A stretch of 37,783 nucleotides of DNA, from positions 1 to 37,783 of the forward strand of contig JAUWMQ010000011.1 of the NCBI GenBank assembly GCA_030613065.1, given 5' to 3'. This DNA comes from Candidatus Aegiribacteria sp. GTDB taxonomy: Bacteria > Fermentibacterota > Fermentibacteria > Fermentibacterales > JCC-6. A program made the position numbers and the translations under genes. The first letter of the stretch is position 1; each line of letters starts with the position of its first letter. Below the pieces are notes generated by a model. That model was not told the origin of the DNA and searched no databases. It worked only from the letters and a program-made list of their open reading frames with translations. Of the stretch, positions 1-37,783 are shown piece by piece.

Positions 1-363
1 TGAAATCCATAATGACCGGATATTCTTCACGATTTTCTTCTTTTCCAGCCGTTTCAATCCCACGTGAATTTCCTCTGGGACTTATTTGCATGGACTTTCA
101 AAGCATCGAATATCATTATTCTACACTCGCAATATGCATAGTACTTGTATACAATTTCAGTATACATAGCATCTCTGACAATTTCAAGACTAATTGCAGA
201 TCTGAAATGTTTTAAGTCGGTATAGTAGTTGATATTGAGTACTAAATATACATTTCAGTTTTTCCAGTTGAGATTTCTAACAAACAAATGAGAAAGAAAA
301 TATCAATATCCGTATTATTAGCGTATTTTTCTTTAATGCATTTTTATCTGAATACGTGTAGTA
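1..363. other. AT-rich flank without a convincing gene
   Basis: This left edge is clearly more AT-rich than the rest of the window and holds no gene I can support. One minus-strand frame opens at an ATG at 91 and runs off the left edge with about 30 codons (it begins MQISPRGNSRG). It could be the start of a truncated gene, but it is too short to judge. Upstream of that ATG, two GTATAC palindromes lie close together near 147-165, which could be an operator. The flank borders a transposase relic, so it may be a scarred insertion site. Confidence 0.4.
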
Positions 364-816
364 TTGACAAATTGTTGCACTTGGAACTTGAATCCGGGTC
401 CTTTATTCCGACTGCTGGATTCCCATTACGAAGAGTTCAGGAATCTGTATGACGAACGCTTTTCCAAGCGCTACGGTTACTGGCGTCACGTCACTGATGA
501 AGTTGTAGAGAAGTACCTGCAATGCGGTGATCCCCATTTCGGCTTCGCGAGGATCAGATGCAAAGAATGCGGTGCTGAATACCTGAGAGCCTTCTCATGC
601 AAGTGCAGGGGTTTCATCCCAAGCTCTGCAGATGCGCCTGGGATTCTCTTACAATGCTCCTTCATGAAACACTTGATCGCAGAGAAGCTTGTATGTAACA
701 TGCGTTCATGGAAGCACAGCGGTTTCAGCGTCTACCGTGCTGAACCCATTGAAGTATGCGATGATAATGGTAGAAAGCCCATGAGTGAGAGAAGATCAGA
801 TTTGTCCGAAAAGTAA
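364..816 (+). pseudogene. IS91-family transposase relic, internally deleted
   Basis: The first ~85 residues match the N-terminal zinc-binding region of IS91/IS801-type (Y2) transposases: YDERFSKRYGYWR, then CGDPHFGFARIRCKECG, then AFSCKCRGF. The usual FCPSC continuation is degraded to FIPSS. The reading then jumps to a much later part of the family (HLIAEKLVCNMRSWKHSGFSVY), so roughly 100 or more central residues are missing, including the His-hydrophobic-His metal site. Homology stops around 790, before the catalytic tyrosine region. The frame opens with TTG. The relic ends almost exactly where the converging DUF2085 gene ends. It cannot be an active transposase. Classification rests on remembered family motifs. 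Confidence 0.82.
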
Positions 817-1254
817 GCCCGGCCTTACATTTCGCATTCTTCCCAGGATTATTACGGCAATGCCGAAACCTGCCGCAAGACCGGTAACCGATCTTATCAA
901 GTTGCTGCTCTCGTATACTGAATGGTATTGCAGAAGCCCATCTGCGATAAGCGGCAGCAATAAGGGAAAACCAGACCAGAACGGAATGCGAAACATCGGT
1001 CTGTACATTATCAGGATGGAGGCCGCCAGGCCAAGCCAGAAGGCGGTACATCTTGCGCATAAACCCGATATTCCCCAGGGAAGAGTTATGCATCTTGAAG
1101 CTATTCTATGACAGGATGCGGAGAGTATGGGATCAATGAAGTTCTCGCCGCTGCCCATGACAGGCCGGGCAATTGAAAACAGAAACATCAGACCGGCAGG
1201 GACCCCAAGGAGAATAGCAAGTGCCAGCCTGCCGCGACTCCAGTTGTTTTTCAT
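796..1254 (-). CDS. DUF2085 family membrane protein
   Basis: The product is about 152 residues with roughly four hydrophobic segments. In the middle it has the DUF2085 signature: CHRIASRCI, then a short gap, then GLCARCTAFWLGL. Function is not established for this family; the paired Cys/His motif at the membrane suggests a metal or redox site (inference). I chose the ATG at 1254; a TTG at 1272 in the same frame would add six residues, and neither has a strong ribosome site. It follows the 5'-nucleotidase gene by about 40 bases and is the last gene of the minus-strand array. Its stop lies beside the end of the transposase relic. Confidence 0.75.
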   Translation of the reverse strand: MKNNWSRGRLALAILLGVPAGLMFLFSIARPVMGSGENFIDPILSASCHRIASRCITLPWGISGLCARCTAFWLGLAASILIMYRPMFRIPFWSGFPLLLPLIADGLLQYHSVYESSNLIRSVTGLAAGFGIAVIILGRMRNVRPGLLFGQI

Positions 1255-1294
1255 GCGATCTTTAACCCGCAAATCTCATCAGCCCAGAGGGATC

Positions 1295-2899
1295 TTATCT
1301 GGGTTCTTCTATCCAGATGATCCGTGTGTGGTTATCAGCTTCTATCTCTCCCAGCTCCGTAATGTACTCTGTAAGCGCCTCCATAAGAGTTATGTTCACG
1401 GGAATCACTTCATGTTCCAGCATTATCTCATACCCTACATTACCCTGCGCAAGATATCCAGATGTGACGAATCGGTAAGTTCTCTCAAGGTCCAGCGGTT
1501 CTCCGCCAACCATCATGTTCTCTATCTTTTCGCCGTCGGGCATCAACTGATTCCGATCGGCAGTAACACCGCCTATTTCCATATCACGGCGGCGCCCCTG
1601 CATACCGGTCTCGAGTATCGCCTTGAGCTCGGCTCCGGTAACCTCAAGGATGAAAAGGTCCTCTTCGAAGGGAATCGCCTGGTATACAACCCTTGGAGTT
1701 ATGGGTCCCCTCGGTATGGCAGCCCTGATACCCCCGCGATTCATGAGGGCGACATCTGAATCGGTACTCCATAACATGGCATCAGAAACAAGTCTGCCGA
1801 GGGGATGTTCAGCGTTACCTCTTGATATCTGCTCAACGGCTTCGCCTATTACATTATCCATTCCGGCTTCGGCCACGGATCTGAATCCTTCTATCATCTC
1901 CGCTATCAGAGGATCGGGCCAGAATTCATCGTGCAGAAGGCTGACGTATTCCTCTCCCTCGGGAAGGTCATATCCGATCAGGGTCTTCGTATCGGTATCA
2001 ATTGCCAGCCGGATGCGGCCTATACCGGTTCCGTTGGCGTATCCCTGAACTACAAGTGTATGGTTTACCGGGTTTTCCCAGGGTTCGGCGAATCCAAGAT
2101 GAGTATGCCCTGACAATATAAGATCGATCCCTGGGACAAGGCATGTGAGTTCGGCGTGATTCATGCTGAAATCTTTCGTATACTCCTCGCCTGCGCTCCA
2201 TGCCTCGTAAACTCTTTCAAGGTACCTGTCAGGATCTCCAGGCTGGCCGAGATGTGAAACCAGAATGATGATGTCGGCTCCCTGCTCCTCAACTTCCTCG
2301 ATGTATCTTTCGGTAGACTCCACTTCATTCAGGAAGATATAGTCTTCGAGAAGCGCAGGGGTGACAAGTCCGTAAGTATCGGGTGTTGCAAGGCCTATGA
2401 AAGCGATCTTCACACCATCGTACTCAATTATCTCGAAGGGAATAATGGGATAGGGGATCTCACCGGTAGTGGAATCCACAAAATTCGTGCAGATAACCGG
2501 GAAATCAGCCTGCTCACAAAGCTCCAGGGTATTCGAGGTTCCATCGTCAAAATCATGATTGCCAAGGGTCATCATATCGTAACCCGCAGCGTTCATCCAA
2601 TCCATTACGAATTCTCCGCCTTCGTAATTCCCGGTGGGCGTTCCCTGGTAGATATCTCCCACGTCTATCAGAAGGCAGTACTCACCGTTTTCCCTGCACT
2701 CCTCCCGTACATCATCGGCATATGAGCTGATGTATGCGCCTCCACCGATCATCGGTGGAAAATCGGGATTCATGAAAGTTGCCTCACTTGGCACTATTCC
2801 TCCATGTATATCGTTCGTGTGCAGGATATTCAGATATATGGTGTCCGCGCCTGCCGAGAACGTAAGGGCAAGCAGCAGAAAAGGCAGAAGTTTTTTCAC
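1295..2899 (-). CDS. Secreted 5'-nucleotidase / cyclic phosphodiesterase (UshA/CpdB-like)
   Basis: This predicted periplasmic or secreted metallophosphatase of about 534 residues would release phosphate from nucleotides or 2',3'-cyclic nucleotides. A signal peptide is visible (KKLLPFLLLALTFSAGA). The metallophosphoesterase domain shows HTNDIHG near residues 27-33, VGD near 80-82, GNHD near 113-116 and SGHTHLG near 263-269. The C-terminal 5'-nucleotidase domain carries MNRGGIR and the following substrate-pocket region. The GTG start at 2899 has GGGAGG five bases upstream and places the signal peptide at the N-terminus; the upstream in-frame start at 2923 would overlap the previous gene. The exact substrate cannot be read from sequence. 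It sits 13 bases after a barrel gene, so it is probably co-transcribed. Confidence 0.9.
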   Translation of the reverse strand: MKKLLPFLLLALTFSAGADTIYLNILHTNDIHGGIVPSEATFMNPDFPPMIGGGAYISSYADDVREECRENGEYCLLIDVGDIYQGTPTGNYEGGEFVMDWMNAAGYDMMTLGNHDFDDGTSNTLELCEQADFPVICTNFVDSTTGEIPYPIIPFEIIEYDGVKIAFIGLATPDTYGLVTPALLEDYIFLNEVESTERYIEEVEEQGADIIILVSHLGQPGDPDRYLERVYEAWSAGEEYTKDFSMNHAELTCLVPGIDLILSGHTHLGFAEPWENPVNHTLVVQGYANGTGIGRIRLAIDTDTKTLIGYDLPEGEEYVSLLHDEFWPDPLIAEMIEGFRSVAEAGMDNVIGEAVEQISRGNAEHPLGRLVSDAMLWSTDSDVALMNRGGIRAAIPRGPITPRVVYQAIPFEEDLFILEVTGAELKAILETGMQGRRRDMEIGGVTADRNQLMPDGEKIENMMVGGEPLDLERTYRFVTSGYLAQGNVGYEIMLEHEVIPVNITLMEALTEYITELGEIEADNHTRIIWIEEPR

Positions 2900-2904
2900 A
2901 CTAT

Positions 2905-2910
2905 CCTCCC
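2905..2910 (-). promoter_or_regulatory. Ribosome binding site selecting a GTG start
   Basis: On the minus strand GGGAGG is followed by ATAGT and then GTG AAA AAA. This strong site, between the preceding stop at 2913 and the GTG at 2899, decides the nucleotidase start in favour of GTG. Confidence 0.75.
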
Positions 2911-2912
2911 GC

Positions 2913-4139
2913 CTAAAGGTCAAATACCCGGCTGATGGAGAACATCACCCTTGTATCGGTTTCCTCAACGATGAGGCTGTCTCCTGAAACGAAGGATGGA
3001 AGGCCGCTTATCTCGGTCTGCCTCCATCTGTCAGGAGAAAAACTTGCTCCCAGATCAAGATTCCATTCGCCAATAGAGAAACCCACTCCGGTCGTAAAAC
3101 TCATTCTGTCAAGAGCACTCGCTATGGGCGAACGTCTGTAGCCGAAGCCGAACCTTGCACCAGGCCCTCCTGGCAATGAATTTTCAACACCGGCATTTAC
3201 TCCCCAGGAATTCTTCAAGCCCAGATTGTCACCTTCGAATTCCAGTGAACCATCCGCACTCCAGAAAAATTCTCCAATGAACCTTGATTTCAGGCTGTTT
3301 CCCGGAATGTAAATCGAGCCGAGTCTGAGTGTCATCGGCATATCAAGATCGTAATCCGTTTCGGAAAGCACATTCCATGTTACAGGGTCACCGTCAGTCT
3401 CGGGAGAAATCGAAAGAGGCATGGGATACTCGAGGGCCGCGCTGACAAAGACTCTCCTGTCAGGAGCAAACAGTATGGAACCTCTTGTTACGATACCTGA
3501 AACCGATTCACTGCGATGAGAATATGTGCTGTCAAGCGAGGGGTCAACATGTGTTACTTCCCATGTAACGTCCCGGGAACCAGTAATGTATCCTCCGGCC
3601 AGGCCGAATGAAAAAACATCGGAGGGGATAAAGGATAAAGCAAGGGTAAACTCGTTCAGTATACCCGACACATCCAGTCTTTCCTCTCCGGTCACTACGT
3701 AGGCCGCATCCCTTAATGTACGCTCATAGTTGTACCCGTAGAATGCAGGTACTCGGAATCCGGCAGCAAATGCGAAGGATTCCGGCAGGCCGCCGTAACC
3801 CCTGACAGCCAGAGCAACCCCGCCGGGAAAGAAACCAATGCCTTTGTTGAAGGCAATTTCGGACTCACCTATGGAGCTTTCGAACTGATCGTAAACACGC
3901 CTGGTTCGTTTCTCGACGAAGAAATCCATACCAGCTGAGAACTCAACCTGAAGCCCATGGTCTGCAATACCCAGAAGAGAAGGATTTTCCAGTATCCCGA
4001 GGGCGGAGACCTCCATAAAACCGCTACCGCCCATACCGCAAGATACAGCTGAAGCGGAGCCCACAGGGTTGCCGAGCCACATAACTTCGGGAAGCCCGGC
4101 TGTCATTAACGAAAGTACTACTGCTGCAATAATGCTCAT
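2913..4139 (-). CDS. PorV/FadL-like outer-membrane beta-barrel
   Basis: The product is 408 residues with an N-terminal signal segment. Just after it comes GSASAVSCGMGGSGFMEVSA and then ENPSLLGI, the pattern seen at the mature N-terminus of PorV/PorQ/FadL-type barrels (glycine-rich stretch, then an N-P motif). The rest is alternating hydrophobic beta-strands with aromatic girdles and no other domain I can name. It ends in FDL. The ATG at 4139 is preceded by GGAGG. It starts 12 bases after the stop of the ComEA-barrel gene, so the two are likely co-expressed. It could be a porin, a lipid transporter, or a shuttle for C-terminal-signal proteins; the sequence does not decide. Confidence 0.6.
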   Translation of the reverse strand: MSIIAAVVLSLMTAGLPEVMWLGNPVGSASAVSCGMGGSGFMEVSALGILENPSLLGIADHGLQVEFSAGMDFFVEKRTRRVYDQFESSIGESEIAFNKGIGFFPGGVALAVRGYGGLPESFAFAAGFRVPAFYGYNYERTLRDAAYVVTGEERLDVSGILNEFTLALSFIPSDVFSFGLAGGYITGSRDVTWEVTHVDPSLDSTYSHRSESVSGIVTRGSILFAPDRRVFVSAALEYPMPLSISPETDGDPVTWNVLSETDYDLDMPMTLRLGSIYIPGNSLKSRFIGEFFWSADGSLEFEGDNLGLKNSWGVNAGVENSLPGGPGARFGFGYRRSPIASALDRMSFTTGVGFSIGEWNLDLGASFSPDRWRQTEISGLPSFVSGDSLIVEETDTRVMFSISRVFDL

Positions 4140-4151
4140 TCTTCCTCCACC

Positions 4152-6584
4152 CTACCAGCGGAAATCCAGCTGACAGCGGATGCCATATTCTGTAACGTGA
4201 TCGCAAAAATCCCTGACCGGGCTGCCCGGATCGCCCTCGTAGTAGAAACTGTCGTCGGGGTCGGGTCTGTACAGACCGGTTCGGGGATAAAATGTATCTT
4301 TCCTCAAAACCCTCAGCCTGAACTGAAGATTGTCTGACAAATTGTTCTTAATGGTCACATAGAATTTTGTGCCGTCACCATCCAGAAAATCTATACCCGT
4401 ATCTTCGAATTCCCACTGGCTCATTCCATTGGTGGACCAGAGTGTCGTTCCCCCAAGAACAGAGAGGTTATCGCTGAAGTTGTGTTCCCAGCGTACGGCC
4501 AGGAAACCCCCTGACATCAGCCTGTCGTCACCGTACAGGGGGTTAGGCGTAAGTTCAACCATCCCGTATCGCAGCTGAACATCGAAGTAATCATTGTTCG
4601 AAGGCAGGAAGAAAGTCCTGAATGTGTATTCAGTGGTGCGGGACGTTGTGGGGATTACATCATGCATCTTGGTCTTTTCCTGATATTTGCATTTGAGCCT
4701 GAACCTTATGGGGAAATCCGGCCGGTACTCAACCTCACCCTGGAACCTGTGGTTATTAAAATTCCATGGGATTGATCGCCAGAGGTCAAGGTAGACCTTT
4801 GTAAAGGTGATGCTCCTGCTTAGCTGGAAACGGCTCTCAACGTAAAGCCCCTCTTCAGGCTTCGGAGTTGGCCACTGAGCAAGCTGTGAAGCTAGAGGGT
4901 CGCTTAGATAATAGGGCTTCTCGAATACGGTATCATCGTATCTCAGCTGTTCTGTGAAACCCCGATTGTAAGGGTTGCTGTATCCAAGGTCGTAGTGTCT
5001 CCAGATCCCGAGAAGATAGAAATAATCGTTCTGCCATCTTCCCCTTGCAAGCATGGCTGCAGCATCGTTGTCCTGACGGACGAATTCTCCCTCCAGGCTC
5101 ACGTTATCAAGTATTGTCTGGGCGGAAACACTCAAGAAGGATGATGTTTCCCCTGCGGTCAAAATATCGTACTCCGGGCAGTCCCAGTTCTGTGCGTCTC
5201 CCGGGATATCCATCGACTGCCAGTCAGGTACTATGGAGTCGCTGTAAGTGATATTCATACCTCCCAGCCCCAGCGAGGTGCCCCATGGAAGGAATCCGCC
5301 GAAATCATAAAAGCCGTACCCTCCAAAGGTGCTTTCTTTAACAACATCAGTGTAAGGCAGCGTTCTGACTGTAGACATGACAAGTATGTTCGGCGTCCCA
5401 TCTATGCTTCTGAGTGCGTCCCTTGCAGAGTTGGAATAGAAACCGTATCCAAGAAAAGGACCTGCCCGCATTTCCACCGCCCCACCTGTAAGGGCGAACT
5501 GGCGAGTGGAGGTCAGGTCGGGGTAGAGACCCCACGTACGATACGTTGATCTGTACATGAGTTCATCGGAGTTATCGATCATGAGCCCCTGGCCGAGAGA
5601 TATATTGTAGTTACCCAGTACGACATGGCTCACTACCCCGATATTCTCCATTGAAACAAAGCCCTTGGCTATATCGAACCTGTTGTTCAGATCCCCGAGT
5701 TCAAGATCCGAGAAAAGCCCGAATCCGGAAGTGGAATTCCTGCCCCTTGAGAGCCTGGCGCCCCCGCGGAACCTGTCACCCAACCCCAGACGAACACGGT
5801 GCTCCCAGCCGGTTACATTAACCGCCTGCAGCAGTTCGCTGTTTTCGCTGGCCAGCCTTTCACCCCAGGCGATGCTGTCGGTTTCGGTATACCCTCTTCC
5901 GCCTTCCTCGAGATCGCATATGGCAGAGTGGAGATCACTGAGCATCATACCCAATCCCTCCTCATCGTTATCCCTGCCATCACCGCCATCAATGACCATC
6001 CTGTAGCTTCCGAAGAACTCCATGGAACTCAGATCAAGCTCTCGAATTGATATGTAATCCCTCATGTTCCGGTATCCGTAGTAAGTAAGATCATCGGCAT
6101 CCCGCAGAGAGTAGACGCTTGAAACCGGCCCGAGTGTATTGAGCCTTCTCTCGACCGACGCAGCGTCGATGAGACTCACCCTGTCCAGGCTTCGAAGCTG
6201 CCAGGATGTGGCTGAATTTATGGGAATGGGGCGAAGAAGGTAATTCTCCCACATATCCACTGCTGCATCGCCGGGCCCGTCCTCGGTGGCCAGCCTTTCC
6301 ATGATACTGATAATGTCGGGGGAAATCCTTCCCGCGGGAGGGGGGACTATAACGCAGTTATTTCTGAGGTACTCAAGCTCGTCTGCACCGAAACCCGGTA
6401 TCTCCATGACTTCGTAAATACTGAGGAGACCGCCTGTTTCGTAGATATAGTAATAGAGATCGGATACCTGCTGTGAGTCGAGCCCATCAAGTACCTGCAG
6501 TTCCTGCAGCGTTGCCGTATTCAGATCGAACCCTCCCGGAACGGCAAGTCCTATGCAGGCGGCAAGTATCAGGCTAGAAATCAT
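4152..6584 (-). CDS. Large outer-membrane barrel with two ComEA-type helix-hairpin-helix modules
   Basis: The product is 810 residues with a short signal peptide. Residues ~20-75 match the ComEA helix-hairpin-helix fold, which binds DNA non-specifically in competence proteins: LNTATLQELQVLDGL, then GGLLSIYEVMEIPGFGADEL. A second diverged copy lies at ~121-178 (INSATSWQLRSLDRVS, then GPVSSVYSLRDADDL). From ~190 onward the protein is long alternating beta-strand sequence rich in Tyr/Trp/Arg and ends in FRW, a typical outer-membrane terminus. The start overlaps the end of the upstream barrel gene by 11 bases. DNA capture at the surface is an inference; helix-hairpin-helix units can also mediate protein contacts, and related barrels exist without known function. 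Confidence 0.75.
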   Translation of the reverse strand: MISSLILAACIGLAVPGGFDLNTATLQELQVLDGLDSQQVSDLYYYIYETGGLLSIYEVMEIPGFGADELEYLRNNCVIVPPPAGRISPDIISIMERLATEDGPGDAAVDMWENYLLRPIPINSATSWQLRSLDRVSLIDAASVERRLNTLGPVSSVYSLRDADDLTYYGYRNMRDYISIRELDLSSMEFFGSYRMVIDGGDGRDNDEEGLGMMLSDLHSAICDLEEGGRGYTETDSIAWGERLASENSELLQAVNVTGWEHRVRLGLGDRFRGGARLSRGRNSTSGFGLFSDLELGDLNNRFDIAKGFVSMENIGVVSHVVLGNYNISLGQGLMIDNSDELMYRSTYRTWGLYPDLTSTRQFALTGGAVEMRAGPFLGYGFYSNSARDALRSIDGTPNILVMSTVRTLPYTDVVKESTFGGYGFYDFGGFLPWGTSLGLGGMNITYSDSIVPDWQSMDIPGDAQNWDCPEYDILTAGETSSFLSVSAQTILDNVSLEGEFVRQDNDAAAMLARGRWQNDYFYLLGIWRHYDLGYSNPYNRGFTEQLRYDDTVFEKPYYLSDPLASQLAQWPTPKPEEGLYVESRFQLSRSITFTKVYLDLWRSIPWNFNNHRFQGEVEYRPDFPIRFRLKCKYQEKTKMHDVIPTTSRTTEYTFRTFFLPSNNDYFDVQLRYGMVELTPNPLYGDDRLMSGGFLAVRWEHNFSDNLSVLGGTTLWSTNGMSQWEFEDTGIDFLDGDGTKFYVTIKNNLSDNLQFRLRVLRKDTFYPRTGLYRPDPDDSFYYEGDPGSPVRDFCDHVTEYGIRCQLDFRW

Positions 6585-7398
6585 AAGTCACCCCGAACTG
6601 GTGAGTAAGGTTCAGCTGAGGATGAGTTATAACAGCATACTTGAACCCAATACATCCGATAGAAGAATCCAGACCTCCGGAAATGGAGACAGGATTGCTC
6701 TGGACACCGGCCAGGATTGTAACAGGTCCGAGCGGAAGAGACTGACCTACATGAATTCTCATTCCGTTGAAATCCCGCGAAAAGGTCAGAGCTGAGAGCA
6801 TGCCGGTTGCGGGCTCGTACCGGAGTCCAACGTCAATTCTTCTCCTGAGGTATTCGCTGCTCTCCCCCAGCCTTGCCTGGAATGGATTTCTTACCGACGC
6901 CGCAAGAAGCCATCTATTGTACATCCTTACCTGAAATCCAAAATTAACTGCTATTGCCGTGGTGCTGCCGTATTCCAAAACCCCGTCTGCAATTGATGCC
7001 CTGCAGATCACAGGCTGCACTCCGAATGACATGTCATCCGTAAGCATTCCAGCCAGGGTCATGGCTGCCATCTGTTCGTTGTAGAGGTCTCCACCGAAGT
7101 AGCGGAGATTTACACCGACGTTCCATCTTCCGCTGAGATGAAATGCGCCATCGATTCCACAGGTTCCAAAATCCATATTCGAAAATGGAAGCCTGCCGGA
7201 AACCGTTACGGTTCTATCATAAACTCCCGCTATGGCAGCGGGGTTGAAAAGGGCCATTTCGGCTCCGAAAAGAACAACGCCTGTACCACCCATCGCCTGG
7301 GAAGCCACTCCTATCTCAAGCTCTTCAAAAGCTGCCTGTGACTGCCCTGCCAGAATCAGAAGGGCAAAGAAAAACAGTGCTGGTTTGATACGCATCAT
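6574..7398 (-). CDS. PorV/PorQ-like outer-membrane protein
   Basis: The product is 274 residues with a clear signal peptide ending AGQSQA. The mature N-terminus reads VASQAMGGTGVVLFG and then LFNPAAIAG, the hallmark of the PorV/PorQ/UPF0164 barrel group. The remainder is amphipathic beta-strand ending FGVTYDF with a C-terminal aromatic residue. I chose the ATG at 7398, which has GAGGT just upstream; GTG at 7404 and ATG at 7395 are alternatives. It lies between the OB-fold secreted protein and the ComEA-barrel and overlaps the latter. In type 9 secretion PorV carries proteins with C-terminal signals, and the upstream gene encodes a FlgD-like tail, so a functional link is plausible but unproven. 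Confidence 0.6.
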   Translation of the reverse strand: MMRIKPALFFFALLILAGQSQAAFEELEIGVASQAMGGTGVVLFGAEMALFNPAAIAGVYDRTVTVSGRLPFSNMDFGTCGIDGAFHLSGRWNVGVNLRYFGGDLYNEQMAAMTLAGMLTDDMSFGVQPVICRASIADGVLEYGSTTAIAVNFGFQVRMYNRWLLAASVRNPFQARLGESSEYLRRRIDVGLRYEPATGMLSALTFSRDFNGMRIHVGQSLPLGPVTILAGVQSNPVSISGGLDSSIGCIGFKYAVITHPQLNLTHQFGVTYDF

Positions 7399-7405
7399 TG
7401 CCACC

Positions 7406-8425
7406 TCAATTCAGCGGAGCCGCTACGACAACAGTCTCAGTCGTCGTATACCGCTTGCCTTCGGAATCCACGCCTTCAAGCAGAACTACATAGGGTCCTA
7501 TTGGAAGGATTTCTCCGGAATCACTCTTGCCATTCCACTGCACCACATCACCGGCGGGACGCGAATCGGCAAGGTGCCTGACATCCCTCCCGGATCTATC
7601 AAAAACGGTAACTGTGAACCTCATGTCGGACGGGCCGCCATACTCCATATTCAGTATTTCACCGAGTGAAGGGGCAAAAGGATTATCGGTAAGCAGTGTC
7701 AGGTGAAAGCCGTCCGAAATAGAGGGCTCGTAGATCTGCAAATCGGACTGATACCTGGGGAGCAGCTGATAACCGCTGTCGTATGGCGGTTCGGAATCGT
7801 ACTGACCTCCTATGCCCGTAAGGAACAGACGTGTTCCCGCTGTAATGTTCGAGACGCTTATTCCAGTGGTCTCATTCACGCGAACGGCGACCGCGGTCTG
7901 TCCGTTCCAGACTTGAAAATTGTATCCTCCTCCAGCAGACTCGGGACTGTTGGCAACGGTTACCCACTGTCCCGAAGAACTGTTTCCAAAGACAAGAAGA
8001 AAACCTTCAACGCCTTCAGTGACTCCCCGGTTCAGTCCGAGCTGAAGGGGCTCGGGAACTCCCGGATTATCAATGTAGACAAAATCTGATGATGTGGAGG
8101 GAGAAATTTCAACCAGACCGTTGTACTGCATGATCTCACCGGTTATTCTCCAGCGCTCTCCAGCAGCTATAGCACCGGGACTGGCAGAACTGTAAGCATA
8201 GACGTTGATTCCCGCAGTGGAGTCCTGAACGTAGAAACTCAGGCCTGTTGTAGAGAATAGAGTCCCTTCGCAGGTGGCGATTCCTTCAACAGTCAGTATT
8301 TCACCCAGATGATCGGGTATCCCGTCTCCGTTGAGGTCTTCTCTGGCTTCCTCAATGGTTACTGTCTGAGCTCCGGCCAACCCGATGAATAAGGTTAGAA
8401 TCAGAACCGGGAAGCTTTTTCTCAT
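7406..8425 (-). CDS. Secreted OB-fold protein with FlgD-like C-terminal domain
   Basis: The product is about 339 residues with a signal peptide ending GLAGAQ. A calcium-loop-like DLNGDGIPD follows, then an OB-fold-like region (GEILTVEGIATCEG, then FYVQDSTAGINVY) resembling the nucleic-acid-binding modules attached to extracellular nucleases, and a second possible OB segment around residues 125-235. The last ~85 residues form a FlgD-type immunoglobulin domain (VFDRSGRDVRHL, then GPYVVLLEG), common as a C-terminal sorting or anchoring module in FCB bacteria. I chose the ATG at 8425, preceded by AAAGGGGAG; the frame extends upstream into the previous gene without a signal peptide. No nuclease catalytic motif is visible. 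DNA or polysaccharide binding is an inference. Confidence 0.65.
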   Translation of the reverse strand: MRKSFPVLILTLFIGLAGAQTVTIEEAREDLNGDGIPDHLGEILTVEGIATCEGTLFSTTGLSFYVQDSTAGINVYAYSSASPGAIAAGERWRITGEIMQYNGLVEISPSTSSDFVYIDNPGVPEPLQLGLNRGVTEGVEGFLLVFGNSSSGQWVTVANSPESAGGGYNFQVWNGQTAVAVRVNETTGISVSNITAGTRLFLTGIGGQYDSEPPYDSGYQLLPRYQSDLQIYEPSISDGFHLTLLTDNPFAPSLGEILNMEYGGPSDMRFTVTVFDRSGRDVRHLADSRPAGDVVQWNGKSDSGEILPIGPYVVLLEGVDSEGKRYTTTETVVVAAPLN

Positions 8426-8453
8426 CGTCTCCCCTTTCATAATTGTGTAGTAT

Positions 8454-9752
8454 TCAGTCAAGTTCGGACCCAAGTTCCGCGTCTGCAAGACTTGCAGCCC
8501 TCCCCAGTGCATCCTCTGCACTCATTCTTCCGTAGAGCGCGATTTCAACAGCTTCAGACAGGAACAGTCTGCCATCGTACCAGAATGTTCTCTGTGGTTC
8601 GAATTGAGCGTACTCCACCTGAAGCATTACATCCATCAGGCCGGGGTACTTCTGCAGACGTTCCTGTATCTCTGGATGGTCGAAGGAACTCCTGGTTGCC
8701 GGTATGTAACCTGTTGCAGCGCTCCACCTTGCCTGCTGTCTCGGCTCTGTGAACCACTTTATGAATTTCCATCCGGCCGCCACCAGATCGGGATCGGATT
8801 TGAACAGGATCACATTGGTTCCCGCAATGACCACGCCCTGCTCTCTGTCAGCAGGAAGAGGAGCTATCCCGAGGGTAAAAACGTCCTCTCCGCTCTCCTC
8901 CATTCTTTCCATGGTGTTCTCCATGAAAGCAAGGGAGACTATTGATCCCTGTACAATCCCGACTTTACCATCGGCAAAATCATTCTGGTGCGTGTAACCG
9001 GAGGAAATTCTGGCTGACCCGTCAGTATATATCAGATCTATCAGCAGCTGCAGAGCGTCTATCCCCTCAGCGGAAGCGAAGGCCGTTCTTGTGCTGTCAC
9101 TGTTGAGAAGTACCCCGCCTCTCTGAAGCAGAAGGTTCTCAAACATACCCACGCTGGGAGTGAACGCGGTTCCCCAGCGATCGCAGTCGTCCAGCAGATC
9201 TCCGTCGTTATTCCCGTCCAGGGTGAGAGCCAGAAGGACCATCCGGTAATCTTCCCATGTATCAGGAGGCTGCAGCCCCAGATTGTCCATTAATTCAACA
9301 TTGTAATAAAGAGCAGGCACGCTTTTGTTGAAGGGGAAGCTGTAGATACGGCCGTCGTAAGTATTGTTGCGCTGGAAAACTGGAAAAAAATCGCTGTTCC
9401 AGCGTTCGGTGATCTCCTCAGAATCAAGCTCCATGAGAGAGTCCAGTGGAACAAGGGCATTACCTCTTATAAGCTGTGATGTCCAGGTTTCGTAGGCCTG
9501 GGCTACCACGGGTGTATCCCCCGCCATGACACTGGCGAGTATTTTCTGACAGAGAGCCCTGTAATTGCCCATGCTTACAGGTATGATTTCTATTCCGGGA
9601 TGTGTTGCATTGAATTCGGTAATGAGTGTATCCTCAAGAAACTCCCCCAGGGGGCCGCCCATCGCATGCCAGAAGATAACCTGTAAATCTCCGTCGCTGC
9701 TGCGATGGCTGTTTCCGCAGGCCAGCAGTGAAATCAGGAGAATCGGAAGCAT
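8454..9752 (-). CDS. ABC transporter substrate-binding lipoprotein, sugar type
   Basis: This is an extracellular solute-binding protein of family 1 (UgpB/MalE type), 432 residues from the ATG. It has a lipobox LLAC within the first 12 residues and the fold markers DLQVIFWHAMGG, FNATHPGIEIIPV and AWKFIKWFTEPRQQARW, plus a ligand-pocket region YSFPFNKSVPALYYN. Such proteins deliver sugars or glycerol phosphates to an ABC permease, but no permease or ATPase gene is nearby. The N-terminus from the ATG lacks basic residues. Two upstream in-frame CTG codons (9764, 9761) would add Arg-Lys and are much better spaced from AGGAGG, so the true start may be non-standard. It is probably the first gene of the minus-strand array. 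Confidence 0.88.
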   Translation of the reverse strand: MLPILLISLLACGNSHRSSDGDLQVIFWHAMGGPLGEFLEDTLITEFNATHPGIEIIPVSMGNYRALCQKILASVMAGDTPVVAQAYETWTSQLIRGNALVPLDSLMELDSEEITERWNSDFFPVFQRNNTYDGRIYSFPFNKSVPALYYNVELMDNLGLQPPDTWEDYRMVLLALTLDGNNDGDLLDDCDRWGTAFTPSVGMFENLLLQRGGVLLNSDSTRTAFASAEGIDALQLLIDLIYTDGSARISSGYTHQNDFADGKVGIVQGSIVSLAFMENTMERMEESGEDVFTLGIAPLPADREQGVVIAGTNVILFKSDPDLVAAGWKFIKWFTEPRQQARWSAATGYIPATRSSFDHPEIQERLQKYPGLMDVMLQVEYAQFEPQRTFWYDGRLFLSEAVEIALYGRMSAEDALGRAASLADAELGSELD

Positions 9753-9769
9753 CTTTCTCAGCAGCGGAA

Positions 9770-9775
9770 CCTCCT
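9770..9775 (-). promoter_or_regulatory. Ribosome binding site suggesting a CTG start
   Basis: Minus-strand AGGAGG lies 17 bases before the ATG at 9752, which is too far. It lies 5 and 8 bases before two in-frame CTG codons at 9764 and 9761. Starting there would give a normal basic signal-peptide n-region (LLRKM). Sequence alone does not settle it. Confidence 0.45.
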
Positions 9776-9883
9776 ATGAGTGTGTCCGGCAATGTGCATT
9801 GAGCAGAATATACTCACGGCTGAGATAGAATGCTCGTAGATTTGAGGAGAATACTTGAATGTATTTGACGATAATATGCTAGT

Positions 9884-9914
9884 ATTATAGCCAGCTGTGT
9901 GGGTTTTATGCCAA
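9884..9914 (-). promoter_or_regulatory. Predicted sigma70-like promoter for the left gene array
   Basis: On the minus strand a TTGGCA box (9909-9914) and a perfect TATAAT (9884-9889) are separated by 19 bases, longer than the ideal 17. Transcription would start near 9877, about 120 bases before the solute-binding-protein gene. No other promoter-like site stands out in this gap. Confidence 0.45.
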
Positions 9915-9923
9915 TGTTTCATT

Positions 9924-9942
9924 GTCGGACATGCTCCTAGAG
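9924..9942 (+). repeat. Dispersed 19-base intergenic repeat, copy 1
   Basis: GTCGGACATGCTCCTAGAG matches the reverse complement of 16007-16025 at 17 of 19 positions. Both copies are intergenic. This could be a small REP-like family or a protein-binding site. Confidence 0.4.
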
Positions 9943-10008
9943 TCAGATCGAAAATTTACAGAGTAGTATATACCATAAGTAGACCCCTACCAAAGACAGA
10001 TGGCTCCG

Positions 10009-10248
10009 TCAGTCTTTACGGCAGCATGTGTCCGAGGGACAGCTTTCAGGCGAGTCAGCGCACTTCGGTTTAGCGTAATCGTTCGCGTGGAATCCGGCAC
10101 CCTTGAAGATGATTCCGGAACCGGTTCCGATCAGTTTTTCAGCAGTACTTCTGCATTCGGGACATTTTCTCTCAGCCGTATCATTCATCTGATGAAATTC
10201 TTCAAACCTGTGACCGCAATTGTTGCATCTATATTCGTAAGTTGGCAT
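10009..10248 (-). CDS. FmdB-family zinc-ribbon protein
   Basis: This small protein of 79 residues begins MPTYEYRCNNCGHRFEEF, the canonical start of the FmdB/CxxC_CxxC_SSSS family. It has paired CNNC and CPEC motifs that should bind one zinc. The C-terminal half adds cysteines (CADSPESCPSDTCC) that could form a second metal site or a flexible tail. Members were first noted as putative regulators in formamidase operons, and their function is still unclear. The ATG at 10248 is preceded by AAAGGG; an upstream in-frame start would add five residues. It is monocistronic, with no neighbour closer than about 145 bases. Confidence 0.88.
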   Translation of the reverse strand: MPTYEYRCNNCGHRFEEFHQMNDTAERKCPECRSTAEKLIGTGSGIIFKGAGFHANDYAKPKCADSPESCPSDTCCRKD

Positions 10249-10310
10249 TGTAATCCCTTTCAATCAATTCAGACCATAGTAATCGCGCCGGAAGAGCAAA
10301 CATTCAATAT

Positions 10311-10339
10311 AATATGCATTCGTTAATGCAACAGTGCAA
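10311..10339 (-). promoter_or_regulatory. Possible promoter of the zinc-ribbon gene
   Basis: On the minus strand TTGCAC (10334-10339) and CATATT (10311-10316) are 17 bases apart in a locally AT-rich stretch. Both boxes deviate from consensus, so this is tentative. Confidence 0.3.
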
Positions 10340-10394
10340 ATAACATACATTTCTCTATAAGAGTTCAGGATTACTTCCGCGTCAATCCAGCATA

Positions 10395-11444
10395 TCAATC
10401 CGTGGTCTTCCGCGGATTGAAGCCATTTTCCTCTATTTCGGGCTCCTCACTGTCAGCGAGACTACCGACCTGGGATGCAGTTACGCCCTCCTTTAATGCG
10501 ACGACAAGACCGACCAGAATAATCGGCAGGAACTGTGTGGTATGAAACAGCAGTGCCAGTATCCTTGCGTTTTCCGCGGTTATCCCGATGAGTCCCGGAA
10601 GAACAAGAACCAGGGCGGCGTGGATTGTACCTGTTCCGGCAGGAGTGGGTATCAGCATGCCGAGCCCGGCGAGGACCAGGACAAGCAGAGGATAGTACCA
10701 CAAGAATTGCAGATGCATAGCCCAGAATACTGGAACTACTGAAAGAGCCAGTGCTCCCCAGACACAAATGGAGTACAGGCATACTCGAATGGTATCCCTC
10801 CAGTTCCTCAGTATCTCAAGGCCATGGGCAAAGGAGATGAGAACTCTCTCAAACCTGATGGATAAATCTACCAGCCTTACCCATCTTAGCGGGGCGGAGA
10901 TAACTCTGGCTGTTCCATCCCTCCATCTTCGCAGGGCCAGAAGCAACAGAAGAACAACCATGTAGAGCAGACCGGCTGCTATCAATCCCAGCCTTATCGT
11001 GTTATCGAGTTTTGACCAGAATACAGCAAGTACGATCAGGGTCATGGCCGCCAGCGTAAGCCCGTCAAATATTCTGGCAAGGACCACGGTCGCAAAGGAG
11101 CTGGCTCTGGGAACAGAGGTTCTTCGCGAAAGAAGAAGGGCTCTCAGTATCTCCCCGACCCTACCGGGAAGAATTGAATTTACGAAAAAACCTGTGATCA
11201 GGGGACCTGCAGCATCCTTCATTGATACATTACCGATTGGTGATAGTAGAAACCTCCACCTGATTACTCTGAAAACATAGCTGAATGCAAGGGGCACAAG
11301 AACCAGCAGAAGAACAGGACATTGCATATCGTTCAGAACCGACATCAGCTGTACGGTGTCTGTTTTTCTGTAGGTGAGGTACATAGCAATGCAGGCGATG
11401 AGCACACCGGGAATAATGTGTTTCCATATACCGCTTTTCTTCAA
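10395..11444 (-). CDS. UPF0104 / lysylphosphatidylglycerol-synthase-like membrane protein
   Basis: This multi-spanning inner-membrane protein of about 349 residues has around eight hydrophobic segments and family marks FRVIRWRFLL, GFFVNSILPGRVGEILRA and PTPAGTGTIHA. The family covers the membrane half of MprF and stand-alone proteins linked to lipid or glycolipid flipping. No aminoacyl-transferase domain is present, so lipid lysylation is not supported. The chosen TTG at 11444 lies one base after the gmhA stop, with AGGAGG nine bases upstream; the longer frame to 11510 would overlap gmhA by 65 bases. Its operon with gmhA and an RmlD-like gene suggests movement or remodelling of an envelope glycolipid. 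Confidence 0.8.
   Translation of the reverse strand: MKKSGIWKHIIPGVLIACIAMYLTYRKTDTVQLMSVLNDMQCPVLLLVLVPLAFSYVFRVIRWRFLLSPIGNVSMKDAAGPLITGFFVNSILPGRVGEILRALLLSRRTSVPRASSFATVVLARIFDGLTLAAMTLIVLAVFWSKLDNTIRLGLIAAGLLYMVVLLLLLALRRWRDGTARVISAPLRWVRLVDLSIRFERVLISFAHGLEILRNWRDTIRVCLYSICVWGALALSVVPVFWAMHLQFLWYYPLLVLVLAGLGMLIPTPAGTGTIHAALVLVLPGLIGITAENARILALLFHTTQFLPIILVGLVVALKEGVTASQVGSLADSEEPEIEENGFNPRKTTD
10396..10419. other. Inverted repeat over the membrane-protein stop codon
   Basis: CAATCCGTGG and CCGCGGATTG flank a four-base loop and pair at 9 of 10 positions, with the tenth a G-U in plus-strand RNA. The minus-strand form covers the last codons and stop of the UPF0104-type gene. No T-tract follows, so an intrinsic terminator is not established. 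Confidence 0.35.
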
Positions 11445-11445
11445 A

Positions 11446-12015
11446 TCAGGTGGCCTCCTGAACAGCAATAGCCTTTTCAACGGCATCGCAGATGGCATGA
11501 CCCGCGACAAGAAGGGCTTCCTGAATGTGACTTGTTTCCTCGGATGAAGCAGTGACGCAGATATCGGTCATATCCGATAACGCGCAGCCTCCAGAGCCGG
11601 TAAAACCGATAATTTTCATGGATCTCTCCCGGGCAGTCTCTACGGCCTTCAGCACATTCTCCGATTTCCCGCTTGTTGTGATGGCCACCAGGACATCGCC
11701 CGGTCTTCCAAGGGCTTCTATCTGCCTTGAGAATATTTCACTGAAATCGTAATCGTTGGCTATCGCTGTTATTATGGCCGAATTCGCTGTGACAGCGACC
11801 GCTGAAATGGGTCTTCTTTCTTTGCGGAATCTGCCCACAAGTTCACCGGCCAGATGCTGTGAGTCAACTGCGCTGCCGCCGTTACCGCAGAAGAAAATAG
11901 TACCACCTTTCAGAACACATTCAATGCACAGAGCAGACGCCATTTCAACAATGGAACCATCTAACGAAGCCAGCGCACGCCCGGCCGACTTCAGATAATC
12001 ATCTATTTCAGACAT
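11446..12015 (-). CDS. gmhA: Phosphoheptose isomerase (sedoheptulose-7-phosphate isomerase)
   Basis: This cytosolic SIS-domain enzyme of 189 residues converts sedoheptulose 7-phosphate to heptose 7-phosphate, the first step of ADP-heptose synthesis for lipopolysaccharide core. Family motifs are clear: FFCGNGGSAVDSQHLAGELVGRF, then TTSGKSENVLKA, and near the C-terminus SSEETSHIQEALLVAGH, which holds the metal and catalytic residues. The ATG at 12015 has GGAGG seven bases upstream and overlaps the upstream stop by eight bases, which signals translational coupling. No later heptose genes (hldE, gmhB) are in the window. Other SIS isomerases of similar length exist, but the NGGSA...DSQHLA...E pattern is specific to GmhA. 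Confidence 0.9.
   Translation of the reverse strand: MSEIDDYLKSAGRALASLDGSIVEMASALCIECVLKGGTIFFCGNGGSAVDSQHLAGELVGRFRKERRPISAVAVTANSAIITAIANDYDFSEIFSRQIEALGRPGDVLVAITTSGKSENVLKAVETARERSMKIIGFTGSGGCALSDMTDICVTASSEETSHIQEALLVAGHAICDAVEKAIAVQEAT
11454..11459 (-). promoter_or_regulatory. Ribosome binding site for a TTG start inside the gmhA end
   Basis: AGGAGG on the minus strand lies within the last codons of gmhA, nine bases before TTG at 11444. The gmhA stop (11446-11448) sits between them, a layout that favours translational coupling. Confidence 0.65.
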
Positions 12016-12817
12016 TACTTTTCCTCCATCGTTCCACTGCATCCCAGACAGTGGGAAGCTGTATACCCCTGGATGTGGCTATTTCTGAATAGACAGGCCG
12101 GGGAGCATCAAGGCCAAGGTCGGACCAATATACCTCACTTACGGAACCGCCTGTGAATTCAGCCAGCCTTCCGGCAGCCTTAGCCGGTGTCACGCCGGGT
12201 CTGCAGGCAATGTGATACAACCCGCTTCCTCCATTTGAAATGATATCAATTGCTGCCTTTGCGAGATCCGGTGCAAAGGTCAGGCAGGCTACCTGATCAC
12301 ACACTGCCATAACCTCGCCGTTTTCTGAAAGTGATTTCCAGAAGAAAGGGATCATTCCTTTCCTGGAAGAGAACATCCAGGAAGTCCTGATAACGATATT
12401 CCCCGGATCTGCGTTCAGCGCTTCCGCCTCACCGAGCAGTTTGCTCTCACCGTAAACGTTGGCAGGTGATGTTTTATCGCCTTCGAGAAAAGGCACTGTC
12501 TGACCTTTTCGTCCTGTAAAGACATGATCGGTGGAGATTGTCAGCAGTCTCCTGCCTGTCCTGGCAAGATTCATAACACCATCTCTGTTAACCTTTAAGG
12601 CCATATCAGGTTTTCGCTGGCACAGATCCACATTAACCACAGCCGCGCAATTAATTATCCACTCCGGATCGACCCTGTCTACAGCCGCTCTGACGGAGCC
12701 CGGTTCAGTAATATCAACCTCGGGCAGATCCGTTCCAACTGCATCAGCGCCCAGAAGATTCAACAGCGCGGTTCCCAGCTGCCCGCTTGCGCCGGTAATA
12801 AGGTATTCAGCTTTCAT
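12008..12817 (-). CDS. RmlD-like dTDP-4-dehydrorhamnose reductase
   Basis: This is an extended short-chain dehydrogenase of 269 residues. It has the nucleotide-binding motif ITGASGQLG at residues 7-15, INCAAVVNVD, STDHVFTG, and the active-site YGESKLLGE with Tyr and Lys. The overall pattern matches RmlD/RfbD, which makes dTDP-L-rhamnose for surface polysaccharide, but rmlA, rmlB and rmlC are not adjacent. It could therefore act on another nucleotide sugar, or resemble the related MAT2B-type proteins. The ATG at 12817 has AGGAG five bases upstream. It is the first gene of a three-gene unit with gmhA and the UPF0104 protein. Confidence 0.82.
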   Translation of the reverse strand: MKAEYLITGASGQLGTALLNLLGADAVGTDLPEVDITEPGSVRAAVDRVDPEWIINCAAVVNVDLCQRKPDMALKVNRDGVMNLARTGRRLLTISTDHVFTGRKGQTVPFLEGDKTSPANVYGESKLLGEAEALNADPGNIVIRTSWMFSSRKGMIPFFWKSLSENGEVMAVCDQVACLTFAPDLAKAAIDIISNGGSGLYHIACRPGVTPAKAAGRLAEFTGGSVSEVYWSDLGLDAPRPVYSEIATSRGIQLPTVWDAVERWRKSNV

Positions 12818-13066
12818 GCACTCTCCTGGCTAAAATTAACTTCCCGGTACTGGTACGAACGTTAAGGTTACAACTGAAATGATGAAGGTTCCCGACAGCA
12901 ATGGGAGGTCGGAGCTCTCTTTCTCCTGGAACATAAGGATATGTAGATTCCTATAAGTAACTGGATATTTACATGTTCATGAAACTATATGACAACGGAG
13001 GTGCTTAAGTAAATGGAAGGATGCCTGTCTGCTGACTCATCTCACCCTGAAAGTGATGTGATCTGA

Positions 13067-13507
13067 TTGAGAACTGCTGCTCTGGCTCTTATAGTAATAC
13101 TGTTTGTACTCCTGTCTTCCTCAGAGGCGGATGAAGGCATGGCACTGAAGAGACTCATGAACATCGTTTCAGCTCTTCAGCAGCTCGGAGATGAAATGCT
13201 CGGTGAACCGGTAACGGGTACACTGGCCGTGGGCGACACAACAGCTCTTCAGCTGACTTTCAGCGACGAGTACATGTATAACATTTATATCTGGTCCGAT
13301 TCCTATTTCAACATAATGGAATTCTGGCTCACCGATTTCCGGGGAGAGGTTATAAGCATCGCCGGTGGCGATAATGTCTCACTGGTTGCATATCCGGACA
13401 CAACAGGAGAATGGACTCTGCAAATGCTCCTGCATGAAGGAGCATCTTCGGATTCAGCTTCTTACGCCGCTGCCCTGTTCAGGAGCAGACGGTATCGCCT
13501 GGAATAA
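13067..13507 (+). CDS. Small secreted protein of unknown function
   Basis: The product is 146 residues and I do not recognise the family. The N-terminus is a good signal peptide (RTAALALIVILFVLLSSS). The mature part has a short helical stretch (ALKRLMNIVSALQQLGDEM) followed by beta-rich sequence with GTLAVGDTTALQLTF, VSLVAYPDTTGEWTLQM and SYAAALFRSRRY. The rhythm recalls bacterial pre-peptidase C-terminal (PPC) beta-sandwiches, but this is only an impression. The start is TTG directly after an in-frame TGA and has no strong ribosome site; the signal peptide is the reason for choosing it. It precedes the large secreted protein on the same strand by about 170 bases but has its own hairpin. Confidence 0.65.
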   Translation: MRTAALALIVILFVLLSSSEADEGMALKRLMNIVSALQQLGDEMLGEPVTGTLAVGDTTALQLTFSDEYMYNIYIWSDSYFNIMEFWLTDFRGEVISIAGGDNVSLVAYPDTTGEWTLQMLLHEGASSDSASYAAALFRSRRYRLE

Positions 13508-13515
13508 ATCCTCAG

Positions 13516-13557
13516 CGCTCTTCCTCCGATCGTTTCAGTACGCTGAAGGAAAGAGCG
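13516..13557 (+). terminator. Hairpin downstream of the small secreted protein gene
   Basis: CGCTCTTCCT (13516-13525) pairs with AGGAAAGAGCG (13547-13557) apart from one bulged base. A smaller TTCAG-TACG-CTGAA hairpin lies inside and shares bases with the outer arm. No T-run follows, so it may be a factor-dependent stop or an RNA-stabilising structure. Confidence 0.35.
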
Positions 13558-13609
13558 AGCGGCCGGAACGGGTACACTGAGCATCCTTTACTCATCGGCC
13601 GTGCATGCA

Positions 13610-13641
13610 TTGACGAGGCAGGATTTCCCTCAGTATATAAT
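13610..13641 (+). promoter_or_regulatory. Predicted promoter of the 753-residue secreted protein gene
   Basis: TTGACG (13610-13615) is followed after 18 bases by TATATA (13634-13639), overlapping TATAAT (13636-13641, spacing 20). Transcription would start near 13648. An AGGAG six bases before the ATG at 13674 provides the ribosome site. Confidence 0.5.
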
Positions 13642-13673
13642 ATGTTATAGATTTTGAGTGATAGGAGACTCTG

Positions 13674-15935
13674 ATGTTTTGGATAATTTCAGTGTTATTC
13701 AGTCTTACGATTTGCGGGGATGTCCCTTCAGCAACACAATTGACCACTATTCTGGATAACGGCCAGATCAGGATAGTCATCACTCCCGTTCTGCAGGGAG
13801 TAAGACCTGGTTCGCTTCTCGAATTCACTGATCTTGCCACAGGTGTCGATCTTGCTGGAGGCCGCCTGTTCGGTGGAGTTCAAAGCGATGTCTTCATACC
13901 GTACGATGGTGAGATAACCTGCCTTTCAGACACCGAGGCAATTTTCACATCTCCATATATGTACGACCATACAGGAAGCGAAATCCTGCCCATCTCGGTC
14001 TCGATCCTTTACAGACTCAACGGGCGTGGACTCGAGATGATTTTCCATATTGAAGCTTCCTCTGATGCGGAGATATTGTTTCCGCTCGAGGTGGATTTCA
14101 CTATGACACCCTGGAGCACGGCGACATTCAGAAATCAGACCACGATGTCAGATCGTTTCATCGATTTCTCTCTTGGTCAGGGTAATATCAGGATATCCGG
14201 AGACCAGTCCGTTTTACTTACAAGTTCGGAGCAATCATCCTTAAACGCACAAGTTCTTTTCCCGAACCCATCAAAGGCCAATCTATTCGTCACAGCACCT
14301 CTGCCACCGTCCGATCCCTACATGTCGTTGAGGTTCTTCGATGTCGAACCACCAAGAGAGAACTGCCTTGGACCGGATCTTCATTCCATAATCCCGCAGG
14401 GTGATATAAGCACCTATTACGTAGGCTTCTTCCTGAACGACGATGCCGTACCGGTATTCCTCTCTGACCACCCGGATGGGTACGAAAGAACTGCTTCCTG
14501 GATACTCGATGAGATTCCGCTGACACATCCTTTTCAGGCCTACATCTGGAGATTTTCGACAACACCAGAGGGAGATGATCCTATCAGTGGTGGTTTGATT
14601 CAGCTTTTGGAAGACCATCCGGAAATGAAGATGAACTGGCTGATCCTGCCTGATGCGATATTCGCTGATAACCGGGATTCCGTCTGGTTCGAGCCTGGAT
14701 TCGAAGACAGCTGGTCGCATTGGCATTGCACATGGAGGATATCAACTGAGGCTCCACTGGAATTCCGACAATGGCTGATAAACATTCAGAATGATTTCTA
14801 TCCCTGGGCGGACAGGGTCAACCTCGGGTCACATGGCTACCACCATACTCCCAATCTTGATTCAGCCTCCGGTGAATTCCACGAATTCATCACTTTTGAA
14901 CCCGAGGAACACATGGAAAGATTAATGATGTTCTCCAGCGACATCATCGACATTGGACTTGACACTGCACAGGTAAACAGAACCATAAGGTATGCCGGTC
15001 ACAGGACTTCACTAAGCGGACTATGGGCAACGATCGCTAAGGGTTTCGATTTCTACTGCAACGGTATCAGATGGTACGATTGGAACGGCGGAGAGCATTT
15101 CGTCGATATGTTAATCACCAAGTTTCAGACCCCCGCTGGAAGGATATGGGGAACGAATACGGTTTGGTGGGGTGACTTCGGAGTTCAGCAGGAGGACTCC
15201 CTTCTTTCAACTGTCATGAACAGGGGAAAGCATGGACTGATAGGTGGTCATCCATATGTTATGTTTGCAGGAGGAACTTCACCAGAAGCATATGCCAGGA
15301 TTGATAGTATATGCTCCTCACTGGAGACGGAATACGACAACTTCGGTTGGTTGTTTCCTATAGAGTACGGTGATTTCCTGGAGGAGTGCTATGGAATCAC
15401 ATGGAATGGAATTGCATCCTCACCTGGGCAGCTAACCGTTTCCTTCACAGGTCAGGCTACGTCAGGGCAGACGATTGTACTTTTTCTACAGGACGGTTCC
15501 ATCGTAGAAGATATTCTATTGGACAATGAACCCGTTAGCTGGGAACTTCGATCGAACCAGAGGTTGTTCGTCATTCTACCGGTTCTCAGCGGTGGAGAAC
15601 ACACTCTTAATGTCTTCTTGACGATCACAGGGATAGAGGCAGAGGGAGATGAAGGGATTCAGCCGGTACTTTCCATCGCCAATCCGGTATCGGTGAACCT
15701 CATTGTAATGGCATCAGGACTCTCCTCTTCTTCACCTTTCGTTCTGTCAATATTCGATCTGTCCGGAAGACTCGTTCACAGAAGAACAGAACTCACGGAC
15801 AGTATGGGCAGGCTGGACGAGTCGTTCGATTTGAAGTCACAATCATCTGTTCCTCTACCCGGAGGTCTGTATATAGTCAACCTGAAGGCTGGACAAACGA
15901 CCATCTCAAGAAGCTTCGTATTGCTTGGGCACTGA
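13674..15935 (+). CDS. Secreted protein with NodB-like deacetylase-type region and Por-type C-terminal domain
   Basis: The product is 753 residues with a signal peptide in the first ~20. Residues ~25-270 are beta-rich and unassigned. Residues ~285-565 resemble a polysaccharide-deacetylase (NodB-like) barrel: NWLILPDAIF at 321-330, LGSHGYHHTP at 384-393 with closely spaced histidines, RYAGHR at 439-444 and IGGHPYVM at 523-530. These could supply the metal and catalytic residues of a carbohydrate-modifying enzyme, but the classic first Asp-Asp motif is not obvious. The final ~85 residues (LSIFDLSGRLVHRR, then LPGGLYIVNLKAG) form a type-9-secretion-like sorting domain. I expect surface delivery. 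Activity and substrate remain unknown. Confidence 0.7.
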   Translation: MFWIISVLFSLTICGDVPSATQLTTILDNGQIRIVITPVLQGVRPGSLLEFTDLATGVDLAGGRLFGGVQSDVFIPYDGEITCLSDTEAIFTSPYMYDHTGSEILPISVSILYRLNGRGLEMIFHIEASSDAEILFPLEVDFTMTPWSTATFRNQTTMSDRFIDFSLGQGNIRISGDQSVLLTSSEQSSLNAQVLFPNPSKANLFVTAPLPPSDPYMSLRFFDVEPPRENCLGPDLHSIIPQGDISTYYVGFFLNDDAVPVFLSDHPDGYERTASWILDEIPLTHPFQAYIWRFSTTPEGDDPISGGLIQLLEDHPEMKMNWLILPDAIFADNRDSVWFEPGFEDSWSHWHCTWRISTEAPLEFRQWLINIQNDFYPWADRVNLGSHGYHHTPNLDSASGEFHEFITFEPEEHMERLMMFSSDIIDIGLDTAQVNRTIRYAGHRTSLSGLWATIAKGFDFYCNGIRWYDWNGGEHFVDMLITKFQTPAGRIWGTNTVWWGDFGVQQEDSLLSTVMNRGKHGLIGGHPYVMFAGGTSPEAYARIDSICSSLETEYDNFGWLFPIEYGDFLEECYGITWNGIASSPGQLTVSFTGQATSGQTIVLFLQDGSIVEDILLDNEPVSWELRSNQRLFVILPVLSGGEHTLNVFLTITGIEAEGDEGIQPVLSIANPVSVNLIVMASGLSSSSPFVLSIFDLSGRLVHRRTELTDSMGRLDESFDLKSQSSVPLPGGLYIVNLKAGQTTISRSFVLLGH

Positions 15936-16006
15936 TCCCTGATTCACTTCCTCCCGAAACGCACGGTTTACTGCGAGGTTTTCTGGTATTCAGTTTCAAG
16001 GAATAG

Positions 16007-16025
16007 CTCTAGGAGCCTGTCCGGC
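16007..16025 (-). repeat. Dispersed 19-base intergenic repeat, copy 2
   Basis: On the minus strand this reads GCCGGACAGGCTCCTAGAG, 17 of 19 identical to 9924-9942 but in opposite orientation. It lies in the 126-base gap between two convergent genes. I saw no further copy in the window. Confidence 0.4.
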
Positions 16026-16061
16026 ATCAATATCGCAGGCAATCTACAGTGTCCCGGTAAC

Positions 16062-16739
16062 TTACCTTATCAGGGTGAAAGCTTCCGCCTGTGGAAGAAT
16101 CCTCAACTCCTTGCGGGAGTCCTTGATTCCCTGAAGGATAATCAGTTCAGCGGGTTTTCCGGGGGAACCTACGGGCTGGATCTCCACCGGGTTTATGCCT
16201 GAAGCCCTGCAGCCAAGCATAATTGCAGGAAGCGCGGAAGGCTTGTTGATGATCAGGAATTTACCACCGGGAACCAGGAGATGCGCGGCTCCCCGGATGA
16301 ACTGATAAAGAAGCAATTCCGATCCTCTCCTTGACCTGTCTCTTTCATCGCATGGGCTTTTTCTCACCGATCCTGCCCTGCCGTAGGGAGGATTCATAAT
16401 AACTGCATCCGCAATGCATTCTGAAAAAGTAAGGGATACAGTTTCAATGTTGCAGCATACAGCGGAGATGTCCACCGGAGTACTCTGCAGGTTTCTTGAG
16501 GTCATAATAAGCTGAAGAGGATCGCACCTGACATCCAGACCGATCCATCTGCAACCCTGGTTAAGGTTGGAAGAGTATAGAGAAGCACCTCCGCTGCCGC
16601 AGCCAAGGTCGACAATGACAGATCCCGGCGTTGTATGAAGAGCGGAAGCAAGAAGCAGTGTATCTGTTGTTACAGACGCTCCTGCATCCTTTTGAACCCG
16701 TGCATTCCCTGAAAATATCACCTGTCTTGGATTTATCAC
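16062..16739 (-). CDS. SAM-dependent methyltransferase, TrmN6/YfiC-like
   Basis: This is a class I methyltransferase of about 225 residues. SAM-binding motif I is VDLGCGSGGASL, the acidic loop is WIGLDVR, and the catalytic motif NPPYG is typical of N6-adenine (or amino-group) methyltransferases. The lead-in VTTDTLLLASAL matches the start of the TrmN6 (tRNA1Val A37) family, so tRNA or rRNA adenine methylation is most likely; peptide release factor methylation is a weaker alternative. The frame is open far upstream into the lipoprotein gene. I chose GTG at 16739, 13 bases past that gene's stop, although its ribosome site is weak. It is the last gene of the long minus-strand run. Confidence 0.75.
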   Translation of the reverse strand: MINPRQVIFSGNARVQKDAGASVTTDTLLLASALHTTPGSVIVDLGCGSGGASLYSSNLNQGCRWIGLDVRCDPLQLIMTSRNLQSTPVDISAVCCNIETVSLTFSECIADAVIMNPPYGRAGSVRKSPCDERDRSRRGSELLLYQFIRGAAHLLVPGGKFLIINKPSALPAIMLGCRASGINPVEIQPVGSPGKPAELIILQGIKDSRKELRILPQAEAFTLIR

Positions 16740-16752
16740 AGCGCTGTCAAAA

Positions 16753-17373
16753 TTATCTGACTGTTGCTTTGACGACTCCCCAGGTAAGGAGCTCACCCGT
16801 GTAATCGTACGGCCTGTAATCGTACCAGTATTGCATTGACCATAATCCGTAAGTGTTTTCAACCATGAGAAACATGACCAGCCCCTTAGCGGGTCTTTCC
16901 CACCCGCAGCTGTCAAGTCCCGCAGCGACAATCTCGTAGTCCCGCCAGATCTCTGCAGAATCTGCAGGTGCAACAGGGTCAGGCAGAGAGTCTATGGAGC
17001 TCATTGTAACAGAAATAAGGCTATCATCGGGCAGTAACGTATCCTGCACAGCATAGTAAAGGTTCATCATGGTATTCTGTTCAACATCGTAATCCCAGTC
17101 ACTGAAAGTCCAGCGGTTACTGAATTCTGTTGTATCCGCCCCGTTGGCAATGAACATATAGGCTGAATCGCAACACGCCATTGTCATATAGATGGATCTT
17201 CCTTCCATTGAGTTTTCAAGGTTAATGACAACAGTTGCGGGGGAATACGGCTGCTGCCATGGGATTTCTGAACCAGGATCAGGATAAGCCGGATCCCTGG
17301 GATCGAAGAAAGAACATGAAACGGCAACTGAAAGAACCAGAAGAAACAGAACTAATACGAATCGCTTTATCAT
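16753..17373 (-). CDS. Hypothetical lipoprotein
   Basis: This 206-residue protein belongs to no family I recognise. It has a typical lipoprotein signal (IKRFVLVLFLLVLSVAVSC, lipidation at C20), then a Pro/Asp-rich linker (FFDPRDPAYPDPG) and a beta-rich domain with several Trp/Tyr residues. No +2 Asp follows the cysteine, so outer-membrane sorting is likely if E. coli rules hold. The ATG at 17373 has AGGGG upstream. It sits 12 bases after a beta-barrel gene, and lipoprotein-barrel pairs often work together, but no assembly or transport motif is visible. Confidence 0.7.
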   Translation of the reverse strand: MIKRFVLVLFLLVLSVAVSCSFFDPRDPAYPDPGSEIPWQQPYSPATVVINLENSMEGRSIYMTMACCDSAYMFIANGADTTEFSNRWTFSDWDYDVEQNTMMNLYYAVQDTLLPDDSLISVTMSSIDSLPDPVAPADSAEIWRDYEIVAAGLDSCGWERPAKGLVMFLMVENTYGLWSMQYWYDYRPYDYTGELLTWGVVKATVR

Positions 17374-17385
17374 TTATACCCCTGC

Positions 17386-19209
17386 CTAGAACTGATAATT
17401 AAGTCCGACGCTGGCCCTCCAATAACTCTGTCTGTCATCTCTTGAGTAAAAGGAGCGAGTTACATTAAGAGAAAGAGTTCCATTGTTCAAGGACATTCTT
17501 GTTCGCAAACCAACGTGATGTATATGCTCGACCAGTGAAGGAATAGTCTGGGAAAGAAAATTTCTCTTCTGATACTCCCATGCATAACTGGGAGTCAGAC
17601 CAATGCTGCCCCCTACGTGAAAACCGAGATTGATTCTGATGGTATTATGAATAACTTCCTCAGATCTTCTGAAAACGGAATTATCCAGACTGCCCTGATC
17701 CTGAAAACGGAATATGTGGTCAAGACCTAGCGTTGTGCTGTCCTGGGAGACTCTCTGGAAAGAACTCTGTGTAGATATCTTTCTGAAGAGCAGGTCCGAC
17801 CCTGCTGATGAGCATTCAGGAAATAGAAACGTCGTATAATCGGCAGTGATCTGAACGGACTCCCGAAGTGTCCAGTTGCTGCCGGCATCATATCTGAAAC
17901 CCGGTTCAATACTGTAGGTGGAAGATCTCTTGCTGTTGCCCGACTGCTCGGACATCACATAAATAGTCTCTCTGCTCTGACCCTGAACCACCGTATTGAG
18001 TACGACTCGCTCGCTCAGGGGTATCTCCGCACTGAGAGACAGAACTTCTCTAAGCTGGTCATAATCGGAATTATCATGGTGTTCGATTCCCCAGATATCA
18101 GTCCATGTTCCGTATGTATCACGCTTCAGAAGCTGTATGGTCCTGGAAAACGAGATCTTGCTTTCTCCGGGACTGTAGTCGAGACTGGCCCTGAACGATC
18201 TGTCATCATCAACGTAGAAAGTATTGAACAATGTCGATACTCCCGTTGCGGTTCTCTTTTGATCAACGCGGTTGATGCCTCTGGAAAGGTTCAGGTTCAG
18301 GCTCAGATTGTCCAGAATCAGGTATCTCAGGGAGGATGATATGTTCCTGTATCTTTGCTGTCTGTCGAGGACATCTCCGCTAATGCTCCCGGAATCCGGA
18401 TCAGCGTATTCGTAGAATCTGTTCGAATAATCCCAACCGGTTGAAACCTCCATGGATAACCTGTCAAAGGGAGTGGGAACAACAAGGGACAGATCGCTGG
18501 ACCAGTCATCCTGTCTCTGTGTTCTGTTGGAATCATTGAACGTTGTAAACAGTTTAGATGCACTGATCTGGGCGTTAAGGCCTCCACCTTCGAAAGCCTC
18601 CGGAAAATCGTAGTTCATCCTTATGGACATATTATCGTTTCCGGTATCCTTCTGATATCCGAGAGTTCTGTGCTCACCGAAGGAGATGCTTCCGCTGATC
18701 CCCGGGAAGAAAGTTCTGTTCATGGAGATATCAACATTCCTCACACCACCCTGGTCATGACCTGTTATAGTGCTGTCGCCTGAGGGATCCATGTAGTCTA
18801 TGAAGTGAGCCCCCAGTCCGATGTTTATGGACATCCAGGATGCCGGAGTATATCGCATCTGTCCAGAAGTGGTGTTGTTAAGTCTATCCCTTATCAGCTT
18901 ATTATTCTTATCCTCAGAGCTGATGGACCTGGAAAGATTTATCCCCAGTTCAATCCCGGGAAATGGAGTAAATGTCAGGCTGGCAGTACCGTTTCTGGAG
19001 TCAATGAACCTGTTGAGATCCTCATTTTTATCAGCGCAGAAAGAGGCGTTCGCATTCATGGATATCCTTGATGTCAGCTGATGTTGAAGGGAGAGAGAAT
19101 TCGTGAGGGTGCTCTTGTCCTTGATCTGATTAAGTGAGATGTCGTAACCTATGGAAACGGCTCCAAGGCTTGCGAAAATAAGTGACAGGAGTATCAGTGA
19201 CTTTTTCAC
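17386..19209 (-). CDS. Predicted outer-membrane beta-barrel of unknown function
   Basis: The product is 607 residues with signal peptide KKSLILLSLIFASLGAVS. The rest is a long series of amphipathic strands (for example SRISMNANASFCADKNEDL, SLNLNLSRGINRV, GTLSLNVTRSFYSRDD) ending NYQF with a terminal Phe, as in outer-membrane barrels. There is no plug, TonB box or known domain. By strand count it could form a barrel of 20 or more strands. The GTG start overlaps the rsmA stop by four bases (GTGA) with GAGG upstream, so it is translationally coupled to rsmA, an unusual pairing. Together with the downstream lipoprotein it may form an envelope module. Confidence 0.65.
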   Translation of the reverse strand: MKKSLILLSLIFASLGAVSIGYDISLNQIKDKSTLTNSLSLQHQLTSRISMNANASFCADKNEDLNRFIDSRNGTASLTFTPFPGIELGINLSRSISSEDKNNKLIRDRLNNTTSGQMRYTPASWMSINIGLGAHFIDYMDPSGDSTITGHDQGGVRNVDISMNRTFFPGISGSISFGEHRTLGYQKDTGNDNMSIRMNYDFPEAFEGGGLNAQISASKLFTTFNDSNRTQRQDDWSSDLSLVVPTPFDRLSMEVSTGWDYSNRFYEYADPDSGSISGDVLDRQQRYRNISSSLRYLILDNLSLNLNLSRGINRVDQKRTATGVSTLFNTFYVDDDRSFRASLDYSPGESKISFSRTIQLLKRDTYGTWTDIWGIEHHDNSDYDQLREVLSLSAEIPLSERVVLNTVVQGQSRETIYVMSEQSGNSKRSSTYSIEPGFRYDAGSNWTLRESVQITADYTTFLFPECSSAGSDLLFRKISTQSSFQRVSQDSTTLGLDHIFRFQDQGSLDNSVFRRSEEVIHNTIRINLGFHVGGSIGLTPSYAWEYQKRNFLSQTIPSLVEHIHHVGLRTRMSLNNGTLSLNVTRSFYSRDDRQSYWRASVGLNYQF

Positions 19210-20021
19210 GGCATAACCTCTGCCATCTTAATGAAGCTTTCAGGGGACAGCTGTTCTGCCCGAAGGCAGGGGTCAATATCGGATAGCGCAAGGAGCTGCA
19301 GAGCCCCGTCCTTCCCCAGAAGCGGTTTAAGGTTATTGAAAATGGTTTTCCTCCTCATAGCAAACGAAACTTTTACAATCTTTCTGAATCTAACGTACAA
19401 CTCTTCTGAAATCAGTGGGCTGCTGCGGCGATTCAGAACAACTACCCTCGAGAGAACTCTTGGCTCCGGAAAAAAATCCTCCGCAGAAGCATCAATAAGA
19501 TTCTCTACAGTGAATACCGGCCAGATCTGCAATGAAAGCTTACCGTAATCCCTGCCGCCGTCAAGTGTTGCTAATCTGATGGCTACTTCCCTCTGAAGCA
19601 TGAGGACTGCTTTCTGAACATGCCTGAAACTGTGTTCGATCATTCTGAAAACAATTGGAGAGGAAATGTAATAGGGAAGGTTACCGACAACGGTCCTGAA
19701 TGGGTAGCCGGGCAATTCTGAAGGATCAACATCAAGAATATCGCCCTGGATAACGTTCAAATGCTCATCCTTGAACCTTTGTCGGAGGAACGATGCCATT
19801 CTGTCTGACAGCTCCACCACAGAGAGTAATTCGGATCGAGGAAGAAGCTTTTCCGTCAGAGAACCGAATCCGGGTCCTATTTCCAGAACACTGCCTCGCC
19901 CGGGTATTTCTGCCGCAATTCTCGATGCTATGGAAGAATTGAGTAGAAAGTTCTGTCCAAGTCTCCTGTTCGGATAAAGTCCGGTTCTATTCAGATACCT
20001 TCTCAGCTCTGTTATCAGCAT
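19206..20021 (-). CDS. rsmA: 16S rRNA (A1518/A1519) dimethyltransferase
   Basis: This is RsmA/KsgA, 271 residues, which dimethylates two adjacent adenines in the terminal hairpin of 16S rRNA late in small-subunit assembly. Motifs in order: LGQNFL at 21-26, VLEIGPGFGSLTEKLL at 45-60, VIQGDILD near 90-97, and the catalytic VGNLPYYISS at 112-121. The C-terminal domain follows with FAMRRKTIFNNL. Length is normal. The ATG at 20021 shares its A with the preceding TAA stop (TAATG) and has AGAGG upstream. Position directly after tatD matches the tatD-(rnmV)-ksgA order of many bacteria; rnmV is missing here. Confidence 0.95.
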   Translation of the reverse strand: MLITELRRYLNRTGLYPNRRLGQNFLLNSSIASRIAAEIPGRGSVLEIGPGFGSLTEKLLPRSELLSVVELSDRMASFLRQRFKDEHLNVIQGDILDVDPSELPGYPFRTVVGNLPYYISSPIVFRMIEHSFRHVQKAVLMLQREVAIRLATLDGGRDYGKLSLQIWPVFTVENLIDASAEDFFPEPRVLSRVVVLNRRSSPLISEELYVRFRKIVKVSFAMRRKTIFNNLKPLLGKDGALQLLALSDIDPCLRAEQLSPESFIKMAEVMP

Positions 20022-21394
20022 TATCCTCTTATCCGAAAAGGCAGACTGAGACTCTTCGCCAGTTTCTTCACCGATTCAATTGGAACGCCCGGATATCTTA
20101 CAGCTGTGAGTCTGATGGAAGCAACCCTTCGCGCCAGTTCAATGAACTCCATCATCCTGTCCCATGAGGTTTCATCGGCAGGGCGGCAGATATCGTTGTA
20201 CTCTTCTCTGCAGGAAGCGTTCAGGCTGACACTTACAGTATCAAAGGGTTCGAGAATCTCCGCGGTTTTCTCAGGTGACAGCCTCGCGAGACAGGTCCCG
20301 TTTGTATTCAATCTCACAGAAAACCCTCTGTCGGAAGCACTTCCAGCAAGCCTTCTGAGAAGTTCGGGTCTCATTGTCGGTTCACCGTATCCGCAGAAAA
20401 CGAGTTCTTTTCCTGTCTGAGGACTGAGTGTCTTGATAATGGAATCCAGTCTTTCTTCTGAAGGCTCTCCATGATGCTTCAGGTAGTAACCTCCTATGCC
20501 ATCCGTTCTGCTCTTAACGCAGAACCTGCATTTATTAGTGCACGTTCCGGTAATATTCATATAGATATTTCCGTACAGCAAGTACACCAGGTCTGTCCGG
20601 CGATTGGGTCCAAGCTGCATGGCTTTCAGGGAATTCTTCATAAGTGTTCCGGCGGTATCGAACGGACTCCTGCCCCATATTTCTGAAATAGTATCGGCTA
20701 TATACTTAACATTGCAGGGTTCATTCCTTCTCCCTCTGACTGGTTCGGGAGACAAATAGGGAGCATCCGTTTCGATCAGAATCCTGTCAGCTGGAAGCGA
20801 TCCGGCCAGATCTCTCAGTCGGTGGTTCTTACTGAAAGTAAGTACACCGGCGAATCCTATGAAGTAACCTCTGTCAACAGCCTCACGCGCGATGTCTGCA
20901 GGCCCCGTATAGCAATGCATGATAACCGGGACGGTAACATCATGACCCATAATATCAAGAATCTTCCTCTCTGCGCTCCTGGAATGAACGATAAGAGTCA
21001 ATCCAAAAGTTTCCGCCAGTTTGATATGCTCTTTAAAAACCTTGATCTGCAGTTTTTCAGGAACTCTGTCACGATAGAGATCCAGCCCTGTCTCTCCCAC
21101 AGCAATTACCCGGGGACGGAGAAGAATTTCAGGTATTTCATCGGGACTGCATGAAGAATCAGAATCCAGTTCGTTTGGATGAATTCCCGCCGCAGCGTAA
21201 ACGCCGGTTCGTGTTTCTGATAGTAAAGCCGCCTTCAGGCTGCTTTCCAGTGATATGCCGGGAACCATGAATTGTGTCACACCGGAATCCTCTGCAGAGG
21301 CAAGCACCCTGTCGAGATCGCCGCTGAACCGCTCATCAAAGAGGTGGCAGTGGGTATCAAACAGCTCAAACCCGGTGGTTACGCTCTCCAGATC
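20021..21394 (-). CDS. TatD-family hydrolase fused to a TatD-associated radical SAM domain
   Basis: One frame joins two enzymes. The first ~270 residues are a TatD metal-dependent DNase: FDTHCHLFD, GIHPNEL, VGETGLDLYRD, LIVHSRSAE, IMHCYTG and IETDAPYLSPEP, giving the full metal-ligand set. The remaining ~180 residues are a compact radical SAM domain with the cluster motif CTNKCRFC, then FCGYGEPTMRPELL and LNTNGTC, resembling the stand-alone TatD-linked radical SAM family. The start is uncertain. No ATG, GTG or TTG lies near the TatD start; I use CTG at 21394 (GAGAGG seven bases upstream). An ATG at 21499 would overlap purA by 121 bases with non-TatD sequence. The radical SAM substrate is unknown. 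Confidence 0.85.
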   Translation of the reverse strand, partial: DLESVTTGFELFDTHCHLFDERFSGDLDRVLASAEDSGVTQFMVPGISLESSLKAALLSETRTGVYAAAGIHPNELDSDSSCSPDEIPEILLRPRVIAVGETGLDLYRDRVPEKLQIKVFKEHIKLAETFGLTLIVHSRSAERKILDIMGHDVTVPVIMHCYTGPADIAREAVDRGYFIGFAGVLTFSKNHRLRDLAGSLPADRILIETDAPYLSPEPVRGRRNEPCNVKYIADTISEIWGRSPFDTAGTLMKNSLKAMQLGPNRRTDLVYLLYGNIYMNITGTCTNKCRFCVKSRTDGIGGYYLKHHGEPSEERLDSIIKTLSPQTGKELVFCGYGEPTMRPELLRRLAGSASDRGFSVRLNTNGTCLARLSPEKTAEILEPFDTVSVSLNASCREEYNDICRPADETSWDRMMEFIELARRVASIRLTAVRYPGVPIESVKKLAKSLSLPFRIRG

Positions 21395-22653
21395 AGATCC
21401 TCTCTGGCGGGTCCAGTCGAAATAGCTCTGATCGGAACATCTGTGAGTTTCTCTAAGTACAGGACGTAATTCCTGGCATTTTCCGGGAGTGCATCCCATT
21501 CCCGCTCTCCCCTGATATCCTCATCCCAGCCGGGGAGTGTTTCATAAACGGGAATGTGTTTACCGAGCCTTACCCCTGTTTCAAAGAGCGTCAGATCAAT
21601 CTCCGGGTCAAGTTCGTACTTCTTGCATACTTTCAGTTCAGGAATGCCGCTGAGGACATCAAGGAGAGTAACCGCTGTCCAGGTACAGCCGTTTATCCTG
21701 GCGGTATAGTTCGCCAGCACAGCATCGAACCATCCGCACCTGCGGGGTCTTCCGGTGGTAGCTCCATACTCATTGCCCTGTTCCCTTATCCTGTCTCCCA
21801 GAGAATCGGTCAGCTCTGTTGGGAACGGACCGTTCCCGACTCTGGTGGCGTAAGCCTTCATGACCCCCACCACTTCGTCAATCAGAAGCGGGCCTATACC
21901 GAGACTGACGCAGGCCGCCCCTGCTACGCAGGAACAGCATGTAACAAAGGGGTATGTTCCGTGATCAGGATCAAGAAGAGATCCCTGTGCGCCCTCAGCA
22001 AGAATAGAACCTTCGGATGCCAGTATTCGGGCGATTACCATGGATACATCCGTCGCGCGATCAACAAGGCTGATGGACTCACGGTTGAATATATCGACCT
22101 CTTCCCTGAGGGAGTCGGCAAGTTCCGCCGAAAGAGAAAGCTGTTCTATGCATTCATCAGTGATGGCTGCGGATCTTTCAAGAAATACCTCAGGCACCGC
22201 TGCATCTTCAAGCCTGATCCCCTTTCGCATGAATTTGCGTACATAGGTAGGACCTATCCCGCGCCCTGTTGTTCCGACTGCAGCTTTTCCAAGCTTCATC
22301 TCGCTGGTGTTCTCGATATATCTGCCTGCCGGATGAACAAGGTGTACCTTTCCGGATATCGAAAGCCTTTCATCAACGGAGATACCTTCTTTCTCCATTA
22401 ATTCCATTTCCTGTGATAGAGCAATCGGATCGAGAACACAGGCAGATCCAATGATACCGAGTATATCCGGCCGTACCAATCCGCTGGGAAGCTGGTGCAG
22501 TGCAATCCTGTGCCCATCTGCTTCAATTGTGTGTCCCGCATTGGCTCCACCGGAAAACCTCGCGACTGCATCGACGGTTTCAGCAAGATGATCCACCATC
22601 TTCCCTTTGCCTTCATCGCCCCATTGAAGTCCGATAACTATGGTTGCTGGCAT
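21379..22653 (-). CDS. purA: Adenylosuccinate synthetase
   Basis: PurA, 424 residues, makes adenylosuccinate from IMP, aspartate and GTP in the first committed step of AMP synthesis. The catalytic GTP-binding loop QWGDEGKGK lies at residues 10-18 and NAGHTI, with the catalytic His, at ~38-43. TTGRGIGPTYVRK, EGAQGSLLDPDHGTYPFVT and TTGRPRRCGWFD follow in normal order, and length is normal. I chose the ATG at 22653, preceded by GGAAGGA; an extra 20 upstream residues in frame do not fit the family. It lies 35 bases downstream of engB in the ribosome/protein-quality run. Confidence 0.96.
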   Translation of the reverse strand: MPATIVIGLQWGDEGKGKMVDHLAETVDAVARFSGGANAGHTIEADGHRIALHQLPSGLVRPDILGIIGSACVLDPIALSQEMELMEKEGISVDERLSISGKVHLVHPAGRYIENTSEMKLGKAAVGTTGRGIGPTYVRKFMRKGIRLEDAAVPEVFLERSAAITDECIEQLSLSAELADSLREEVDIFNRESISLVDRATDVSMVIARILASEGSILAEGAQGSLLDPDHGTYPFVTCCSCVAGAACVSLGIGPLLIDEVVGVMKAYATRVGNGPFPTELTDSLGDRIREQGNEYGATTGRPRRCGWFDAVLANYTARINGCTWTAVTLLDVLSGIPELKVCKKYELDPEIDLTLFETGVRLGKHIPVYETLPGWDEDIRGEREWDALPENARNYVLYLEKLTDVPIRAISTGPAREDLIWRA

Positions 22654-22688
22654 TCTATTCCTTCCATGAACTGATTTAGGAACATTCC

Positions 22689-23255
22689 TTAGTCCACAGC
22701 CTGGAACATCCATTTTTTTAGCTCCTGTATGCCGAAACCTGTGATTGAAGAAACAGGCACTACAGGCCCCATATCCTCTGCTTTTGCAGCAGATGATACA
22801 AGTTTACCTCTCTTGAGCTTATCCGATTTTGTGAGGGCGATGATATATGGCCTGCCTCGCTCCTTGAGAAAATTCACCATCTCCATATCGTTGGGAAGAC
22901 AGGGGTGCCTTGCGTCAATTAGGAGCACAACTCCCCGGAGCGGAACTCTGTCCATAAGATAGGTGGCTATCCATCCCGACCACTCGGTACGGTTCTTATG
23001 GGGAGCGCGCGCATATCCATAACCGGGAAGATCAATAATGTAATAACTGTCTGATACGGAATAGAGGTTAAGATACTGCGTGCATCCCGGTTTTGAACTT
23101 ATCCTGGCAATGGAATGATTTCCGCTGAGCCTGTTCAAAAGTGATGATTTTCCCACATTTGACCTGCCGGCGAAGCATATTTCCGGGCGCCCATCCCCGG
23201 GAAGGTGTGCAGACCCCGGACAGCTTCTCACAAACTTTATATCAAGGGAGGCCAT
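22689..23255 (-). CDS. engB: Ribosome-biogenesis GTPase EngB (YsxC/YihA)
   Basis: This TRAFAC GTPase of 188 residues is needed for late assembly of the 50S subunit. G1 is AGRSNVGKSS at 29-38, followed by the family mark KPGCTQYLNLY, G3 IDLPGYGYA at 74-82 and G4 TKSDKL near 142-147. Length is typical (~190-200). It starts 13 bases after the clpX stop. The ribosome site is weak, so coupling to clpX translation is likely. In Bacillus engB follows the clpX-lon genes; here it follows clpX directly and lon is absent. Confidence 0.95.
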   Translation of the reverse strand: MASLDIKFVRSCPGSAHLPGDGRPEICFAGRSNVGKSSLLNRLSGNHSIARISSKPGCTQYLNLYSVSDSYYIIDLPGYGYARAPHKNRTEWSGWIATYLMDRVPLRGVVLLIDARHPCLPNDMEMVNFLKERGRPYIIALTKSDKLKRGKLVSSAAKAEDMGPVVPVSSITGFGIQELKKWMFQAVD

Positions 23256-23268
23256 TAACGGATCATTC

Positions 23269-24516
23269 TCAGCCGGCTTTCCCGGATTCCTTCTTCTTCC
23301 TCGTCTTTACGATCTTCGGCCGGGCTTCCCCTCTGACCACTTCAGGTGAGATAACGAGTTTGCTTACGTTCTTCCGGCCGGGCAGATCGTACATTGGTTC
23401 CAGAAGAATACCTTCAAGTACGGATCTGAGTCCTCTCGCTCCGCTTCCGGCTTTTTTTGCGATCGTGGCTACCGCTTCAAGAGCCCCTTCTGAAAACTCC
23501 AGCTCCACTTCCTCAAGTTCAAAAAGGTACTGGTACTGTCGTACAAGGGCATTCTTCGGCTGAGTGAGCACTTTCGTAAGATCATCAATATCAAGGTCAT
23601 CGAGTGCCACCAGTATAGGCAGCCTTCCCACAAGCTCCGGCACAAGGCCGTACTTAACAAGGTCATGGGATTCGACACTTGCAAGTACAGTAGTTTCCGC
23701 CGGATCAACCGGAACGGGAAAAGTGTTGAAGCCAATGGAGCTTTTCTTAAGACGCTTCTGTATTATCTTTTGCAGTTCATTGAATGCGCCTCCGCAGATG
23801 AACAGGATATTGCTGGTATCAATCAGGATATTGTCCTGATAGGGGTGCTTTCTTCCTCCCTGCGGAGGTACGCTTGCAACAGTACCCTCTACTATCTTAA
23901 GAAGAGCCTGCTGTACTCCTTCACCCGACACATCTCTTGTAATGGATGGGTTTTCAGACTTCCTGGAAATCTTATCAATCTCATCTATGTAGATAATTCC
24001 CTGCTGCGCTGTAGCTACATCCATATCGGTCACCTGAAGCAGGCGCAGCAGAATATTCTCGACATCTTCTCCAACGTATCCGGCTTCGGTCAGGGTTGTT
24101 GCATCGGCAATGGCGAACGGAACATCCAGTATCCTGGCAAGTGTCCTGGCAAGAAGGGTCTTTCCAACACCTGTAGGACCCATGAGAAGGATGTTGCTTT
24201 TCTCAAGCTCCACATCGGTGGTTTCTCTGATGGTCCTGAGCCTTTTGTAGTGATTGTAAACAGCTACCGAAAGCACTTTCTTGGCCTGCTCCTGGCCGAC
24301 AACGTACTCGTCCAGCTGAGCCTTGATCTCAGATGGAATGGGAAGCTCATCCTGAATCAGTTCCGGGATTTCCAGCTGAGGATCATTTTCAAGATCGACA
24401 AGTTCACCGCAGTATCTTATGCACTCATCACAGATATGCACTCCGGGACCCTGAATCAGCTGTTTAACTTCACCGATAGACCTTCCGCAGAAGGAACATT
24501 TCTTATCTTTCGCCAT
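23269..24516 (-). CDS. clpX: ATP-dependent Clp protease ATP-binding subunit ClpX
   Basis: ClpX is the AAA+ unfoldase that feeds substrates to ClpP. Of its 415 residues, the N-terminal zinc domain has CSFC at 7-10 and CDEC at 29-32. Walker A is GPTGVGKT at 113-120, the GYVG pore loop is at ~146-149, and Walker B IYIDEIDK is at ~175-182. [10 protein letters not shown] and ELVGRLPI follow, and the C-terminal arm has [27 protein letters not shown] lies six bases before the ATG. It sits 11 bases after clpP in the classical tig-clpP-clpX order. The basic tail ([11 protein letters not shown]) is a mild lineage feature. Confidence 0.97.
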
Positions 24517-24527
24517 ACTTCGCTCCG

Positions 24528-25115
24528 TCAGCTTCTGGATAACAGCATGTTATCTACAATCCCGTAATCAATTGCTTCCTGGGCATCCATCCAGAAATTC
24601 CTGTCTGAATCCTTAGCTATTCTTTCAAGAGGCTGCCCCGTGTGCTCGGATAGAATGATATTCAGTTTCTCCCTGAGTTTAAGAATCTCCTTCGCCTGTA
24701 TCTCTATATCACTGGCCTGTCCCTGGGTTTCACCCATGGGCTGATGGATCATCACTCTGGCATGGGGAAGAATATTCCGTTTGCCCTCGGCTCCCGCTGC
24801 CAGAAGAACAGCAGCCATGCTGGCGGCTGTGCCCATACAGAATGTGGCCACAGGTGGTTTTATGAACTGCATCGTATCATATATCGCCAGCCCTGAGGAG
24901 ACCATGCCTCCGGGGCTGCTTATGTACATGTTAATATCCTTCTTGGCATCCTCACCTTCCAGAAACAGCAGCTGTGCCACAATCAGGCTTGCAGTCTGAT
25001 TGATGAGGGTATCACCGACGAATATGATACGTTCCTTCAGAAGACGGGAATAGATATCGTAGGATCTTTCCCTGTTTCCTTCTCGTTCTACAACAAAAGG
25101 CACTATTGATGACAT
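24528..25115 (-). CDS. clpP: ATP-dependent Clp protease proteolytic subunit ClpP
   Basis: ClpP, 195 residues, is the tetradecameric serine protease paired with ClpX. The catalytic triad is visible: Ser99 in GTAASMAA, His124 in VMIHQPMG and Asp171 in KDSDRNFWM. The head-domain handle helix ([16 protein letters not shown]) and the N-terminal axial loop region are normal. The ATG shares its A with the tig stop (TGATG), indicating tight translational coupling. No propeptide longer than usual is seen. Only one clpP copy is in the window. Confidence 0.97.
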
Positions 25116-26395
25116 CAGAGCTCTTCCTTCCCATCTGTTGCGTCACAGGTTTTCCGTTTTTCATCTTCAACCTGTACCCAGCGCCATGGCGAATCCGGCC
25201 TGTCTTTCTTATGAGATCCCGTCTCACCATTTTTATGTGGTTCCTTTTCGGTAATATCGGCACGATCCAGAATTAGTTCCATGGCCTTAATATTCTTCAA
25301 TCTGTCACGGACAGCTGATTCCGATTCCTCGGAGCTTTTTGCATTCTCGATCAGTTCATCGGTAATTTCAACCTTCTCCTTCTCCGCAACAGCTTTGAGA
25401 ATAAGATATTCACGTACTTTGTCCTTCGCAAGTTCTTTTGCAGCGGTTAGCGTTTCCTGTCCCGGGGTCTCCTCATCCAGGCTGTTTACGTAATCCTTAT
25501 AAAGATTCTCAACCATATACTCGGGTGGATCAAAGGGATTGCTTCCCAGGATGCTGTCAATAACTGCCCTCTCCCTGAGATATACTACCTCCTGATCGTA
25601 ACGGGCTCTGACACTCTCCTCAATCTTTTTTCTGAGTTCATCGAGATTCTTAACGCCAGCAGCCTTTTCGGCGAATTCATCATTAAGGTCCGGAAGAACA
25701 GGACGTTTCACTTCAGTTACCCGGAACTTGTGTACAGGGGGTGTTTCTTCAGCAGAAGTATCATTGAGCATCCTTGCCGAGAAATCAAAACCAGGAACCG
25801 ACCCCGTAACCAGCTCATCAAAACCGGGACCTATCTGCGTTTCTCCAATTCTGACGCTGAATTTCTGAGTTTCTTCGGTGTTTCCAGCTGGACTGGCTTC
25901 CAGCAGTACAAGATCTCCCTCCTCGGAAGGTCTGTCAATAGTTTCAAAATTGATCATATTTTCGCGGAATGATTCAATCGCATTCTCAACAGCGCCTTCG
26001 AGGTCAAGGGAGGGTATTTCTATTTTGATGCCATCAGTGCCTGCGGGCTCAGGTGTTTCGAAGAGAGAAAACACCATTTCAAAACTGTAAGCATCGCCTT
26101 CCGCAGGCAGTTCGATCTTGCCTTCAGGATCGTTATCATCAAGAATCCAGTCCTCTTTCTCAAGGAGTATGGATGTAAACTCCTGTCTGACACTATCCGC
26201 GACTTCAGCCCTTATTATGTTTCCATACTGTTTGTCGATAATTGATCTTGGAACTTTTCCCGGTCTGAAACCGGGCATTTCAAGATCCTTTGAGATCTGC
26301 CTTCGCACTTTCTTGAACAGTCCGCTGATTCTTTCAGCTGACTCGGTGAAGAGTACCGTTCTTCTGTTGTCTTCCGACTTGATGATATCAAACAT
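25115..26395 (-). CDS. tig: Trigger factor, ribosome-associated chaperone/prolyl isomerase
   Basis: Trigger factor, 426 residues, meets nascent chains at the ribosome exit. The ribosome-binding signature GFRPGKVP lies near residues 42-49. The middle domain has an FKBP-type layout ([14 protein letters not shown], then [20 protein letters not shown]). The C-terminal helical domain ([21 protein letters not shown] onward) follows. The C-terminus ends in a very polar tail ([19 protein letters not shown], then [25 protein letters not shown]) that ordinary trigger factors lack. The gene begins 28 bases downstream of tRNA-Leu and is coupled to clpP at its stop, so the tRNA promoter may also serve this operon. 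Confidence 0.93.
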
Positions 26396-26423
26396 TTAAA
26401 GTTCTTCCCTGTTTTTTATGAGA

Positions 26424-26509
26424 TGGTGCGAGAGGGGGGATTTGAACCCCCACAAGTCAAGCTTACCAGATCCTAAATCTGGCGCGTCTGCCAATTCCGC
26501 CACTCCCGC
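26424..26509 (-). tRNA. tRNA-Leu (anticodon TAG)
   Basis: This 86-base tRNA includes an encoded CCA end. Acceptor arms GCGGGAG and CTCTCGC pair with one G-U. The anticodon stem CCAGA/TCTGG frames the loop TTTAGGA, giving TAG, which reads CUA and related leucine codons. A long variable arm (class II) follows, then the T-arm GGGGG-TTCAAAT-CCCCC. G37 is as expected for Leu. It sits between cpoB and tig on the same strand, so it is likely processed from a longer transcript or is driven by the promoter just upstream. Confidence 0.96.
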
Positions 26510-26535
26510 AACGACATTAATTAACATAAGGCTCG

Positions 26536-26564
26536 AATATGCTTAGATAAGGCTTTTCCGTCAA
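26536..26564 (-). promoter_or_regulatory. Predicted promoter of tRNA-Leu and the tig-clpPX operon
   Basis: On the minus strand TTGACG (26559-26564) and CATATT (26536-26541) are exactly 17 bases apart, 27 bases before the tRNA 5' end. The -35 box lies inside an imperfect CTTTTCGG/CGGAAAAG inverted repeat, which could be an operator or a weak end for cpoB transcripts. Confidence 0.5.
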
Positions 26565-26606
26565 AGCTTCCGAAAAGTATTTACTGGAATCGTACCGAAG
26601 CTGCCC

Positions 26607-27284
26607 TTACTCGGAATGCTGTTCCCTTGCAAGCGCTGCCTCATCGCTGCCGGGATATCTGTACAGCAGAAGATCAAAGAGCCTGTTCCTCTCTCCGGGG
26701 GCTCCATGGATATCATATATGTCAGCTGCTCTGAAAATGGCTCCGGGTGCCCACTCCGATTCAGGATACATGTAGTAGAGGGCTACAAGGTCTTCAATTG
26801 CCCTGTGAGACTCTCCGGCCTCTTCCCAGCAGATGGCCATGTAGTAGAGGGCATCGTCCGCAAGTGAGGATGCCGGATACCTGTCATGGAGTTCCATAAA
26901 ACCCTCAGCGGAGATCTCGAAACTTCCCTGCTGGAACTGCCTGTACGCCTCATTGTAGAGAAGCTGTGCATCGGGACCGGCGGTGGTATCCTGAACGGTG
27001 GCTCCTCCGCTGCTGTTAAGCCTCATCAATGCGAGGTCAAGTTCATCGGCAAGCGCGGAGAGTCTATCCACAAGTTCCGCTGTTCTGATCCCCGACTGAG
27101 CCTGAAGACCTCTCAGAAGAACCTCATTGTTTTCAACAGCCTCAGTGAGTGAATCTATATTCTCCTTCATCCTCTGCTGATCGCTATCGATATTCTCTAT
27201 CTCTTCGGGTGTATGAATCCAGAAACCGAAACAGCCTGTAGACAGCAATAGAACCGAAACAAACACGATAACCAGCCGCTGCAT
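26607..27284 (-). CDS. cpoB: CpoB/YbgF-like lipoprotein with coiled coil and TPR repeats
   Basis: This is the last gene of the Tol-Pal locus, 225 residues. Signal and lipobox LLLSTGC place the lipidated Cys at 18; E. coli CpoB is not lipidated, so this is a difference. Residues ~30-95 form a coiled coil (heptads around IENIDSDQQRMKENIDSL). Residues ~108-220 hold TPR units (LLYNEAYRQFQQGSFEISAE, DALYYMAICWEEAGESHRAIE). In E. coli CpoB links Tol function to PBP1B peptidoglycan synthesis. It starts two bases after the pal stop with GGGGA upstream. Confidence 0.85.
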   Translation of the reverse strand: MQRLVIVFVSVLLLSTGCFGFWIHTPEEIENIDSDQQRMKENIDSLTEAVENNEVLLRGLQAQSGIRTAELVDRLSALADELDLALMRLNSSGGATVQDTTAGPDAQLLYNEAYRQFQQGSFEISAEGFMELHDRYPASSLADDALYYMAICWEEAGESHRAIEDLVALYYMYPESEWAPGAIFRAADIYDIHGAPGERNRLFDLLLYRYPGSDEAALAREQHSE

Positions 27285-27286
27285 GA

Positions 27287-27829
27287 TCAGTTCCCCGGAA
27301 GAACGCGCAGGTGGGCTCTTCTGTTATGTGCCCACGCCTGCTCAGTATGGGCGGGATCAAAGGGTCTTTCCTTACCGTAGCTGACGTATTGCAATCGACC
27401 CGTATCAACCCCGTAGTTGATAAGGTAGTTATATGCGGCAAGCGCCCTGTTCTCCCCAAGCCCCAGGTTGTAGTCAATTGTGCCCCTTTCGTCGCAGTGC
27501 CCTTCTATAAGGACCCTGAAACCGCCAGTTTCCATTATGTAAGAAGCATTTTCCATGAGAATCTCAAGGGCATCGCCGGAAAGATCATCACTGTTGTAAT
27601 CGAAAAAGACATCGTCCAAATGTCCCTGATGAGCAAGAAGTATATCGGTGGATGTTGACAGTGTATCCGTCTCCCATACCCCGACAAGAGTATCGGTGAA
27701 ATCCTCAACAATAACGGTGATCGAATCCGGGTCGTCAGGCGTTGTATCATCGGGCCTGCATCCGGAAAAAGATATCACAGCGGCAATAAGTATCGAAGCG
27801 ACCAGTATTGTCATCAATCTAGTTTTCAC
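27287..27829 (-). CDS. pal: Peptidoglycan-associated lipoprotein Pal
   Basis: Pal, 180 residues, anchors the outer membrane to peptidoglycan and binds TolB. Lipobox SFSGC puts the lipidated Cys at 24. A ~60-residue acidic Thr/Asp-rich spacer follows, longer than usual. The OmpA-like domain has VFFDYNSDDL, VLIEGHCDERGTIDYNLGLGENRA, VSYGKERPFDP and HNRRAHLRV; the TDERG-type motif (here CDERGT) and the Asn-Arg-Arg stretch are the peptidoglycan-contact residues. The start is GTG. Position between tolB and cpoB is canonical. Confidence 0.95.
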   Translation of the reverse strand: MKTRLMTILVASILIAAVISFSGCRPDDTTPDDPDSITVIVEDFTDTLVGVWETDTLSTSTDILLAHQGHLDDVFFDYNSDDLSGDALEILMENASYIMETGGFRVLIEGHCDERGTIDYNLGLGENRALAAYNYLINYGVDTGRLQYVSYGKERPFDPAHTEQAWAHNRRAHLRVLPGN

Positions 27830-27866
27830 GGTTCACATTCCGCCTTTCAGAAGAGACTGGATTCAA

Positions 27867-29054
27867 TCATCTGAATCCAAGAGGTGACCAGGTGGGGCAG
27901 TAGCTGTCACCACCATCGGACAGTTTTCTAATTGTAAGTTCATTGAGTTCTATAACATATACGGCTCTTTCTCCGCCGCTATCACTGCTGAAAGCTATAT
28001 GTCTTCCGGTCGGCCCCCACACAGGATCTTCGTTAAGAGACCCCTGGAAAGTAACCTGGCGGATATTGGTGCCGTCAGCATCCATAACGAATATATGGAA
28101 ATCCCTGCCGGCCTGGGCGGTATACGCAATTCTGTCGCCGTCCGGTGACCATGCGGGGCTGTCGCAGTAACCGTGAGAGCTTGTAGCTCTGTTGGCTGTA
28201 CCTCCCGCACTGTCCATTATATAGAGTTGAGGGTAGCCCAGCCTGTCACTTGTAAAAACTAACTGCCTGCCGGTCGGCGAGAAACTTGCCGATGTCTCAA
28301 TTGATCCTCTGAGCGTCAGACGGGTCGTTTCTTCGGTGTCGGGATCGAGAAGGTAAATGTCAACATTTCCATTCAATGAGAGTGTCAGTGCTATTGTCTC
28401 ACCACCGGGACTCCATGCTGGAGAGGAATTCAGACCAGGCATACTGAGTATCTTCTCAGCCCGGGATTCCGAAAAGCTATAGCACCAGAGGTCGCCATTC
28501 CCCGATCTGAATGACGTGAATACTATTCTGTCGCCATCGGGAGACCAGGCCGGTGTGGTTAAAACCTCTTCATCGGACATCACGTTCCTGGAACTCCTCG
28601 GGTCCTGTGACTTTACAGCAAGTGCGTAACCTGACGAAGTTCTTGTTACATAGGCGATCCAGGTGGAGGCGATGCCCTCCTCACCTGTCAGGTCAAAGAC
28701 AAGATCATCCGCAAAGGCATGCACCAGCGAATAGATATTCTCTCCGGAATAGTTTCTTGCAAGAAGGGGTTCTCCTCCGGATGTAACCTCCGCGCGGAGT
28801 TCAATTCCATTCAGGGAGCGTGTTACTTCAACAACTGCTTCCGCATATCCTTCGTCAGATGTGATCAGCAATCCGGAGAAGTCGATATCCTCCCTGAGCT
28901 GATTCAATACTGTATCAACCAGATCTCTGTCCCCCACAACACTCACCTTAACTGGAATACACTCCGCACTGACAGGAGTCATGGGGATAAAACTGTCAGG
29001 AGAGGAAGGACCCGCGATAATAAGAAGGAGAATCACAATATATGGAATTTTCAA
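27867..29054 (-). CDS. tolB: Tol-Pal system beta-propeller protein TolB
   Basis: TolB is the periplasmic hub that contacts Pal and TolA; here about 395 residues. A signal peptide comes first (KIPYIVILLLIIAGPSSP). A small N-terminal alpha/beta domain ends with a weakly conserved segment. A beta-propeller follows with repeated PAWSPDGDRIVFTS, PAWSPGGETIALT, FSPTGRQLVFTSDR and PAWSPDGDRIAYTA blades. I prefer TTG at 29054 (CGGAG seven bases upstream, one base after the previous stop) over TTG at 29081, which lacks a ribosome site and adds a polar leader. Confidence 0.93.
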   Translation of the reverse strand: MKIPYIVILLLIIAGPSSPDSFIPMTPVSAECIPVKVSVVGDRDLVDTVLNQLREDIDFSGLLITSDEGYAEAVVEVTRSLNGIELRAEVTSGGEPLLARNYSGENIYSLVHAFADDLVFDLTGEEGIASTWIAYVTRTSSGYALAVKSQDPRSSRNVMSDEEVLTTPAWSPDGDRIVFTSFRSGNGDLWCYSFSESRAEKILSMPGLNSSPAWSPGGETIALTLSLNGNVDIYLLDPDTEETTRLTLRGSIETSASFSPTGRQLVFTSDRLGYPQLYIMDSAGGTANRATSSHGYCDSPAWSPDGDRIAYTAQAGRDFHIFVMDADGTNIRQVTFQGSLNEDPVWGPTGRHIAFSSDSGGERAVYVIELNELTIRKLSDGGDSYCPTWSPLGFR

Positions 29055-29055
29055 T

Positions 29056-29685
29056 TTAATGCTCCGGTCCGACGAATTCAATGTTTATCACTGCAGAGCT
29101 GCTTCGGCCAGGTGGCATTGGAGGTATCTGTGCCATTGCAAGGGCGGTCTCCACAGCTCTATCAAAGGCTGAAGTGCCGCTCTTTCTGATAACTTCAATA
29201 CTCTCGGTGCCATCAGGATTAACGGTCAGGATTATCCTGTATGATCTTTCAGGTTCTACAGATGTTCTGTATTCTCTTCTTACAGCATTAAATACTCTTG
29301 ATTCGTAGGTTCCCGGTCCGGGAGCGCCTGCGCCTGCCGATCCCTCTCCGCTGACAGAGGCAAACTCTTCCTGAATCTCCTCGATCTCTTCAGGAATTAC
29401 CTCTTCCTGAATCTCCTCGATCTCTTCAGGAATTACCGTTTCGATCTCCTCCTGAATTTCCGCAGGAAAGGTTTCCTCAACGGGAGAGACTTCTTCAGCA
29501 GAAGCTGCCGTTACCATAGTTACCATTATGGCATCATCGCCTCCAGTGGGAGTTTGGGCACTGCTTGAGAAACTGACCAGCCCGACCGCCAGAATTAGCA
29601 GATGCCCCGCACCGGCAAGTATGTAATCAAGCCTGCGGGTTGAATATCTGCCTGAATCGCGCTCATCGGTATCAGTGAATCTCAC
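29056..29685 (-). CDS. TolA/TonB-like energy-transducing protein
   Basis: This 209-residue protein fills the tolA slot. A short cytosolic leader precedes one transmembrane helix (LAGAGHLLILAVGLVSF). A linker of about 60 residues rich in Glu/Ile/Pro contains an exact 12-residue duplication. The last ~85 residues are a TonB-type C-terminal domain (RVFNAVRREYRTSVE, then YRIILTVNPDGTESIEVIRKSGTSAFDRAVETALA). E. coli TolA is about twice as long with a rigid helix, so this short version should span the periplasm only as an extended chain. The start is GTG, overlapping the tolR end by 14 bases. It could also serve TonB-dependent transport, but the position argues for Tol. Confidence 0.85.
   Translation of the reverse strand: MRFTDTDERDSGRYSTRRLDYILAGAGHLLILAVGLVSFSSSAQTPTGGDDAIMVTMVTAASAEEVSPVEETFPAEIQEEIETVIPEEIEEIQEEVIPEEIEEIQEEFASVSGEGSAGAGAPGPGTYESRVFNAVRREYRTSVEPERSYRIILTVNPDGTESIEVIRKSGTSAFDRAVETALAMAQIPPMPPGRSSSAVINIEFVGPEH
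29365..29436. repeat. Exact 36-base tandem duplication in the TolA-like linker
   Basis: Two identical 36-base units (29365-29400 and 29401-29436) encode two copies of a 12-residue Glu/Ile-rich unit containing PEEIEEIQEE. A degenerate third unit follows. The period is a multiple of three, so copy-number change would alter linker length without a frameshift. Confidence 0.85.
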
Positions 29686-30094
29686 TGTTGCCCGCCCCGC
29701 TTTCCTGGATTAGTCCGACATTCAGATAGCCACTGCTGCCCAGTTTCGTAAGAGCATTGGCTACCACTTCATATCTCACATCACGGTCAGCCCTTACAAA
29801 GGCTTCCGATCTGCCTGAGGAGTACGCCGCTTCCGCCAGAGCCCTCAAATCTTCCATCAGAACCATTTCGCCGGAAACGGACAGATTACCGTATGCGTCT
29901 ATTTCGAGAATAAGCGATTCCAAAGGATCAAGGTTATTAATTATTCTTCCCTCATTTGATGAAGGGGGAGATACATCCGCGCTTCTCTGCATAACGGGGG
30001 AGGTCAGCATGAATATCACGAGAAGAACAAGGGTTACATCCACCAGGTTGGTGATATTGATTACGGAAAACTGTTTGTACCTGGTCTTGATCAT
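29672..30094 (-). CDS. tolR: TolR/ExbD-family inner-membrane protein
   Basis: This 140-residue ExbD/TolR protein belongs to the proton-driven TolQ-TolR motor. The cytosolic leader precedes the single helix NLVDVTLVLLVIFMLTSPVM, whose Asp is the proton-carrying residue. The periplasmic part contains SEAFVRADRDVRYEVVANAL and ends with GYLNVGLIQE. I chose the ATG at 30094, which overlaps the tolQ stop as ATGA; a start seven codons upstream is possible. Order tolQ-tolR-tolA-tolB-pal-cpoB is complete here. Confidence 0.93.
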   Translation of the reverse strand: MIKTRYKQFSVINITNLVDVTLVLLVIFMLTSPVMQRSADVSPPSSNEGRIINNLDPLESLILEIDAYGNLSVSGEMVLMEDLRALAEAAYSSGRSEAFVRADRDVRYEVVANALTKLGSSGYLNVGLIQESGAGNSEIH

Positions 30095-30759
30095 TCCAGG
30101 CTTCCCCTTCTGCATACATCCACAAGTTCGGAAAGAAATCTGTCCATGTCCCCGGCCAGCGAATTTAACCTTCCGACTACGAAGTTATGGAAGATATTGG
30201 CAGGTATGGCCGCGAGAAGCCCGGCGACAGTAGTTGTAAGCGCGGCTGCAATGCCTGCTCCAACCGCACTGAGGTCGGCTACTCCCAGTTCCTTCATGCC
30301 GATGAAACTTGTGAGTATTCCCCATACGGTTCCAAGCAGCCCAAGGAGGGGTGCTACACTTGTTACTGTGGCAAGCAGACCGATATTCCGTTCACGCTGA
30401 GCCAGGTCTTCCCCCGCCTCACGTTCAAGAGCGCTTGTCAGGCTGCTTACTTCCGGAGCTGAAAGAGGTTCAGTGACACCTCTGTCAAGCCTTCTCTGAA
30501 GAAACCTTCCAGCCTCGGCGTACATTCTGGCAAGAGGGCCTACTTCGCTGCTTCTGCTCCAGAAATCCCCACCCGGCGCTCTTCCTGTTGTTCTTAGCGC
30601 ATTCATGAACGTTCTGGAAGAACCCAGTATGGTCTTGAATTCACGGATCTTCGCAATGGCTACAGCCCAGGATCCTATGGAAAGAACAGCAATAATTATA
30701 AGTATGAGTTTCGTTACGATATCGGCCCGGACAACTATTTCGAATACCTGTCCAATCAA
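30091..30759 (-). CDS. tolQ: TolQ/ExbB/MotA-family proton channel
   Basis: TolQ, 222 residues, has three membrane helices: the first at VTKLILIIIAVLSIGSWAVA, then the conserved pair ATVTSVAPLLGLLGTVWGIL and AGIAAALTTTVAGLLAAIPA. The Gly/Thr-rich helix faces contact the TolR Asp. The cytosolic loop after helix one is normal in size. The start is TTG, preceded by GGGGG seven bases away, and it overlaps the ridA stop by four bases (TTGA), so tolQ translation is coupled to ridA. Confidence 0.94.
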   Translation of the reverse strand: MIGQVFEIVVRADIVTKLILIIIAVLSIGSWAVAIAKIREFKTILGSSRTFMNALRTTGRAPGGDFWSRSSEVGPLARMYAEAGRFLQRRLDRGVTEPLSAPEVSSLTSALEREAGEDLAQRERNIGLLATVTSVAPLLGLLGTVWGILTSFIGMKELGVADLSAVGAGIAAALTTTVAGLLAAIPANIFHNFVVGRLNSLAGDMDRFLSELVDVCRRGSLE

Positions 30760-31145
30760 GAATTTTCCCCCTTTACTTCTGCAATGGCATCCATTTCAAT
30801 CAATGCGCCCAGAGGCAGTGCAGCCACCTGGAGAGTTGACCTCGCAGGATACGGCGGCTGGAACCTGCATGAATATATTCTGTTCACGAAATCAAACTCA
30901 GCCATGTCGGTAATATACAGATTCATCCTGATAACCCTGTTCATCCCTGAACCGGCCTCAATGAGTATCTGTTCAAGATTGTTCAGAACCTGCTCGGTCT
31001 GGCCGGACAAACCTTCGACAAGCCTTCCCGATTCAGGGCATATCCCTATCTGCCCCGCTGTGAACACCAGCCCGGCGGTTACCACAGCCTGACTGTAGGC
31101 TCCCACCGGCAGAGGAGCGGAATCGGTTTCTACCGTTTCAAACAT
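30756..31145 (-). CDS. ridA: RidA-family enamine/imine deaminase
   Basis: RidA, 129 residues, hydrolyses reactive 2-aminoacrylate and related imines released by PLP enzymes. Family marks are PVGAYSQAVVTAGLVFTAGQIG, MNLYITDMAEFDFVN, then PARSTLQVAALPLGALIEMDAIA, where the Arg is the substrate-binding residue. I prefer the ATG at 31145 (AGGA eight bases upstream) to the GTG at 31151. It heads the Tol operon, an unusual neighbour that may reflect only a shared promoter. Confidence 0.93.
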   Translation of the reverse strand: MFETVETDSAPLPVGAYSQAVVTAGLVFTAGQIGICPESGRLVEGLSGQTEQVLNNLEQILIEAGSGMNRVIRMNLYITDMAEFDFVNRIYSCRFQPPYPARSTLQVAALPLGALIEMDAIAEVKGENS

Positions 31146-31577
31146 CTTCACATTCCTGTCATAATAGGTACATCAGTAATATATACATTCAAATGGAAGA
31201 TTCTGTTCCATCGCTTTATTTCCGACAGAAAATTTTTGCAGAATCTTGCGGGATGTCTGGGAATGATGTCCATCCAGAATTTCGATCTTGACGCGGAACG
31301 GGGGAGAGAAATATCTACGTCGAAATTCTTCACATTCAGTTCTATGATTTCGATAAAAACGTAAGTCGGCAGAAATCCAAGGCTGTACGTGATTTTTCGA
31401 GAACTCATGGTGTGTATATCCTTCAAATCTCAAATGCATACCCTCTCAATATCCGGTGATGCTAGATTGTCAATTCTGGGAGGCATCAGACTGAATGAAT
31501 GAAAGTACGCTTTGTAATTCATGCTTCACAGAAGTTCACCCGTAAGTACGCGCTAACTTTTTTTCCGGTGAAATCCC
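31146..31577. other. Divergent intergenic region without a supported gene
   Basis: About 430 bases separate ridA from the divergent ATP-grasp operon. A minus-strand open frame (31148-31426) has no family resemblance and only a distant ribosome-site-like AAGGA, so I do not call it. TTTCGAT-type stretches recur (near 31282, 31321 and 31346), but not as a clean repeat. Promoters for both directions should lie here. Confidence 0.4.
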
Positions 31578-31586
31578 TGTTATACT
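31578..31586 (+). promoter_or_regulatory. Extended -10 promoter of the ATP-grasp operon
   Basis: TGTTATACT provides the TG extension plus a TATACT -10 box, with no good -35. Transcription would begin near 31593, about 30 bases before the ATG at 31625, whose ribosome site is AAAGGA eight bases upstream. Confidence 0.45.
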
Positions 31587-31624
31587 TTTGGTCTGTCTGG
31601 CACGAACATGAAAGGATAGAGGGA

Positions 31625-33313
31625 ATGGAAAACATTCCAGATATGGAATTCTACGGTGACAGCAGGATCGGAGGAAAAGCAGCAGGCCTGGTGAGTATAA
31701 TTGACGGCCTGCGCAATCGCGGGAGCAACTTATCATTTCCCCTGCATGTTTCCGTGCCGGAATTTTCGGTAATAACTACTGAATTCTTCCTGGACTTTGT
31801 TCAACGCAACGATCTTATGCCCTATGCTGATGGGAATGAGCCCGACGACAGGATTGCCATGGCTTTTATCAGGGGAGAGATGTCGCCGAGGCTGACAGGA
31901 GAACTCTGGAAGTTCGTAGGCAAAGCTCACGAACCTATTGCGGTAAGGTCTTCCAGCCTTCTGGAAGATGACCTGAAGTCTCCTCTGGCTGGCATCTATC
32001 AGACAAAAATGATCCCGAATAATCAGCCATCGGACGAGATGCGGTTCAGAAAGCTGATTGAAGCTGTCAAGCTGGTGTGGGCCAGTACGTACTTCAGCGA
32101 TTCCCGGGAATTTCATAGCGGAATAGGCGGTTCTGCCTCCGAAGAAACAATGGCTGTAATCCTTCAGAAGATAGTCGGAAGGAGATACGGCAACAGGTTC
32201 TATCCGGTGATATCGGGTGTGGCGCGCTCGTTCAATTACTATGCTTTCGGAAGGGCTAAACCATCCGATGGAGTAGTGAATCTGGCCCTTGGCCTGGGCA
32301 AGAGCATCGTTGATGGAGAGTTATGCTGGAGCTACAGCCCGGCCACTCCCAAGGCACCTCCTCCATTTGGTTCAATCGGAGAGATGCTCAAAGGAACCCA
32401 GAGCAGTTTCTGGGCTGTAAACATGGAGAAGATCGCTGTTTACGATCCGGTGCAGGAAACCGAGTATATGGTCTCATCCCGGCTGGAAGATGCTGATTAC
32501 GACGATACACTCAAATTCGTGGCATCAACATATTTACCTGAATCTGACAGACTTGTTCACGGAACGGGTAGAGAAGGGCCGAAAGTGCTTAACTTCGCCC
32601 CGATCCTTGATGACCGGATCATCCCCCTCAATGATGCAGTGCTTGCTGTTCTTGATCTATGCTCAGAAGAAGCGAATGGCCCCGTAGAAATTGAATTCGC
32701 TGTCAGTGGACCCTGGCAATCGGAAGACGCGTCACTGGGGCTGCTCCAGGTCAGACCCATAGCAGCATTCAGTGAAGAAGTGGATATTTCTGAAGCAGAT
32801 CTTAAGGGGGAAAGAACTGTGGCCTGCTCCCGCCACGCTCTGGGAAACGGCATAACGGAAGTACAGTACGTTGTTTACGTTAAACCAGAGTCTTTCAGCA
32901 CATCAAAGACCAGGCAGATAGCAACGGAGATCGCGGATATTAACAGAAAGCTCTCAAAGGAAAATCACGGATACCTACTGATCGGCTACGGACGCTGGGG
33001 AAGCTCCGACCCATGGCTCGGAATACCGGTAACCTGGGGGCACATCTCCTGCGCAAAGGCAATGATTGAAATCTCGGGACCCAGAATGCGGGTAGAACTC
33101 AGTCAGGGGTCACATTTCTTCCATAACCTCTCCAGTTTCGGTGTGGGTTACCTTTCGGTAAGCGAACCGCTTGACGGTCCGGTTAACCTGGACATTATCA
33201 GCGCTGGAAGTGAAACTGTACATGAGACCGAGCATGTCAAATGCCTGAAGATACCAGATGGAATAAGTGTAAGGATTGACGGCAGGAAAGGACTGGGTGT
33301 GGTACTCAAATGA
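31625..33313 (+). CDS. PEP synthase/PPDK-type ATP-grasp protein without PEP domains
   Basis: The product is 562 residues. Residues ~14-130 carry PPDK N-terminal (ATP-binding) motifs: IGGKAAGL at 15-22 and IAVRSSSLLEDDLKSPLAGIYQT at 105-127. VEIEFAVSG at 354-362 and LLQVRPIA at 373-380 close the ATP-grasp fold. The phospho-His domain (GGxTSHAA) and the PEP/pyruvate barrel of true PEP synthase are absent. The C-terminal ~150 residues hold a module shared with the next gene: IGYGRWGSSDPWLGIPVTWG at 453-472 and LSQGSHFFHNL at 492-502. The enzyme probably uses ATP to phosphorylate something, but the acceptor is unknown. The chosen ATG at 31625 marks where homology starts; upstream in-frame codons overlap the promoter. 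Confidence 0.8.
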   Translation: MENIPDMEFYGDSRIGGKAAGLVSIIDGLRNRGSNLSFPLHVSVPEFSVITTEFFLDFVQRNDLMPYADGNEPDDRIAMAFIRGEMSPRLTGELWKFVGKAHEPIAVRSSSLLEDDLKSPLAGIYQTKMIPNNQPSDEMRFRKLIEAVKLVWASTYFSDSREFHSGIGGSASEETMAVILQKIVGRRYGNRFYPVISGVARSFNYYAFGRAKPSDGVVNLALGLGKSIVDGELCWSYSPATPKAPPPFGSIGEMLKGTQSSFWAVNMEKIAVYDPVQETEYMVSSRLEDADYDDTLKFVASTYLPESDRLVHGTGREGPKVLNFAPILDDRIIPLNDAVLAVLDLCSEEANGPVEIEFAVSGPWQSEDASLGLLQVRPIAAFSEEVDISEADLKGERTVACSRHALGNGITEVQYVVYVKPESFSTSKTRQIATEIADINRKLSKENHGYLLIGYGRWGSSDPWLGIPVTWGHISCAKAMIEISGPRMRVELSQGSHFFHNLSSFGVGYLSVSEPLDGPVNLDIISAGSETVHETEHVKCLKIPDGISVRIDGRKGLGVVLK

Positions 33314-36300
33314 CTGACGGAGGAATGGATTCTCACAAACTGCTGAACTCCCTCCGGGAGAGAGCGAAGGAACTTAACTGCCTGTACATGGCTGACGAAA
33401 TTCTGATGAGTGATGTACCCCTGGAGAGAAAACTCCAGGCGGTTGCGGAATCTATGCCCCAGGGCTTGTACAGTCCTGAGCACTGCAAAGCCAGGATAGT
33501 CTACAAGAACAAAGAGTATACATCAATAGCTTACTGTGAGGGTGGACCTGAACTCTCGGAAAATCTGGTTATCAACGGCAGCATCGTCGGAAAAATATCT
33601 GTTTCCTATCCCGGTAAAGTACCCGAACTGGACAAGGGTATCGCCTTCCTTGAAGAAGAAGAAAAGCTTATAAGAACACTGGCCAGAAGAGTAAGCCATA
33701 CCATTCTTCATGACAGCCTATCCCAGATGTTCGAAGAGGAGGATGGCGATCAGTCCGACCTGCGAGGCGGGTCCGAATCCTGGAGAGCCATCCTGGATAT
33801 GCTTCTCATTACCGACAGGAAACTCTACCAGACGCTTTCAAGAAGACTTCTGAATTATATGAGCTTCGTAGGTATAACTGATGCCACAGCCCTTCTGAAC
33901 CGATGGGCCGTCCAGACTTCCACTAAGGATACCGATCTTGATCATCAGGGTATAAACCAGCCTATACCAAGGCAGGAGTTCGAAATCAACTACGAACTTG
34001 TAGAAGAGATATTTGCTATCGCAGGCAGGGATTTGAGCAATGAGCAGATACTCAACCTGCTTCAGAGGTGGATCGGTGAGAACAGGATAGAACATCTTAT
34101 CAACGTACTGGATGACCACTCCAGCTCTCTTACCGAAATCATACAGGCCATGGACAACCACAGGGGAATTGTAAGTGAGGAAGCAACCCTTTCCAAACCG
34201 GTTCTGAATGCTCTAAAAGTATCTCTCATAAGAAGACTGGTAAGCAGAAGGCTTGATTATATAAGCCGCCTTAAGGAATTGATCTCAATCGAAGATTTCT
34301 ACGAACTGACGAATTCCCTCATTTTTCCTGTCAGAAGCCACGGTCAGCTTGGAGGGAAGGGCGCGGGTCTGTTCATGGCTGAAAAAATAATCAAGAATGC
34401 AGGGAGTGATGATCCTCTACTCGCCGGTATCAAAACACCCGCCACATGGTATGTATGCAGTGATGGAATACTTGATTTCGTTCATCACAACCGTCTTGAA
34501 GAACTCCTTGAATACAGATACAGGTATCTTGGTGAAATAAGGCTGGAGTACCCGAACCTGATCCAGCTGTTCAAGAACTGCGCTTTCAGCCCCGAAATGA
34601 CACAGGGACTGTCCATGACCCTTGATTCGATCGGTGATTACCCCCTGATAGTGCGAAGCTCAAGTCTGCTGGAGGACAGCATAGAGGCGGCCTTCAGCGG
34701 GAAATACAAGAGTCTGTTCATCGCTAATCAGGGTACGAAAAGCGAACGGCTGGATGCGCTGTTGGATGCCATTGCCGAAGTGTACGCCTCCATGTTCGGC
34801 CCCGACCCCATCGAGTACAGGAACGAGCGGAATCTCCTGGATTTCCAGGAGGAGATGGGTATCCTGATCCAGCAGGTGGTGGGCACCAGGGTCGGAAGAT
34901 ATTACTTTCCCGCCTACGGCGGGGTCGCTTTCAGCAGGAATGAATTCCGGTGGTCCGCAAGGATCAGGACAAAGGACGGATTATTACGACTTGTACCTGG
35001 GCTGGGAACCCGTGCTGTGGACAGACTGGGTGATGATTTTCCGGTGCTGGCGGCACCGGGACAGCCAGGGCTCAGGGTAAACACCAGTGTAGATGAAACA
35101 ATAAGGTATGCTCCTAAATTCATGGATGTGATCAATCTGGAAGAAGGGCGGATTGAAACTGTGAAGGTAGAGGATATTATCAGGGAATACGGATCCCTGT
35201 ATCCTCAGGTGGCAAATATATTCTCTTCCTGCAAAGATGGAATGATAAGACGGATCAACAAACTCACGGATTTTGAGAATGAGTACGTAATCCCCACCTT
35301 TGAGGGGCTGATGAGCCCGGAAACAGGTTTTCTCAAAATGATGAGGTACGTTCTTGTGCTTCTGGAAAGGGAATGTGGTTTCCCTGTGGATATAGAGTTC
35401 GCCGCCGATGGAGATAATATCTACCTGCTCCAGTGCAGAGCTCAGAGCTCCTGGGAGCAGAGTGAAGCCGTGCATCTTAAGGAACGGCCGGAACCGGATG
35501 CCATACTCTTTACCGCTGATAAGTACGTCTCAGACGGATTCATCTCCGATATTACGCATATTGTCTACGTGGATCCTCAGGAGTACGACAATATGAAGGA
35601 AATGCAGGATCTTGTATCTGTTGGAAAAACCATTGGCAGGCTGAATGGTATCCTTGCAAAGAAGAGTTTTGTCCTTATGGGACCGGGAAGATGGGGCAGC
35701 CGCGGTGATGTAAAACTTGGTGTACAGGTAACTTACTCCGATATCAACAATACTGCGGCTCTCATAGAGATGGCTTTTCAGAAGGGAAGCTACGTGCCGG
35801 ATCTCTCCTTCGGAACACATTTCTTTCAGGATCTTGTTGAGGCGGGAATCAGGTATCTGCCTCTTTATCCTGATGACAGTAATGTCATTTTCAACAGAGA
35901 ATTCTTTGAAAAGAGCGATAATGTCCTGTGTCAACTCCTGCCGGACTGTACTGATCTAAGCCATGTGGTGAATGTGATTGATGTTAAGGCAAGCACTGGA
36001 GGCAGGATTCTGAGAATAGCGATGAGTGGAGACGAGGGTGAAGCCATTGCATATCTTGCATCCACTGATGATTCCATCCAGGAAGAATCTGACCGGCTCC
36101 CCCATTCCCGTTTAACCACAGCTTCCAATCCTGATGAACACTGGTTGTGGAGACAGCGAATGGCTGAAACCCTGGCTTCGGAGATAGATCCGGATCAATA
36201 CGGGATCAAGGGCATCTATCTCTTCGGAAGCACTAAGAACGCAACTGCTGGCCCATGCAGTGATATAGATCTTTTGATTCATACAGACGGAGACGACAGA

Positions 36301-36513
36301 GCCCTGGAGCTGCTGGAATCCTACCTCAACGGATGGGATGTCTGTCTGTGTGAAATAAACTACATTAGAACCGGCTTCAAGACGGAACACATTCTTGATG
36401 TACACATTATCACAGACAGGGACATTAAGGAGAAACAGTCCTACGCTATCAAGATAGGTTCCGTGGCTGATCCTGCCCGCCCGATGGAAATGAAGAAGAA
36501 GAAGAAGAACTAG
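33310..36513 (+). CDS. Multidomain sensor / PPDK-type ATP-grasp / nucleotidyltransferase protein
   Basis: The product is 1067 residues. Residues ~25-140 resemble the GAF-like input domain of some histidine kinases (CKARIVYKNKEY, then VINGSIVGKISVSYPG and FLEEEEKLIRTLARRVSHTI), but no kinase core follows. A helical region spans ~150-335. The ATP-grasp domain runs ~340-712: LGGKGAGLFMAE, LIVRSSSLLEDSIEAAFSGKY, VDIEFAADG, YLLQCRA. The GRWGS/HFF module lies at ~788-850 (LMGPGRWGSRGDVKLGVQVT, LSFGTHFFQDL). Residues ~960-1035 hold a pol-beta-type nucleotidyltransferase motif: LFGS at 971-974 and SDIDLLI with acidic residues 985/987. PEP domains are missing. The ATG overlaps the upstream stop (ATGA). 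The C-terminus ends in five lysines. A regulatory phosphotransfer or nucleotidylation role is an inference. Confidence 0.8.
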   Translation: MTDGGMDSHKLLNSLRERAKELNCLYMADEILMSDVPLERKLQAVAESMPQGLYSPEHCKARIVYKNKEYTSIAYCEGGPELSENLVINGSIVGKISVSYPGKVPELDKGIAFLEEEEKLIRTLARRVSHTILHDSLSQMFEEEDGDQSDLRGGSESWRAILDMLLITDRKLYQTLSRRLLNYMSFVGITDATALLNRWAVQTSTKDTDLDHQGINQPIPRQEFEINYELVEEIFAIAGRDLSNEQILNLLQRWIGENRIEHLINVLDDHSSSLTEIIQAMDNHRGIVSEEATLSKPVLNALKVSLIRRLVSRRLDYISRLKELISIEDFYELTNSLIFPVRSHGQLGGKGAGLFMAEKIIKNAGSDDPLLAGIKTPATWYVCSDGILDFVHHNRLEELLEYRYRYLGEIRLEYPNLIQLFKNCAFSPEMTQGLSMTLDSIGDYPLIVRSSSLLEDSIEAAFSGKYKSLFIANQGTKSERLDALLDAIAEVYASMFGPDPIEYRNERNLLDFQEEMGILIQQVVGTRVGRYYFPAYGGVAFSRNEFRWSARIRTKDGLLRLVPGLGTRAVDRLGDDFPVLAAPGQPGLRVNTSVDETIRYAPKFMDVINLEEGRIETVKVEDIIREYGSLYPQVANIFSSCKDGMIRRINKLTDFENEYVIPTFEGLMSPETGFLKMMRYVLVLLERECGFPVDIEFAADGDNIYLLQCRAQSSWEQSEAVHLKERPEPDAILFTADKYVSDGFISDITHIVYVDPQEYDNMKEMQDLVSVGKTIGRLNGILAKKSFVLMGPGRWGSRGDVKLGVQVTYSDINNTAALIEMAFQKGSYVPDLSFGTHFFQDLVEAGIRYLPLYPDDSNVIFNREFFEKSDNVLCQLLPDCTDLSHVVNVIDVKASTGGRILRIAMSGDEGEAIAYLASTDDSIQEESDRLPHSRLTTASNPDEHWLWRQRMAETLASEIDPDQYGIKGIYLFGSTKNATAGPCSDIDLLIHTDGDDRALELLESYLNGWDVCLCEINYIRTGFKTEHILDVHIITDRDIKEKQSYAIKIGSVADPARPMEMKKKKKN

Positions 36514-37370
36514 AGGAGCTCCCTCGATGCCGATTCGGGATTATCCGGATCGAACCTGATGAGAGCCAGTTCCGGGCCGTCGTGAGCCGCGTTGAACATT
36601 ACTGTTCTGCCTTCTCTGTCCATCCATTTACCGGTGATCCTTGAGGATTCATGTATATGCCCGTGAAGGGTGATCAGGGGTTGTTTTTTCTCTATAAGCC
36701 TTTGGATTGCGATACTCCCCACATGGACATCAAGGGGAGCGTGATCGATCTTCATGTTGTCCAGAGCAGCTCTGTCCAGATTCGTCCTGTAAGGCGGAGA
36801 ATGAAACAGCATTATGGCCTTTGAAAGATCGTCTCCATCGGTAAGTACCTCAAGGTCATCCCTGATGGTGGAATAACGCATTTCATATTCCGATACCCGA
36901 ACAGTGTGAATACCATCCTCAGGATGAATGCACCCTGGATCAACGTATCGGGACACGTCGTATTTCTCCCAGTCCTTCAGTCTGAACGGTGACGGAGGCA
37001 CAAAGGAATAGCCGTAAATCTGATATGACTCCATGCTGATTTTCCGGTTATGACAGTAATGCCACAGTCCGCGTTCCTGAGCATCAAGTATTGCGGCCTC
37101 CTCAAAGCGTCCATCATCGTTTCCAAGTATCAGGAATATCTCAGGATAGGTTATCCGCGGGTCCTCCATAATACAAGTGAGTTCCCGAGCGAGAAAACCG
37201 CTCACGAAATCATTATTAAGGAAATCCGGTGAAAAGATCTGAACCGCCCCCGGAAGGAGGTCACCTCCCAGAAATACCGCATCGGGTTCCTCTTCCCTTA
37301 TCACCCGGAAAAGTTCTCCGTAACGACTGGTTCTTCCATGCAGGTCCGAGCAGAATAAACAATGTGGCAT
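36510..37370 (-). CDS. Calcineurin-like metallophosphoesterase
   Basis: This predicted cytosolic phosphoesterase has 286 residues. Metal-ligand motifs appear in order: CSDLHGRTSRY at the N-terminus, LGGDLLPG, LGNDDGRFEE (GND in place of the usual GNH), LFHSPPYRT and LHGHIHESSR. Loss of that His may alter the second-metal chemistry or leaving-group protonation. I chose the ATG at 37370 because the family begins there; the upstream frame runs through a terminator. No strong ribosome site is visible. It is a single gene on the minus strand, and its stop shares CTAG with the convergent operon end. The substrate is unknown. Confidence 0.82.
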   Translation of the reverse strand: MPHCLFCSDLHGRTSRYGELFRVIREEEPDAVFLGGDLLPGAVQIFSPDFLNNDFVSGFLARELTCIMEDPRITYPEIFLILGNDDGRFEEAAILDAQERGLWHYCHNRKISMESYQIYGYSFVPPSPFRLKDWEKYDVSRYVDPGCIHPEDGIHTVRVSEYEMRYSTIRDDLEVLTDGDDLSKAIMLFHSPPYRTNLDRAALDNMKIDHAPLDVHVGSIAIQRLIEKKQPLITLHGHIHESSRITGKWMDREGRTVMFNAAHDGPELALIRFDPDNPESASRELL

Positions 37371-37380
37371 ATTGACTGAT

Positions 37381-37415
37381 AAATAAAATAAAGGCGCCTG
37401 ATGTAAACAGGCGCC
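37381..37415 (-). terminator. Intrinsic terminator of the dehydrogenase gene
   Basis: A perfect 8-base GC-rich stem (37393-37400 with 37408-37415, GGCGCCTG/CAGGCGCC) surrounds a 7-base loop. On the minus strand it is followed by TTTATTTTATTT. It begins 23 bases after the dehydrogenase stop codon and is the clearest terminator in the window. Confidence 0.9.
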
Positions 37416-37437
37416 CTGCTTCGTTATTAGAGAGAGA

Positions 37438-37783
37438 CTAGATCCAGCCCCTGGCCCTGCACGCATCAACTACCTTGCTTACGCTGATCAGGTAGGCTGC
37501 GTCACGCATGTAGAGTTTGTTCTTTGAGGCAAGATCACTGACGGCAACAAACGCCTCAGTCATCTTCTGGTCAAGTTTGCCCAGTGCTTCATCCTTAGTC
37601 CAGTAGTAGTTCATGTTGTTCTGAACCTGTTCAAAATATGAACATGTTACCCCGCCTGCATTGGCAAGAAAATCGGGTATATCGAAGATACCTTTCTCCT
37701 CAATGATCTTGTCCGCCTCGGGGGTAGTAGGACCATTGGCTCCTTCACCGATGATCTTCACCCTGTTGCTTATCCTGTCGGCA
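37438..37783 (-). CDS. Glutamate (Glu/Leu/Phe/Val-family) dehydrogenase, C-terminal part
   Basis: This is the 3' part of a gene cut by the window edge; about 115 codons are visible. [40 protein letters not shown] and [17 protein letters not shown] are classic for the NAD(P)-binding domain and C-terminus of glutamate dehydrogenase and amino-acid dehydrogenase relatives. The Gly-Ala-Asn-Gly-Pro-Thr and SYFEW-like (here SYFEQ) motifs favour GdhA/RocG-type glutamate dehydrogenase, which interconverts glutamate and 2-oxoglutarate. Cofactor preference cannot be read from this fragment. A strong intrinsic terminator follows. Confidence 0.92.

Follow-up and report, generated by a model that had tools for sequence, protein, structure and literature searches.

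The 37,783 nucleotides of DNA analysed here (hereafter the window) make up the entire contig C148 of a genome of 2.8 Mb, the nearest named relatives of which are Candidatus Fermentibacteria and Aegiribacteria MAGs. Close to its end lie two overlapping genes, here called A and B, each encoding an ATP-grasp domain followed by a conserved module, together with a metallophosphoesterase gene and the truncated end of a glutamate dehydrogenase (GDH) gene of the subtype here called GDH1 (Table 1). The product of B comprises, in this order, a GAF-type sensor domain, a helical region, the PPDK_N ATP-grasp domain, the GRWGS/GxHFF module and a nucleotidyltransferase, and its AlphaFold model has a mean pLDDT of 80.9.

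Table 1. Features at the end of the window, with positions counted from its first nucleotide.
Feature	Positions	Strand	Remarks
Gene A (SHORT)	31625..33313	+	~562 aa from the most likely start; PPDK_N ATP-grasp and GRWGS/GxHFF module
Gene A, ATP-grasp (PF01326)	31664..32785	+	K60, R150, E397/E399, Q417, R419 kept
Gene A, GRWGS...GxHFF module	32801..33310	+	residues 435-604; invariant H539, codon 33113-33115
Gene B (LONG)	33310..36513	+	1067 aa; overlaps gene A by ATGA
Gene B, GAF-type sensor domain	33331..33759	+	residues 8-150
Gene B, ATP-grasp (PF01326)	34345..35484	+	residues 346-725; K350, R449, D694, E696, Q708, R710
Gene B, GRWGS...GTHFF module	35479..36075	+	residues 724-922; invariant H837, codon 35818-35820
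Gene B, pol-beta/MNT-type nucleotidyltransferase	36133..36459	+	residues 942-1050; G973, S974, D985, D987, D1030
Metallophosphoesterase (PF00149)	36510..37370	-	tail-to-tail with gene B; ORF open to 37469
Intrinsic-terminator-like hairpin	37391..37417	-	just after GDH1; consensus match only
Glutamate dehydrogenase GDH1, C-terminal part	37438..37782	-	cut by contig end

Both reading frames had been described in an original prediction made from the letters of the window, and all the motifs named there (GGK, VRSSSLLED, DIEF/EIEF, LLQxR, GRWGS, GxHFF and LFGS...SDIDLL) are indeed present. The start of A, placed by that prediction at 31578, had to be corrected. The ORF is open from the ATG at 31499, and the most likely start is 31625, because most of the close relatives begin at M43 and GGATAGAGGGA is found upstream of this codon. 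Since B is kept at 42-90% identity over nine phyla (homology search), what is observed for the two genes goes far beyond chance.

Two other features of the window were recorded in passing. A Tol-Pal-like cluster (27867-31151, minus strand), recognised from translations read by eye, encodes a TolB-like beta-propeller and TolA/TonB-, TolR- and TolQ-like proteins, and a single ORF (20021-21499, minus strand) fuses a TatD-type DNase domain to a radical SAM domain (PF01026 and PF04055).

ATP-grasp domains and the module that follows them

Both proteins exceed the 27-bit cut-off of the ATP-grasp domain PPDK_N (PF01326), A scoring 109 bits and B 170 bits. PPDK_N is the sole Pfam match in A, and is accompanied in B by NTP_transf_2/Polbeta. 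Residues K350, R449, D694, E696, Q708 and R710 of B are kept in every row covering them of a 34-protein alignment, and A likewise retains the ATP-grasp residue set; judged by these residues, neither site is degenerate, and the ATP-grasp active sites of both proteins are intact. When the model of B was compared with the PDB by Foldseek, its ATP-grasp domain matched rifampin phosphotransferase (5hv3, E 1.5e-14), PEP synthase, HpeI (9goj) and PPDK.

The other canonical parts of a PEP synthase or PPDK are missing, as had been predicted. The swivelling phosphohistidine domain with its GGxTSHAA motif (PF00391, Pfam) is found neither in A, B and the 34 B-type proteins, nor in 75 sequences of the module described below, and there is no PEP/pyruvate barrel (PF02896) in A, B or the 34 B-type relatives. 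HisKA and HATPase domains are also absent from A and B (Pfam). The two genes are not the halves of an ordinary split PEP synthase, because PF00391 is found in just two proteins of the genome, one of the size of PtsI (611 aa, contig C125) and an ordinary PPDK (contig C39), both encoded on other contigs; next door to A and B in this genome there is no PF00391 gene.

With PEP synthase and PPDK, A and B share the PF01326 ATP-grasp domain with its catalytic residues and, directly after it, a C-terminal partner domain with one invariant His; unlike them, they have neither PF00391 nor the PEP barrel, B carries a fused sensor and nucleotidyltransferase, and the genes lie beside GDH. The closest solved ATP-grasp fold is that of rifampin phosphotransferase, which like HpeHI, CreHI and PpsAB is a dikinase devoid of the PEP barrel (PMC4844700, PMC12167813). 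However, rifampin phosphotransferase and HpeHI require the swivelling domain (PMC4844700, PMC12167813), whereas A and B have no such domain in cis or next door and no substrate-binding domain, and their neighbours are different. The rifampin phosphotransferase family model NF041857 gives 26 bits, below its cut-off of 999. By their defining features, A and B are not PEP synthase, PPDK, rifampin phosphotransferase or a split dikinase, since no swivelling domain is present in cis or encoded next door.

Where PEP synthase and PPDK have the swivelling domain, directly C-terminal of the ATP-grasp domain, a stretch of about 170 residues is common to A, B and a third paralogue and includes the motifs GRWGS and G[ST]HFF. 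The modules of A and B align with an hhalign probability of 99.7%, and 12 positions, including the His of GxHFF, are invariant among 75 diverged module sequences. The module is modelled confidently (pLDDT 95.5, pTM 0.92). No Pfam family recognises it, and neither an hmmsearch of PDB sequences with the module profile nor a Foldseek search of PDB folds with this model returned a significant match.

The identity of the module with a diverged swivelling His domain was considered and not adopted. By eye, strands and helices follow one another in a similar order in the two domains, and the His opens a helix that comes after a turn containing Gly, as it does in GGxTSHAA, but hhalign, hmmsearch and Foldseek give no support: neither hhalign nor Foldseek significantly related the module to the phosphohistidine domain. 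The highest TM-scores among the listed Foldseek matches, about 0.3, were to PA and Cpn60 structures, which have the same SCOP swivelling beta/beta/alpha fold, and are too weak to count. Nevertheless, an internal phosphohistidine on the module His is possible, because the module sits in the position of the swivelling domain and contains one invariant His. The original claim that the phosphate acceptor must be something other than the His domain was right as to the absence of the canonical domain, and incomplete in that the module carries an invariant His of its own.

Sensor domains, nucleotidyltransferase and paralogues

The N-terminus of B was matched by Foldseek to the GAF domain of NifA (probability 1.00), and PF01590 matches one relative of B among the 34 B-type proteins scanned. 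A counterpart of residues 1-150 also precedes a histidine kinase (C150) and forms part of a GGDEF-type protein (C18) of this genome; this stretch is therefore a shared input domain. A sensor domain had been anticipated; its type, given as histidine-kinase-style, is better described as GAF.

At the other end of B, residues 964-1021 match NTP_transf_2/Polbeta (Pfam). Residues G973/S974, D985, D987 and D1030 constitute the GS...DxD motif and the third carboxylate, and the three Asp residues are invariant in 24/24 nucleotidyltransferase-bearing rows. In Foldseek the C-terminus of the model matches HEPN-MNT nucleotidyltransferases; the predicted nucleotidyltransferase has, therefore, both the pol-beta motifs and the fold. 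No match to GlnE or GlnD family models was found in A or B (Pfam, NCBIfam, E 1).

The best family matches of this domain are MntA antitoxins and PDC-S09, and with the MntA/HepT type VII toxin-antitoxin system it shares the minimal MNT-type fold and the GS...DxD motif. It could be argued from these matches and from the HEPN-MNT structures that the domain is part of a toxin-antitoxin-like MNT system that has simply been fused to an ATP-grasp protein. We regard this as very improbable: the curated MntA model scores 25.7 bits, below its cut-off of 60, the domain is fused to an enzyme of 940 aa, no HEPN partner was recognised, and the conserved partners are GDH, A and the phosphoesterase, no second small gene being common to the loci. 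A toxin-antitoxin or defence system was likewise rejected for the locus, the MNT matches being weak.

The input domain is not the same in all relatives. The third paralogue in this genome (L002:196-3192, G000:C150) consists of two receiver-like stretches, DUF5752, PPDK_N and the GRWGS module; PF00072 gives 27.8 bits, with a cut-off of 30.2, and the second receiver-like stretch, recognised only by eye, seems to keep its Asp. This gene is convergent with the other GDH of the genome, near NfnA/NfnB-like genes. A large and diverged class of 870 aa (L167-L189) begins with a stretch that resembles, by eye, a degenerate RecA/KaiC domain (STGLxxLDxVIxGLRxGDNVVWQ). GAF, receiver-like and RecA/KaiC-like inputs thus interchange on the same core, which favours a role in signalling or modification. 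It is a mark of regulators that different inputs can be exchanged on a conserved catalytic core next to a single target enzyme. Accordingly, the two-component-like signalling or modification system originally proposed keeps its general direction, while the description of the two proteins as orphans does not (see below).

These observations also bear on a metabolic reading, namely that the ATP-grasp domain and the module together phosphorylate a small molecule of glutamate/2-oxoglutarate metabolism, and that the genes adjoin GDH on account of a shared pathway. The characterised PPDK_N relatives compared (PEP synthase, rifampin phosphotransferase, HpeHI) all phosphorylate small molecules (PMC4844700, PMC12167813), and the ATP-grasp catalytic residues are intact. 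However, a barrel is missing, no substrate domain can be recognised, and the exchangeable inputs and the nucleotidyltransferase found on the same core are typical of regulators, so that such an enzyme appears rather unlikely.

Linkage to glutamate dehydrogenase

Loci were collected by searching for homologues of B alone or of a paralogue, and genes with at least 40% identity were classed as B-type (n = 52). GDH was found by tblastn within 2 kb of 43 of these 52 genes; five of the nine others are at contig ends, and in two of the remaining four the distance to GDH is 2.2 and 5 kb. By a rough reckoning (two to three GDH genes in 3 Mb), less than 1% would be expected to be adjacent by chance. When neighbours were clustered for relatives collected by homology to B alone, GDH was present in 23 loci and the next commonest neighbour in nine. 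The tabulation of neighbours proposed with the original prediction has thus been run for the relatives of B, and its outstanding result is GDH. The loci span Fermentibacterota, Aminicenantota, Bacillota, Ignavibacteriota, Acidobacteriota, Deltaproteobacteria/Myxococcota, Planctomycetota, Riflebacteria and a Thermoplasmatales archaeon (homology search).

Co-occurrence gives the same picture. Of 385 genomes, 51 contain the GDH1 subtype (at least 59% identity), 55 contain B and 49 contain both (Fisher p 1e-52, kinship ignored); counted by taxonomic family, GDH1 is in 16 and B in 17 out of 248, and 15 are shared (p 5e-21). The link of A and B to GDH is therefore strong, and the proteins are not orphans: their partner is GDH.

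The genome under study has just two GDH genes, and the module occurs in it exactly three times, every copy beside a GDH. The GDH1 gene is split, its C-terminal part ending the window and its N-terminal part ending contig C102, and these two ends probably join. In two relatives (L193 and L194), a region of no more than 16 kb contains both GDHs together with the B-type gene, the receiver-type paralogue and a glutamine synthetase. The B-type gene of Syntrophothermus UBA1445 is broken up into three ORFs (L065:1518-4652), perhaps as a decayed copy or through assembly errors. Among the paralogues, 15/32 genes of the receiver class and 6/18 of the 870-aa class adjoin GDH within 2 kb; since only these do, the core may act on further targets as well, and the 870-aa class may be one that serves them.

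In four loci of Aminicenantes (L062, L064, L066 and L067), the ATP-grasp domain and the module lie beside GDH while the GAF domain, the nucleotidyltransferase, A and the phosphoesterase are all missing. It is because of this persistence that the ATP-grasp domain and the module are considered the core, onto which the nucleotidyltransferase, A and the phosphoesterase are added as layers. Gene A is present only together with a nucleotidyltransferase-bearing B (24/24), and the metallophosphoesterase is found in 20 of the 24 loci with A and in none of the 28 without it. On a tree of the core, the nucleotidyltransferase label changes three times, A nine times and the phosphoesterase ten times. In independent supported pairs, A and the phosphoesterase move the same way in 3/3 of those that differ, which is too few for significance; the correlation between the two rests on few independent events.

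The strong link to GDH, which holds for forms lacking the nucleotidyltransferase as well, would also suit a non-covalent energy sensor, in which the ATP-grasp domain binds ATP, ADP or AMP and the protein binds GDH and alters its activity with no phosphotransfer, the nucleotidyltransferase being the sole enzyme where present. This possibility is in line with the fact that no acceptor domain is recognisable by profile or fold, but the invariance of the ATP-grasp Lys, Arg, acidic and Gln residues and of the module His goes beyond the needs of simple binding, and we consider this possibility distinctly improbable.

A putative modification system for glutamate dehydrogenase

GDH sits at the meeting point of carbon and nitrogen metabolism. 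Glutamine synthetase is a well-known case of dedicated covalent control, whereas we know of no comparably widespread dedicated modifying enzyme for bacterial GDH. Starting from the observed anatomy, the intact sites and the GDH linkage, we infer the target, the reaction, its direction and the signal as follows: A and B would form a signal-controlled covalent-modification system for GDH, a reading to which we give about an even chance. It should be noted that the linkage could also reflect a shared pathway, which argues against GDH as the target.

In such a system, the GAF domain of B would sense a metabolic or redox signal and set the activity. The ATP-grasp domain would use ATP to phosphorylate the invariant His of the GRWGS/GxHFF module, the latter acting as a stand-in for the swivelling domain, and the phosphoryl group would then be handed on, either to GDH itself or to a ligand that GDH carries. 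The nucleotidyltransferase would put a nucleotide on GDH (or on A), as GlnE does on glutamine synthetase, and the metallophosphoesterase, a candidate eraser, would take the tag off. The mark on GDH might thus be a phosphate delivered by the ATP-grasp core, a nucleotide delivered by the nucleotidyltransferase, or both.

The functional analogy is with GlnE and GlnD, in that a sensor-linked nucleotidyltransferase lies beside a central enzyme of ammonia assimilation and a phosphoesterase is linked to it. Unlike GlnE and GlnD, the target would be GDH, an ATP-grasp core is added and the candidate eraser is a calcineurin-type phosphoesterase; with no family match, A and B are not members of these families, but may work like them. 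SelO, a pseudokinase-fold AMPylase, is unrelated to the nucleotidyltransferase of B. The chemistry has a precedent nonetheless, because mammalian GDH is AMPylated by SelO and is less active for it (PMC12375108), an instance of a nucleotidylated, inhibited GDH.

If A and B do modify GDH, this would account for a large group of proteins that at present carry no label other than PEP/pyruvate-binding, would assign a role to a conserved module of no known structure, and would mean that a PPDK-type ATP-grasp domain serves regulation, not metabolism. A more specific version, which we hold to be doubtful, is that of a new class of phosphotransfer in signal transduction, in which the ATP-grasp domain would autophosphorylate the module His under GAF, receiver or RecA/KaiC-like input and relay the phosphate to GDH, with the nucleotidyltransferase and the metallophosphoesterase providing a second, reversible mark. 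In at least nine phyla, GDH would then be under a control resembling that by GlnE and GlnD, with an ATP-grasp domain acting as a protein kinase. No published work on the A/B family was found in a search of openly accessible journal papers.

As to GDH itself, the linked GDH1 subtype has fixed residues His154, Cys126, Trp244 and Trp293 (L048 numbering), which are mostly missing in other GDHs; in the comparison with a contrast set of nine sequences, these emerge as possible contact or modification sites.
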